This document shows, in pieces, positions 1-52,510 of a DNA stretch of 52,510 nt; the first letter of the stretch is position 1; every line of letters starts with the position of its first letter. The notes under the pieces were generated by a model. The model was not told the DNA's origin. It made no database searches and was given only the letters and a program-made list of their open reading frames with translations. The stretch lies in assembly GCA_017656505.1 (NCBI GenBank), contig JACDNU010000014.1:1-52510 (forward strand). The letters are read 5' to 3'. The translations under genes were made by a program, and so were the position numbers. The DNA comes from Archaeoglobus sp. Lineage in GTDB: Archaea; Halobacteriota; Archaeoglobi; Archaeoglobales; Archaeoglobaceae.

Positions 1-79
1 TTGGTTGCATAATTTGTATTTTCTTTATTTATTTTTTGTTATTTTGACACTACCGTATAAAAATACTCAGGAAATTTTT

Positions 80-90
80 TTATATATTTT
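80..90 (+). promoter_or_regulatory. TATA-like box of the first MFS gene
   Basis: An AT-rich TATATATTTT stretch lies about 40 nt before the ATG at 126. A G-rich ribosome site (GAAGGGGGG, 114-122) sits just before the start codon, so the message probably has a short leader. Both are read by eye from spacing; no BRE is claimed. Confidence 0.45.
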
Positions 91-125
91 GATTATAAAG
101 CTTTGGAAAAACTGAAGGGGGGAAA

Positions 126-1323
126 ATGGTGGGGAAAGTTTTCTCAGCCTCCCAGCTCTTCATTGGATTGAGTGTGCTGACGAATTTTCCGTTCTTCATC
201 TTCAGCTCCTACTACATAGCCTTCCTCAAATTTAACGGACTGAACTATGCGGAGATGGCAATCGTGTTTGCCGTTTCATCCCTCACAATAGGGGTCCTTG
301 ATTTCCCAACGGGCAACTTTGCTGATAGATATGGAAGAAAGAAGAGCATAGTGCTGGCTATAGCTTTTGCAGGCGTTGGAATGATTGTTTACGGAGCTGC
401 AAAGGAAATACTGACCTTTGCACTGGGCGAATTTTTCATCGGTGTTGGAGCGGCCTTGATGAGCGGTTCACTTGAGGCTTGGTTTTATGACGAAGCTCGA
501 GCGGTTCCTGGAGTTCAGAATGCACAGGATGTACAAAGTACCTTTGGAGCGGGGATGGGTCTTATGAATCTAACTGCCATATTTGCGGGATTTATCGCAT
601 CATTTCTGGCGAGCAAAAGCGTTTCACTACCTTTCTTCGTTTCGGGAGGACTTCTGATCTTAACTGCGTTGTTCGCTCTTGTATTTCTGAACGAAAACTA
701 TGGTGAACGTGATATTCCATATACTGTTTTCTTGAAAGAGAGTTTATCGATCGTTTCCCGATCAGATCAGCTAAAAATGGCTGGTTACCGGCATAGCAGC
801 CTTCAATGTTTCCTATCTTTTCTACTTGTTTACCTACCAACCATTCCTTCTTGACAAGGGACTAGATATGGTTTTTCTTGGTGGAATGTTCTCTCTTTTA
901 ATGATCGTAAGAGCGACTTTCAGCTTTTTGAGTGGTCTCATTAAAAAAATTTCGCATCAGAAACTCAACTATGCTGCAACCCTGATTTTGGGTGCTGGTT
1001 ATGTGGTGATGTGGGCATCTCAAAACCTGATCTCAGCTTTAGTGGGTATTATTCTTTGTGAGGTTTGCATAGGACTATGGTTCTCGACGAGCATGGTTTG
1101 GAGAAACGATATCATCCCTTCCTCCCACAGAGCAACGTTACTCTCATTCATAAGCACTCTAACATCCCTCGTAACCGGTATATTTGTTCTCGGAATTGGT
1201 CAGATGGTTGACAGCCTACGGGCTCAGACCTATCTTATTGCAGCGACATGTTCCGTAATCTCGGCCCTAATCCTTTACAGAGCCTCTTCCTTATCCTTAA
1301 CTCAACCCAAAAGAGAAGGATAA
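126..1323 (+). pseudogene. MFS transporter, interrupted by one frameshift
   Basis: A 12-helix major facilitator protein of about 399 codons once the frame is repaired; the substrate cannot be told. The N-terminal half (126 to about 775) carries the MFS loop 2-3 signature, with N-F-A-D-R-Y-G-R-K near residues 62-70. The frame then runs into an unrelated tail and stops at 854. The second half continues one frame over from about 775, giving W-L-V-T-G-I-A-A-F and later helices down to 1323. Removing one A from the five-A run at 773-777 joins the halves as L-K-W-L-V-T-G with no residue lost, so this is a single-base insertion or a sequencing error, not two genes. The opening ATG has its own ribosome site; the 'start' at 826 is a TTG inside a helix. 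Confidence 0.85.
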
Positions 1324-1358
1324 AATTTAAATTCCCCTCTCACACTCAATCATTCTGA

Positions 1359-1465
1359 GCCGCCGTAGCTTAGCTGGTAGAGCGTCCGGCTGTTAATCAG
1401 CCTTACCGCCCCTAACGGGCTTAGCAGATACCGGACGGTCACAGGTTCGAATCCTGTCGGCGGCG
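1359..1465 (+). tRNA. tRNA-Asn (GTT) with a 34-nt intron
   Basis: A full cloverleaf folds by hand. The acceptor stem is GCCGCCG (1359-1365) with CGGCGGC (1458-1464), discriminator G1465. The anticodon stem is TCCGG (1385-1389) with CCGGA (1431-1435). The T arm is ACAGG-TTCGAAT-CCTGT (1441-1457). The anticodon GTT is at 1392-1394, giving asparagine. The extra 34 nt sit at the canonical archaeal position between bases 37 and 38. CCA is not encoded. Confidence 0.95.
1396..1429 (+). other. Intron of tRNA-Asn
   Basis: These 34 nt separate base 37 (A1395) from base 38 (A1430) of tRNA-Asn. This is the standard place for archaeal introns cut by the splicing endonuclease at a bulge-helix-bulge. The insert contains a GCCC...GGGC pairing around CTAA that can form the intron hairpin. 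Exact cut sites could shift by a base. Confidence 0.85.
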
Positions 1466-1646
1466 CTCACTTCAGCTTTATTCTAGATGAACTAGCCTGA
1501 GATTGGCTGGAGGTATCATAAAAACCATGAATAAAATTGTTTTTTGTTATATCATTTTTTGTATAAAAGATCTATGAATTTATTTTATAATTTGGAACCA
1601 AACCTAAAACCTCAAAACAGAAAATTTAAGGTACATAAGTTTTGGC

Positions 1647-1829
1647 TTACCCTCTGACACCTAGAATAGACTTCTGCGATCTCTTGAACCGTCTTCTCCT
1701 TTTTCCTCTAGAGTCGTATTTCTGGTTCGGGCCAGTAGGCTTGTAGTGCTGCCATTTGCCTGGAACCAATCTTACCTGGCCCTTTCTTCCTTTTATCCTG
1801 ATCCATGTTGTTGTTCCTGTTTTTCCCAT
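1647..1829 (-). CDS. Small basic conserved archaeal protein (DUF5350-like)
   Basis: A 60-residue, Arg/Lys-rich protein beginning M-G-K-T-G-T-T-T-W and ending in a Gly/Arg/Ser tail (R-G-K-R-R-R-R-F, then S-Q-K-S-I-L-G-V-R-G). From memory it resembles the small euryarchaeal family DUF5350, of unknown function; its composition suggests nucleic acid or ribosome binding, which is inference. The frame stays open up to 1937, but the extra N-terminus is hydrophobic and unlike the family. An internal ATG at 1829 fits: the box CTTTTTAAAAAC (1849-1860) is centred 26 nt before it, as in a leaderless transcript. An ATG at 1841 is the other candidate. It is transcribed away from the operon that follows. 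Confidence 0.75.
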   Translation of the reverse strand: MGKTGTTTWIRIKGRKGQVRLVPGKWQHYKPTGPNQKYDSRGKRRRRFKRSQKSILGVRG

Positions 1830-1980
1830 GAAGTATCGCATCTCTTCGCTTTTTAAAAACGTTGCGGTGCAAAGATAAAGCAAAGACGAAGCAGGGAATA
1901 ATGGCAAAGTTAATATTTTCGGAATTCTCATAATCATTATAAAATGAAAAAATTCTTAACTTATGGGTAAAAAATTTTGT

Positions 1981-1988
1981 AGGAGGTG
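1981..1988 (+). promoter_or_regulatory. Shine-Dalgarno site that points to a non-standard start codon
   Basis: AGGAGGTG is a perfect complement to the 16S rRNA 3' end. The first ATG/GTG/TTG in the downstream frame is GTG at 2013, 24 nt away. With usual spacing (6 nt) the codon would be ATT at 1995. An in-frame TAG at 1989 excludes anything further upstream. Confidence 0.7.
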
Positions 1989-2012
1989 TAGAAAATTATA
2001 ACCATAACAGAC

Positions 2013-2564
2013 GTGATCGCGGCGATAGCGGGACTAATCATCGGTTTTATCTTCATGGAAGTCACGGGAATCACCAAATTCAGCTCAATTCGGAAGGAAA
2101 GCGAAGTTTCTGAAAATTTTGTAGATCTTGAAGAAATAAATTCTGAGGTTGAAGAAGCTATTAGTCCGGATGTTGAGCGATTTTTGAACTTGAGGGACAG
2201 AATTGAGGAAGGAGAGGAAGAGAGAAAGCCAATGAGCTTTGATGAGTTTATTGAGCAACTTACAAGGAAGTACATGCTCGTGGATGCTACGATATCTAAC
2301 AAGGAGGGTCTGGTTGTTGCTTCCAACAGCAAAACCCCTGAGGATGACGCTGCCATGGCAGTTGAGATGGCGAGAAAGGTCAGGAACATCTATGGGGGGG
2401 TTAAGGAGATCATCCTTGGAACTGAGGGAGAAAAAAGGTACATCTTCAGACTTCCGGGTGAGGAGGAGATAATCGCCCATGTAAGGACAAAAAGGGATCT
2501 TAGCTATCCTGAAATCAGGAACTTCAAAAAGGACGTTATGAATTTCATGGAGGGTTACGTATGA
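2013..2564 (+). CDS. Membrane-anchored roadblock/LC7-domain protein
   Basis: 183 residues. An N-terminal hydrophobic segment (about residues 2-19) anchors the protein; an acidic linker (25-75) follows. A roadblock/LC7-type alpha-beta domain (about 75-180) has the pattern M-L-V-D-A-T-I-S-N-K-E-G-L-V-V-A-S typical of MglB-like proteins, which regulate small GTPases or scaffold membrane complexes. It opens a four-gene operon with a coiled-coil protein (ATGA overlap at 2561), a MinD-like ATPase and a small membrane protein, so a role in positioning or polarity is inferred. Start: GTG 2013 is the first standard codon, but the ribosome site at 1981-1988 suits an ATT start at 1995, which would add six residues (I-I-T-I-T-D). 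Confidence 0.8.
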   Translation: MIAAIAGLIIGFIFMEVTGITKFSSIRKESEVSENFVDLEEINSEVEEAISPDVERFLNLRDRIEEGEEERKPMSFDEFIEQLTRKYMLVDATISNKEGLVVASNSKTPEDDAAMAVEMARKVRNIYGGVKEIILGTEGEKRYIFRLPGEEEIIAHVRTKRDLSYPEIRNFKKDVMNFMEGYV

Positions 2565-3286
2565 ATCCACTCATAATTTTTGCTCTCATGGTTCCCATTT
2601 TACTCAATCCAACTGCAGTTAAACCAGGGGAGGAGATTTCTGTATCCCTCTATGGCAATGGAACGTATGTGCTAGAGATTTCTGATCCTAATATCTATTT
2701 TAACGAGAGTCTTACGAACAAAATCGTTGCAACCCCTGGAATTTACGAGATAAAGGTTGGTTTTGAAACAACTCCGGGGATGAAGACATTATCTGTAAGA
2801 TATGAAAACGGCTCTCTTGCCTCTCCACCTAAGAACTTTCTCGTCTTACCTCTTTCAGAAGCTGATCTGAGCAATCTCATCCAATCTGCATCGAAGGTGG
2901 AGAGTGAGCTAATTTCGCTGAAGAAGCAGATTATTACTCTTGAAAATGAGATTAAGCAGAAAGAAGCCGAGATTGAAAAACTGAAGAGTCAGCCTCAGAG
3001 TAATGGTGAGAAAATAAAAGACCTTGAAGCTCAGATTGAAAAAATGAGGTTGGATCTTTTGACTAAGGAGAATGAAGTATCCAAGCTAAAACTCAAAATT
3101 AACGAACTGAACGGCACTATATCTTCTCTTCAAACTCAGCTGGAAGAAGTTAAATCTGAGAAGGCTGAACTGGAGAGCCAGATGAGCAGTCTCGGCTCAC
3201 CAGAATTTGTGGAGGCTACAAAGCTTGGGTTCTTCTTCGTTTTAGCGTTCACAGCTGGGATACTTATTTCTTTGCTAAGGAGGTGA
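2561..3286 (+). CDS. Exported coiled-coil protein with C-terminal membrane anchor
   Basis: 241 residues, not recognised as a named family. A short hydrophobic N-terminus (residues 3-16) looks like a signal sequence. Residues 20-95 are a beta-rich domain of Ig-like character, rich in N-x-S/T sites (for example N-G-T and N-E-S). Residues about 105-212 form a long charged coiled coil with heptads of Leu, Ile, Glu and Lys. A transmembrane helix (about 218-239) ends in R-R, which puts the coiled coil outside the cell. The start overlaps the previous stop by four bases. The architecture suggests an envelope stalk physically linked to the cytoplasmic MinD and roadblock partners; that link is inference. 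Confidence 0.75.
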
Positions 3287-4068
3287 AAAATTTGGCAAGA
3301 ATAATAACGGTGGCGTCAGGAAAGGGAGGAGTTGGAAAGACTGTGTTAGCGGCTAACATCGGAATAACTCTCTCCCTCTACGGCAAAGATGTGACGATTT
3401 TGGATGCTGACATTGCAATGGCAAACCTAGAGCTAATCCTTGGGATGGAAGGGATGCCGATCACGCTCCAGCATGTACTTTCTGGAGAAGCTTCGGTGGA
3501 GGAGGCAATCTACACCGGCCCAGGGGGGGTGAAGATTGTTCCAGCGGGAATATCGCTCGAAGGTTTGAGGAAGGTAAATCCCGATTTGCTTGAGAACGTC
3601 TTACTCTCAATTCTGGAAAGGACTGAAATCCTTATCCTTGACGCTCCTGCAGGTTTGGAGAAAAGTGCGATTATAGCTTTAGCTTCAGCTAACGAGCTCC
3701 TCCTCGTAGTTAATCCCGAAATATCCTCGATAACCGACGGACTAAAAACGAAGATGGTGGCGGAAAGGCTGGGCACGAGATTGCTGGGTATAGTTGTGAA
3801 CAGAGTTACTTCATCGGGCATCGACATGGCGAAAAAGGAGATTGAGGCAATTCTCGAGGGCAGGGTCATCGCAGTAATTCCGGAAGATCCGGAGGTGAGG
3901 AAGTCTGCTGCCTTTGGACAGCCAGTCGTTCTCAGGACTCCGAATTCCCCTGCTGCGAGAGCCATAAAGCAGCTCGCCGCGAAGATTGGAGGGGTTAAAT
4001 ACGTCGAGGAGTACGCCGAGGTTAAGGAAAGTCCGATCAAGAAACTGCTGAAGATATTCAGGAGGTGA
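3283..4068 (+). CDS. MinD/ParA-family P-loop ATPase
   Basis: 261 residues, the usual MinD length. It has the deviant Walker A motif G-K-G-G-V-G-K-T (13-20), an [10 protein letters not shown] segment (about 40-49) and a switch II motif L-I-L-D-A-P-A-G (117-124). The last residues [12 protein letters not shown] form a basic amphipathic helix like the membrane-targeting tail of MinD. Such ATPases dimerise with ATP on membranes and place partner proteins. The partners here are probably the two coiled-coil proteins and the roadblock protein of the same operon, since no MinC or MinE is present. The GTG at 3283 lies inside the ribosome site AAGGAGGTG; TTG at 3292, six bases after that site, may be the true start (M-A-R-I-I-T-V). 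Confidence 0.9.
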
Positions 4069-4072
4069 TGGC

Positions 4073-4258
4073 ATGGGTTTCTTTGAGACGTTCATTCTGA
4101 CACTCCTCTTCATAAGCCTGATCATGAACATATTCCTTTATCTGAAGGTAAAGCAGCTCAATACCGAGCTGAGAGATGTTGGAAGTAAGGTTGAGCTTAC
4201 AAAGGAGGAGCTCTCCCAGATAAGATCGAGAATTGAGAAGATGAGAAAGGAGTTTTAG
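4073..4258 (+). CDS. Small membrane protein with cytoplasmic coiled coil
   Basis: 61 residues: one N-terminal transmembrane helix (about 4-24, F-F-E-T-F-I-L-T-L-L-F) followed by a charged coiled coil (26-61). The ATG follows a GGAGGTGA site that overlaps the stop of the MinD-like gene, so the two are translationally linked. No family recognised. Size and topology suit a membrane docking or activating partner for the ATPase, which is inference. It is the last gene of the operon; a T-rich stretch follows. Confidence 0.75.
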   Translation: MGFFETFILTLLFISLIMNIFLYLKVKQLNTELRDVGSKVELTKEELSQIRSRIEKMRKEF

Positions 4259-4283
4259 AGTTTTAGTAACCTAGCTCTGTAAC

Positions 4284-4312
4284 CAATTTTTCCAATTTTG
4301 TCTTTAATTTTC
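4284..4312 (+). terminator. T-rich probable terminator after the MinD operon
   Basis: Several T-runs (CAATTTTTCC, AATTTTG, AATTTTC) lie just after the last gene of the operon and before the end of the convergent helicase gene. Poly-T stretches are the usual archaeal termination signal. No hairpin is needed or seen. Confidence 0.4.
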
Positions 4313-4317
4313 TATCT

Positions 4318-6156
4318 TTAATCTTTAAGCTCTTCCCAAGCCTCCAATATTCTTCTTCTAGCATCAGAGAAATCCACGATTTCCGGCCTGAGAAAGCTCG
4401 GAAGTAGTCTTGCATAAAGTTTCTCTCTGTATCTTTCATCTCCCAAAACGAAAAGCGCCTTATCCTCCTTAGACCTCAAAGCCCTTCCTAACGCTTGACT
4501 TGCCCTATGCAAGGCTGGAATGACGTAAGAATAGTACCAGCCTTTCTCCTCCCCATAAAGACGGCGGTAGTAGTCGATGTAAAGCTTACTCCTTAAACTC
4601 ATTCTGTCAAAGGGAATTCCAACCAAGAACACTCCTTCCAGCTCTTTTCCGGGGAAATCTGCCCCTTCTGCAAATCTTCCAGTCATTGGAGCAACTAAAA
4701 TCCCACCATCGCGCTTGAAGTCATCGAGAAGTTTTCTGGCCGCATCTCCCTGCATACCCTGTTTTTCCACATATATTTTCCTGCTCATCTTCTTTGCCGT
4801 CTTTCTTATCTTTGGAAGAAGATCGGTCTGAATTCTGTAGCTGGCCGAAAATATCGCCAGATTTGCATCTATCTCCATAAACGATTCGATGAGTCGAGCA
4901 TACTTTTCAGCTTCCTCTTTCGAAAGTTCCTCCCCCCTCGTGCTTAAACCTCTTATTATCAAGCACTTGGATTCTCCAAGTTCGGCTCTGAAAACTCTAC
5001 CCTCCCATTCCTCAAGTCCTATCGTTTCTGCAAATGCGTTAATCGGTTTTAGCGTTCCGGAGCAGAACACGCATTTTCTGAACTGTCTCCATACATCCCT
5101 TAGAATCTCTGCGCTCCTCATGTCCCATCTTTCTATGATCAGATTTTTTGGCTCCGCTGTTGCGATAAATGCCACGCCATCCTTCCCCAAAAACTCAAGA
5201 GAATCAAGGAAAAAGGATGCGAGATGGTAAGCAGAACTTCGCGGGGCTTTTTCCTCTTCAAGCCTTCTCCTTCTCACGAATTCCCCTACCTTTCTCAACT
5301 CCGCAAGATATTCTCTTAGCTCTTTGTTACCTTTGTTAAACCCTGACTCTATGAATATTCCTAAATCGATCGTTCTTTCCTCCTCTTTCGCTTTCTGCAT
5401 GTTCTTGTGAATTTTTAAGGCAATTTCCTGCATTTCAGTCACGATTTCGGCCAATTCGTTTTCTTCCAGCAAGTTAAGTTCTTTAATAGCGTTTTTGAAT
5501 GTGGAGAGAGTGATCTGGTCGGAGTTAATGTTCCCTACAACTCTCAAGTTATGTGCCTCATCAACAACTAGGAAGCAGGCTTTGAAGGGAATTATGCTCC
5601 TTATCACCCAGCTCATTCCCGGATGGATGATGTAGTTGTAGCTCAGAGCAACCAGATCTGCATGATACAATAGTTCCCTCTGCAAATAGTATGGACAAAC
5701 CTCCGCTTCGCTGCAAATCTCGATTATCTCAGAGTATAGTAAGGGTCTTGTTGGATTTATCCTGTAATAGCTTAGATTTTCAAAATAAGGGCATTTCGCC
5801 TTGAAACTTTTACAGAAATACGCGACTGAGTCAGTATCCGTTAAGCCTCTCTGCCTAGCTGCAAGGCACATATCCCTCTTTCCGCGGAAAGAGAAACCGA
5901 AAAACTTCTTTTTGGTCTTTTTATTTATTTCTTTAAGCTCCTCAACTGGCCTATCTGCCTCGTTTCCGGTTCTGACAGCCCATATGATTGGGTAAGATTT
6001 GTTTAGAAGAGCTGAAAGGATGACTGCTGTTTTTCCAAATCCCGTAGGAGCATCCAAACATACGTTTTTATCGCTTTCAGAGATGAACTTAATGGCCTCC
6101 TCCTGACCCTCTCTGTACGGGTAGGGGAACCTTGCCGTTGCCCTTGTCGTTACCAT
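4318..6156 (-). CDS. xpd: XPD/Rad3-family DNA helicase with Fe-S cluster
   Basis: A superfamily 2 5'-3' DNA helicase, typical XPD length (612 residues from this start). Residue numbers here count from an upstream GTG at 6189. Walker A is A-P-T-G-F-G-K-T (47-54) and the Walker B box V-V-D-E-A-H (208-213). Four cysteines (108, 126, 133, 165) between them match the 4Fe-4S domain that XPD, FancJ and DinG use to split duplex DNA. A C-terminal motif VI (Q-A-L-G-R-A-L-R) is present. The ATG at 6156 is preferred: the protein then begins close to F-P-Y-P-Y-R-E-G-Q as in other archaeal XPDs, and a CTTTTTAG box lies about 26 nt upstream. Likely role: DNA repair or damage sensing in the cytoplasm. Confidence 0.92.
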   Translation of the reverse strand: MVTTRATARFPYPYREGQEEAIKFISESDKNVCLDAPTGFGKTAVILSALLNKSYPIIWAVRTGNEADRPVEELKEINKKTKKKFFGFSFRGKRDMCLAARQRGLTDTDSVAYFCKSFKAKCPYFENLSYYRINPTRPLLYSEIIEICSEAEVCPYYLQRELLYHADLVALSYNYIIHPGMSWVIRSIIPFKACFLVVDEAHNLRVVGNINSDQITLSTFKNAIKELNLLEENELAEIVTEMQEIALKIHKNMQKAKEEERTIDLGIFIESGFNKGNKELREYLAELRKVGEFVRRRRLEEEKAPRSSAYHLASFFLDSLEFLGKDGVAFIATAEPKNLIIERWDMRSAEILRDVWRQFRKCVFCSGTLKPINAFAETIGLEEWEGRVFRAELGESKCLIIRGLSTRGEELSKEEAEKYARLIESFMEIDANLAIFSASYRIQTDLLPKIRKTAKKMSRKIYVEKQGMQGDAARKLLDDFKRDGGILVAPMTGRFAEGADFPGKELEGVFLVGIPFDRMSLRSKLYIDYYRRLYGEEKGWYYSYVIPALHRASQALGRALRSKEDKALFVLGDERYREKLYARLLPSFLRPEIVDFSDARRRILEAWEELKD

Positions 6157-6230
6157 TCTTGGACTATCGACTGGAAGACTAAAAAGCACTTCGGGTGGGT
6201 TGAAAGTTTGGGAATTTAGGTGAAGGCAAA

Positions 6231-6256
6231 GGTAGAATTCAGAGGTAGAATTCAGT
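6231..6256 (+). repeat. Tandem 13-nt repeat
   Basis: Two head-to-tail copies of a 13-nt unit (GGTAGAATTCAGA) lie between the helicase start and the phosphodiesterase stop. It is one of many short tandem repeats at gene borders in this window. Confidence 0.85.
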
Positions 6257-6280
6257 TAGTTTAATCAAATTTTTCGAACT

Positions 6281-6814
6281 TTAGATCTTAAACTTCCATT
6301 CCTGGCTGAGGAGCTCCTTTTCCAGCTCTAAAAGAGTTGCTCTGACCTCCCTTCCTCGAATATCCAGAAACATACAGGAAGGTTTCATGCTTCCACCTCC
6401 GCCTCCCCACACTCCTGTTGCGCTCCCGGGATTCAGCAGCAGTATCTCATCGTGATGCAAATCAGGGGAATGGGTGTGTCCTGAGACGAGGATGTCAACT
6501 CCTAACTTCTTCCCTATCTCCTTCAGCTGCCTCCTATCCCCCCTTGGATACACCTGATCTCCATGGATCAGACCTATTTTTAGCCCTTCAATTTCAATAA
6601 TTTCCTGCTCTGGAAAAGGGAGGTGATCCATGTTTCCTCTCACAACTCTGACTTCAGAAATGGTGTTTAGATACTCCAGAATCTTTCTGTCAGTCAGATC
6701 TCCAGTGCAAAGTATAAGATCGAATCTCTCACTCTCAATTTTTTGCCTGATTCTTTCTGGAATCTCACTCGCCCTTCTCGGGATGTGTGTATCTCCTATT
6801 ACGAGAATCTTCAT
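6281..6814 (-). CDS. YfcE/MJ0936-type metallophosphoesterase
   Basis: A 177-residue calcineurin-like phosphoesterase of the small YfcE/MJ0936 (Vps29-like) type, cleaving phosphodiesters with two metal ions; the natural substrate is unknown. Metal motifs in order: G-D-T-H, C-T-G-D-L, R-G-N-M-D, L-I-H-G-D and S-G-H-T-H. N-P-G-S near the end is also typical. The frame is open to 6868, but the first 18 residues are unlike the family; M-K-I-L-V-I-G-D-T-H at 6814 is the normal N-terminus. The stretch V-W-G-G-G-G-G-S is unusually glycine-rich. Confidence 0.9.
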   Translation of the reverse strand: MKILVIGDTHIPRRASEIPERIRQKIESERFDLILCTGDLTDRKILEYLNTISEVRVVRGNMDHLPFPEQEIIEIEGLKIGLIHGDQVYPRGDRRQLKEIGKKLGVDILVSGHTHSPDLHHDEILLLNPGSATGVWGGGGGSMKPSCMFLDIRGREVRATLLELEKELLSQEWKFKI

Positions 6815-6919
6815 ACTTGTAGATTGGTTTGGAGAGTAAAAATTTGTTTTTGCGATGCCGCTGTGCAACCAACATTAGTTGTTATCGGTTATCTGGATCA
6901 GTACATTTGCTTAATTAAC

Positions 6920-7423
6920 TCAGGACTTTGCAACTGAAAGGATATCTTCAGGCTTTATCACAGAAATTCCAGTTTTTCCCCCGAATACCTCTATTAAAAC
7001 TACCCAGTCCGGGTTTTTGAGGTTGACCTTCCTTCTGACCTCCTTTGCAACCTCCTCGATTATTTCCCTTGTGTGCAAGCTGGTGTGTCTCTTTTCAACC
7101 GTTATCCTGAAGCTCTCGTCCTCGCCAATCTTTCCGATCAGCTCTCTCACAGCCTTTTTCATTTCTCCTAAATCCGTTCTCGTAATCTTTTCGAGCGGTA
7201 TGTACCTTATAGTGTGCGAAAACAACTCGGATTTCTCATTTATCAGCTTTGATATTCCTCTGATTGCCCCTAGGGCATCATCCACCTCTGCGAAAAGCAA
7301 ACCTCTAATTCCGGTTTCTTCAACCTTTGCTTCGATGCCGAGAATCGCGAAGATTTCCTCAGCTTCGAACTTTCCAACGAATTCCTCACCCCTTCGCGTG
7401 GTGATCAGCAAACCCTGAACCAT
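6920..7423 (-). CDS. THUMP-domain RNA-binding protein (Tan1-like)
   Basis: About 167 residues, beginning M-V-Q-G-L-L-I-T-T-R-R-G-E-E; an ATG six codons upstream (7441) is possible. The N-terminal ferredoxin-like part and the following THUMP domain (F-R-I-T-V-E-K-R-H-T-S-L, then L-K-N-P-D-W-V-V-L-I-E-V-F-G) match stand-alone THUMP proteins related to Tan1, which assists tRNA cytidine acetylation in eukaryotes. No catalytic domain is present, so it probably presents tRNA to a modification enzyme. The specific partner is not visible nearby. Confidence 0.85.
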   Translation of the reverse strand: MVQGLLITTRRGEEFVGKFEAEEIFAILGIEAKVEETGIRGLLFAEVDDALGAIRGISKLINEKSELFSHTIRYIPLEKITRTDLGEMKKAVRELIGKIGEDESFRITVEKRHTSLHTREIIEEVAKEVRRKVNLKNPDWVVLIEVFGGKTGISVIKPEDILSVAKS

Positions 7424-7459
7424 AATCAAGCATGCACTCAAAATAAATTAATTTTAATC

Positions 7460-8500
7460 CTAAGACTGCCAATCCTCCACTCTCAAAACTGCCGGAATTT
7501 CTCCGAGATATTCCGCAGCGGTAAGCAGATTCTTTCCTTTCCTCTTTGCCTCATCCCAGACTTCCTTCGTTCTTTCCTTGAATTTTGGCTCTCTTGGCAG
7601 GTGATGGTCGTAGATAATCAGCTCCGTGTCGGTTTCTTTCAAAATTCTTAGAGCATTCTCGATGGTTCTCCGGAAATTTATCAGATTGAGCGTGTATCCG
7701 AGCATGTACGTCATCGGGCCGTCAAGAACTAATATCTCTGGATTCTCTTCAACTATCCATTCAGCGTAATCCTCGATTATCGGGCCGTTGAGATCTGAAG
7801 TATGGATTAGCTTCATCCCCCTGTATTCGATTACGGTAGAGAAAACCCATCCAACCCTTGAATACTCTATTCCGTGGAAGAGCGGTTCGGTAAACCTGAG
7901 TCTCGTTTTGCCAATTTTCAGATTCCTTCCTTCTGCGAATTTCAGTTCAAAATGATTGGATTTTACCTCTGGAATCCTCTTGTAATTCTTCCATTTCTCG
8001 ACCCTCTTCTCAAACCATCTCCTGCCTTTTTCCAGAATTTCCTCCCTTCTTTTTTGGTAGTCCCCGAAGTCTTTTCCTGCAGATTCGAGATTCAGCAAGG
8101 GATCTTCATATTCTTTTTCAAGAGGTTTTTCAAGACTATCTTTTAAGTTTACACCGAAAAATTCGAAGATTCTCTCATAAAAAGCTTCAGCCCTTTTCCT
8201 CTGGGAATCATTTATGAACTCGTTGGGATTTTTTGCAAATAAAATTGAATTCGAATACATCTCAGCTTCGCGAACAAAATGATCGTAGTGGTAGTGAGAA
8301 ATCACAGTCACATCCACATGAAGCTGATTTATTTTCTCCAAAGCTTTCTCGTACCATTCAATTTTCTTTTCTTGAGGCGCAGGAAAGCCTGGATGCATTA
8401 TCGCTGCCCCTGGGTCGATCAGGATGTCTATGTCTGTTTTAACGAGGATACATGAGGATTTTGCACCCATTGAATCAAACCAAACCGGCTTGAAGTTCAT
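7460..8500 (-). CDS. UPF0282-type metallo-beta-lactamase-fold hydrolase
   Basis: 346 residues with the metallo-beta-lactamase motif S-H-Y-H-Y-D-H (68-74) and later metal ligands in H-T-S-D-L-N-G, L-V-L-D-G-P and I-Y-D-H-H-L-P. Length and motif order match the archaeal UPF0282 family, whose substrate is unknown. It begins at the ATG 8500. It is probably a cytoplasmic metal-dependent hydrolase; nucleic acid or small-molecule targets cannot be told apart from sequence alone. Confidence 0.88.
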   Translation of the reverse strand: MNFKPVWFDSMGAKSSCILVKTDIDILIDPGAAIMHPGFPAPQEKKIEWYEKALEKINQLHVDVTVISHYHYDHFVREAEMYSNSILFAKNPNEFINDSQRKRAEAFYERIFEFFGVNLKDSLEKPLEKEYEDPLLNLESAGKDFGDYQKRREEILEKGRRWFEKRVEKWKNYKRIPEVKSNHFELKFAEGRNLKIGKTRLRFTEPLFHGIEYSRVGWVFSTVIEYRGMKLIHTSDLNGPIIEDYAEWIVEENPEILVLDGPMTYMLGYTLNLINFRRTIENALRILKETDTELIIYDHHLPREPKFKERTKEVWDEAKRKGKNLLTAAEYLGEIPAVLRVEDWQS

Positions 8501-8712
8501 ATAACTCGTTGTTGTATTTTTTTATTATACTCCTTGGTTTCCGAGTAAAAAATTGATTCGTCGAATTAACAGTCGAAAAATTAAGGTCTTGATTGCTGTT
8601 TTGGGTATTATTTTAGACCTAGATAGATCTTTTGTTTCTCAAAAAGTTACCACATTCACCAATTAATTGTATATTCTCGTAAAAAAAGAATGTACTTTTA
8701 AAACATGAAAAA

Positions 8713-8721
8713 GCTTAAATA
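8713..8721 (+). promoter_or_regulatory. TATA box for leaderless trpB2
   Basis: GCTTAAATA is centred about 26 nt before the ATG at 8743, the spacing expected when transcription starts at the start codon. This decides between the ATG and a GTG at 8722 that overlaps the box itself. The rest of the 8501-8742 gap shows nothing else recognisable. Confidence 0.6.
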
Positions 8722-8742
8722 GTGGATAGGTGTCTTTCTTGC

Positions 8743-10050
8743 ATGCTCGAGTCATCTGAGAAAAAGATCTTGCTGGACGAGGATGAGATGCCAAAGAAAT
8801 GGTACAACATACTCCCAGACCTGCCAGAGCCCTTGCCTCCGCCTTTACATCCCGCTACAAACGAACCGCTGAAGCCTGAGGATCTGGAACCGCTCTTTCC
8901 GAAGGAGCTGATAAAGCAGGAGATGAGTTCTGATAGCCACATCAAAATCCCTGAAGAGGTGCTTGAAGTTTACAGGATGTGGAGGCCGACACCCCTAATA
9001 AGGGCGGAAAGGCTTGAAGATTTTCTTAAAACTCCCGCTCGTATCTATTACAAGTATGAAGGTGTTAGCCCGCCGGGAAGCCATAAGCCCAACACGGCAG
9101 TTGCCCAAGCTTACTACAACATGAAGGAGGGCGTTGAGAGGCTTACAACCGAGACCGGAGCGGGTCAGTGGGGATCGGCTTTATGCTTCGCAACCAACCT
9201 TTTCGATATGAAATGCACCGTTTACATGGTTAAAGTTAGCTATGAGCAGAAGCCTTACCGTAGGATTATAATGGAAACATACGGCGGTGAGGTAATTCCA
9301 AGCCCATCGAACAGAACCGAAAGCGGAAAAAAGATTCTTGAATCTAACCCGAATACTCCAGGAAGCTTGGGCATAGCGATCAGCGAGGCTGTTGAAGATG
9401 CGGCAAAACACGATGACACAAAATACAGTTTGGGCAGCGTTTTGAATCATGTTCTGTTACATCAGACGATAATCGGCCAAGAAACCAAAAAGCAACTGGA
9501 AAAAATAGATGAGAAGCCGGACATATTAATTGGGTGCGTTGGTGGAGGAAGCAACTTTTCCGGCCTAGCTTATCCATTCGTTAAAGAGTCGATGGATAAT
9601 GGCATGCGAATAGTTGCAGTGGAGCCGGCTGCTTGCCCTACGTTGACTTCTGGGGACTACAGGTACGATTATGGAGATACGGTAGGCTTAACTCCTCTAC
9701 TTAAGATGTTCACCCTTGGCCATGACTTCATTCCCCCACCCATCCATGCTGGAGGTCTGCGCTACCATGGCGATGCTCCAACGCTAAGCTTACTTGTTGC
9801 AAAGGGAATAATCGAAGCTATTGCAGTAAAGCAGATTCCAACCTTCGAAGCGGGCCTGATTTTCGCAAGGACTGAGGGAATAATACCCGCCCCAGAATCG
9901 AACCACGCGATAAGGGCTGTGATAGATGAAGCTTTGAAAGCAAAAGAAAGGAACGAGGAGAAGGTTATTGTATTCGGATTGAGTGGGCATGGATATTTCG
10001 ATCTTTCTGCCTACGATTCTTTCTTGAGTGGAAAGCTGAACGATACCTGA
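8743..10050 (+). CDS. trpB2: Tryptophan synthase beta-like protein (TrpB2)
   Basis: 435 residues; a PLP enzyme making tryptophan from indole and serine. It is of the TrpB2 class, longer at the N-terminus (P-P-P-L-H-P-A-T) and lacking the interface needed to bind TrpA tightly. The PLP lysine lies in P-G-S-H-K-P-N-T (K115), the substrate loop in E-T-G-A-G-Q-W-G, and the phosphate loop G-G-G-S-N at 267-271. No other trp gene is nearby, as is common for TrpB2, which may act on free indole or in serine metabolism. Transcription appears leaderless from the ATG at 8743. Confidence 0.93.
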
Positions 10051-10108
10051 GTATCAGAATTTCTCAACTATTTTTAAAACTTCTCAATTTGGTAGTAAAA
10101 AAGGTAAC

Positions 10109-10120
10109 ATTTAAATTTTA
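10109..10120 (+). promoter_or_regulatory. TATA box for the cysteine-rich lipoprotein
   Basis: ATTTAAATTTTA is centred 26 nt before the ATG at 10140 and selects this internal ATG over the open frame start at 10089. Confidence 0.6.
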
Positions 10121-10139
10121 TTTGAAAATATTCAAAGCT

Positions 10140-10598
10140 ATGAATAAAACGATGTTAGCTGTTGTTATGCTAACCTTGCTGATTGGATTCGGCTGTTTAT
10201 CGCAGCAATCCCAAACATCGAAGATATCCTTTGTACCGGAGGTAAAGGGTTGTGCCGCTAGCAATACAAGTGAGGCTAATGCAACGAAATCTTTTGGAAA
10301 GGAGAGGGAGCCTGAGATAAAAATAGAAAAAAATGGGGTCATTTACTCAAGAGCGATCTCCCACCTCTGCTGTAGAACCGTTAAATTGGAGTATAAGATC
10401 GAAGATTCGACCATAAACATCTATGAAATCTGGAACGGAATAGGCTGCAAGTGTATCTGTTTCTCCGAAATAGCAGGGAAGCTTGAAAATCTACCTGCTG
10501 GAAAATATACCATTAACGTTTACGAAACGGGAACCAAACCGGACGGCAAACCGATGGAGGAAAAACTGATAATTTCCAAGGATGTTTCGATAAGCTAG
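10140..10598 (+). CDS. Cysteine-rich lipoprotein, unknown function
   Basis: 152 residues. It begins M-N-K-T-M-L-A-V-V-M, runs through a hydrophobic signal and reaches a lipobox L-I-G-F-G-C with Cys19 as the lipidation site, so the mature protein is tethered outside the membrane. The mature part has a Thr/Ser/Asn linker, then a beta-rich domain carrying C-C-R and C-K-C-I-C clusters. These cysteines could bind metal or form disulfides. I do not recognise the family. It stands alone between trpB2 and the convergent aspartate kinase, with its own promoter. The 17 codons upstream of this start are unlikely to be translated. Confidence 0.75.
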   Translation: MNKTMLAVVMLTLLIGFGCLSQQSQTSKISFVPEVKGCAASNTSEANATKSFGKEREPEIKIEKNGVIYSRAISHLCCRTVKLEYKIEDSTINIYEIWNGIGCKCICFSEIAGKLENLPAGKYTINVYETGTKPDGKPMEEKLIISKDVSIS

Positions 10599-10656
10599 GG
10601 GGATAAATTTAATTATAAATTTAATTTAACTTTAATAATTAGTTAGTAATTTATAA

Positions 10657-12051
10657 TTAACCTTTCGCCTTCTCAAGCTCGAATTCCTTATGCAGAACTC
10701 TCACAGCATCCTTTCCTTCCTTCTTCGAAACAGCAAAGGATATGTTGTATTCCGAGCAGCTCTGACTTATCATCACTATGTTGATCTTGTTCCTCCCCAA
10801 AGCTGAGAAGATTCTGCCCGCGACTCCGGGTGTTCCTGCCATTCCCGCCCCTACAGCGCTCACTACTGCAACATCGCTAAGTTTTTTCACGCTCACGATT
10901 CCATTCTCAAGCTGCTTGAGGGCAGAGTAAGCTCTATCGACATCCGACTGGTCGACAACTATTGAGAGGTTGAGTTCGGAGGAGCTCTGGGAGACCATAA
11001 TCACGTTAACTCTTTCCCGTGAAAGCCTTCTGAACACATCCGACATAATCTCTGCAAAATCGAAGCCTGCCCCTTCGATGTTTACTATCCCAACTTTCTC
11101 AATCAAACTCAAGGCTTTTACGATGTCCTTGGTTGAATCACTCTCTTTCTTTATGACAGTTCCCTCCGCATCGGGATTGAAAGTGTTCTTTATTCTCACC
11201 GGAATTTCTTTCCTCATCACCGGCTCCAAGGCTCGTGGATGCAGGATTTTCGCTCCAAAATGGGAGAGCTCCATCGCCTCCTGATACGAGATCTCTGGAA
11301 TCAGCCTCGCTTCAGGAACTATTTTCGGATCTGTGGTAAGCACTCCATCAACTTCCTTCCAGAGCCAAACCTCGTCAGCATCCAAAGCTGCGGCAATTAA
11401 AGTAGCTGTCAAATCGCTCCCGCCTCTGCCGAGGGTTGTGATACTTCCATCCTCAGCCCTGCCTATGAAGCCAGTAATGACTGGGGTGGACTTCTTTATC
11501 TTGATTAGGGGATCTAGTCTGCTTTTTATTATGCTGTAAACCTCCTGAACAGGTTTTGCCCTACCAAAATTTCTATCAGTAAGAATTCCAGCATCACCGC
11601 CTGTCATCGCAAGTGAATCTACTCCCAAAGAGAGAAGCGAGGCTGAAAGGATTGGAGCAACCAGTCTTTCACCGAATGAAAGAATGAAGTCTCTGCTCCG
11701 CTTCGTAAGCTCGCCTAGGTAACCTATCCCAAGCAGAACCTTTTCGAGCTCATCTAAAAGTCGGTCAACCTTCTCAAAAACCTTGTTCTGCAAATCTGGA
11801 TTTTTTACAGCCGTACTTATAGCCTCATAATGCTTTTTTGTCAGCTCAGCGATGAAGAGCTTAACGTAACTGGAGGAGGGCTCTTTGTAACATTTTTCTG
11901 CCGCCTCGATTAAAGCATCGGTAACGCCTGCCATTGCAGAAACGACAACAGCTTTTTCAAAATCCTCAAACTTCTTGACAAGATTGGCTACGTGGAGAAT
12001 ACTCTCTCCGTCCTTAACGCTCGCCCCACCAAACTTCATCACAACTCTCAT
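10657..12051 (-). CDS. lysC: Aspartate kinase
   Basis: 464 residues. It phosphorylates aspartate, the first step to lysine, threonine and methionine. The N-terminus V-M-K-F-G-G-A-S-V is the nucleotide-binding signature; S-F-G-E-R-L, T-L-G-R-G-G-S-D-L-T-A and V-D-G-V-L-T-T-D-P follow. Two ACT domains at the C-terminus (from about residue 310) indicate feedback inhibition by an amino acid; which one is not clear. A strong GGAGG site precedes the ATG. A TTTATATTTC box at about 12117-12126 suggests its own promoter with a short leader. Confidence 0.95.
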   Translation of the reverse strand: MRVVMKFGGASVKDGESILHVANLVKKFEDFEKAVVVSAMAGVTDALIEAAEKCYKEPSSSYVKLFIAELTKKHYEAISTAVKNPDLQNKVFEKVDRLLDELEKVLLGIGYLGELTKRSRDFILSFGERLVAPILSASLLSLGVDSLAMTGGDAGILTDRNFGRAKPVQEVYSIIKSRLDPLIKIKKSTPVITGFIGRAEDGSITTLGRGGSDLTATLIAAALDADEVWLWKEVDGVLTTDPKIVPEARLIPEISYQEAMELSHFGAKILHPRALEPVMRKEIPVRIKNTFNPDAEGTVIKKESDSTKDIVKALSLIEKVGIVNIEGAGFDFAEIMSDVFRRLSRERVNVIMVSQSSSELNLSIVVDQSDVDRAYSALKQLENGIVSVKKLSDVAVVSAVGAGMAGTPGVAGRIFSALGRNKINIVMISQSCSEYNISFAVSKKEGKDAVRVLHKEFELEKAKG

Positions 12052-12223
12052 TCTCCCTCCTCCTCTTGATTACTAATCGTAATACGCGAACTGCCACGGT
12101 TTTTGGATTGGAGAGAAATATAAATCTTTTCCTGAACAACGTCTTTATCAACTTCGGTTTCTATTACATCATTTTTCGGGTCAGAAATTTAGGGAATAGA
12201 GGAAGAAAAGCGAATAGTTCTTG

Positions 12224-14299
12224 TCAAATCGTCCCAATCTTTGCTGCCAGTTTCGCTAAAACTTCCTTCCTTTTAGCTGGAATAAACTTAATTGAGCCGA
12301 CAACGAGATGCCCTCCCCCCTCCACACCGGCATTTTCTATCTCTTGCTGGAGTTCTCTGACTAGCCTTGGTATGTCCAGCTCAACCCCTTCACTTCTAAT
12401 TACTGCAAAGTCAGGACCATAGCCAATTGTCACCAGCTTTTCGTATTTGTTTTTCAGCCTATCGTGAAGTTCGCCGGTAAGCTTACCCGGCGGTGGAAAT
12501 GTGAATCTCCTCGTATAGTTTTCGATGTCTAGAGCTGCCAAATATATCCCATTGGGAAGCATCTGAACTCTGTAACCTTCCTGAATCGTTTTGAGCTGCT
12601 CTTCAATGCCAGCCCTGGCATACGAGGCGAGCATAGAAACGAGTTTTGCCTGTCGATCTTTCCTCCCGAAACCCATTATCTCCTTTATTATCTCGGATCC
12701 GCTCCGGAATCTGAGGTAAAAAGCCTCGTATTCTAAAGCCAGGGCTATGTCTCTCAACTCTTGAATGGAGTAATCTGAAAGCCTCAAATACTCCTCAACC
12801 TCTCCTTCAGCCCTATCTCCGACGATAGATATGGCGGGAAGATTTCTAAGATCTATTTCTGGATAAATCATCCTCGCTATTTCCGTGCACAGAATGCCGG
12901 AAGTGTGATTGCTGTCTCCCCCGGCCTTGTAGGGGTTGACGTGGTAGAGCAAATACTGATCGACCTCTTCATCGGGAAAATGGTGGTCAATCGTTATAAT
13001 GTCCGCTCCGAAGGTTAGAAACTGCCTTATCGCTGGAATGTCTTCATAACCAGAGCCATTATCAACTAACACAACTAGAGGTATCTTATCTCCGTGTCTT
13101 ATTGCATCTTCAAGCGAGTCATCCAAATCTTTCACAACATCCTCCAGCTCGTAGAAAGGGGCACGGGAGACCTTCCTCTTAACGAGAATGTACTTGCTTT
13201 CTGGATCTGCAACTTCTTCAACCAAAGCAGATAAGGCAAGCTCCAGAGCAAGTCCACCACACATGCCATCTGCATCCCAGTGATGCCTTATTATTATCGG
13301 CCGGGATTGAAATATCGCTCTCTTCAGCTCCTTTGCTACCCTCATCATCTCTGATTTTAGATTTTCAAGCACTTCAGTTTCTACCAAGAATCCTCTGAAC
13401 TCTGGCTCGCTTCTTCTGTCTATTTCTTCCTCTATAACCTTTCTGATTTCTGTAGCCTCTTCTCCCAGCAGTCTCTCCATGTCTAGGATCTCTATCTCCG
13501 CTTTGGGTCTTTTCTTCACAATTCCGGTTATGGCAACAACATCATCAACATCTATTTCAGGAAAAGCCCTCTCTCCACCCTCAAAGGCCACCGCCTTTCC
13601 AACCCCGCTTCCGTCCACTATACTAAAGATCGTTGGACCACCCGTAACTCTGATGTGGGTCACGAGGCCTCTTATCTCCACCAGTTTTCCCCCGTATTCA
13701 TCGAGTTCAGAGATATCCACCCTTGGAGCTCTCTTAGCGATCTCTACTATCGAATAGTTATCCATCGGATAGGGCAGGAGATCTATCTCACCAGAGGGCT
13801 TTATGCCGGCCACCTTTACCGTGATTTGCTCTCCCTCGCTGAAATTGCTGTTTCCTAAATTTCGCTTGTATATCAAGCCTCTGAGCCTCTTATTAAGATT
13901 GGCAAATACACCTATGTCTGTGACGCTTTCAACGGTTGCAACGTAAATCTTGTTCAGCTTCAAATCCTCTATTCCACAACTGTTTTTCAAGAGGTAGGCA
14001 TGGGGTTTCTTTGAGCAATCTTGGCAAAGATCGAAGTTTCCCTTTACCGGCTTTCCACATAACTTGCATCTTCTGACTTCCCTGCTCCCTCTGCAAACCG
14101 GACAAATCTCCATCCTCTTTATTACCCCCTCTCCCCTGCAAACACCACAAATTCCCCTCAAAAACAGCTGAATCTGCTCGGAGGACAGCTCTTCCGTGAG
14201 CTTTGGATCAAAGCTTCTGGCTTTTCCACTTCCATTACATGTCGGGCATTTCTGCTCTATTTCGATGATTCCTCTGCCACCGCAGTTTTCGCAGATCAT
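12224..14299 (-). CDS. Multidomain DHH phosphoesterase (archaeal RecJ-like) with zinc fingers
   Basis: 691 residues. N-terminal zinc fingers begin with DnaJ-like C-E-N-C-G-G-R-G and C-P-T-C-N-G-S-G, then C-G-V-C-R-G, C-P-V-C-R-G, C-K-L-C and C-Q-D-C (residues 3-95). An S1-type RNA/ssDNA-binding fold follows (about 110-175), then an OB-fold (about 200-275), then the DHH catalytic domain with R-H-H-W-D-A-D-G (338-345), V-D-N-G-S-G (412-417) and I-D-H-H (437-440), and a DHHA1 domain with G-G-G-H at the end. This is the euryarchaeal RecJ/Cdc45-related layout: a manganese-dependent exonuclease or nano-RNase in replication, repair or RNA turnover. The substrate is inferred only. Confidence 0.9.
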   Translation of the reverse strand: MICENCGGRGIIEIEQKCPTCNGSGKARSFDPKLTEELSSEQIQLFLRGICGVCRGEGVIKRMEICPVCRGSREVRRCKLCGKPVKGNFDLCQDCSKKPHAYLLKNSCGIEDLKLNKIYVATVESVTDIGVFANLNKRLRGLIYKRNLGNSNFSEGEQITVKVAGIKPSGEIDLLPYPMDNYSIVEIAKRAPRVDISELDEYGGKLVEIRGLVTHIRVTGGPTIFSIVDGSGVGKAVAFEGGERAFPEIDVDDVVAITGIVKKRPKAEIEILDMERLLGEEATEIRKVIEEEIDRRSEPEFRGFLVETEVLENLKSEMMRVAKELKRAIFQSRPIIIRHHWDADGMCGGLALELALSALVEEVADPESKYILVKRKVSRAPFYELEDVVKDLDDSLEDAIRHGDKIPLVVLVDNGSGYEDIPAIRQFLTFGADIITIDHHFPDEEVDQYLLYHVNPYKAGGDSNHTSGILCTEIARMIYPEIDLRNLPAISIVGDRAEGEVEEYLRLSDYSIQELRDIALALEYEAFYLRFRSGSEIIKEIMGFGRKDRQAKLVSMLASYARAGIEEQLKTIQEGYRVQMLPNGIYLAALDIENYTRRFTFPPPGKLTGELHDRLKNKYEKLVTIGYGPDFAVIRSEGVELDIPRLVRELQQEIENAGVEGGGHLVVGSIKFIPAKRKEVLAKLAAKIGTI

Positions 14300-14470
14300 C
14301 AGCCTTTCTACAACTAAAGTTTAAAAAGCTGTTCGGAAGTTTGATTGAATATTACGAAAATTCGAGTTTAAATAATCTCGAACAAGTTTTGGTTTTTTGC
14401 AAATCCGGATGGTGAAATCAAAAACCACTAACCCAACTAACCAGCCTAGCTAATAGGCTTTACTAGCGAT

Positions 14471-15325
14471 CTAGCGATTCTGGCTGGACAATGAGATGAG
14501 GTCTTGACACTTTTCGCAGATATAGGTTATCTCGTCGTCCATAATCGAGAAAACCTTGTAAAGGATTCCATGGTAGTCTATTCTGCTCGCAAGCTTTCTC
14601 TTGAACATATGCCAGGCATATTCATCGATTTCGAAGTCAAAGGGATACTTAACATCCTTGAGGATTAACCCGTAGGGTGGGGATGGCTCCATCCTCTCGT
14701 AGTATTTGTCGGGCTCGAGCATCGATTCCAGCCATTCTATGTCTCTCATCCCCTTGCCTATCATCTCCAAGGCAGTTGCGATGTTTCTTACCATATTCCA
14801 TGTGAACGCATTTCCCTCGAATTCAATTGTGATAAAGCGCTCATCGATTCTTACTTCAACGCTTTTCAGCGTTCTGATGTTGCTCGCAGATTCGCCAAAT
14901 TTCTTCGTGAAGTTTGAAAAGTCATGGGTGCCCTCGATTATTGAAGCAGCCTTTCTCATTGCCGAAACATCAATTCCCTTCTTCGCCATGACGTAGGAAT
15001 AAACTCTGGATATAGCGTCTCTTCTAGGATCAAAGTTGTCCTCAACCTTTGCCCACGCCCAGACTGTGATGTCCTCGGGGAGCTTTGAGTTGAGAATTCT
15101 TGGAATGAACTTTTTCGAATCCTCAACATCTATGGCGAAAACGTTTCCCAACGCATGAACTCCGGCATCAGTTCTGCTGGAGCATCTGTATCTTGAAAGC
15201 CCAGGCTCTATTCCAAGCTCCTCAAACGCTTTGAAAAGCTCCCCCTCTACCGTACGAAGATTGGGCTGATACTGGGAGCCGTAAAACTTCTCCCCAAAAT
15301 AGCCAAATTTAAAGGCTACCCTCAT
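14471..15325 (-). CDS. truA: tRNA pseudouridine synthase TruA/Pus3 type
   Basis: 284 residues. The enzyme isomerises uridines in the tRNA anticodon arm (positions 38-40 in the family). The catalytic Asp53 lies in S-S-R-T-D-A-G-V-H-A. N-terminal K-F-G-Y-F-G-E-K-F-Y-G-S-Q and the later F-T-W-N-M-V-R-N-I block are TruA signatures. The C-terminus carries an extra C-E-K-C pair that may bind metal, less usual in this family. A small minus-strand gene starts just upstream; the two probably share a transcript. Confidence 0.93.
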   Translation of the reverse strand: MRVAFKFGYFGEKFYGSQYQPNLRTVEGELFKAFEELGIEPGLSRYRCSSRTDAGVHALGNVFAIDVEDSKKFIPRILNSKLPEDITVWAWAKVEDNFDPRRDAISRVYSYVMAKKGIDVSAMRKAASIIEGTHDFSNFTKKFGESASNIRTLKSVEVRIDERFITIEFEGNAFTWNMVRNIATALEMIGKGMRDIEWLESMLEPDKYYERMEPSPPYGLILKDVKYPFDFEIDEYAWHMFKRKLASRIDYHGILYKVFSIMDDEITYICEKCQDLISLSSQNR

Positions 15326-15336
15326 AAGCTTCTAGT

Positions 15337-15360
15337 CTTAGACTTTTTCTTAGACTTTTT
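15337..15360 (+). repeat. Tandem 12-nt repeat across a stop codon
   Basis: Two copies of CTTAGACTTTTT lie head to tail (period 12). The second covers the stop codon (15350-15352) of the small minus-strand gene, so duplication here probably rewrote the last codons of that protein. Confidence 0.85.
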
Positions 15361-15673
15361 TCTCAAGCAAGGAGGAAACAAACTCGTTTACCGTGCTTAT
15401 CTTTCTTTTCAGAACCTCCTTAACATTCTTCTGGCCTTGGTAGTAGCCTACAGCAGCCCCAACTATGAAGAGGAAATCGATATCGTCAAGCTGGTATTTG
15501 TCCTTAATCTCAAGCAATTTTTCCGCCCTGCTCGCTGGTAAACCATCTACAGTTTCCTCCTCGGATTTGTCGAGCTTCTCCAGTAGCCTCTCATCCACAC
15601 TCCACGCGTTCCTCAGCTCCTCAAATGCATCCCATAAGATTGACTTTTTCATCTGAACATCCATCCCTAACAC
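15350..15673 (-). CDS. Small hypothetical protein next to truA
   Basis: 107 residues from a GTG at 15673, or 104 from the ATG at 15664; a TTTATATT box at about 15694-15703 fits the GTG as a leaderless start. The protein is helical and charged, with D-Y-Q-L-D-D-I-D-F-L-like acidic stretches and a central small-residue segment (F-I-V-G-A-A-V-G-Y-Y-Q-G-Q). I do not recognise a family. It lies 24 nt before truA on the same strand, which hints at a link with RNA modification, but nothing in the sequence shows it. Confidence 0.65.
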   Translation of the reverse strand: MLGMDVQMKKSILWDAFEELRNAWSVDERLLEKLDKSEEETVDGLPASRAEKLLEIKDKYQLDDIDFLFIVGAAVGYYQGQKNVKEVLKRKISTVNEFVSSLLEKKV

Positions 15674-15734
15674 CCCTTGCTAACTAATTTTGACAAATAT
15701 AAATGTTTATCCCTTTCCCTCATGATTCGGGAAA

Positions 15735-15744
15735 AGTTTAAATC
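15735..15744 (+). promoter_or_regulatory. TATA box for leaderless thioredoxin-like gene
   Basis: AAGTTTAAAT is centred 26 nt before the ATG at 15765, with no ribosome site in between, as expected for a leaderless message. Confidence 0.6.
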
Positions 15745-15764
15745 GATTCGGTATTACGCATCAC

Positions 15765-16022
15765 ATGGAATTAGAGGTGGTTCGAAACAAACCCCCAGGA
15801 GCGAGATGCAACACCCTTGTGGAGAATCTTATGCATGCTATTGCAGAAATTATTGATGATCTGGACTTGGAATTGGTAGTAAGGATAACGTATGCTAAAG
15901 ATGTAAAGGCTCCAGCGATCAGAGTGAATGGGGAGGTTTTGGGGGAAGACCTTTCAATGGAGGAGATAGTGCAAAGATTCTCCGTTGAAGATTTGATTGA
16001 AATTCTAAAAGAAATTTCATAG
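15765..16022 (+). CDS. Small thioredoxin-fold-like protein with a single cysteine
   Basis: 85 residues. The predicted order is strand, helix (R-C-N-T-L-V-E-N-L-M-H-A-I), strand (L-E-L-V-V-R-I-T), a cis-Pro-like turn K-A-P-A-I-R-V-N-G-E-V-L, and a closing helix (S-M-E-E-I). This resembles the small thioredoxin-like family in which C-x-x-C precedes the first helix and A-P-A-x-x-V-N-G forms the second half. Here only one cysteine (C15) remains. A redox role through mixed disulfides or a metal-binding role is possible; function is not known. Transcription appears leaderless. Confidence 0.7.
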   Translation: MELEVVRNKPPGARCNTLVENLMHAIAEIIDDLDLELVVRITYAKDVKAPAIRVNGEVLGEDLSMEEIVQRFSVEDLIEILKEIS

Positions 16023-16039
16023 CTTTTGGCTTTATTGGG

Positions 16040-16077
16040 TTTTTTATAGGTTTGTCACCTTTTTAGCCGATTTTTTT
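16040..16077. terminator. T-rich bidirectional terminator region
   Basis: Three T-runs (GGTTTTTTA, CCTTTTTA, GATTTTTTTAG) lie between two convergent genes. They can stop transcription of the plus-strand thioredoxin-like gene. Confidence 0.4.
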
Positions 16078-16633
16078 AGTGCTTTAGTGCAGCCCTTGTA
16101 TGGAGAATTCTATGAATTGCGGTTAGATGCGAGAGTATGGCAACAATAATTATCGCTATCTCAACGTATCCGGCTAAAATTCCAAGAAAAATTATTATGA
16201 GCCTTTCGCCTCTTTCTGCTATTCCAACGTCGCATTTCTCGATTATTTTTTCAGCTCTTGCCCTTGTATAGCTTACAAGCAAAGCTCCGCTCAGCGCGAG
16301 TGTGATGTAGATCCAGTTAACTCCATAGATACCTAAAGCAATGAAGATCGCAACGTCAACATATCTATCAAAAACGGAATCGAGAAAGCCACCAAACTCC
16401 GAAACTAAAATCTGATTTCTTGCAAGAGCTCCATCCAGCATATCAAAGAATCCACTCACGAGAATGAAAATACCACCGAGCAATAGCTCTTTACTCGCTA
16501 TCAGATATGCGGAGAAGAAGCCGACAAGAAGACCAAGAAAGGTTAAGTGATTGGGTTTCACTCCGGTCTTTACGATTAAACCGGTGAGAGGATTAAGAAG
16601 GTCTGAGACTAGTGATTTCACTTTGCTTAGCAT
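16076..16633 (-). CDS. CDP-alcohol phosphatidyltransferase (archaetidylinositol-phosphate synthase type)
   Basis: 185 residues, about six transmembrane helices. It carries the complete family motif: Asp64, Asp67-Gly68, Ala71-Arg72, Gly81, Asp85 and Asp89 with standard spacing. The enzyme transfers a polar head group to CDP-archaeol in the membrane. The size and archaeal context favour archaetidylinositol phosphate synthase, but archaetidylserine or archaetidylglycerol phosphate cannot be ruled out. It has its own AT-rich promoter region (around 16655) after the Lrp-type regulator gene on the same strand. Confidence 0.9.
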   Translation of the reverse strand: MLSKVKSLVSDLLNPLTGLIVKTGVKPNHLTFLGLLVGFFSAYLIASKELLLGGIFILVSGFFDMLDGALARNQILVSEFGGFLDSVFDRYVDVAIFIALGIYGVNWIYITLALSGALLVSYTRARAEKIIEKCDVGIAERGERLIIIFLGILAGYVEIAIIIVAILSHLTAIHRILHTRAALKH

Positions 16634-16672
16634 GCTTAAGGGAAAGAAAAGGGATATTAATTTTTTTCCACA

Positions 16673-17245
16673 TCATCTCCATATTTTGCCCCGATAATGC
16701 CCTGTAATCGGGCATCCAAGGCAGAGTTCGTTTCTCCAATAGTCACATACACCACAGTCAGAGTTGCATGGAGCCTTGTCGGATCGCTCGATGTGAACTT
16801 TCATTGGAACGACGGTATCTTTTTCTGCTCTTACAACAATTCCGACATCTATGTCGTAAACATTTGGATCTGGGCGAATATGTTGATCAACTATCGCTTC
16901 TAGGGTTGAGAGATCCTCTCCTATGAACATCATAGTCAGATTCTTGTTTCCGGCGATAACGAATCCATTGAGGAAGAATGGACAGCCTATGAAGAGGTTT
17001 ATAAGTTCCCTGGGCTGTCTGCACTTCACATCCACTTTCAGCACATAGAGTCCAGCGTTTTTCAGATTCACGCCATAGGTGTGGTTTATTATCCCAAGTT
17101 CCCTCATTTTCTTTATTCTTGCCCCAACGGATGGCTGTGATAATCCTACAACCTTCGCAATCTCGTTCTGTGAAATTTCGGGATTCTCCTCGAGTATTTC
17201 TAGAATCATCTTGTCCTTTTCATCAAGTTCAAAAACCCCTACCAT
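16673..17245 (-). CDS. Lrp/AsnC-like regulator with C-terminal cysteine cluster
   Basis: 190 residues. The N-terminal winged helix (residues 6-58; L-D-E-K-D-K-M-I-L-E-I-L-E-E and I-S-Q-N-E-I-A-K-V-V-G-L-S) matches Lrp/AsnC proteins. The middle (65-150) resembles a diverged RAM-like sensor domain. The last 31 residues hold Cys160, Cys164, Cys167, Cys175 and Cys178, followed by G-H-Y-R-G-K-I-W. Five clustered cysteines suggest a bound Fe-S cluster or metal, hence a redox- or metal-responsive repressor; this is inference. It is the next minus-strand gene after the pantoate kinase end but is separated by about 180 nt, so it probably has its own promoter. Confidence 0.85.
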   Translation of the reverse strand: MVGVFELDEKDKMILEILEENPEISQNEIAKVVGLSQPSVGARIKKMRELGIINHTYGVNLKNAGLYVLKVDVKCRQPRELINLFIGCPFFLNGFVIAGNKNLTMMFIGEDLSTLEAIVDQHIRPDPNVYDIDVGIVVRAEKDTVVPMKVHIERSDKAPCNSDCGVCDYWRNELCLGCPITGHYRGKIWR

Positions 17246-17424
17246 TTTCTAAAACCCCCCTCTAGTAGGTAAACCTTAACTTATAAAAAATTAGCGATTG
17301 TCTATTACACTAAAAGACCATCAAACCTTTTTGAGGAAGAGGGATGGAATAAATAATTCAACTTCTTTTGCTTTCACTGGTTATTCTCAGATACCAAGGG
17401 AATAGAAAAGTCAGATTAGGCTCC

Positions 17425-18276
17425 CTAATCTAATTTGTGAACTCCTGTCTTTGATATTTTGGAAGAGAATGCAAATCCATAGTCTTTGAGCAAATCTACG
17501 GGGGAATCTGAGAAGATAGCTTTACCGAGCATCACCATGGAAGCCCGATAACCCTTTCGTTCAATCTCTTCTATGATCTCAGCAAGCTCATCGTCCATTA
17601 GGCCAGTCTTCAATGCAAATTCCTTTGAAAGCTTGAAAAGATTATCCAGACTCGGATCAAGAGGGAATTTTTCTACAGCCTCCAATCCAAATTTCTGGAT
17701 CTTCTCCACGACATCCTCATCCTTCAGTATCTTCTTGGTTGAAATCGGGCCTAAAACTAGAAAGCTTAGCTCTCTACCAAAGCTGAACCTCTCGATTTCC
17801 GCTCTGCTGGGTGATGCGGCCTTCTTCCTTAAAACAACACCGCCATAATACTGGCAAACCACATCACCCAGGCCGGTGGAGCTTAGAACTTCACATTCGT
17901 GCGAAAGGTCGGCAAGCTCAAGAGGGGGCATCTTCAAACCTAGTTTTTCGTTAATTTCAAATGCCGATGCAAGGCACGATGCCCCGCTGAAACCAAAACC
18001 ACAGCCTATTGGTATCTCAGCCTTGATCTCGAGTTCTCCATTAAAAAACATTCTTTCAAAAAGGGTCTCAATCGTTTTAAATTTGAAGTCTTTCCCGTTT
18101 ACCTTGATTTTAGCTGTTTTTGAGACTGTTCTTACTTTTGCTTCCTTTGTTCTTGCCTTTACTCTTACACCCCTCTCAAGGGTTATCCCCAATCCGAGGG
18201 AACCCGTTGAGAGAGGATTGTCGGAATAGAAAGGTGAAAAGAACGCTGTAACGCTTGCGGGAGCGAAGTAGGTCAT
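17425..18276 (-). CDS. Pantoate kinase
   Basis: 283 residues, GHMP kinase superfamily. The ATP loop is P-I-G-C-G-F-G-F-S-G-A-S (89-100), and the N-terminus begins A-P-A-S-V-T-A-F-F-S-P. Archaea phosphorylate pantoate with this enzyme, then couple beta-alanine with phosphopantothenate synthetase, in place of PanC and CoaA. It starts six bases after coaBC ends, the next enzymes of the same CoA pathway, which supports the call over other GHMP kinases. The synthetase gene itself is not in the window. Confidence 0.92.
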   Translation of the reverse strand: MTYFAPASVTAFFSPFYSDNPLSTGSLGLGITLERGVRVKARTKEAKVRTVSKTAKIKVNGKDFKFKTIETLFERMFFNGELEIKAEIPIGCGFGFSGASCLASAFEINEKLGLKMPPLELADLSHECEVLSSTGLGDVVCQYYGGVVLRKKAASPSRAEIERFSFGRELSFLVLGPISTKKILKDEDVVEKIQKFGLEAVEKFPLDPSLDNLFKLSKEFALKTGLMDDELAEIIEEIERKGYRASMVMLGKAIFSDSPVDLLKDYGFAFSSKISKTGVHKLD

Positions 18277-18282
18277 AGAATT

Positions 18283-19500
18283 TTAAGCTAAATTTTGAGC
18301 TAAGACGTCTTCGATGTAGATCTTGACGATCTTTTCAGCTACATCCGATTTCAGACCCTCAATCCACTCCTTTCTTCGTTTGGTGATAACAAGAACTCTC
18401 GTATCCTCTGTTCCCATCCCTTTCTCGAGCACATCGTTGGCAACAACCATCGAAAGTCTGTCGTCTATCATCTTCTCGTAGGCTATGTTGTAAAGTTTCT
18501 CCTCACCAACTCCTGTCTCAGCCTTGAAGCCTATAACCTCTCCATCATAAATCTCTCTCACTTTATGCAGAATCTTTGGCGCAGCTTTTAGGTGGAGAAT
18601 AAGTTCTTCCTGCGTCTTTATCTTACTTTCTGCCATCTCGATCGTGAAGTCAGCAGCGGCGGCAGCTGAAACGAAGAGATCACACCTCTTTACTTCCTCC
18701 AGCGAGTGATCCAACATGTCCTGTACGCTCCTCACTGTAATCTCTTTAAAATCAGGCAATCTTACGTTTCTTGGCTTGGAAGTGATAATCACAACTTCAG
18801 CCCCCCTTCTCCAGAGTTCCAGGGCTATCTCGTGTCCCATCAGACCAGAGCTTCGATTGCTGATGAACCTTATCGGATCTATCTGCTCGTAAGTAGGGCC
18901 AGAAGTGACGACAACTCTTTTCCCGGCGAACTCCTTTCCGTAGAGCTTTCTCTCAACATGGAGGCAGATCGTCTCGTTATCCGCGAATTTGGCCTTAGCT
19001 TCCGAATAAACAGGCTCTACTATCTCTATCCCCATCTTCCTCAGTTTTTCGACATTCTCCTTTACAGCTTCATTCTTTATCATTCCCTCATGCATCGCTG
19101 GAACGAGGATTATCGGCTTTCCCGAGCCTAAAGCTGTTGTCGCCATTGTTGTTACCGGAGTATCATCTATTCCGTTGGCAATTTTTGAAATCGTGTTTGC
19201 GGTGGATGGAGCTACGAGTAGCAGATCCGCCACCCCATCAAGGCCTAAAAGCTCGACATGCTCTATCTTTCCCGTTATCTCCGTAATAACTGGGTTGTCA
19301 GTGGCAAACTCTAAAGCATATGGATGAATTATTTTCTGAGCAGCTTTACTCATCACAGCTACAACTTCAGCCCCCCTTCTTGCAAGTTCTCTGGCGAGCT
19401 TAACAGTTTCAACAGCAGCTATGCTTCCTGTAACAGCGAGAACTATCTTCCTCCCTTCAAGCTTTCTGTTCTTTGTCCCTCTCAATCTTTGAAGATGCAT
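18283..19500 (-). CDS. coaBC: Bifunctional phosphopantothenoylcysteine synthetase/decarboxylase
   Basis: 405 residues. The N-terminal flavin domain (CoaC; K-I-V-L-A-V-T-G-S-I-A-A at 18-29, and P-A-M-H-E-G-M, near the P-x-M-N-x-x-M motif but with His in place of Asn) decarboxylates phosphopantothenoylcysteine. The C-terminal domain (CoaB; V-T-S-G-P-T-Y-E, N-R-S-S-G-L-M-G, A-A-A-A-A-D-F) joins cysteine to phosphopantothenate. The only plausible start (ATG 19500) lies 44 bases inside the upstream polyferredoxin gene, so the two are translationally coupled. CoA synthesis is therefore tied to the hdrA-like operon. Confidence 0.94.
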   Translation of the reverse strand: MHLQRLRGTKNRKLEGRKIVLAVTGSIAAVETVKLARELARRGAEVVAVMSKAAQKIIHPYALEFATDNPVITEITGKIEHVELLGLDGVADLLLVAPSTANTISKIANGIDDTPVTTMATTALGSGKPIILVPAMHEGMIKNEAVKENVEKLRKMGIEIVEPVYSEAKAKFADNETICLHVERKLYGKEFAGKRVVVTSGPTYEQIDPIRFISNRSSGLMGHEIALELWRRGAEVVIITSKPRNVRLPDFKEITVRSVQDMLDHSLEEVKRCDLFVSAAAAADFTIEMAESKIKTQEELILHLKAAPKILHKVREIYDGEVIGFKAETGVGEEKLYNIAYEKMIDDRLSMVVANDVLEKGMGTEDTRVLVITKRRKEWIEGLKSDVAEKIVKIYIEDVLAQNLA

Positions 19501-20782
19501 ACTTCCTCACAGCCTCCTCGAAATTTTTGATGTTTCCGGTTTCTATTGCCCTTCTGTAAACCGGTCTCTTTAAAACATCTTCTATCAGATTTATCGTAGA
19601 GGAAAGAACCTCAATCTTCTTTTCATCTCTCTCCATGAATTCCCCTTCCTCGGCAACCTCAACCTCTTCCCTCTCTATGATGAATTTCCTACCCTCCTCA
19701 ACTTTTTGCTTTTTAACTATTCTTTCCACGGCATTCTCCCAAGATTCTCTCCAAGGAGGGCTGTAAGCAAGCTCCTTAGAGAAAACACTTGTCCTTTCGA
19801 CATTAATCAAATCATAAGGGCAGGAGTTCTCGCATGCGCCGCAGTAAACGCAGAAATCTTCATTAAAATCAACTCTCGATTTGTCTTTGGAAACATACCA
19901 AACCTTATTGTACTTGCAAACCTTTATACATGCTCCACAGCCTACGGGATCGCAGCGGTACATTCTGGCCTCGAAAAGAGAAAGCTTTCCCTCGAAGGGT
20001 TTTATTGTTTTTGCAGCATCATACGGACAGATCTTCTCGCAGTAAGCACAATGAGAGCAGAGATCCTGATCTATGCTGATCTCGGCTATCTTCTCAGGCA
20101 ATTGATAGTCAATGAGTTTTCCCCCCTCAACTTTGATCGCATCTTCGGGGCAAATAATTTCACAAAGCTTGCAGTAATCGCATTCCTTCTCATCGATCAG
20201 GATCTCCCTCTCGTAAGGAAGGATATCGTAGGGCTGAGGCTCTTTTTCAATCATCTTGAAAACTTCGCAGAATTCAGCACATATTCCGCAGTAGTTGCAC
20301 TTCTCAAAGTCTATTACAACCTTCCCCTTAACATCGGGTGGATTCTTAATCTCGATATCTTGCCTTGTCAGCCTGATATCTCGCTTTATCGCGTTTGTTG
20401 GACAGGCTTTGTAGCAGAGCGTGCATTCAACGCATTTGTCTTCGTACTTGTAAGTATGGGCAACAAGAGAGATTGGGAGAGTGGCTTTCTCTACTTTCTC
20501 GCCGTTTATGTAGAATTCGAAACAGTCAAAAGGACAGAATGCATAACAAATCCCGCAATAAGCGCATTTAATGTGATCTATGATAACGGGAGGAATGTCA
20601 AGGCCAAGGGCTATATCATGTATCGGCCCGAGCTCTATTGCAGCAACCGGACAGGCATAAACGCAAACACCACATCCATTGCATCTTTTGTAATCGTAAA
20701 CGAGCAGGCGATCTTCATCTTCAGCATGCTGCTTGAATCTGAAGATCTCCCCTTCAATCTCTACGTCCCTTTCAACTTCCAT
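19457..20782 (-). CDS. Polyferredoxin with eight 4Fe-4S motifs
   Basis: 441 residues. Eight four-cysteine motifs can be counted: seven of the form C-x2-C-x2-C-x3-C (for example C-N-G-C-G-V-C and C-D-Y-C-K-L-C) and one with C-x4-C-x2-C-x3-C (C-D-P-V-G-C-G-A-C). The layout resembles polyferredoxins such as FwdF and MvhB, which wire electrons between large complexes. The last 90 residues have no cysteines and are charged and helical, possibly a docking tail. It lies 80 nt after the hdrA-mvhD fusion, so it probably passes electrons to or from that flavoprotein. A specific Fwd or hydrogenase partner is not in the window. Confidence 0.92.
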   Translation of the reverse strand: MEVERDVEIEGEIFRFKQHAEDEDRLLVYDYKRCNGCGVCVYACPVAAIELGPIHDIALGLDIPPVIIDHIKCAYCGICYAFCPFDCFEFYINGEKVEKATLPISLVAHTYKYEDKCVECTLCYKACPTNAIKRDIRLTRQDIEIKNPPDVKGKVVIDFEKCNYCGICAEFCEVFKMIEKEPQPYDILPYEREILIDEKECDYCKLCEIICPEDAIKVEGGKLIDYQLPEKIAEISIDQDLCSHCAYCEKICPYDAAKTIKPFEGKLSLFEARMYRCDPVGCGACIKVCKYNKVWYVSKDKSRVDFNEDFCVYCGACENSCPYDLINVERTSVFSKELAYSPPWRESWENAVERIVKKQKVEEGRKFIIEREEVEVAEEGEFMERDEKKIEVLSSTINLIEDVLKRPVYRRAIETGNIKNFEEAVRKYASSKIERDKEQKA

Positions 20783-20862
20783 CCAAATCTTCTCCTTTTG
20801 TATTTCGAAACTATGAAACCATCAAAGCTAGGAACTATCAAATTTACATCAAGTTTATCTGT

Positions 20863-23208
20863 TTATTTCCTTAACTCAACCCTCACATCATTCTCAACCG
20901 GCCCAATTGTCTTGATCTCGTTAATAAATCGCGTCACATCCGCGATTATTTCCGTCGCCTCTCCAGCAGAATGCCAGGAAGTAGTTACTCTCCGCGGATT
21001 TATGCCAACTACTTCCAAAGCTTTCTTTATCGCCTCAACCCTCTCTCCTGCTTTAAAATTCCCGTGCTTGAAATGGCACTCCCCAAGCCTGCAGCCTGAA
21101 ACGATAACACCATCCACACCGCTTTTCAATGCAAGCAGAATCCACTCTGGATCAACTCTTCCAGAGCAAAGCGTTCTTATCACGCGGATGTTTGGATCGT
21201 ATTGCAATTTCATCGTTCCAGCAAGATCTATTGCTCCGTAGCTACAGTACCAGCACGCGAACATGAGAATGAGTGGAAAAACTTTCTTTTCCTCTGTTAA
21301 AGCCCTGATCTGGGCTTTTATCTGCTCATCACTGAAGAATCCCATGTCGATTGCATCAGTCGGGCAGGCAGCCACGCAGATACCGCACATAACGCATGCG
21401 TTTGGATCAATTTCTGCTCTCTTTTCTCTTAAAAAGGCAGCATTGAACTTGCAGACTCTCACGCAAATTCCGCAACCAATACATTTTTCCCTATCAACGA
21501 AAGCGTAGTAGGGGTCCAGCTCTGTTGTGCCTTTAATCATAAGCTGCACAGCCTTGCTGGCTGCGAGTCCAGCTGTTGCAATCGAATCCTGAATATCTTT
21601 TGGTCCGCTGCTTGTACCGGCAAGAAATATCCCTCTCACATCCGTTTCAGCGGGTCTGAGCTTTGGATGGGCAGGTTCATAGAATCCATCTTCGCCCATT
21701 GAAATTCCGAGTTTCGTCGCTATCTCTGTATTTGGTTCCAAACCAATGGATAAGACTACGAGATCGAATTCCTCCTCTCCAAACTCTCCCGTTAGCGTGT
21801 TCTCATAACTCAAAATTAGGTTCGAATCCTCACCTTCCCATATCTCCGCAACCCTCGACCGAATGAATTTCACACCACTCTCCTGTACTCTCCGGTAGAA
21901 TTCTTCATACATTCTTCCAAAGGCTCTGATGTCGATGTAGAAGATATAAACATCCGAATCTGGGTATCTCTCTTTGATTGTATAGGCATTCTTTAGTGAG
22001 GCCATACAGCAAACCCTGCTGCAGTATTTATTTGTGTTCTCATCTCTACTTCCAACGCACTGGATGAAGGCGATTTTTTTGGGGATCTTTGAGTCGGAGG
22101 GTCTAAGAAGCAAACCATGCGTTGGACCGGAAGCAGAAAGCAATCTTTCAAGCTCGAGAGTGGTTATGACGTTTGGATAGACACCATATCCATATTCCGG
22201 CTTTTTTCTTGCATCAAAAGCCTTGTAGCCGGTTGAAACTATTATCGTTCCAACCTCTAATTCTACTTCCTCAATTTTCTGCTCGAAGTCTATCGCTTCC
22301 GGCTCACAAGCTTTCTCACACAATCTGCAACCAATGCAGTGTTCCCAGTCGATAGAAGCGTAAAGGGGTGTTGACTGTGGAATTGGTATGTAGATGGCTT
22401 TCCTAACTCCGATTGCATAGTCGAACTCGTTCGGAACTTCAACTGGACAAACAGAGGAGCAATCATCTATACATCCCTTGCATTTCGCGGTATCGACGTA
22501 TCGGGGATACTTAACAACTGTAACCTTAAAATCCCCCACATGCCCCTTGACCTCTTTAATTTCTGCGTTCGTGATCACATCGATGTTTGGATGATTCCAG
22601 ACCTCGCTCATTTTTGGCGCGAGGATGCATATCGAGCAATCGTTCGTTGGAAAAACCTCGTTGAGCGTTGCCATATGCCCGCCAATTGTCGGTCTTTTTT
22701 CGACAAGGTAAACCTTAATGCCAGAGTCTGCGATGGTTAATGCTGCTTCAATGCCTGCAATTCCGCCTCCTATGACTAGGGCGGACTTCTTAACAGGTCT
22801 TCCGATCCTTTCTAATGGTTTAAGCTCTCTTGCACTTGCAACAGCCATTCTTATCAGGTCTTTCGCCTTCTTTGTGGCAAGCTTTGGAGAGCTAATGTGG
22901 ACCCAGGAACACTGCTCCCTTATATTTGCCATTACAACCATGTACGGATTCATTCCCGCTCTTGCCGCCATCCTTCTGAATGTGCTCTCATGGAGCTTTG
23001 GGCTGCAAGCCGCTATAACGAGTCTGTCGAGCTTGTAATCCTTAATTGCCTCGATAATTTCCTCCTGTGCGGAATCAGAGCATGAATAACTTATATCCTT
23101 TGCAAAAACAACTCCTTCCAAGCTTTGTGCATAGTTAACGAGCTCCTCAACATCAAGAACCCTGGCGATGTTCAGGCCGCAATGGCACACAACCACACCG
23201 ATCCGCAT
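20863..23208 (-). CDS. hdrA: HdrA-like flavoprotein fused to MvhD
   Basis: 781 residues. HdrA part: an N-terminal region with conserved cysteines (C-H-C-G, A-A-C-S-P), FAD-binding G-G-G-I-A-G (147-152), the N-D-C-S-I-C motif (189-194), a C-x2-C-x2-C-x3-C ferredoxin insertion, a second FAD/NAD half, then two more 4Fe-4S motifs (C-I-G-C-G-I-C; C-V-M-C-G-I-C). From about 645 an MvhD domain begins (A-C-W-Y-C-S-Y-G; S-G-C-R-L-G-E-C-H). MvhD normally links HdrABC to a hydrogenase, so the fusion is expected to bifurcate or confurcate electrons at FAD. No hdrB, hdrC or hydrogenase genes are adjacent. Confidence 0.94.
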   Translation of the reverse strand: MRIGVVVCHCGLNIARVLDVEELVNYAQSLEGVVFAKDISYSCSDSAQEEIIEAIKDYKLDRLVIAACSPKLHESTFRRMAARAGMNPYMVVMANIREQCSWVHISSPKLATKKAKDLIRMAVASARELKPLERIGRPVKKSALVIGGGIAGIEAALTIADSGIKVYLVEKRPTIGGHMATLNEVFPTNDCSICILAPKMSEVWNHPNIDVITNAEIKEVKGHVGDFKVTVVKYPRYVDTAKCKGCIDDCSSVCPVEVPNEFDYAIGVRKAIYIPIPQSTPLYASIDWEHCIGCRLCEKACEPEAIDFEQKIEEVELEVGTIIVSTGYKAFDARKKPEYGYGVYPNVITTLELERLLSASGPTHGLLLRPSDSKIPKKIAFIQCVGSRDENTNKYCSRVCCMASLKNAYTIKERYPDSDVYIFYIDIRAFGRMYEEFYRRVQESGVKFIRSRVAEIWEGEDSNLILSYENTLTGEFGEEEFDLVVLSIGLEPNTEIATKLGISMGEDGFYEPAHPKLRPAETDVRGIFLAGTSSGPKDIQDSIATAGLAASKAVQLMIKGTTELDPYYAFVDREKCIGCGICVRVCKFNAAFLREKRAEIDPNACVMCGICVAACPTDAIDMGFFSDEQIKAQIRALTEEKKVFPLILMFACWYCSYGAIDLAGTMKLQYDPNIRVIRTLCSGRVDPEWILLALKSGVDGVIVSGCRLGECHFKHGNFKAGERVEAIKKALEVVGINPRRVTTSWHSAGEATEIIADVTRFINEIKTIGPVENDVRVELRK

Positions 23209-23262
23209 CCCATCTCCCCTTGACGAATGGATTATGAAACGAGTATGTGATCTCAGTTTATG

Positions 23263-23295
23263 ATTTACAATTCATTTACAGTTCATTTACAATTC
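23263..23295 (+). repeat. Tandem 11-nt repeat, three copies
   Basis: ATTTACAATTC is repeated three times without a gap (one copy has G for A). It lies in the divergent gap between hdrA and serB. Confidence 0.85.
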
Positions 23296-23402
23296 CATAT
23301 CCTTCCCTTTTTAACATTTTACATTTTCCATTTGAACTCTTTTCAATTATTTTGAAAAGTAATTTTGGATTAAAAAACCATTGAAAGCTTAGCAGTGTAA
23401 AT

Positions 23403-23426
23403 GTGAAGTTGTGAAGTTGTGAAGTA
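23403..23426 (+). repeat. Tandem 8-nt repeat, three copies
   Basis: GTGAAGTT occurs three times head to tail (last base differs in the third). It precedes serB and contains spurious GTG and ATG codons that confuse the start call. Confidence 0.8.
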
Positions 23427-23495
23427 TGAAGCCGCAAAGCTATGAAGCCAACCATGAAGCAACAAATTAAAATAATCCAAACTAGAGGGATTTCT

Positions 23496-24665
23496 GTGGA
23501 ACTCATAGCGATCTCTGTATACGGGCTGGATAAGCCTGGGATAATAAAAGCCATCTCGGAAGTTTTAGCGGAGAATAATGTGAATATCGTGGACATCGAG
23601 CAGATGGTTCTGCAGGGAGTATTCGCGATGTTCGTAATCGGTGATGTAAGTGGAAGCAAAGTCTCCTTAGAAGAACTCTCCGAAAAACTTAAAGATGCCG
23701 GAAGGAATGTGGGGGTTTCAGTTGACACATCACCCTTTTTTAGGCCTGAGACGAGGAGAAAAAACCTATACGTTTTAACAGTTCTGGGAGAGGACAGGGT
23801 TGGGATAGTGTACAGAATTTCTAAATTGCTTTTCTCCCTCGGAATTAATGTGGAGAAAACCTCGCTTACAGCTAGAGACAAACTCATCTCGATAGAGTTC
23901 CTTCTTGATTTGAGGGGAGCGGATGCAGTTGAAGTGAGGAAAAGGCTCAGAGAGGAAATTGAAGAACTCGGTTTAGATGTGGTACTCCGGCCTTACAGGG
24001 AGTTTGAGAAGGCGAAAAGGCTGATAGTTTTCGACATGGATTCAACGATAGTTGATGCGGAAATAATAGACGAACTCGCAAAGGTTGCTGGAGTTGGGGA
24101 GGAGGTAAAGAGAGTTACTGAGAAGGCAATGGAAGGCGAAATAAGTTTCAAAGAGGCTTTGGAGGAAAGGGTAAAGCTTCTTAAAGGCTTGCCCGTTGAA
24201 GTTTTAGAGAGGATTTACAGCCAGATAAAGCTTACCGAAGGAGCAAAGGAACTCATAAAGAGCTTGAAGGAGTCTGGATATGTGGTTGCCGTTATCAGCG
24301 GTGGGTTCTCTTACTTCACAAACAGGCTTAAGGAGGAACTTGGATTGGATTATGCTTTCGGAAACGAGTTGGAGATAGAAAATGGCGTGCTGACGGGAAG
24401 GCTGAAAGGCAGAATCATCGATGCAGCCGAGAAGGCAAGGATAATTGAAGAAATAGCAAGGAAAGAGGGGATTGACAGGGAAGATATAGTTGCGGTGGGT
24501 GATGGAGCTAACGACAAAATAATGGTTGAGAATGCTGGTTTGGGAATCGCTTTCAACGCGAAAAATGCCTTGAAGGAAGTTGCAGACGGCAGTATTTCAA
24601 AGGAGAATCTTATTGGGATTGCCAGTATTCTGAAGCTAAAAAATGAGTTCAGGAAAAGGATCTGA
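23496..24665 (+). CDS. serB: Phosphoserine phosphatase with two ACT domains
   Basis: 389 residues from GTG 23496. Two ACT domains (I-S-V-Y-G-L-D-K-P-G at the start; L-G-E-D-R-V-G-I-V-Y near 90-100) precede a HAD phosphatase. Catalytic motifs: D-M-D-S-T-I-V-D with nucleophile Asp, S-G-G-F (motif II), and V-G-D-G-A-N-D (motif III). It releases serine from phosphoserine; the ACT domains probably bind serine. The frame is open to an ATG at 23442, inside a repeat-rich leader. The GTG is preferred because GAGGGA (23485-23490) lies five bases before it and an AAATTAAAATAA box about 28 nt before, and because the ACT fold begins right there. Confidence 0.92.
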   Translation: MELIAISVYGLDKPGIIKAISEVLAENNVNIVDIEQMVLQGVFAMFVIGDVSGSKVSLEELSEKLKDAGRNVGVSVDTSPFFRPETRRKNLYVLTVLGEDRVGIVYRISKLLFSLGINVEKTSLTARDKLISIEFLLDLRGADAVEVRKRLREEIEELGLDVVLRPYREFEKAKRLIVFDMDSTIVDAEIIDELAKVAGVGEEVKRVTEKAMEGEISFKEALEERVKLLKGLPVEVLERIYSQIKLTEGAKELIKSLKESGYVVAVISGGFSYFTNRLKEELGLDYAFGNELEIENGVLTGRLKGRIIDAAEKARIIEEIARKEGIDREDIVAVGDGANDKIMVENAGLGIAFNAKNALKEVADGSISKENLIGIASILKLKNEFRKRI

Positions 24666-24930
24666 ATTTTAGAATTTTAGAATTTAAATTTAATTTTTGC
24701 AATTGAAAGAGATTGCAGAACAGCATAGCACCTTGCAAGGGGGAGAAAGAGGTATTCCTAGATCTCATTCTTCTATTCTATTTACCGCCACTCCCGCTCC
24801 CACTCCTGTTCTCCATGTAGAAGAGAAGTTAAGTTAGCTAGAGGACAAGAGCTAGAGAGCCAAGACGGCATGTGAAGCCTACAGACCGCAAATCATAAGA
24901 CATAAATAAGTTGAATGCATTCAATTTATT
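24666..24930. other. 265-bp gap without a recognisable gene
   Basis: It begins with tandem GAATTTTA units (24664-24686), has a purine/pyrimidine-skewed repeat of ACTCCCGCTCC type near 24788-24806, and ends with the vapB promoter (CATAAATAAG, 24901-24910). No open frame longer than about 15 codons with a start signal was found. Confidence 0.5.
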
Positions 24931-25167
24931 ATGGTCAAGACCGTGACCATAGCGGATGACGTTTACGAGGAACTCGTGAGAATAAAAGGAAAAAGAAGCT
25001 TCTCAGAAGTAATAAGAGAACTTCTAAAGAGTAGAGAGGGAAATGCAAAGGCTCTTGTGAAAATTTTTGGCGTGCTTAGCGAAGAGGAGTATAGAGATGT
25101 GAAGAGTAAAATTGATGCTCTCAAGGAGGATTTTGAAAAATGGGGGCAGTCCTTGACACAAATGTGA
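24931..25167 (+). CDS. vapB: VapB-type antitoxin (DUF217)
   Basis: 78 residues. The N-terminal V-K-T-V-T-I-A-D-D-V-Y-E-E-L and F-S-E-V-I-R-E-L-L match the archaeal DUF217/VapB antitoxins. These bind operator DNA through a short strand-helix-helix and neutralise the toxin with the C-terminus. The gene overlaps vapC by 28 bases in another frame, the classical toxin-antitoxin order. A CATAAATAAG box about 26 nt before the ATG suggests a leaderless, self-regulated transcript. Confidence 0.9.
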   Translation: MVKTVTIADDVYEELVRIKGKRSFSEVIRELLKSREGNAKALVKIFGVLSEEEYRDVKSKIDALKEDFEKWGQSLTQM

Positions 25168-25511
25168 TCATAGAAGTGGCGAGAGGCAACGAATCAGTTC
25201 TCAAAAGAGTTCTCTCAGTCGATAACCACTTTTACATAACTGCTGTAACAAAATTCGAGATACTCATTGGAGCTCCAAAACTGAAGGAGATGGATCTCTT
25301 AGATTCCTTCGAAAAACTACCTTTTGATGACAAATCAGCTGAGGTAGCAGCTGAGATTTACAAGAAAGGGAAGGATGTTGGAAGGATGATGAGTCTGAGG
25401 GATCTCTTCATTGGTTCGATTTGCATAGCTCACAAATTGCCATTGGTGACTTTAGATAAGGATTTTGAGCCCCTCAAAAAACTTGGTTTAAATTTGGTCT
25501 TGATCGAATAA
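25140..25511 (+). CDS. vapC: VapC PIN-domain toxin
   Basis: 123 residues, full PIN domain. The acidic active-site residues are all present: Asp6 (V-L-D-T-N), Glu40 (K-F-E-I-L-I-G), Asp88 (L-R-D-L-F-I-G) and Asp106 (T-L-D-K-D-F). It is a magnesium-dependent RNase that in the family cuts tRNA or rRNA when freed from VapB. Intact residues suggest an active toxin. The ATG lies inside vapB, so translation is coupled. Confidence 0.92.
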   Translation: MGAVLDTNVIIEVARGNESVLKRVLSVDNHFYITAVTKFEILIGAPKLKEMDLLDSFEKLPFDDKSAEVAAEIYKKGKDVGRMMSLRDLFIGSICIAHKLPLVTLDKDFEPLKKLGLNLVLIE

Positions 25512-25607
25512 ATGCTGTCTAGACGTCTAATCTAAGTCCCCAAAATTTAACTGAAAATAAAAAAGTAGAATCTCCTTTAAAACCCTTTAAACCTCTTATA
25601 AATTCCT

Positions 25608-26720
25608 TTAAACCTCTTCAAACCTCTGCTTAAGCTTCTCCATAACTTTGGGCAGTGTGGTGTACTCCATGTCCTCACTCGGCAACCTGTGCGGTTCGAA
25701 TGGGCCATGCCTTCGTATGTAATCGGTTATCTCCATAGCTTTCTGTCTTGTAAGCTCGAAGGCTGGATCATCGAAGAGATCGACCGGCCCTATAAGCCTC
25801 CCATTTGCAAGCTGGAAACCAGCCCCTATTACCCTTGGCGGCCCATCGAATCTCGTACATTGGCTGTATTTAAATGGGACTGGCATCAGAGGCCCATTAT
25901 GACTTCCTCTCATCCACCCGCTAACGAGGTGTGGAAAAGCGAAAGCCTCTATGACCTCTCCTACAGCCGGTAAACCGCTCTGAGCCCTTACCAGAGCGAC
26001 AGGATCGTCCTTGCCAACATATTCTCCAGCAATCTGGTAGAGTTTCTCAGTACTTATAACCGCTACCGGCTCATCTGCTGGAAGCTTTCCTTCCTTCGGG
26101 AATACTCTTTTTATCACGAACCTGCTCTTTCCGCCTATCAAAGCGAGGATGTCGTACATTTCTTCCGGGGCTCTCATGAAAACTCTCTTGCTCTCGTAGA
26201 TGTCCCAGATTTCAAAAACGAAGCCATCATGCAGGGTTGGATCGATTATTAGGCCAGCCGTGTTGAATGGATCGGCGAAAATTCTGAATATTGGCAAGTT
26301 GAAAGCTCCTGGTTCGGTTTTATCCATGAAAAATGCAAGAACAGGTTCGGCCTTTCTCTCTGTAAATTCCATCTCTGCAACACCAGGTCCCATTCCTCTG
26401 ACGTTTCCAGAGAAAGCATCTGCGAGCAGGTCTTGTCCTGCTCCATAGAGCTTTAGCTCCTTTGCTTTTTCAGTGGCTTTCTCAAAAGTTTCCCATGCAA
26501 GGCCGTGGATCTTCTCGCTGTCAACTCCCTCTCTGTGGGTCATTAGAAGCTCGAGATCATCTCCGGCATTGGAAACCCAGTAGTCTATGATGAGCCCGCT
26601 CTCTTTTGCCTCCTCAAGATTTTTTCTTGCTACCTCCTGAATTTCTTCAGGCACGAGCACATGGCCGGGCAAACCGCCGACATCCGCCTTGATTATACTA
26701 ACAGTAATTTTTTCTGCCAT
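25608..26720 (-). CDS. Fructose-1,6-bisphosphate aldolase/phosphatase (type V FBPase)
   Basis: 370 residues, the size of the archaeal bifunctional enzyme. It condenses triose phosphates to FBP and then removes the 1-phosphate, making gluconeogenesis one-way. Family blocks seen: I-K-A-D-V-G-G-L-P-G-H (10-20), N-A-G-D-D (51-55), and A-G-E-Y-V-G-K-D-D, where Tyr234 and Lys237 match the acid/base tyrosine and Schiff-base lysine. Magnesium-binding aspartates are intact. Its presence agrees with growth on acetate or CO2. No operon partner; the downstream 3' region is built of CCTTTAAAC-like repeats. Confidence 0.94.
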   Translation of the reverse strand: MAEKITVSIIKADVGGLPGHVLVPEEIQEVARKNLEEAKESGLIIDYWVSNAGDDLELLMTHREGVDSEKIHGLAWETFEKATEKAKELKLYGAGQDLLADAFSGNVRGMGPGVAEMEFTERKAEPVLAFFMDKTEPGAFNLPIFRIFADPFNTAGLIIDPTLHDGFVFEIWDIYESKRVFMRAPEEMYDILALIGGKSRFVIKRVFPKEGKLPADEPVAVISTEKLYQIAGEYVGKDDPVALVRAQSGLPAVGEVIEAFAFPHLVSGWMRGSHNGPLMPVPFKYSQCTRFDGPPRVIGAGFQLANGRLIGPVDLFDDPAFELTRQKAMEITDYIRRHGPFEPHRLPSEDMEYTTLPKVMEKLKQRFEEV

Positions 26721-26857
26721 AGATTGAAGTTGGAGATGAAAAATTTAAAGTTTGGGGTTCTTGATCCCCGTTTATGATTCTCGTTTATTCTTCTTTATTC
26801 TGCTTCTAATTTTATTGCTTGAATTTTATTTGATAAATTAATCTTGTAAGTCTTGGC

Positions 26858-27832
26858 TTAATCCCGTTTCAAAACGATGGCAATTCCTGTCAGCACAACG
26901 ATCATCGCAAGATATGCATTGGCGGGGAGTAGCTGGCCTAGTATGAGGTAAGCAAGGATTGAAGCTCCAACTGCCTCTCCCAACACAGTTGTTGTGACCG
27001 GTAATGCTTTCATGTGTCTCAGGACATAGTTCAGAATCGTATGACCTATGGACATGGGGATGATGGCGAGCAGTACGAAATAAATCCATGTTTGCATGGG
27101 ATAGTCGAAAAGGTAATGGAAAAGATAATGAAAAAGGTCATATGATAAGGAGAGGTTGATAGGGGGATTTACCGGATTAGCTGGGGAATTGATTGAGAGG
27201 TTTATTATATTGATTAAAAGGGTTGTAAGAGTTGCGACGGAGTAGGTTAGGAATACGTAAGAGTTGAATGCTATTCTGTCTCCCACAAATCTGCCCGTAG
27301 CAAAATAAACACCCCCTGCAACCGCACCTATTAAAGCCAGAACAACACCATACGGGGTGGATGAGGGATCCGCTCCGCTCAGAAAGTACACTCCTCCAAT
27401 GGCTATTGCAGCCCCAAAAAGCTGAATTTTGTTCGGTTTTTCTCCGAAAAAGGAAGAAAAAAAGCCTGAGAAAAGAGCATGAGTACACACAACAGTTGTG
27501 CTTACCGCAACAGAAGCGTGAAAGAGCGACTCAATCCAAGATGCAAAGTGAATGCCCAAAGAAACCCCCGCTACGATGGGGAAACCTAGAAATCGGAGTT
27601 TTTGGGGTTTTTGTATGATTTTAGGCCGTAAGATTAAAAGAATGAAAAGGGAAAGGAAGAGCCTCCAGAATGCGGTCACACTTCCAGGAGCGGATGCTAG
27701 AACGGCTAGGATGGAAGCCAGAGAAATCGCCATCACAGCTATGAAGAGCAGGATTAGAAGCTTAACCCTTGATGGCTCTTTTTTAAGATCGTCTTTTTTG
27801 GAATTAATTGTCTCCTTAACCCCCTTAACCAC
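26858..27832 (-). CDS. EamA/DMT-family transporter
   Basis: 324 residues, ten predicted transmembrane helices in two similar halves, as in drug/metabolite exporters of the EamA family. Typical segments are W-R-L-F-L-S-L-F-I-L-L-I-L-R-P and, near the end, E-A-V-G-A-S-I-L-A-Y-L-I-L-G-Q. The N-terminal 22 residues are charged and cytoplasmic. A loop between the halves is expanded by repeats (F-H-Y-L-F-H-Y-L-F and N-P-V-N-P-P-I-N), encoded by short tandem DNA repeats at about 27108-27175. Substrate unknown. Confidence 0.9.
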   Translation of the reverse strand: MVKGVKETINSKKDDLKKEPSRVKLLILLFIAVMAISLASILAVLASAPGSVTAFWRLFLSLFILLILRPKIIQKPQKLRFLGFPIVAGVSLGIHFASWIESLFHASVAVSTTVVCTHALFSGFFSSFFGEKPNKIQLFGAAIAIGGVYFLSGADPSSTPYGVVLALIGAVAGGVYFATGRFVGDRIAFNSYVFLTYSVATLTTLLINIINLSINSPANPVNPPINLSLSYDLFHYLFHYLFDYPMQTWIYFVLLAIIPMSIGHTILNYVLRHMKALPVTTTVLGEAVGASILAYLILGQLLPANAYLAMIVVLTGIAIVLKRD

Positions 27833-27908
27833 GAATTTTTTCTTTTACCCAGCATAAAATAATTTTCCGTTCCTTCGGGATTTTGAAAAAATTATACAAA
27901 AGGTAAAC

Positions 27909-27934
27909 ATTTTCTGTCATGATAATGACAAAAT
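27909..27934. promoter_or_regulatory. Inverted repeat upstream of the KaiC-like gene
   Basis: ATTTT-C-TGTCAT is followed by GATA and ATGACA-AAAT, giving arms of 10-11 bases with one bulge. It lies about 30 nt before the TATA-like AAATTTATATT (27963-27973) of the KaiC-like gene, a usual place for an activator or repressor site. The binding protein is unknown. Confidence 0.5.
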
Positions 27935-28009
27935 CTTATAACTAGCATCATTATAATGGGAAAAATTTATATTCTAATTGTTTGAAATAAAAACAGGAGA
28001 GTGAAAGTG

Positions 28010-28747
28010 ATGGCTTTAGAAAAGCTTCAAACTGGCATTCCTGGATTTGATGAAATCTGCTATGGAGGATTGTTGAGGGATAGAAGTTACTTGCTTTCAG
28101 GCCCCTCGGGTTCAGGCAAGACGATTTTTGCAGTTCAGTACCTGATTAATGGCATAGAAATGTTCAATGAGCCCGGGATAATGGTTGCCACCGAAGAAAG
28201 GCCACAGCATATCAGGGAACACTTCTCAACCTTTGGATGGGATATGGAGAGGTATGAAGACGAGAACATGCTTGCTATTCTCGACGCAACTTCAACCAAA
28301 ATTGGATTACCCAGTGATGAGAAGTACATCGATGTGAGGCCTTTTGACACTCGTTCTCTCATCGACCAAATAATAAACATTCAGGATGAAATAGGAGCTA
28401 GGAGGGCTGTGCTTGACTCAACAACCTCCATAGGGTTTGCGATTAACGATATTCCCAAATTCAGGATCGAGTTACTCAAGCTCTCAACTACGATGGAAAT
28501 TCTAGGCCTTACTTCGATTTTCACTTGCGAGGTTTTGAGCACAACTGGAGATATGATAAGCAGATTCGGCGTGGAGAATTTCCTAGTTGAGGGTAACATA
28601 GTACTTTACTACACAAAGAGCGAGAACGTGAGGGTGAGAGGCATTGAAATATTCAAGATGAGAGGGAGCAACCACAGCAAGAAAATCCATCCCTTCGAGA
28701 TAACCGATAAAGGAATTGTCGTACACGCCGAGGAAGAGGTTTACTGA
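28010..28747 (+). CDS. KaiC-like RecA-superfamily ATPase
   Basis: 245 residues with a single KaiC domain. Q-T-G-I-P-G-F-D-E and the Walker A loop G-P-S-G-S-G-K-T (31-38) are followed by the acidic pair in A-T-E-E-R-P and a Walker B region R-R-A-V-L-D-S-T-T-S. Such stand-alone archaeal proteins are thought to act as signalling ATPases; targets are unknown. ATG 28010 is chosen because GGAGAG (27996-28001) lies at normal distance, whereas a GTG at 28001 is part of that site. The palindrome at 27909-27934 suggests regulated expression. Confidence 0.88.
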   Translation: MALEKLQTGIPGFDEICYGGLLRDRSYLLSGPSGSGKTIFAVQYLINGIEMFNEPGIMVATEERPQHIREHFSTFGWDMERYEDENMLAILDATSTKIGLPSDEKYIDVRPFDTRSLIDQIINIQDEIGARRAVLDSTTSIGFAINDIPKFRIELLKLSTTMEILGLTSIFTCEVLSTTGDMISRFGVENFLVEGNIVLYYTKSENVRVRGIEIFKMRGSNHSKKIHPFEITDKGIVVHAEEEVY

Positions 28748-28821
28748 ATCTGAGTTAAATCGAATTAATCCAATCTTCTTTTTCTTTTGGAAGTAAATTC
28801 AGCCTCAAAAAAACTTTAACC

Positions 28822-29652
28822 CTATAGCTTAATTTCGATCCCATATACCTTTTCGACATTGTCAACGCAGATCTTTTGTGCAACCTCCCCATAACCAAGT
28901 TCGTAGAGCTCCTTTACCCTTCTTGGCACGGTTTTAGGGCCCAGAATTGCACCAGGTCTAGTTTTGTCATCAATGTAGTCTGTTTCAACTAAAAATCTGT
29001 CTCCTTCTTCTGCAGCACTAACAACATTCCCATTTCCGGCTATAACTGATGGAAAGAGTCCTATTTCCTTAAACTCCTTCACAGCTGGTGGAGCGAAGTG
29101 CTTGACAACTTTTTTAAGCTTTATTCCAGCTTTTTTCGCTATTTTCGCTATCTCTTTCATTCCCTTAAAGCTGTAGCTTTCAGTATGAAGTTGAACGGCA
29201 CATCCGACTTCTTTAGCAACGATGAAAGCATGTTCCATAACTTCGTTGCTCAACTTCCAAACTTCTTTGCTCACCTTATAATGGGGTCTGCCACTTTTTA
29301 TCGCAACCGCCTTTCCTTCTTCGACGTACTTTCCCGCTAGTTCCAAAGCTTCCTTCATAATTTCAGCTGACTTCTCATACCCCAGTTTTTCTCCGAGTAT
29401 CGTTATCTCTGCCGGATGTACGGCAAGAACGGCAAAAGCTCTTACAATCTCATTCGCCTGCTCGACAAGTCTGAGATGATCATCGAAAATGATCCTGAAA
29501 TCATCACCCTTTTTCGGGTAAACTCCATAATAGGGACTGATCAGGGAGACGAGGAGAACGTGTGTCCCTCCGGCATTTCTGAACTGCTTCAAAGCCTTGA
29601 GCCTGAGATGGTTGTAGAGGTGCATGTGGTTGTCGGTTATTATCCTTTCCAT
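28822..29652 (-). CDS. TatD-related metal-dependent hydrolase
   Basis: 276 residues, amidohydrolase-type TIM barrel. Metal ligands appear in D-N-H-M-H (7-11), A-V-H-P-A-E, Q-L-H-T-E, K-H-F-A-P and E-T-D-Y-I-D-D. The archaeal TatD-like branch is close to this; members are DNases or uncharacterised hydrolases. The DNA substrate is not shown by sequence. Single gene, convergent with the KaiC-like gene. Confidence 0.85.
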   Translation of the reverse strand: MERIITDNHMHLYNHLRLKALKQFRNAGGTHVLLVSLISPYYGVYPKKGDDFRIIFDDHLRLVEQANEIVRAFAVLAVHPAEITILGEKLGYEKSAEIMKEALELAGKYVEEGKAVAIKSGRPHYKVSKEVWKLSNEVMEHAFIVAKEVGCAVQLHTESYSFKGMKEIAKIAKKAGIKLKKVVKHFAPPAVKEFKEIGLFPSVIAGNGNVVSAAEEGDRFLVETDYIDDKTRPGAILGPKTVPRRVKELYELGYGEVAQKICVDNVEKVYGIEIKL

Positions 29653-29800
29653 GTGCGAAATTCAGGCGTGGGAAAGAAAAAGTTGTTGATAAAAAGTTTG
29701 ACTTGTCAGCTTGCTCATCGACCCTTTCCTTCAATGCTATTTCAATTGTTTCAACGTTGCTTCAGTGGCGGATCAAGATGGCTGCAATAACCGGACAAAG

Positions 29801-29810
29801 AATTTAAAGG
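29801..29810 (+). promoter_or_regulatory. TATA box of the second MFS gene
   Basis: AATTTAAAGG is centred 25 nt before the ATG at 29830, consistent with a leaderless transcript even though the gene is broken. Confidence 0.5.
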
Positions 29811-29829
29811 TTTATATCGAACCATTGAC

Positions 29830-31173
29830 ATGCGAAAAACTGTACTCCTTGTGATTTCCCTCTCCTCCTTTCTGACCCCTTTCACACTTTCTTCGGTAAA
29901 CGTTGCCTTACCAACGATAGGGAAGGAGTTTGCTGTAGATGCGATAACACTTAACTGGATAGCTACCGCTTATCTGCTATCATCTGCGATGTTCCTTGTA
30001 CCTTTCGGTAGACTTGCAGATATAAAAGGAAGAAAGAGGGTTTTTACCATCGGAATTTTTCTTTTCACCCTTGGTTCAACTCTTGCCGGTTTTTCCAATT
30101 CAGCTGAGATGATAATCGTCTTCCGAATTTTGCAAGGAGTTGGAGGGGGAATGGTTTTTGCAACTGTATTGCGATACTCACATCCGTTTTTGAGCCCAAA
30201 GAAAGGGGAAAAGTGCTTGGTATAAACGTTGCTGCTGTTTATACTGGCTTAAGCCTTGGCCCGTTTTTCGGTGGGATACTGACTCAGCACTTCGGATGGA
30301 GGAGTGTGTTTCTTATAATAGGGCCCTTTGGAATCCTTATAATCCTTCTAGCATTTTTGAGACTGAAGGCCGAGTGGGCTGATGCGAGGGGTGAGAAATT
30401 CGACTTGCTTGGTTCCTCACTTTACAGCCTGATGCTCGTTTTTATTATGGTGAGGGTTTCTAATTCCTCGCTTGTACTGATAATCCTCGGATTCGCATTT
30501 TTGTTTGGATTTGTGCTGTGGGAAAGCAGAATTGAGCAACCGGTGCTTGAAATAAGGCTTTTCAGGAGAAATTTGACCTTTGCCCTCTCAAATCTCGCAG
30601 CGTTACTCAATTATTCAGCAACCTTTGCAATAACCTTTCTGCTCAGCCTGTATCTGCAGTACGTTAAAGCCCTATCACCTCAGGAAGCGGGAACGATCCT
30701 TGTTGCACAGCCAGCAATAATGGCGATTTTCTCGCCCGCAGCGGGATGGTTATCTGATAGAATAGAACCTAGGGTGGTTGCTTCAGCTGGAATGGCAGTT
30801 ATAGCTATCGGCCTCTTTGGTTTCTCCATGATAGATGAGCGAACCTCTTTAGAATTGATAGTGGAAAATTTGATGTTTCTAGGCTTTGACTTTGCTCTTT
30901 TCAGCTCTCCAAATACGAACGCGATCATGGGTTCAGTTGAGAAGAAATTCTACGGAATTGCCTCGGCAACGTTAGCGACAATGAGAGTAGTTGGACAAAT
31001 GCTGAGCATGGCGGTAGTTATGCTCATCTTTGCGATATACCTGGGTAGGGTTGCAATAACACCAGAAATTTATGATTTGCTCGTTGAGAGCACGAGAGTA
31101 TCTTTTATTGTTTTTTTCGGTCTTATGCGTAGTTGGAATTTTTGCCTCTCTTGGGAGGGGCAGGATAAGGTGA
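29830..31173 (+). pseudogene. DHA2-like MFS transporter with two frameshifts
   Basis: About 447 codons after repair, probably 14 helices, resembling drug:proton antiporters (N-V-A-L-P-T-I-G near residue 25 and G-R-L-A-D-I-K-G-R-K-R near 60-70). The first frame fails at about 30155-30165, just after G-G-G-M-V-F-A-T. The reading frame one base back continues as C-I-A-I-L-T-S-V-F-E-P and leads into the rest of the protein, so one base is missing. A second break is at the seven-T run 31111-31117: with six T the end reads V-L-C-V-V-G-I-F-A-S-L and stops at 31173, a normal MFS end. Without it the frame runs on to 31223 with an unrelated tail. Decay or sequencing error are both possible. Confidence 0.85.
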
Positions 31174-31241
31174 GAGCAGTTATGAAACAAGGAATAATAA
31201 AAAATAGAGTAAATATAGAATAAATCTTAGAAATCATGAAA

Positions 31242-32690
31242 TCAATCAAGCTGGAGATATTCTTTTTTCACGTGTTTGTAATGCTCAACGGGCATGAGAT
31301 TGTATAAAGCTCGCTCCACAACCTCGCTCAGCGATGGATGGATGTGCATAGCATCGAAATCCTGAAGTTTAGCATCGACCCCCATCAAAGCGATTATCTC
31401 GTGGATGAGGATGGAAGCGTATGGGCCGAAGACGTGAGCACCGAGAATCCTCCCGTCTCTTGTTAGAATCACCTTTACGAAGTAGTTCTCCGCTCCCATC
31501 GCCATTCCCTTGGCGGTATCTTCGTATCTGTAGAACCCTATAAGGACTTTATCACCGAATTCTTTTACCGCCTCGCTCTCTTTCATCCCAACCCCTGCGA
31601 TCTCTGGATGTGTGAACACAGCGTGGGGCACCTTGCTGTAGTCGACTTTCACCTTTCTCTTCAAGAATGCGTTCTGAAAGACTATGCTCGATTCATAGTT
31701 CGCTACATGTTTGAAGAGGTACCTGCCGTTTGCATCTCCTAAAGCGTAAATGCCGGGCATTGAAGTCTCGAGATACTCGTTAACTTTAATCCATCCTGCA
31801 TCATCTGTCTCAATTCCTCCTCTCTCTGGATGCAGAATGTCGGAGTTGGAAGCTCTTCCGGCAGCAACGAGAATCTCGTCGAATTCAGCCTCCCTCAATC
31901 TGCCATTCTCAAGATCTTTTGCGACAATAACCTTCTTCTCTCCCTCTTTCTTCACCTCTACAACCTCATGGTTGGTTACGATTTCCATATGTTGCGAGAA
32001 TTCTCTTTTTGCAGCTTGGGAAACCTCTGGCTCCTCTTGGGGGAGGAAATAGGGGTTTCTTCCAAATATCGTTATCTCAGCTCCCATAGACGATAGAAAA
32101 TGCCCGTATTCAGCAGCAACGTATCCTCCTCCGATAATACCAAAACTTTCAGGCAGGTCGTCTAACTTCAGGATCGTATCGCTTGTAAGGTATCCAGTAT
32201 CCTTCAAACCCTTGATAGGAGGAATTAGAGGTTTTGAACCTGTGCAAAGAATTATGTTCTTTGACTTAATCCTCTTTTTTCCAACCTTCAGGACGTAGGG
32301 TTCTATGAATTCGGCTTTTTCATGGTAATAATCGAGATCCGAGCTTTCAAGACCATTTTTTATCGCTTCGATATCCTCGTATATCAGACTCCTCATTCTT
32401 TTCATGATTTTCCTGAAGTCTATTGATTCGATCTTCGCATCTATCCCGAATTTTTTTGCTCTTTCGACAGTTCTAACTAGTTCCGCATGATAGAGAAGAA
32501 TTTTCGTGGGAATACAGGCTCTTGTAAGGCAAATTCCACCCGGCTCGTCTTTATCGATAACCGCAACCTTCATCTCAGGCTTATGCCTAAGAATTTCGCT
32601 GACGATATTCATCGCCGAGCCTGTTCCGATCGCTATTAGATCGTACTCCTTTGGATTATATTCCTTCATATTCATACCTTCTTTCCCCAT
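31242..32690 (-). CDS. Dihydrolipoamide dehydrogenase-like flavoprotein
   Basis: 482 residues, pyridine nucleotide-disulfide oxidoreductase class I. FAD binding near I-A-I-G-T-G-S-A; redox pair Cys54/Cys59 in G-G-I-C-L-T-R-A-C-I-P-T-K; NAD(P) loop G-I-I-G-G-G-Y-V-A-A-E-Y; second FAD motif A-L-G-D-A-N-G; C-terminal catalytic H-I-H-P-S-L-S-E. All residues for Lpd/mercuric reductase chemistry are present, but no 2-oxoacid dehydrogenase or glycine cleavage gene lies nearby. It may reduce lipoyl proteins elsewhere, or another disulfide. The start may be the internal ATG at 32669, with GAAGG before it. Confidence 0.88.
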   Translation of the reverse strand: MGKEGMNMKEYNPKEYDLIAIGTGSAMNIVSEILRHKPEMKVAVIDKDEPGGICLTRACIPTKILLYHAELVRTVERAKKFGIDAKIESIDFRKIMKRMRSLIYEDIEAIKNGLESSDLDYYHEKAEFIEPYVLKVGKKRIKSKNIILCTGSKPLIPPIKGLKDTGYLTSDTILKLDDLPESFGIIGGGYVAAEYGHFLSSMGAEITIFGRNPYFLPQEEPEVSQAAKREFSQHMEIVTNHEVVEVKKEGEKKVIVAKDLENGRLREAEFDEILVAAGRASNSDILHPERGGIETDDAGWIKVNEYLETSMPGIYALGDANGRYLFKHVANYESSIVFQNAFLKRKVKVDYSKVPHAVFTHPEIAGVGMKESEAVKEFGDKVLIGFYRYEDTAKGMAMGAENYFVKVILTRDGRILGAHVFGPYASILIHEIIALMGVDAKLQDFDAMHIHPSLSEVVERALYNLMPVEHYKHVKKEYLQLD

Positions 32691-32871
32691 ATCCCGTATC
32701 CCTCATGACCTATACTCTCAAAAGGTAGGAAAAAACCGCTTGGCTTGGAAATCCTCTCATTTCAAGAAACTTTCGATTCATCTTGTATAAGCTTATCGTT
32801 TATCGTTGTTTTTCGTTGTTCATATGTTAATCCCCCAAATTTTGCCTTATACCTTCGTCGCTCTCGCTAGG

Positions 32872-33636
32872 TCATCTGCTTAATCTGCTTGATCTGCTTG
32901 AGCAGATCTGCTTAAGCAAATCTAGAACTCCTTTGAACGTGTATTTTTCTGGAATTACCGCATCAATTCCGAATTTTCTGAGCTCATCTTTTGTAGGCGG
33001 GCCTATCGCAACTACAGTAATTTTATCCAAAGCATCCTTCGTTTCATTTAGAATTCCACTCTTTTCTGCCAGCTCAAAGAAACTTCTCACCATCATTCTC
33101 GAAGAGAAGACTATGGCATCTAAGCTGCCTGAACTGCCTGAACTGCTTAAACTGACCAATTCAAACAAAAATTTCCTTTGTTCATCGCCATGCTCATGGC
33201 TGATAGTGTACAGCACGTATTCCCTAACATCCGCTATCTCAGCCAGTTTAAGCAACTCCGGGTCTCCTTTATCACTTCTAAAAATAGCAACCTTTTTCCC
33301 CTTTAACTCATCTTTGAATTCCGTGTAAAGAGTTTTAGAATCGAATTTGCTTGGTAGCAGAGATTTTATTCCCTCTCCCTCTAAAATCTTTGCAGTTGAC
33401 GGCCCGATTGAAATTACTCTGGCTTTTCTCAATCTATTCAAAATGGAGTTGTTGATAAGTATTCTAGCTGCGGTCTGGCTGGTTATTATCGCGTACTCGA
33501 ATTGAAAATTATCAGGCTCAAGTTCTGCTTCTTCTATTCTCAGAAAGGGAACTCCAACAACCTTAAAGCCGGCAGATGAAAAGAGCTTCTTCGTTTCTTC
33601 CATGTACTCTGCTGGTCTGAGGATTGCAACCTTCAT
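32872..33636 (-). CDS. hemD: Uroporphyrinogen-III synthase
   Basis: 254 residues from M-K-V-A-I-L-R-P at 33636; the frame is open to 33747, but that extension is unlike the family. The enzyme closes hydroxymethylbilane to uroporphyrinogen III for siroheme, heme, F430 or cobamide. Weakly conserved marks are visible: T-S-Q-T-A-A-R in the first lobe, S-I-G-P-S-T-A-K, and V-V-A-I-G-P-P-T in the second. A Ser/Gly-rich loop (S-S-S-G-S-S-G-S) and the C-terminal tail (C-S-S-R-S-S-R-L-S-R) are encoded by short tandem repeats and look like recent expansions. Other hem genes are absent here. Confidence 0.85.
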   Translation of the reverse strand: MKVAILRPAEYMEETKKLFSSAGFKVVGVPFLRIEEAELEPDNFQFEYAIITSQTAARILINNSILNRLRKARVISIGPSTAKILEGEGIKSLLPSKFDSKTLYTEFKDELKGKKVAIFRSDKGDPELLKLAEIADVREYVLYTISHEHGDEQRKFLFELVSLSSSGSSGSLDAIVFSSRMMVRSFFELAEKSGILNETKDALDKITVVAIGPPTKDELRKFGIDAVIPEKYTFKGVLDLLKQICSSRSSRLSR

Positions 33637-33756
33637 CCGTTTAATGCTGATACCACGCTTTTTATTAATTGTGTGTTCTATGCTTTTGCAGGAAAAGTTT
33701 TCAGAGATCCGTAGGCAAAGGCCTGCAAGCAAAGATTTTTCGGCCAAAAGGCAAAA

Positions 33757-34410
33757 TCAGAAGTAGAAGAGTCTCCTTCCAATCCTAACCAGATCAAATA
33801 TCGTCGCATTGTAGTCTATTAGCCTAGAAATCTGCTTTTGAAAAATTCTGGCTGTGATATAAGCATCGCTCAGAGCATCATGTCTTGTGGTCTCAGAGAT
33901 GCCGTATGTTTTCATGATCGTGTCGAAATCGAGTCTGTACGTTATGGCTATTCCCTTTTTCCTTAAAAGCCATGCCTCGATTTCTGCAATGTCCGCATAT
34001 CTCTCAGGAGAGAACTTTTTCTTCATTTTTTCCTTAAAGGATCTTTTCAGGAATTCAATGTCAAAAAGCGTGGCAAAGCCAATTAAAACCTTCCCCTCAA
34101 TCAGTTCAAGAACCTCCTTACCAACCTCCTCAAAGGCCGGAGCTGGGGAGACATCGCTTGGGCATATACCATGAAATTCTATCGACTTGTAACGGAACTT
34201 TTTCGGCTTGATGAGAGTGTAGTAGTGCTTTCCCGCATGAATCCTCATACCTGTCATTGGGATTAGAGCTATGGCTAAAATTTCATCCTTTTTAGGATTC
34301 AAACCTGTTGTTTCAAGGTCAATGACGCAAAATTCGGTTTTTTCGAGGTCGGATTCCATTTCCGATTCTGTCTCTAATTCTATCACTTCAGAAAGTTCGT
34401 TTCCACCCAT
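33757..34410 (-). CDS. DEDDh 3'-5' exonuclease (DnaQ/epsilon-like)
   Basis: 217 residues. Exo I has Asp31 and Glu33 in V-I-D-L-E-T-T-G; Exo II has Asp117 in T-L-F-D-I-E-F; Exo III has His177 and Asp182 in R-H-D-A-L-S-D-A. All catalytic residues are present. The first 23 residues are acidic. The gene overlaps the end of the cNMP/CBS/DUF294 gene by 28 bases and closes the acetate module. In proteobacteria a similar exonuclease accompanies DUF294 proteins and acetate permeases; its job there is unknown. It is therefore more likely a partner in nucleotide signalling or RNA turnover than a replicase proofreading subunit. Confidence 0.9.
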   Translation of the reverse strand: MGGNELSEVIELETESEMESDLEKTEFCVIDLETTGLNPKKDEILAIALIPMTGMRIHAGKHYYTLIKPKKFRYKSIEFHGICPSDVSPAPAFEEVGKEVLELIEGKVLIGFATLFDIEFLKRSFKEKMKKKFSPERYADIAEIEAWLLRKKGIAITYRLDFDTIMKTYGISETTRHDALSDAYITARIFQKQISRLIDYNATIFDLVRIGRRLFYF

Positions 34411-36059
34411 TGTCCCATCTCTCTGATGACCCCACTTGATTTTTTGACAACCAGATCATCGAACTTATCCTTTCCGGTCAGCTTTATCTTGAGTTCTATT
34501 TTTTTGAGGGCAAGATACGCTTCTCTAAGATCTTCTGCAAGGTTTTTCGGGATGATAACTCCTGATAAAAGTTTTATTCGCTCTGGTGTAGGCCTGGATG
34601 TTTTGTCCCCAAGCAGAATCGATAGAGACTTCGCGCAATCAGACACGAAGGAAGTTAGGCTTTCGACGGAGTTACCGTATTCGGATAGCTCTAATTCCGA
34701 TAAAAGCTTTCTCAGAGACAAAATCGCTAGGTCATTGCTTAGATAAGAATTTACAGCTTCCCTGAATCTGACGTACAACGCTCCATCGCCAAGAAGGTAT
34801 CTCGAATCGAGAAAATCGAGGGCGTTTGAAGTATTCACACATGAACGTAGAAAGCTATCAACCTCCCCTCCATAACAGAGATTAACTTCAAGCTCAATTC
34901 CAACCCTTCTGACGTCTTCATAGAATTCGTTTAGAAGTGGTTGCAAGTCATCTTTTACGAGCACAAAAAATCTGAGTTTAATTGGAAATGATGGTTCTCT
35001 TCTTCCAAAATCGGCTATTGGTGTGAAGACAAAATTTTTTGAGATTTCTTTTCTTTCAATACCCCTAAATTCGGCGATCTTTTTCAAAATCATGTCAACC
35101 AAGCTTGTAACAACCGTGGAAATTGAAGAATAATCGAAGCCAGATTCGATCATGTTTATAATAGAGATCTTGATCTCGCTGAATATTCCTTCAAGCTCCT
35201 CAATATCTTTGCACCTCATCACTTTCTTCGATAAGGGAAGCAGAGATGAATGGGACTCTATCTTTGATATCAGATCCTTTGAGGAAATCAACCCAACCAC
35301 TCTGCCATCTTCCACAACGGGAAGATGATTGATCGCTTTTGAAACGAATTTCAGATAGGCATCCATGAGTGAAGCTTCCGAGTCGACAGCCTCGACGGGA
35401 GAGGACATAACTTCCTTTACAGCTAGATCAAAGGAGATGTTCTCGTTGACGAATCTTACTATGTCGGAGTGGGTGATTATACCGAGAGGTCTCATTCCGT
35501 CATCGACGACAACAACACTTCCAACTTTATGCAGGTTCATCAGCCTTACAGCATCCCTGATGCTCTTGTGGGATGCTATAACCACGGGAGATTTTCTTGC
35601 TAGGTTGATCACCGAATCCGCATACAGATCATCCACCCTGTTCTCATCGTACAGTTTAAGCAAAGAGTAGAATTTTCTCGACAAGATTTTCCTGAAGAAT
35701 TCCCCGAATCTTTCGTTTCTTGAGATCAGATTTTTAACTCTATCTGCTTTAAGTTCAAAGCAAACGGAATCCTCCAATGCTTTTGCCGTATACTCGGTCG
35801 GTAAACCGTTGAGCGAAGCTTCTATCCCAAAGAGCTCATCTTCAAAAACAACCTCGATCAAATCTTTATCACTTATCAATCCAATTTTTCCTTCTCTAAC
35901 GAAATAGAGACGATTGATCTTTTTGCCTTTCTTAAAAATCGTTTTACCCGCTTTGTAAAATGAAACTTCCATATCATCTAAGAGGAGTTCGATCTCCTTT
36001 CCAGAGAGGAATGAGAAGGGCTTGATCTTTGATAGGTAGTGGGATGGAGGGAAGCTCAC
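34383..36059 (-). CDS. cNMP-binding/CBS/DUF294 protein with degenerate nucleotidyltransferase
   Basis: 558 residues. Residues 15-135 form a cyclic-nucleotide-binding-like domain; 155-265 are a CBS pair (G-S-V-V-V-V-D-D, G-I-I-T-H-S-D-I; H-L-P-V-V-E, G-L-I-S-S-K-D-L); 290-430 match the DUF294 nucleotidyltransferase; the rest is DUF294 C-terminal helices. In the transferase motif the expected G-S-x-G-R-R-E plus D-x-D reads A-D-F-G-R-R-E and then K-L-R-F-F-V-L-V (351-368), so the metal-binding aspartates are missing. It is probably a regulatory, catalytically dead partner of the next protein. Such proteins are inferred to sense nucleotides; in proteobacteria they sit beside acetate symporter genes. 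Confidence 0.88.
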   Translation of the reverse strand: MSFPPSHYLSKIKPFSFLSGKEIELLLDDMEVSFYKAGKTIFKKGKKINRLYFVREGKIGLISDKDLIEVVFEDELFGIEASLNGLPTEYTAKALEDSVCFELKADRVKNLISRNERFGEFFRKILSRKFYSLLKLYDENRVDDLYADSVINLARKSPVVIASHKSIRDAVRLMNLHKVGSVVVVDDGMRPLGIITHSDIVRFVNENISFDLAVKEVMSSPVEAVDSEASLMDAYLKFVSKAINHLPVVEDGRVVGLISSKDLISKIESHSSLLPLSKKVMRCKDIEELEGIFSEIKISIINMIESGFDYSSISTVVTSLVDMILKKIAEFRGIERKEISKNFVFTPIADFGRREPSFPIKLRFFVLVKDDLQPLLNEFYEDVRRVGIELEVNLCYGGEVDSFLRSCVNTSNALDFLDSRYLLGDGALYVRFREAVNSYLSNDLAILSLRKLLSELELSEYGNSVESLTSFVSDCAKSLSILLGDKTSRPTPERIKLLSGVIIPKNLAEDLREAYLALKKIELKIKLTGKDKFDDLVVKKSSGVIREMGQWVETNFLK

Positions 36060-36103
36060 CCTATCACCTCAGAAAAGCAAGCTTAAGCGAACTGTCAAAA
36101 ATA

Positions 36104-37543
36104 TCAAATATAGTTTCTCTCGACATAATCTTGGAACTTTCTTACAGTTTTCAGGGCATTTTCCAGCATGTTTCTCTCAATTGGAGTCAGTTCTGAAGTA
36201 TCAAGCTCGGATTTGGCCTTGATTTGCAGTGATATCTTCTGCTTCATGATAATATCATAGGAGTATAGAAGTTCGCTGGCAAGCTCATGGCTTAAAATTC
36301 CTTTTTGCTCAAGGGCTTTTATTCTCCCATAGGTGCTTAGAGGATGGGTTATCCCGTTTGTTATTGAAAGAGCCCTTATAGGATACTCAATCGGCGCAAT
36401 TGCTCCAGATTTAAAGTTGAAGGACTTGACTAAGCGCCCCAGAACATTTAGGGCGGGCTTGTACATCATAGAATGCCTTATAAGAAATCTGTCTTTGTGT
36501 GATCTCTCCGCCAAAGTTTCTTTGATTCTTTCCAGAATCGTGGAGTCTCCAAGGACCGCCCTCGCATCGGCAATTATCGATATGTCAACTGCATTGGCTT
36601 CCGGCTCTTTAGCCCATTCTGAGATCAGATTCTTTAGAAAATCTTCGGGGAAGATGTACCTCCTCGCTGTATAGCCATGGGGGCATGGTGGAAAGCCAAC
36701 CTCATCCATGCAATCCTCAAGATCCTCGACATAAGTGCGGAATTCAAGCTCTTCCATAAAAAACTCCAAATCCTCCAAATCTTCAGAACTCTCCGAACTC
36801 TCCGAGCTATAAATTGCCAAAGTGTCCCTGTCGGTGAGTAGAAACTGCTCTCTTCTCCCCCAGCTTCCTGTTGCTGCGTACACAAGCCCTTCTGGAACTT
36901 CACCGATAATTCTGGTCAGGCTTTTTGCTGCAGAATCCACAACATAGCTTATCGCTTCGAAGAAGAAATTCGGGTTTATATCCTTTGACTCGGCAATCAG
37001 CCTTAGAGCTTGGTGCTTTATTGCATTGTTAAACTCCTCTAAAGATTTTTTGATCTCCTCGACGTCTTTGGTATGGTGAAGTTTTATTATGTATTTTATG
37101 TAAAAAGGCCCAAGATCGTAGGCAATATCTCCCAAAGTAATAACACCTTTCGGTTTACCACCCTCCATCACTATTGTGTGTTTTATTCTGTTCTCGAGCA
37201 TCTTTGACAGAACAGCCAAGATGTTCTCGTTTGATTCCACAGTGACTAGAGGTCTTCTCTCTGTTAGTTCAAGCTTCAAGAATTCTCTAACGCTCTTGTT
37301 TAAATCGAAATTCTCAGCTACAAGACGTCTGAGATCGGAGTCTGTTAAGATTCCAAGGATAATGTCGTTCTTCATAACCACAACAGACGAAACATTGTTT
37401 TTATGCATCAAAGCTGCCGCCTCTCGAATTGAGGTCTCCGGCGATACATGCACAAGCTCCCGCTTAAGAAATTTCTTGATCTGTATGCCTTCTTCGGAGG
37501 AAGTACTGTGATCACCGCTGTGGTCGTCGTATTCCTGATGCAT
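36104..37543 (-). CDS. CBS/DUF294 putative nucleotidyltransferase
   Basis: 479 residues. A CBS pair (about 25-145; S-S-V-V-V-M-K-N-D, G-I-L-T-D-S-D-L; G-V-I-T-L-G-D-I) precedes a DUF294 nucleotidyltransferase whose catalytic signature is intact: G-S-W-G-R-R-E (226-232) and T-D-R-D (237-240). DUF294 C-terminal helices follow. Unlike the next gene it has no cNMP domain. Right after the catalytic motif comes an acidic insert (about 246-280) coded by tandem 9-nt repeats. CBS domains bind adenine nucleotides, so it may modify a partner in response to AMP/ATP, which would suit an acetate-activating pathway that makes AMP. This role is inference. Confidence 0.88.
   Translation of the reverse strand: MHQEYDDHSGDHSTSSEEGIQIKKFLKRELVHVSPETSIREAAALMHKNNVSSVVVMKNDIILGILTDSDLRRLVAENFDLNKSVREFLKLELTERRPLVTVESNENILAVLSKMLENRIKHTIVMEGGKPKGVITLGDIAYDLGPFYIKYIIKLHHTKDVEEIKKSLEEFNNAIKHQALRLIAESKDINPNFFFEAISYVVDSAAKSLTRIIGEVPEGLVYAATGSWGRREQFLLTDRDTLAIYSSESSESSEDLEDLEFFMEELEFRTYVEDLEDCMDEVGFPPCPHGYTARRYIFPEDFLKNLISEWAKEPEANAVDISIIADARAVLGDSTILERIKETLAERSHKDRFLIRHSMMYKPALNVLGRLVKSFNFKSGAIAPIEYPIRALSITNGITHPLSTYGRIKALEQKGILSHELASELLYSYDIIMKQKISLQIKAKSELDTSELTPIERNMLENALKTVRKFQDYVERNYI
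36764..36810 (+). repeat. In-frame tandem 9-nt repeat in the DUF294 gene
   Basis: Units such as GAACTCTCC are repeated here. On the minus strand they encode S-S-E-S-S-E-D-L-E-D-L-E, just after the catalytic T-D-R-D motif. Confidence 0.75.
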
Positions 37544-37620
37544 GACAAGATACTGGCTTCATCTGTTAAAAATGTTGTTTAAAAATTGAAAATTTAGTTT
37601 AGTAATTGGAAGTCCTTCTG

Positions 37621-39378
37621 TTATTCCGGAATCTTCAGCTTCTCCACAAATTCGATTGTTTCTGGTGGGTTAGCCTTCTCAGCCTTCGTTGCCAGTGATA
37701 CGATTGCTGCCACTATTAGGTTGACGAAGAACGCCACAATACCCCATGCGAGAGTACCGATCTTATGGCCACCGAATATTATCGGCGAGACGCCGAAGAG
37801 TCCGACACCCAGAACGTATGGCAGTGCTGTGGCCATTCCCGCTATCATTCCTGCCACTATTCCATATTTATTGAGACCTTTCCAGAATATACCCATTATG
37901 ATTATTGGCGTGAAAGATGCCGTTGCGAAAACGAATGCCCAGCCGACGAGCAATGCGACGTACCTCGAGAAAGTCGGGTCCATCAGAGCTCTTGCTCCCG
38001 CGAAGCCTGAGATGATCGCAAGGACTATTAGCATCGCCCTGCCAACCCAAACCTCTCTTCTCTCCGTAACCTCCGGATTTATGAATCTCTTGTAGATATC
38101 TCTCGTCGCTCCGACTGTCATAACCATGAGCAAACCGTTCGCTGTACTCAAAGCTGCTGCCAAACCTCCGACAGCCACTATCATCGCAATGAACCACGGC
38201 AGACCAAACATGTCCGGCATTCCGACGACGACTATATCTTTATGGAATGCCATCTCGGCCGGCTGAAGTATCCCGTCGCCATTCAGGTCTGTGATCTTTA
38301 CCAGACCGGTAGGCAGCCATTTCTGAATCCAGGCCAGCTGTTTAACCTGATCTATCGGCATCCCCCATGCTGAGGAGAAAGCTGATCTTGCTAGGATCGC
38401 GTAAACGGGGGCTGTAAGGTAGAGCAGAGCAATGAACGTGAGTCCCCATCCAACTCCGTATCTGGCTGTTTTGACATCCTTAACTAGGTAGAACTGTGAA
38501 AGGACATGAGGCAAGCCAACTGTGCCGAGCATCAGACATAATGCTGAGAGGATCCAGTTGATCTCCCCCGTACCACCTCCAAATGTTTTTGTAAACGGCT
38601 CGGTAAATGCCGTCAAACCAAAGGAGATCTCCCTGCCCTCAAGCTGGGTGAGCAGCTCTCCGTATCCGAAGTGTGGCCATGGTTTGAATATCCCGGCGAC
38701 GTAAGCAGCGGTGAGGAAGGCAATCCAGTAGGCGGTTATCAGAATCCAGTACTGGGTAACCTGAACCCACACGACCGATCTCCATCCTCCCGTTCCGGCG
38801 AAGAGTATGACTATCGCCGAACCGAGGAAAGCTCCGAGGACAGCTGGCATTCCCAAAAATCTGCCTATGATAACACCTGTTGCGACTAGCTGAGCAACGA
38901 GGTATGTGAACGAGACTATGAAGAGCATTAACACGGCTATAACCCTCGCGACAGACCAGTTCGCAGCTCTGGTTTCAACGAACTCGGGAACGGTGAAAGT
39001 TTCAGATCTCCTTATGAAAGGAGCTATCATGAAAGCTGCGATACAATAACCGAGAGTCCAGCCCGTTATGTACGGCATGCTGTCGTAGCCGAGAACGGCA
39101 ATTGCTCCCGCCATGCTGACGAAAGAAGCTCCGCTCATCCAGTTGGATGCTATCGATGAGCCGATCGGTATGGAGCCTATCGTTCTTCCGGCAACGTAAA
39201 AGTCCTTCGTAACCTGCGTTCTCATCAGCACTGCGACAATGACGTAGAGGAACAAAGATCCGAAGACTCCGACTGCCGAGGCAACGAAAACGTTACCAGT
39301 TGCAGCTATTGCTGCAACAACCACTATATACAGCCCAATAAAGAACAATACCGCGTTTTTACCCTCTAAAAAACCCAT
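37621..39378 (-). CDS. Sodium:solute symporter, acetate-permease (VC_2705/ActP) type
   Basis: 585 residues, about 13 transmembrane helices, SSS family. Early blocks D-F-Y-V-A-G-R-T-I-G and S-N-W-M-S-G-A-S-F are family signatures. The subfamily, paired with a DUF4212 small protein and acs, is probably acetate or short-chain monocarboxylate uptake driven by Na+ (or H+). Between two helices lies a 12-residue loop Asp364 to Glu375 (D-L-N-G-D-G-I-L-Q-P-A-E) with perfect EF-hand spacing, suggesting a structural or sensing Ca2+ site. It begins six bases after the DUF4212 gene. Confidence 0.92.
   Translation of the reverse strand: MGFLEGKNAVLFFIGLYIVVVAAIAATGNVFVASAVGVFGSLFLYVIVAVLMRTQVTKDFYVAGRTIGSIPIGSSIASNWMSGASFVSMAGAIAVLGYDSMPYITGWTLGYCIAAFMIAPFIRRSETFTVPEFVETRAANWSVARVIAVLMLFIVSFTYLVAQLVATGVIIGRFLGMPAVLGAFLGSAIVILFAGTGGWRSVVWVQVTQYWILITAYWIAFLTAAYVAGIFKPWPHFGYGELLTQLEGREISFGLTAFTEPFTKTFGGGTGEINWILSALCLMLGTVGLPHVLSQFYLVKDVKTARYGVGWGLTFIALLYLTAPVYAILARSAFSSAWGMPIDQVKQLAWIQKWLPTGLVKITDLNGDGILQPAEMAFHKDIVVVGMPDMFGLPWFIAMIVAVGGLAAALSTANGLLMVMTVGATRDIYKRFINPEVTERREVWVGRAMLIVLAIISGFAGARALMDPTFSRYVALLVGWAFVFATASFTPIIIMGIFWKGLNKYGIVAGMIAGMATALPYVLGVGLFGVSPIIFGGHKIGTLAWGIVAFFVNLIVAAIVSLATKAEKANPPETIEFVEKLKIPE
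38254..38289 (-). other. EF-hand-like calcium loop in the symporter
   Basis: These 36 bases encode D-L-N-G-D-G-I-L-Q-P-A-E. Positions 1, 3, 5 and 12 carry Asp, Asn, Asp and Glu, position 6 is Gly and position 8 a hydrophobic residue, as in a canonical calcium-binding loop. Confidence 0.7.
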
Positions 39379-39384
39379 AACGCA

Positions 39385-39651
39385 TCACCTACCGAGAATT
39401 TCCCTGTCAGTCTTCTCCATCACGTACGCGTAGAGGAAGATCAGAGTTATTCCGAGAACAATTGAGACAAAAGCTGCCATGAACCAGTGCAGTGGTATTC
39501 CGTTCAGGATTTTTATATGTTTTAGTGCGTTTGCGGGTATCTCAAGAAATATCGCCGGGATCGTCCACGCCAGCATCCAGATCGCTGTAATTTTTTTCAG
39601 TCTGTTCCAGTATCTCCTATACACTTCCGTTTCTTCCTTTTCAACCACCAT
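39385..39651 (-). CDS. DUF4212 small membrane subunit of the symporter
   Basis: 88 residues with two transmembrane helices. Y-W-N-R-L-K-K-I-T near residue 14 and the end W-F-M-A-A-F-V, I-F-L-Y-A-Y-V-M-E-K match the DUF4212 small subunit that always precedes this symporter type. The first helix (I-W-M-L-A-W-T-I-P-A-I-F) is shorter on aromatic landmarks than bacterial ones, so homology rests on size, position and the C-terminal block. It probably helps fold or regulate the symporter. Confidence 0.85.
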   Translation of the reverse strand: MVVEKEETEVYRRYWNRLKKITAIWMLAWTIPAIFLEIPANALKHIKILNGIPLHWFMAAFVSIVLGITLIFLYAYVMEKTDREILGR

Positions 39652-39707
39652 TTTTCCACCTTTTATTTATAGTCTAAAAAAATAAAAATAACCTATCGAA
39701 CAAGAAC

Positions 39708-41690
39708 TTATTTAGAAGTTGCACCCCCCGCGGTTGCAGCCTGTTTCACGATCTCAACAGCCTCCGGATTGGCAAGGGTTGAAATGTCGCCCGGATCTTT
39801 GCCCAGCATAACAGATCTGCAAACTCTACGCATAATCTTCCCGCTTCTCGTCTTTGGAAGATCGGCCACGAAGTATATCTCATCAGGCCTGGCAATTTTT
39901 CCGATTTCCCTTGCCACGTGCTCCTTAAGTTCAGCTTTTAGCTCTTCTGAAGGACTTACGTCGGAACGTAAGACGACGAAGGCTACAATTGCCTCTCCCT
40001 TGATTTCATGTGGCTTGCCGACTACCGCAGCCTCACTCACGGCAGGATGACTCACCAAGGCAGATTCAACTTCCGAATTACCTATCCTATGCCCTGAAAC
40101 GTTTAAGACATCATCAAGCCTGCCCTGAATCCAGAAGTAACCCTCTTCGTCTATTCTGGCAGCATCACCGGTGAAGTATATGTCCTTGTATGTGCTCCAA
40201 TAAGTGTTGATGTACCTCTCTTCAGCTCTCCATAGGCCGCGGAGCATCGCCGGCCATGGTTTTGTGAGGACCAGGAATCCACCAGCGTTCTTCTTAAACA
40301 ACGAATTTCCTTCTGGATCGTAAACATCTGCTTCAACTCCAGGGAAAGGTTTTGTGGCCGAGCCGGGCTTAAGTGGGGTTATTGGCAGAGGAGATATCAG
40401 CTGCATACCTGTTTCGGTCTGCCACCATGTATCCATGATCTGACATCTCTCGTTTCCGATGAACTTGTAGTACCATACCCATGCTTCGGGGTTAATCGGC
40501 TCACCGACGGTTCCAAGCAGTCTCAGGCTGCTGAGATCGTGCTTTTGAGGCCATTCTTCTCCAAGCCTCATGAACATCCTGATTGCAGTGGGGGCTGTGT
40601 AGAAAACAGTCACACCATGCTTCTCTATCATCTCCCACCATCTGTCAGGCTCAGGATAGGTTGGAGCTCCTTCGTACATAACGGAAGTGGTGCCCAGAAT
40701 GAGCGGGCCATAAACGATGTAGCTGTGGCCGGTTATCCAACCTATATCTGCAGAACACCACCAGATGTCGTCCTCCTTCAGATCGAAGATTAGCTTAAGC
40801 GTTGCAGCAACGCCAACCGCATACCCTCCATGGGCGTGGATAACTCCCTTTGGCTTACCCGTCGTCCCCGAGGTGTAGAGTATGAATAGGATATCGTTCG
40901 CATCCATTACTTCCGTCTTGCACTCTTTTGGTTGATTTTTGACAATCTCATGCCACCAGTAGTCTCTACCCTCCTCCATGTTCGTTGAGACGTTGCACCT
41001 CTCATAGACGATCACCTTCTCAATGCTTGGCGCCTCAGTTAAAACGCTGTCAGCTCTATTTTTCAATTCTATAACGTTTCCTCCCCTATAAAATCCATCA
41101 GCCGTTATCAGAACCTTCGCTTCAGCATCGAGAATTCTGTCGAGCAATGCCTTTTCACTAAAGCCCGAGAAAACAACCGAATGAATGGCCCCGATTTTTG
41201 CACAAGCAAGCATTGCTATCGGCAATTCTGGAATCATGGGGAGCCAGATTGTAACTCTGTCACCTCTCTTAACTCCAAATTCCTTCAGAGCATTGGCAAA
41301 CCTGTTAACTTCCCTATAAAGCTCACCATAGGTAATCTTCTTAATATCCCCCGGTTCCCCTTCCCATATATACGCAACCTTATTTTTTCTCAGTCTCGCT
41401 TGTCTATCAAGGGCATCGTTAACTATATTGTATTCTGCTCCAATAAACCACTTCACGTAAGGTGGATTCCACTCCAGTGTCTTCTCAGGCTCCTTGTACC
41501 ATTCGATGCCAACTTCCTTTACCATCTCATTCCAGAACCACTCGACATCTTTTGCCTTTTCCAGCAGCTCATCGTAGCTTTTTATTCCATGCTTGTCCAT
41601 GAACTTCTTGACATTGGAGTTCTCGACCAAATCGTCTGGTGGATAGAATACTCTCCCTTCCTGCAAAAGACTGGCTATGGTTTCTGTCAT
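39708..41690 (-). CDS. acs: AMP-forming acetyl-CoA synthetase
   Basis: 660 residues, the standard ACS length. The enzyme makes acetyl-CoA, AMP and PPi from acetate, ATP and CoA. Adenylate-binding loop: [19 protein letters not shown] carries the acetate-pocket tryptophan; the flexible C-terminal domain ends with T-R-S-G-K-I-M-R-R, where Lys618 is the catalytic, acetylatable lysine. It leads the minus-strand operon acs > DUF4212 > symporter > CBS proteins > exonuclease. GGTGAT precedes the ATG, and a TTTTTATAC box (41726-41734) suggests a leader of about 14 nt. Confidence 0.96.
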
Positions 41691-41736
41691 TATTAATCAC
41701 CAAGAATGGCAAGATATTTAGGTGTATAAAAATCTT

Positions 41737-41755
41737 GTTATTATTATTTAATAAC
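41737..41755. promoter_or_regulatory. Inverted repeat at the acs promoter (possible operator)
   Basis: GTTATTA-TTATT-TAATAAC has perfect 7-base arms. It abuts the upstream side of the acs TATA-like box. A weaker relative (GTTAATAAT-TTATC-ATAATAAAC, 41818-41840) lies on the side of the divergent regulator gene. Both could be sites for that ribbon-helix-helix protein; AT-richness makes chance palindromes likelier. Confidence 0.45.
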
Positions 41756-41880
41756 GATATTTATTTTTCAGATTATCTATAAGTGTTTCACCTTTAGTTG
41801 CGATCCATGACACATTCGTTAATAATTTATCATAATAAACTGGGTGGATCTTCTTTTAGTATTAATCATTATCAATGCAA

Positions 41881-41892
41881 AATTTAATATAT
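41881..41892 (+). promoter_or_regulatory. TATA box of the ribbon-helix-helix gene
   Basis: AATTTAATATAT is centred about 27 nt before the GTG at 41914 and decides against the open-frame start at 41875, which precedes the box. Confidence 0.6.
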
Positions 41893-41913
41893 GGTGATTC
41901 TTCTGTTATTGTT

Positions 41914-42444
41914 GTGACCGAAAGATTAAGCATTTCGATCGATAATAAGACCAAACAGAAGCTCGATGAAATGCGGAGGAAGAAGAACAAAAGTTCCAGT
42001 GAAGTTGTAAGAGATCTCATAAACTTTGGCTATGAACTCATGAAAACGGATGTTGACATAGAGAGCATACAAGTATGGGTAGACTATCTAGCAAAGAGGC
42101 AGCACATGATTTTGGACATAGAACACTGGAGGGTTATATTTTCGGAAATAGAACAAATCGAGGACCATAATTTCTGGAAGCATATGGAGGAAATTGGGTC
42201 AAGTCATGCTTTCCAATATAAAATGAAGGGCTTGGACACGGTAGAAAAAATACTGCGATACGTCGAGAAGGCAAACTGGTATGAGATAAAAGAGGAGGGC
42301 AATGGGGTTTACACACTCATACTAAACGACTTGAAGATAAAGAAGTTCGTAAAAATCTTCCTCGAGAAGGTGTTCGAGGGACAGGGCATAAACGCAAGGA
42401 TAGCTGAGGGCTTCGGAAAGCTGATCGTGTGTAAAGGAGATTGA
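41914..42444 (+). CDS. Ribbon-helix-helix regulator divergent from acs
   Basis: 176 residues from GTG 41914. Residues 1-45 (E-R-L-S-I-S-I-D-N-K-T-K-Q-K-L-D-E-M, S-S-S-E-V-V-R-D-L-I) form an Arc/CopG-type DNA-binding domain. The remaining 130 residues are an alpha/beta region I do not recognise, perhaps a ligand or dimer domain (Y-T-L-I-L-N-D-L-K-I-K-K-F, G-K-L-I-V-C-K-G). It is transcribed away from acs across an AT-rich gap with inverted repeats, so it is the best candidate for controlling the acetate module. It could instead act on the FmdE operon that follows. Confidence 0.8.
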   Translation: MTERLSISIDNKTKQKLDEMRRKKNKSSSEVVRDLINFGYELMKTDVDIESIQVWVDYLAKRQHMILDIEHWRVIFSEIEQIEDHNFWKHMEEIGSSHAFQYKMKGLDTVEKILRYVEKANWYEIKEEGNGVYTLILNDLKIKKFVKIFLEKVFEGQGINARIAEGFGKLIVCKGD

Positions 42445-42518
42445 ACTTTTACAATCATTTTATTATTCTTCCATAGCTGTTTTTTGATTTTTATTACAAA
42501 TCTGAGCAAAAATGTTCT

Positions 42519-42531
42519 TTAGTAATACTAA
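42519..42531. promoter_or_regulatory. Palindrome upstream of the FmdE operon
   Basis: TTAGT-AAT-ACTAA is a perfect palindrome (the centre aside), about 20 nt before the TATA-like AAAATTATATATC (42547-42559). The sequence continues as CTTTGCTAA, so a longer TTAG...CTAA site is possible, reminiscent of metal-dependent DtxR-type operators. This fits a metal uptake operon but is a guess. Confidence 0.45.
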
Positions 42532-42581
42532 CTTTGCTAAAAGTAATAAAAATTATATATCACCTGTGCTGAGATAACAAC

Positions 42582-43244
42582 ATGAAGTTTGATGCTAACG
42601 ATATGTTAAGGGAGGCTAACGAATTTCATGGCCATGTATGTCCCTTTCTTGCCCTTGGAGTTAGGGCCTCTATAATCGCTATGGAGAAGTTGAGAGCTGA
42701 AAAAGCAGGAACCGAAGAAAGCGTTGAAGAGGACATTCTAGCGATAGTTGAGTGCAATAACTGTTTTGCCGATGGTGTACAGATTGCCACGGGATGCACT
42801 TTCGGAAATAATAGCCTTGTCTACTTTGATCTCGGAAAAAACGCGGTTACGCTGGTGAGGAGGGGGGAGTGGGAGGGAGTAAGAGTTTACATCGATGCCA
42901 ATGCTCTGGATAAGAAATACTTCCCAGAGGAGGCCAACGAGCTTTTCAACAAGGTTGTAGTTAGAAGACAGGGAAACGAGGAAGACAGAAAGGAGCTAAC
43001 GGAGATGTGGAAAAGAATAGGCTACAAGATGCTTGAAATTCCAGAAGATGACTTCAAAATAGAAATCGTCGACGTTGAACCGATTGAGCAGGCCCCTATT
43101 TTCAAAAACGTTCGTTGTAGCAAATGCGATGAGCTGGTGATGGAGACGAGAGCAAGCTACATCGATGGCAAGCCTTACTGCTTGAGATGTGCTGGAAAGG
43201 CATTCAACGCGGTTATTGGGAGAGGAATAGTTGAAATGGGGTGA
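42582..43244 (+). CDS. FmdE-family protein with C-terminal zinc finger
   Basis: 220 residues. The FmdE signature [11 protein letters not shown] (16-26: His16, His18, Cys20) and Cys58, Cys61 and Cys72 (C-N-N-C, G-C-T-F-G-N) mark the core, seen in structures to bind zinc or another metal. A C-terminal treble-clef-like finger has Cys179, Cys182, Cys200 and Cys203. FmdE was named from formylmethanofuran dehydrogenase operons, but it is not an established subunit. Here it heads an ABC import operon, so a metal-handling or metal-sensing role is more likely. Leaderless start: a TATA-like box is about 28 nt upstream. Confidence 0.9.
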
Positions 43245-43248
43245 TCTC

Positions 43249-44331
43249 GTGAAAAGGTTCATTCTGGTTTTAGCTCTAATTTCCGTAATTCTCCTCTCTG
43301 GTTGTACCCAGAGCGAGAAATCCGTTGAGAAAGTTACCGTTGAAGACATGCTCGGCAGGAGTGTTGAAGTGCCAAAAAAAGTCGATAGAATCTTGTGCGT
43401 TGGACCTGGAGCCCTTAGGATGATAGTTTACTTAAACGCAGCCGACATGGTTGTTGGAGTTGAGGATGCAGAGAAGAACTGGCCCATTTTCGGCAGACCT
43501 TACAGAATTGCCCATCCAGAATTTGCGGATCTGCCAACTATTGGCAAAGGAGGACCTACGCCAGTACCTCACCCAGAGGAGATTGTGAAAGTTAAGCCGG
43601 ATGTGATCTTCGCAACCTACATGGACGTTCAGCAGGCGGACAATCTCCAAGAGAAGACAGGAGTTCCAGTTGTTGTTTTGAGTTACGGACAGCTGGCAAC
43701 CTTCTCCAACGACGAGATCTTCAAATCTCTCAGGCTCGCAGGGAAAATCCTTGGAAAGTCTGAGAGGGCTGAAGAGGTTGTATCCTTCATCCAGAATACC
43801 GTTTCAGATCTTGAAAAAAGAACGGTAGGTATGGAAGGAAAGAGAGTCTATGTTGGAGGAGTTGGGTACAAGGGACAGCAGGGAATCGAATCAACGGAGT
43901 GCGAATTCCCGCCTTTTGTAGTTGTTAACGCCAAGAATGTTGTTGACGAGCTGAACAAGCCCGGGCATGTATTCATCGACAAAGAGAAGCTGCTGGAGTG
44001 GGATCCAGAGATAATATTCATCGATGAAAACGGGCTTGCCCTCGTCAAGCAGGATTATGCAAAGAATCCCGAATTCTACAACTCGCTTCAGGCATTTAAA
44101 AACAAAGAAGTCTACGGAATCCTTCCCTTCAACTACTACACAACGAATATTGGCACTTCGATGGCAGATGCTTACTACATAGGCAAAATCCTATATCCGG
44201 ATAGATTCAAGGATGTCGATCCGGAGAAGAAAGCAGATGAGATATTCAAGTTTTTGGTCGGGAAAGAGGTTTACGAAGAGATGAAAAAGGTGTATGGCGG
44301 ATTTACAAAGCTGGATGATGTGTTTAGATAG
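43249..44331 (+). CDS. ABC transporter solute-binding lipoprotein (FecB/BtuF type)
   Basis: 361 residues from GTG 43249. Signal peptide followed by lipobox L-L-S-G-C with Cys19. The mature part has the two-lobe class III fold ([12 protein letters not shown] at the start, V-K-P-D-V-I-F-A-T in the middle) used for iron chelates, heme, cobamides and some metals including molybdate/tungstate. It starts four bases after the FmdE gene. Residues F-N-Y-Y-T-T-N and W-P-I-F-G-R-P-Y are rich in aromatic and polar side chains that may line the pocket. Cargo unknown. Confidence 0.93.
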
Positions 44332-44359
44332 ATAGGAGATAGGAAATAGGAGATAGGGG
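44332..44359 (+). repeat. Tandem 7-nt repeat, four copies
   Basis: ATAGGAG, ATAGGAA, ATAGGAG and ATAGGGG follow one another between the binding-protein stop and the permease start. They supply purine-rich sequence that may act as a ribosome site for the permease. Confidence 0.8.
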
Positions 44360-44370
44360 AACCAAGAAAG

Positions 44371-45432
44371 ATGAGAATGGCAAGCACGAAAATAACCGAT
44401 TATCAGGAGTACATAAGAAGCAAACATTCCTTCGGAATTCTTCTTTTTTTAATACTCGTTATTGTCTCCTTGGCTTCGCTTTGTCTGGGCTCCTATTCTT
44501 TGTCTCTCGGAGAAATCCTGAGTGCGCTAACTGGAAATGGAGATGCAAGTTCAAGTCTTGTAGTCTGGAACATGCGGCTTCCCAGAATTGCTGCAGCAAC
44601 AATAGCCGGCTTATCGCTTGCGGTTGCTGGAGCAGTAATGCAGTGCGTTCTAAGGAATCCTTTAGCCTCGCCGTTCACCGTGGGCATATCTCATGGCGCT
44701 GCTTTTGGGGCAGCTTTCGCGATAATAGAGCTTGGAGCCGGGGAGCTTCACAGAACAGGAGAGGGAATCATAATAACGAATCCCTACTTAATACCTCTAT
44801 TTGCCTTTTTTGGAGCCCTGATCGGAGTTTTCGTGATACTGCTGCTATCAAAGCTCAGAGATTTGTCGCCTGAAGCTATGATTTTGGCAGGCGTTGCGAT
44901 GGCGTCGCTCTTTTCAGCAGCTACGATGCTCATGCAGTACTTTGCCGAAGACGTAAAGGTTGCCGCAGTCGTCTTCTGGACCTTCGGAGACATAGGAAGA
45001 GCCACGTGGGGCGAGATCAGGCTAATGGCCATAGCGGTAATTCCTGCCTTAGCTTACTTCTTCTACCGTCGGTGGGATTACAACGCTTTGCTGAGCGGGG
45101 ATGAGACCGCTATTTCCCTCGGCATAGATCCACAGCGAATAAGACTTGAGAGCATGCTGCTTGCCTCCTTTGTAACAGCAATCTGCGTATCCTTCCTCGG
45201 CATCATAGGGTTCATCGGGTTGATAAGCCCACACATAGTCAGGCTGGTGGTTGGCGGAGATTACCGCTTCCTGATACCGCTTTCCACTCTGCTCGGATCG
45301 CTGTTCCTTTTGTCGGCTGACACTGTTGGGAGAGTGATAATAGCTCCAATAGTCATACCGGTTGGAATTGTTACAGCCTTTATGGGTGCTCCAGTCTTTA
45401 TTTACCTTCTTATAAGGGGGAATGGGAGATGA
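44371..45432 (+). CDS. BtuC/FecCD-type ABC permease
   Basis: 353 residues, about nine to ten transmembrane helices. Family blocks: R-L-P-R-I-A-A-A-T-I-A-G near 70-80, L-R-N-P-L-A-S-P-F-T-V-G-I-S-H-G, and the coupling-helix region G-F-I-G-L-I-S-P-H-I-V-R. It forms a homodimer with two copies of the ATPase encoded next. The last four bases overlap the ATPase start (ATGA). Confidence 0.95.
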   Translation: MRMASTKITDYQEYIRSKHSFGILLFLILVIVSLASLCLGSYSLSLGEILSALTGNGDASSSLVVWNMRLPRIAAATIAGLSLAVAGAVMQCVLRNPLASPFTVGISHGAAFGAAFAIIELGAGELHRTGEGIIITNPYLIPLFAFFGALIGVFVILLLSKLRDLSPEAMILAGVAMASLFSAATMLMQYFAEDVKVAAVVFWTFGDIGRATWGEIRLMAIAVIPALAYFFYRRWDYNALLSGDETAISLGIDPQRIRLESMLLASFVTAICVSFLGIIGFIGLISPHIVRLVVGGDYRFLIPLSTLLGSLFLLSADTVGRVIIAPIVIPVGIVTAFMGAPVFIYLLIRGNGR

Positions 45433-46235
45433 CACAGAATATGAGATGGAAGATGACTCAAAAAATGCGTATAACGCAAAATCAGAAGATGATGTTGGTT
45501 AAAGACCTCAGTTTTTCCTACAACTCGAAAGAGGTTTTGAAAAAGATCAGTTTTGAAGTTAAAGAGGGTGAAATGGTCTTCATCATCGGCCCAAACGGTA
45601 GTGGAAAGTCAACCCTGCTCAAGTGCCTGAACGGGATTTTGAAAGGAAAGGGAGCTGTGTATATAGGCGAAATGGACGTGAGAAGACTCTCAAAAAGGGA
45701 GATTGCAAAAATCGTAGGGTATGTTCCTCAAAGGTGTGAGGTAAACCATCTGACGGTTTTTGATACGATCTTACTGGGCAGAAGACCACATATAGGATGG
45801 AACATCGAGCAGAGGGACATCGAGATGGTGAAAAAGGTTATAAGGCTCCTGAACCTTGAAAACCTCTCCTTCAGGCGCTTAACCCAGCTGAGCGGGGGAG
45901 AGCTTCAGATGGTTACAATAGCAAGGGCTTTAGCTCAGGAGCCAAAGATACTGCTTTTGGATGAGCCCACGAACAATCTCGACCTAAAAAATCAGATCGA
46001 AGTCATGAGAATTCTGGGTGAAATAGCAAGAAAGGAGGGAATTTCCGTAATAACGGCAATGCACGATCTGAATCTTGCTTCACTCTACGCTGATAGGATA
46101 ATAATGCTAAAGGACTCGAGAATCATCGCGATGGGTGGAACAGAGATCTTAACTACCGAGAACATTGAGAGGGTGTATGATGTCAGGGTGTCGATTCTTC
46201 AGCATGAAGGTAAACCGCTGATACTCCCAGCATGA
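45429..46235 (+). CDS. ABC transporter ATPase (FecE/BtuD type)
   Basis: 268 residues. Walker A G-P-N-G-S-G-K-S (54-61), Q-loop V-P-Q-R, signature L-S-G-G-E (no Q after it being typical), Walker B I-L-L-L-D-E-P and H-loop A-M-H-D-L are intact. The first 22 residues (rich in Met, Gln, Thr, Lys) are unusual and look like a repeat-derived extension; ATG 45489 or 45492 would start the protein closer to the normal fold. Powers the import operon. Confidence 0.94.
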   Translation: MTQNMRWKMTQKMRITQNQKMMLVKDLSFSYNSKEVLKKISFEVKEGEMVFIIGPNGSGKSTLLKCLNGILKGKGAVYIGEMDVRRLSKREIAKIVGYVPQRCEVNHLTVFDTILLGRRPHIGWNIEQRDIEMVKKVIRLLNLENLSFRRLTQLSGGELQMVTIARALAQEPKILLLDEPTNNLDLKNQIEVMRILGEIARKEGISVITAMHDLNLASLYADRIIMLKDSRIIAMGGTEILTTENIERVYDVRVSILQHEGKPLILPA

Positions 46236-46244
46236 GGGGGTAGA

Positions 46245-47324
46245 ATGACTGAGATACCTGAAATACCCGAAATACCTGAAATGCTTAATTTCCTGCTCAA
46301 GAATCCCAGAACTGATCCGAAACCGCTCATGGACATAATCGAAGAAGCATCGGATGGTTTCAGGAAAGTATGTGTGCTTAACACGGCAATAGAAGTGGGA
46401 ATTTTTGAAGAGCTAAAGTTGCCAAAAAGCATTGACGAGCTCTCAGAAACTCTGAAATGCGATAAAAAGCTGTTGTCAATTCTGTGTGAAGTTCTAAGAG
46501 ATTTGAATTTGGTATCAAAGCAGGGAGAGGTTTATCAAAACACGGAAATGGCAAACGAGTTTCTGACAAAAAATTCGGCGTATAGTCAAATCCCGTTCAT
46601 CGAGCACAGAATTAACAACCTCTCGCTCTGGCTTGAGCTTTCGGAGATTGTAAAGAAAGGGCCTATCAGAATGGAAGCAGAGAGATTTTTCTCGGACAGG
46701 GTTCTCGACTCAATCGCTCAGAACTCGTTGCTTGGTGAGATTCAGAGAACCGTAAGCATAGTTTCTTCATATCCAGAATTTAAGAAGGCCAGAAAATTGC
46801 TCGATTTGGGAGGTGGGCATGGGCTCTATTCGATAGCCTTTACAGCTCTAAACGAGAATCTGCACGCTTACGTTTTCGATCTCCCGCATGTCGTTTGGAA
46901 AACCAGAGAATACCTTCACAAATTTAAGGTGGAGAGGGTTGATGTTATTCCAGGAAACTTCTTCATCGACGAGCTTGGAGATGGATACGACTTGGTTTTC
47001 TCCTCCTATAACCCGGGTGGAAAAAAGGAGGAGCTGATCCCCAAGATATACTCGAGCTTGAATGCTAACGGTTTGTACGTCAACAAGCAGTATTTTCCCG
47101 ATAATGTCGAGGGCACTCAAAACAGGAGATACTCTCTCCTTGATCTGGAGTGGAACCTCTGGACATTTGATGGGATGAACAAGGGTGAAAAAGCGTATAC
47201 TTTCAAGAATGATCTGAGCTTGGCAGAGTACTTGAAAAAGCTGGAAGATGTGGGATTTAAGATTTTAGATGTGATAGGAATAAACAGAGATGATAAGATT
47301 ATTGTTGCGAAAAAGGTTCGATAA
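46245..47324 (+). CDS. SAM-dependent methyltransferase, O-methyltransferase-2-like
   Basis: 359 residues. A winged-helix dimerisation part (about 40-110) precedes a Rossmann methyltransferase with the SAM loop L-L-D-L-G-G-G-H-G (185-193) and V-F-D-L-P-H-V. This is the layout of plant-like O-methyltransferases and related archaeal enzymes; the usual catalytic His-Asp pair is not evident, so the acceptor is open. It follows the ATPase by nine bases, last in the import operon: it may modify the imported ligand or make the chelator. The N-terminus repeats E-I-P-E-I-P-E-I-P, from a tandem 9-nt repeat. Confidence 0.88.
   Translation: MTEIPEIPEIPEMLNFLLKNPRTDPKPLMDIIEEASDGFRKVCVLNTAIEVGIFEELKLPKSIDELSETLKCDKKLLSILCEVLRDLNLVSKQGEVYQNTEMANEFLTKNSAYSQIPFIEHRINNLSLWLELSEIVKKGPIRMEAERFFSDRVLDSIAQNSLLGEIQRTVSIVSSYPEFKKARKLLDLGGGHGLYSIAFTALNENLHAYVFDLPHVVWKTREYLHKFKVERVDVIPGNFFIDELGDGYDLVFSSYNPGGKKEELIPKIYSSLNANGLYVNKQYFPDNVEGTQNRRYSLLDLEWNLWTFDGMNKGEKAYTFKNDLSLAEYLKKLEDVGFKILDVIGINRDDKIIVAKKVR
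46251..46283 (+). repeat. In-frame tandem 9-nt repeat at the methyltransferase N-terminus
   Basis: GAAATACCT-like units are repeated three to four times, encoding E-I-P repeats directly after the start codon. Confidence 0.8.
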
Positions 47325-47415
47325 AGGCTCGACAAGGGTTGAATTTGATAAAGGTTGAATTCGGTAAAGGTTGAATTTTGAATTGGTTGAATTACTTTAA
47401 GATTGAATTGTTGGG
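47325..47415 (+). repeat. Degenerate GGTTGAATT repeats after the methyltransferase gene
   Basis: Imperfect copies of AAAGGTTGAATT and TTGAATT fill the gap after the operon. No open frame or RNA fold is evident. They look like slippage products. Confidence 0.7.
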
Positions 47416-47535
47416 TTAGTTAAAAGCCTAACAGCCTCATTCGGCTACTTAATCGAAAGCGATGTCGATCCTTTGATGTGTCAACGATCTAACCAGTAGC
47501 CCAAGGTTTTTATTTCTTACATGAAATCAGAAAGC

Positions 47536-48393
47536 ATGGATTCTCTTGGTGAAAGCGATAAGATTGGTTACGTGGTTCAATCTATAAAAGAAGGTATCAC
47601 CCTTTTCATTAAAAATTTGCAGCTTGTGATTCCTGTTCTTGCTGTGATGATCCTCAGTTACTTTCTTATCGTTTTTGCGGTTTTGGCAATAATTCCAGCA
47701 GAGAAAGTCGAAGAAATAATGGAGAAGTATGGTGCAAATATAACAAGTTCTGAAAAAGTTGGAGAGGAGGTTTTAAAGGAATTCTCGGACTATCTAACCA
47801 AAAATATTACCCGCACAATTTCAGTTTTCATACTTTTTGGACTTGCAGTATTCGTTCTCCAAGAATTCAATACTGCTGGACTCGCTGCCTCTTCGCTTGA
47901 AATCTCTAAAGGAGGTTCGGTGAGCATTTCGAATTTTCTTGAGAAAGCTTTCATCTACACCCTTCGAATGGTGCAGGTGGATTTACTTGCCATCCTAATG
48001 GCATTAGCGGTATCGTTCCCGCTAATTCTCCTTTTTTACCTCTCACAAAATCTTGCCTTCGAGATAGCACTCTCACCCGTTCTTATCTTGGTAATTCTGA
48101 TAACAACTTTCGCAAGATTTTATGCTCTCCAAGACTTTGGAATTTTTGATTCATTTGCAAACGGTACAAGATTCTTTTTTAAAAATATTTTAGCGATTCT
48201 CCTCCTCTTTTTCAGCTGGTTTGTGATTTCTTTCCCTTTAATCTCACTTTCTTTTCTTTTTCCTCCGCTGATTTTTTTCTGGCCAGCTTTGTTGCTTCTG
48301 TTCTACCTTCTGCTGGCAAAATTTTACGTTTTAGTGAGTAAAGCTGAGAGTAAAGCTGAAGAAGATGAAAAAGCTGGAAAAGCTGAAAGCTGA
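47536..48393 (+). CDS. Six-helix membrane protein of unknown function
   Basis: 285 residues from ATG 47536, which lies 26 nt after a GTTTTTATTT box (47506-47515); an ATG at 47521 is closer to the box than expected. About six transmembrane helices, with a 40-residue charged loop after the first (E-K-V-E-E-I-M-E-K-Y-G). This resembles archaeal DUF4013/DUF7847-like integral proteins, whose function is not known. The C-terminus consists of K-A-E-S-K-A-E-like repeats of slippage origin. It is convergent with the RNase P RNA gene. Confidence 0.75.
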   Translation: MDSLGESDKIGYVVQSIKEGITLFIKNLQLVIPVLAVMILSYFLIVFAVLAIIPAEKVEEIMEKYGANITSSEKVGEEVLKEFSDYLTKNITRTISVFILFGLAVFVLQEFNTAGLAASSLEISKGGSVSISNFLEKAFIYTLRMVQVDLLAILMALAVSFPLILLFYLSQNLAFEIALSPVLILVILITTFARFYALQDFGIFDSFANGTRFFFKNILAILLLFFSWFVISFPLISLSFLFPPLIFFWPALLLLFYLLLAKFYVLVSKAESKAEEDEKAGKAES

Positions 48394-48427
48394 AAAAGCT
48401 AAAGAACTCGGGAAAGGTGGAGAATCA

Positions 48428-48673
48428 GGGGAGTGGCGGTAGTAAGCCCCCTTCTGTTCCGGCGGCATCAGTCTGAGCGCCAAAGCTTGCACCGGCGGGG
48501 TCGGAACGTTTCATCCCGCATGGGTGATCTCGGCTACGCTTCATCGCATTACCCCATGCGGGTCTCGTTTCTGTTCCGGAGCCATGCCTCTCGGCACAGT
48601 GCCTTGCGGCACTCCGCCTTTAATGGTGGGGGGACTTTCCTCCTCAACGGTCAGCCGCCCACCGCCTCTCCCC
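48428..48673 (-). ncRNA. rnpB: RNase P RNA (small archaeal, type M-like)
   Basis: The catalytic RNA that trims tRNA 5' leaders. On the minus strand the 5' part has GAGGAAAGTCC (complement of 48632-48642) and the 3' part ACAGAAGGGGGCTTA (complement of 48443-48457), the universal CR-I and CR-V elements that form P4. The ends pair as P1: GGGGAG-A-GGCGGT with ACCGCC-A-CTCCCC, 12 base pairs with one A-A mismatch. At 246 nt it is short, as in the type M RNAs of Methanococci and Archaeoglobus, which lack some helices. The region is GC-rich against AT-rich flanks. The exact ends could differ by a few bases. Confidence 0.93.
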
Positions 48674-48693
48674 TAACTATCTAATCCTGATAG

Positions 48694-48703
48694 GATTATA
48701 TCA
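48694..48703 (-). promoter_or_regulatory. TATA box of the RNase P RNA gene
   Basis: On the minus strand TGATATAATC is centred 26 nt before the first base of the P1 helix at 48673, which supports the 5' end chosen for the RNA. Confidence 0.6.
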
Positions 48704-48740
48704 TTTATGGTAAAGAGTGATCATTCGTTTACAGTTTAAT

Positions 48741-49505
48741 TTACAGTTTATTCCATAATTCTATCAGCTTATCTCTGGCAAGCAGAACGTAATCCCTGTC
48801 CCTCGAGAAAACTTCAAGAGTTATCGTTCCGTCATAGTATTTCTTTAGAAGTTTCAAGATCTTCTCCCACTCGATGCTCCCGCAGCCTAAAGGAAGATGC
48901 AGATCTCTGGATTTATTGTTATCATGGAGGTGGACGTGCTTCAGCCTAGCATGGAATTTCTTGATGAAATCCTCCGGTTTTCTTCCGTAGAGGCTTGTAT
49001 GGCCTATGTCGAGGTGCAGATAGAGCTCAGGAATTGCTTTTAAAATCGAAGAGATGTTCTTCACCGTATCAAACCTAGTATCCAAAGGTTCTAGCATTAG
49101 TTTGATCCCAAATTCCTTTGCTTCTTCTACAAGCTTCTTTAAAGTTTCAATCTGGAATTTCACACCTTCTTTATCGGTAAAAAGCCCGCCAGGCCAGTTT
49201 GCATGGATGTTGACGTATTCCACTCCAAGTTCTGCGAAGGTTCGAAAATACCTTTTCAGCTCAGCAATGCAAGCACTCCTCAACGCTTTAACGGGAGAGC
49301 CAATGGGCATGTACCATGCGGTGTGGCCTACTATACCAAGATCGTATTTTTCAAGAAGTTCTCTCGTTTTATTGACATCAACCTTCTCAGGAGTAGCCAT
49401 ATCTTCCTCCAAGAAAAGGTCCACGAAATCGAAGCCGTTCTTTCCGATCCACTCTATTTCCTTGAGTAAATTTCTCCTTGGATGGTTTGGGAAGCCAATT
49501 TCCAT
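48741..49505 (-). CDS. Xylose-isomerase-like TIM-barrel protein
   Basis: 254 residues of the AP-endonuclease-2 / sugar-phosphate isomerase superfamily. Metal ligands appear in L-M-L-E-P-L, H-L-D-I-G-H-T, H-V-H-L-H-D-N and T-L-E-V-F. These enzymes act as isomerases, epimerases or endonuclease IV-like nucleases; the short length and N-terminus favour a sugar or small-molecule isomerase, but the substrate is unknown. Stand-alone minus-strand gene. Confidence 0.87.
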   Translation of the reverse strand: MEIGFPNHPRRNLLKEIEWIGKNGFDFVDLFLEEDMATPEKVDVNKTRELLEKYDLGIVGHTAWYMPIGSPVKALRSACIAELKRYFRTFAELGVEYVNIHANWPGGLFTDKEGVKFQIETLKKLVEEAKEFGIKLMLEPLDTRFDTVKNISSILKAIPELYLHLDIGHTSLYGRKPEDFIKKFHARLKHVHLHDNNKSRDLHLPLGCGSIEWEKILKLLKKYYDGTITLEVFSRDRDYVLLARDKLIELWNKL

Positions 49506-49561
49506 GAGTGTTGGTGTGAGTTATTAGGTATAAATTTGCTGCTTTTTTGATTTTTAGCTTC

Positions 49562-50728
49562 CTATTTTACCAGCCTTTGTAGTTCCTTTACGAATTTATC
49601 CACATCCTCTTCATTGTTGTAAACGTGCACAGAAACCCTCAATCCCTCTCCTCTCGCAGAAACAATGACATTTTCCTTGTACAATTTTTGGACGGCCTCT
49701 TCTGCGTTCTTCCATTTTATTACAGTAATCCCCGATCTGTGTTTCTTCTCCAAAGGAGACACGATTTCTAGTTTTACCGTTCCTTCTGATCCTCCCAATT
49801 CTCTCAATTCTTTTAATTCTTCTAATTCTTCCAATTTTTCCACCAAATAGTCTCCTAGCTCGTAGATTCTCCTTTCAACCCTTCTTTTTCCAATCTTATC
49901 TAGCAAATCCAGAGATCCACCTAAAGCGAAGATGTTTGGGAAATGTGGACATCCGATCTCGAAAGCTGAAGCTTCCTCTTTCAAATCCAACTTTTTGTTG
50001 TCCATCTGGAATGGATCTTTCACGCTTTGCCAACCAGCAATTGGATAAGCTTTGCCAAGCCATTTTTTGTCCACAAAAAGAACTCCTATGCCGTATCCTG
50101 CCATAGGCCATTTCAGGCCTGAAAAAACGAGGAAATCGATGTTGGATTTCTCAACATCTATCTGCATCGCCCCAGCTGACTGGGTTGCGTTAACGACGAA
50201 GACCAATCCCTTTTCTTCACATAACTTCCCCAATTCAACCAGATCATGCTTGAACCCGGTTTTGTATTGAACATGGCTTGTTACTAGGATTTTTGTTTTT
50301 GGTGTGATATTTTTCTTGATTTCATCAATCGAATAGACTGCGTTTTTTGCCTTGACAAAACGAAGCTCATAGCCGAGGTTCAGCCATGGAAGAGTTGAAG
50401 AGGGAAATTCGTCGTCCATAGTTACAACCTCGCATCCGCCAAAGTCCTCTTTTAAAATGCTGGCAACCAGATTCATTCCTTGGGATGTGTTCTGCGTAAA
50501 GGCTATTTCAGCCTTGGTTGCGGAGATTAATTCTGCAGTTTTCTTTCGAGTTCTTTCACGCTTTTCCAACCATTCATCCCATGGTAGGTCGCCTTCAGTT
50601 AGCATTCGCTCGTAGAAAGCTTTTGCATCGTTAGCAGCTGAAATGGGAAGTGGTGAAGCCTCTGCTGCATTGAGGTAGACGAACCTCTCCGTTGCGGGGA
50701 AAAGTCTCCTTACCTCATCCCACTCCAT
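49562..50728 (-). CDS. Class V aminotransferase-fold PLP protein, atypical
   Basis: 388 residues. Overall pattern of cysteine desulfurase / isopenicillin N epimerase-like enzymes: T-Q-N-T-S-Q-G-M-N (phosphate cradle), V-T-S-H-V-Q-Y-K-T-G, and the PLP lysine K206 in F-S-G-L-K-W-P. Two departures: the aspartate that normally holds the PLP ring nitrogen is Asn180 (F-V-V-N-A-T-Q-S-A-G), and the desulfurase cysteine loop is absent. So it is probably not a sulfur donor; an epimerase, lyase or inactive relative is possible. A Leu/Glu-rich repeat (L-E-E-L-E-E-L-K-E-L-R-E-L) is an added insert. Confidence 0.85.
   Translation of the reverse strand: MEWDEVRRLFPATERFVYLNAAEASPLPISAANDAKAFYERMLTEGDLPWDEWLEKRERTRKKTAELISATKAEIAFTQNTSQGMNLVASILKEDFGGCEVVTMDDEFPSSTLPWLNLGYELRFVKAKNAVYSIDEIKKNITPKTKILVTSHVQYKTGFKHDLVELGKLCEEKGLVFVVNATQSAGAMQIDVEKSNIDFLVFSGLKWPMAGYGIGVLFVDKKWLGKAYPIAGWQSVKDPFQMDNKKLDLKEEASAFEIGCPHFPNIFALGGSLDLLDKIGKRRVERRIYELGDYLVEKLEELEELKELRELGGSEGTVKLEIVSPLEKKHRSGITVIKWKNAEEAVQKLYKENVIVSARGEGLRVSVHVYNNEEDVDKFVKELQRLVK
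49798..49843 (+). repeat. In-frame tandem 9-nt repeat in the aminotransferase gene
   Basis: Near-copies of TCAATTCTT/TCTAATTCT run head to tail and code for the Leu/Glu/Lys insert on the minus strand. Confidence 0.75.
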
Positions 50729-50785
50729 TACAGGAATACATCAACCGTATTTATATTTTTATAGTCCTTTTCGTTTAAATCAAAA

Positions 50786-51352
50786 TCAAAGATTTCTCAG
50801 GAAATTTTCTCTGGTTATAGCAACATCATACCTGTATTCTGCTTTTCCACCCTCTTTTTCTTTTATTTTGGAAATTATTTCGTATCCTACTTTTTCGAAT
50901 GCTTTCAGACTTCCAATGTTGTAATCTGCAATATCGCATCCAAAAATCATATCAGCTTTCTCTCTCAGAAAACCAAATTCCGTGAGCAGTCTAATGACCT
51001 CGCTTCCAATTCCTTGGCTCCAGTATTCCTTCTCCCCAATCACCAAATCAATTCGACGGCAGTCTGCATCGGGATACTTTCGGAGAATTCTTTCCAAATT
51101 CATCTTCTGAAGCCAGCATTCACCAATTGGTTTAGTATCTGCTTCTATAATGAAACAATAAGCCTTCTCACATACCGAGCGATATATTTCTCGAACTTGG
51201 TTTGGTGTATATTCACTTACATCACTTCCCTCTGAATAGTAAAGGACTTCTGGATCGGTATTCCATTTAATTAAAAGATCCCAGTCTTCCTCTGTCAAAG
51301 GACGTAGTTTGATCTCTTTGCCTTGGGGGGTTTTGCTTTTTAGCACAAACAT
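50786..51352 (-). CDS. GNAT-family N-acetyltransferase
   Basis: 188 residues. The fold begins I-K-L-R-P-L-T-E-E-D-W-D-L-L-I-K-W-N, typical of RimJ/RimL and aminoglycoside 6'-acetyltransferase-like proteins. The acetyl-CoA loop is in Y-W-S-Q-G-I-G-S-E-V-I, and N-I-G-S-L-K-A-F-E-K-V-G-Y-E is the usual C-terminal block. Acceptor unknown: protein N-terminus, polyamine or small molecule. Divergent from the radical SAM gene. Confidence 0.9.
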   Translation of the reverse strand: MFVLKSKTPQGKEIKLRPLTEEDWDLLIKWNTDPEVLYYSEGSDVSEYTPNQVREIYRSVCEKAYCFIIEADTKPIGECWLQKMNLERILRKYPDADCRRIDLVIGEKEYWSQGIGSEVIRLLTEFGFLREKADMIFGCDIADYNIGSLKAFEKVGYEIISKIKEKEGGKAEYRYDVAITRENFLRNL

Positions 51353-51495
51353 TGTGTTTCATTTTAATGGTAATTTTATCACCACTCTTTTGTTACTTTT
51401 GGTCTTGGTTAAAGCAGTTAAAATCCGAAAATCAAATTTTCGTATTCAGCTATATTCAACAAGTATTTATTCTGTCCGCTGTAACAAACCAACCG

Positions 51496-52362
51496 ATGAG
51501 ATACGAAGAACCCCTATTTCGCCCTCCAAGCGAGGCATACAGTCTAATAATTCAGGCGACGATAGGTTGCTCCCACAACAAATGCACTTTCTGCGGGATG
51601 TATCGCGGAAAGAGGTTCAGGATAAGGGATATTGATGAGATAAAGGAAGATATTCTCCTATCTAAAGAGTACTATGGAGAAGTGAGGAGAATTTTTCTAG
51701 CAGACGGAAATGCCCTTGCAATGCCAACAGATCAGCTTCTCGAGATTTTAGATTTTGCATACGCAATCTATCCCGAGCTTGAGAGGGTTAGTGCATATGC
51801 AGGGCCTCTTGACTTGTTAAAAAAGGGCGATGATGAGATAAGAGAGCTAAGAAAGCGCGGCTTAAAGTTGCTTTATCTCGGTGTTGAGACAGGTGACAGT
51901 GAGCTTCTTAAAAAGATCAGGAAGGGTGTCTCGGCTGAAGAGATGGTAGAGGCTGGAAGAAAGGCAATAAGGAACGGAATACAGCTCTCTGTCACTATTC
52001 TGATAGGTCTTGGAGGGAAAGAAGGATCCTTTAGGCATGCAAAGGAGACTGCCAAGGTTATAAACGAAATGGAGCCCCATTATACGGCGGCGTTAACCTT
52101 AATCCTGATTCCAGGCACACCTCTCCATAAAGAATACGAAAGAGGTCTGTTTAAACCTCTGGACAAGCTTGAAACCCTTCAAGAATTGAGATGGCTGATA
52201 GAAGACATAGATTGCAGAACGATCTTCAGAAGCAATCATGCTTCGAACTATCTGCCAATAAAGGGAAATCTTCCCGAGGATAAGGAGAAAATTCTGAAGA
52301 TTATCGATTACTCGATGAGGAATCCGGAGGTTCTGAGGCCTGAGTTTCTGAGGGGGCTTTGA
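51496..52362 (+). CDS. Radical SAM protein with C-x4-C-x2-C cluster motif
   Basis: 288 residues from ATG 51496 (the open frame runs back to 51352, but the extension is not protein-like). The cluster cysteines are Cys25, Cys30 and Cys33 in G-C-S-H-N-K-C-T-F-C-G, one residue longer than the usual C-x3-C-x2-C. Further radical SAM marks: F-L-A-D-G-N-A, V-S-A-Y-A-G-P, L-Y-L-G-V-E-T-G and I-L-I-G-L-G-G. This subfamily is widespread and poorly characterised; the reaction is unknown. An AAGTATTTAT box (51461-51470) lies about 30 nt before the start. Confidence 0.9.
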   Translation: MRYEEPLFRPPSEAYSLIIQATIGCSHNKCTFCGMYRGKRFRIRDIDEIKEDILLSKEYYGEVRRIFLADGNALAMPTDQLLEILDFAYAIYPELERVSAYAGPLDLLKKGDDEIRELRKRGLKLLYLGVETGDSELLKKIRKGVSAEEMVEAGRKAIRNGIQLSVTILIGLGGKEGSFRHAKETAKVINEMEPHYTAALTLILIPGTPLHKEYERGLFKPLDKLETLQELRWLIEDIDCRTIFRSNHASNYLPIKGNLPEDKEKILKIIDYSMRNPEVLRPEFLRGL

Positions 52363-52376
52363 ACCGGAGATTTGTC

Positions 52377-52396
52377 CATGTCTTTGTTTAGACATG
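52377..52396. repeat. Perfect hairpin after the radical SAM gene
   Basis: CATGTCT-TTGTTT-AGACATG has 7-bp arms and a 6-nt loop, 14 nt past the radical SAM stop. It may be an RNA hairpin or an operator for what follows. Confidence 0.5.
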
Positions 52397-52510
52397 TTGG
52401 GCTTCCATCCGTTCTATCCCCCCTATCCATTTGGGTTTTGGTATTTTAGGGGCGGAAAGCCTATTGAATTAACTAAACACCATAAACCTGAAACGGAGCC
52501 CAATAAGTGA
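52394..52510 (+). CDS. Possible 38-residue aromatic-rich small protein
   Basis: An ATG in the right arm of the hairpin opens a 38-codon frame that ends with TGA exactly at the window edge. The product starts M-L-G-F-H-P-F-Y-P-P-Y-P-F-G-F-W-Y-F and ends in a charged tail. Such Phe/Tyr/Pro/Trp-rich composition is not random-looking, but no ribosome site is near. A different 23-codon frame from ATG 52378 has a better-placed GGAGA. Coding status is uncertain. Confidence 0.3.
   Translation: MLGFHPFYPPYPFGFWYFRGGKPIELTKHHKPETEPNK

Follow-up and report, generated by a model that had tools for sequence, protein, structure and literature searches.

With what does an HdrA flavoprotein exchange electrons when its direct neighbour encodes a polyferredoxin with eight clusters, and neither HdrBC nor a hydrogenase is encoded nearby? 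The question is raised by a locus in an Archaeoglobus genome (2.52 Mb in 95 contigs, 99.6% complete), of which the window, i.e. the whole stretch of DNA that was analysed, is one contig of 52.5 kb. An earlier note on this DNA had placed an HdrA-MvhD fusion beside an eight-cluster polyferredoxin at 19457 to 23208, without HdrBC or a hydrogenase in the vicinity. Both genes are indeed found there, on the minus strand and 80 nt apart, and profile NF040770 together with the cysteine motifs confirms what they are; the contig encodes no CCG-domain protein (HdrB/D), no NiFe hydrogenase and no second FlpD. The features of the locus are the following.

17425 to 18276, minus strand: pantoate kinase-like GHMP kinase of coenzyme A synthesis (NF040725, 176 bits, below the cut-off of 380)
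18283 to 19500, minus strand: CoaBC, phosphopantothenoylcysteine decarboxylase / phosphopantothenate-cysteine ligase (TIGR00521, 430 bits, above the cut-off)
19457 to 20782, minus strand: FwdF-type polyferredoxin of 441 aa with eight [4Fe-4S] motifs and a helical C-terminal extension of ~85 aa (solved matches, fold, NF042909)
20863 to 23208, minus strand: HdrA2, i.e. HdrA with a C-terminally fused FlpD/MvhD, 781 aa (NF040770, FlpD, solved HdrA chains)

CoaBC overlaps the 3' end of the FwdF gene by 44 nt; this linkage is conserved in relatives, as is the pantoate kinase gene downstream of CoaBC, and the two genes would belong to the same putative operon as HdrA2-FwdF, with CoaBC being unrelated in function. 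Because the rest of the operon thus serves coenzyme A synthesis, co-transcription is no proof of co-function.

The larger of the two redox proteins is a complete HdrA-FlpD/MvhD fusion. It scores 1250.9 bits in a search with the NCBIfam HdrA2 profile NF040770 (cut-off 1100), its FlpD domain spans residues 647-769 (Pfam FlpD, 3e-45), and the solved structures closest to it are HdrA chains, with E values down to 8e-226. All HdrA clusters are conserved; C191, C194, E354 and K406 are invariant among 17 relatives, and so are C652, C655, C681, C706 and C711 of the FlpD part among 17 HdrA2 proteins. E354 and K406 align with E356 and K409 of methanogen HdrA, in the numbering of PMC12054007, and both of these were reported to be essential for flavin bifurcation in the methanogen protein (PMC12054007). 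By profile score, fused MvhD/FlpD cysteines and bifurcation residues alike, the protein is a member of the HdrA2 family (NF040770). A simple transhydrogenase would not need the bifurcation residues, and their retention counts against the role that is favoured below. When a plasmid collection was searched with HdrA2 as query, only distant relatives were returned.

The polyferredoxin had been described earlier as a long wire, a description that has to be corrected: by sequence, profile and predicted fold it is a FwdF homologue and not an Mvh-type wire. Seven CxxCxxCxxxC motifs and one variant (C277-x4-C282-x2-C285-x3-C289) make up the eight clusters, and the cysteines of all eight are invariant in 26 relatives. 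FwdF is its best-scoring family (NF042909, 224 bits, yet under the curated cut-off of 375), among solved structures it is matched best, and over nearly all of its length, by FwdF/FmdF proteins (E 5.6e-49 to 3e-46), and a fold search with its predicted structure (mean pLDDT 87) returned twelve matches at E<0.001, all of them FwdF/FmdF. The fold match reached E 4e-32 with a probability of 1.00; most global superpositions were loose, with an rmsd of about 15 A, as is to be expected for a long chain of small domains. An Mvh/VhuB-type identity was rejected, given 77 bits with the VhuB profile against 224 with FwdF and a weaker solved MvhB match (E 9e-22). It is the sole FwdF of the genome, being the top match to the FwdF profile with no other protein approaching it. 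Compared with the solved FwdF/FmdF proteins (PDB 5t5i, 7bkb, 9sw6; near full-length similarity, E 1e-46 to 1e-49), it is encoded outside the fwd operon and carries an additional C-terminus of ~85 aa that has no solved relative. That it also stays below the curated FwdF cut-off counts against its reading as part of a formylmethanofuran dehydrogenase (Fwd) module.

In methanogens, Fwd binds heterodisulfide reductase (Hdr) via its subunit F (PMC11656701). Since the polyferredoxin is of the FwdF type, that is, the Hdr-binding subunit of Fwd, one end of the pair very probably leads to formylmethanofuran dehydrogenase, and the earlier view that donor and acceptor are both open is not supported. What, then, might lie at the other end? 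By a narrow preference, we regard HdrA2-FwdF as the electron-transfer module of Fwd, with F420 as the likely partner and a mainly oxidative direction. The route is proposed from the binding of Fwd to Hdr via subunit F, from the finding that F420H2 can drive a methanogen Hdr-Fmd assembly (PMC12350162), and from the ability of Methanosarcina acetivorans HdrA2 alone to carry out ferredoxin-dependent F420 reduction with a Km of 6.4 uM (PMC5296606). HdrA, FwdF and Fwd catalytic genes are all present in the genome. FwdF would dock on Fwd, either on FwdABCD (contig C24) or on FwdB2/D2 with an iron-sulfur protein (contig C48); its eight [4Fe-4S] clusters would conduct electrons to HdrA2, where the ferredoxin domains and FAD would receive them and the flavin would exchange hydride with F420. 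When organic carbon is oxidized to CO2, electrons would run from formyl-methanofuran via Fwd, FwdF and HdrA2 to F420, and the F420H2 formed would feed Fqo and then menaquinone. Flow in this direction would be downhill in view of the published potentials, about -520 mV for ferredoxin and -380 mV for F420 (PMC5296606), whereas electrons could be driven back uphill only with the help of a high-potential branch, e.g. an HdrD-like protein reducing a disulfide. It is conceivable, if rather doubtful, that the pair goes further and works as a reversible oxidoreductase module between formyl-methanofuran (CO2) and F420 that needs no HdrBC and is built on an HdrA that left disulfide chemistry; in Archaeoglobi that reduce sulfate or iron, such a module would supply the route from the CO2 branch to F420 that has so far been missing. 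The physical complex of HdrA2 and FwdF, F420 as partner, the direction and the independence from HdrBC are what we infer here. M. acetivorans HdrA2 also works with HdrB2C2, with which it bifurcates (PMC5296606), an observation that counts against the favoured reading.

What does the rest of the genome offer by way of partners? The fwdCABD genes lie on contig C24, away from the HdrA2-FwdF contig, and contig C48 carries, next to CODH/ACS genes, fwdB2-D2 and upstream of them the gene of an iron-sulfur protein that is FwdG-like in its position. Genes for sulfate reduction are present (sat, aprBA and qmoABC on contig C21), as are DsrMKJOP-type genes on contig C11, beside an HdrA, an HdrA-like protein, FlpD and an HdrD-like protein; Mcr was not found in the genome, all of which agrees with the earlier view of an HdrA2-type flavoprotein in a non-methanogen. 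The only NiFe hydrogenase (contig C7) has a membrane-type layout, with a cytochrome b and a small subunit bearing the motif RRNFMKLAAA, and scores poorly with VhuA; a soluble MvhA/MvhG hydrogenase was not found. No adjacent HdrB and HdrC pair occurs at the loci read; the CCG-domain proteins encoded there are either HdrD-like fusions or members of lactate/glycolate-type loci. A further, single-repeat match lies on C7. The FrhB/FdhB_C family has only two members, FqoF in the Fqo operon and a paralogue 59% identical to it, which is accompanied by a small ferredoxin on contig C27 and not by an FdhA. F420H2 and formate had been named earlier as possible partners, and the former remains reasonable, as M. 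acetivorans HdrA2 reacts with F420 (PMC5296606). Formate via FdhAB is weakened, since no FdhB-type protein beyond these two was found; as other molybdopterin enzymes are present, it keeps some probability.

Related genomes, in which the earlier note had suggested looking for conserved partners, do retain the arrangement. Of 59 Archaeoglobi genomes from 16 genera, 51 yielded FwdF and 57 yielded HdrA2-like proteins with the thresholds applied, and 48 contain both a fused HdrA2 and a full-type FwdF. HdrA2 is directly followed by FwdF, on the same strand and 0-530 bp apart, in 30 of the 59, which belong to nine of the 16 genera and to two families; such conservation across a class of archaea excludes chance. 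In the HdrA2 tree (a quick one, with a root made uncertain by long outgroups), HdrA2 is linked to FwdF in both genomes of the second family and in each of the deep branches g4, g11 and g12; the linkage is therefore probably ancestral, and was probably lost in g5 as well as in the group that contains g2, g9 and g13. These four, comprising A. fulgidus-like genomes and three other genera, keep HdrA2 and FwdF unlinked, which means that adjacency is not obligatory; where HdrA2 is unlinked, FwdF stays with CoaBC and pantoate kinase. In one A. fulgidus-like genome (G001), the HdrA2 orthologue, 73% identical and from gene order presumably AF1238 of A. fulgidus, lies 368 kb from FwdF, and a FwdG-like protein, FwdB2 and FwdD2 are encoded about 4 kb beyond FwdF. 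Genera g3 and g16 have neither HdrA2 nor FwdF, and FwdB is kept in g16 and in one g3 genome despite this.

A second cluster in sister genera points the same way. A paralogue of HdrA2 with 51-52% identity, forming a single clade in the tree, occurs in genera g4, g11 and g12; it is clustered with a FwdF-like ferredoxin of ~260-280 aa, an FrhB-like F420 protein and a divergent HdrC-HdrB pair, and is directly adjoined in g4 and g11 by FwdA and FwdC; in the copy of genome G019, family scans confirm HdrA2, FwdA, the FrhB-like and the HdrB-like protein. F420, HdrA2 and Fwd are thereby joined in one cluster, which supports the same logic for the HdrA2-FwdF pair, the remaining partners of which would be dispersed in the genome. 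The FrhB/ferredoxin pair on C27 was considered as a counterpart of the clustered FrhB and rejected, its FrhB being only 25-29% identical to the clustered ones and, as noted, far closer to FqoF.

Could the pair instead be part of a full bifurcating or confurcating complex, in which HdrA2-FwdF joins an HdrD-like protein (fused HdrC-HdrB), either the orphan encoded on C2 or the one on C11, and couples Fwd and F420 to the reduction of a disulfide (e.g. DsrC)? The conserved E354 and K406, the intact set of HdrA clusters, the presence of these HdrD-like genes and the HdrC and HdrB of the paralogous cluster speak for it, and the methanogen Elp-Hdr-Fmd supercomplex uses F420H2 in this way (PMC12350162). 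Nonetheless, we consider it unlikely. Genera g6, g7 and g8 keep HdrA2-FwdF without any close relative of the stand-alone C2 protein, having only HmeD/DsrK-like matches of ~670 aa, so that the C2 protein is not supported as a universal partner; the C11 protein has an HdrA and a FlpD of its own beside it; and without Mcr there is probably no CoM-S-S-CoB. Alternatively, the two proteins might be neighbours that form no complex, with FwdF serving Fwd together with free ferredoxin and HdrA2 acting separately as a ferredoxin:F420 oxidoreductase. The unlinked genes of g2, g5, g9 and g13 fit this picture, as does the activity of M. acetivorans HdrA2 with soluble ferredoxin (PMC5296606). It is nevertheless decidedly improbable: nine genera retain what looks like an ancestral linkage, HdrA2 and FwdF are missing together in g3 and g16, and another HdrA2, the paralogue of the sister genera, independently lies beside Fwd genes and a FwdF-like ferredoxin. 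HdrA2 could also be no more than the HdrA subunit of a complete HdrABC-Mvh set encoded elsewhere, which the earlier note had named as the finding that would overturn its proposal. This is scarcely credible, since such a set was looked for in the genome and not found: C11, with an additional HdrA, an HdrA-like and an HdrD-like protein and FlpD, might suggest one, but that cluster has its own HdrA and FlpD, the sole NiFe hydrogenase is of the membrane type with its poor VhuA score, and the loci read hold no adjacent HdrB and HdrC.

How does the preferred reading of HdrA2-FwdF as a Fwd module linked to F420 compare with known systems? HdrA2 of M. acetivorans HdrA2B2C2 (PMC5296606) belongs to the same NF040770 family and shares the fused MvhD, the iron-sulfur motifs and FAD; here, by contrast, no HdrB2C2 lies beside HdrA2, FwdF is linked to it instead, and the host lacks Mcr. 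The methanogen Hdr-Fwd supercomplexes (Fdh-, Mvh- and Elp-Hdr-Fmd/Fwd; PMC11656701, PMC12350162) have in common with it an HdrA with an MvhD part and FwdF. They differ in that in the present genome, of a sulfate reducer without Mcr, no Mvh was found, FdhAB is unlinked, no HdrBC is nearby and HdrD-like fusions were the only ones found, and in that MvhD is fused to HdrA. In the Fwd of the ethanotroph Ca. Ethanoperedens thermophilum, the F420 reductase subunit FwdI replaces FwdF (PMC11493965); its end effect, formyl-methanofuran oxidation linked to F420, resembles the one proposed here, whereas FwdF is kept in our case and HdrA2 would be the flavin module. Both protein families and the methanogen Hdr-Fwd association are thus already known. 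What appears to be new is that the pair is conserved, without HdrBC or hydrogenase, in archaea that reduce sulfate and, probably, in iron reducers; no description of it was found in the open-access literature searched.

The published models of A. fulgidus do not settle how F420H2 arises without an F420 hydrogenase, and 'an unknown mechanism' was attributed to the HdrA homologue AF1238 (PMC3949148); literature searches for AF1238 and AF1644 gave only unrelated papers among the matches listed. The HdrA2-FwdF pair offers a testable answer, namely that Fwd, when it fixes or releases CO2, exchanges electrons directly with F420 by way of a flavin and not with free ferredoxin. If this is true, the Hdr-Fwd association of methanogens would be at work in organisms without methanogenesis as well.

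Two smaller points concern the locus. The C-terminal extension of FwdF (~85 aa) carries the motif LK-x-P/A-Y-x-R, which, when sought in the PDB and in the remaining proteins available, occurred in FwdF orthologues only and had no solved match. An antisense ORF of 511 aa with a TTG start (19706-21241, plus strand) was taken as spurious.

The polyferredoxin of the window ends in a helical extension, and the 3' end of its gene runs into the neighbouring coaBC:

19457-19720, window: C-terminal helical extension of FwdF (residues 355-441)
19457-19500, window: overlap of the fwdF 3' end with the coaBC start (44 nt)

Within this extension, Archaeoglobi FwdF orthologues carry an LK-x-P/A-Y-x-R-R motif, and the 349-aa FwdF of methanogens lacks this extension. 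No solved relative of the extension was found; it is possible that it serves as a docking element. The genes fwdF, coaBC and pantoate kinase remain linked even in genomes where hdrA2 has been relocated.

In three sister genera (g4, g11 and g12; loci L125 and L128-L131), a paralogous HdrA2 is clustered with an FwdF-like ferredoxin, FrhB and a divergent HdrC-HdrB, joined at L125 and L128 by FwdA/FwdC, in what is apparently an F420-Hdr-Fwd gene cluster.

Three further loci lie on other contigs of the same assembly:

9091-10652 (-), contig C27, L049: orphan pair, a ferredoxin (175 aa, four clusters) with an FqoF paralogue (59% identical to FqoF)
8744-10948 (-), contig C48, L052: second FwdB-FwdD set with upstream iron-sulfur protein, adjoined by CODH/ACS-type genes
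2427-7757 (+), contig C21, L004: benzoyl-CoA-reductase-like cluster

The last, named by eye from the sequences, comprises two dehydratase-type subunits, two ATPase-activator subunits and an iron-sulfur protein; because it directly adjoins qmoABC-aprBA-sat, its position suggests a breakdown of aromatic compounds that is coupled to sulfate reduction.
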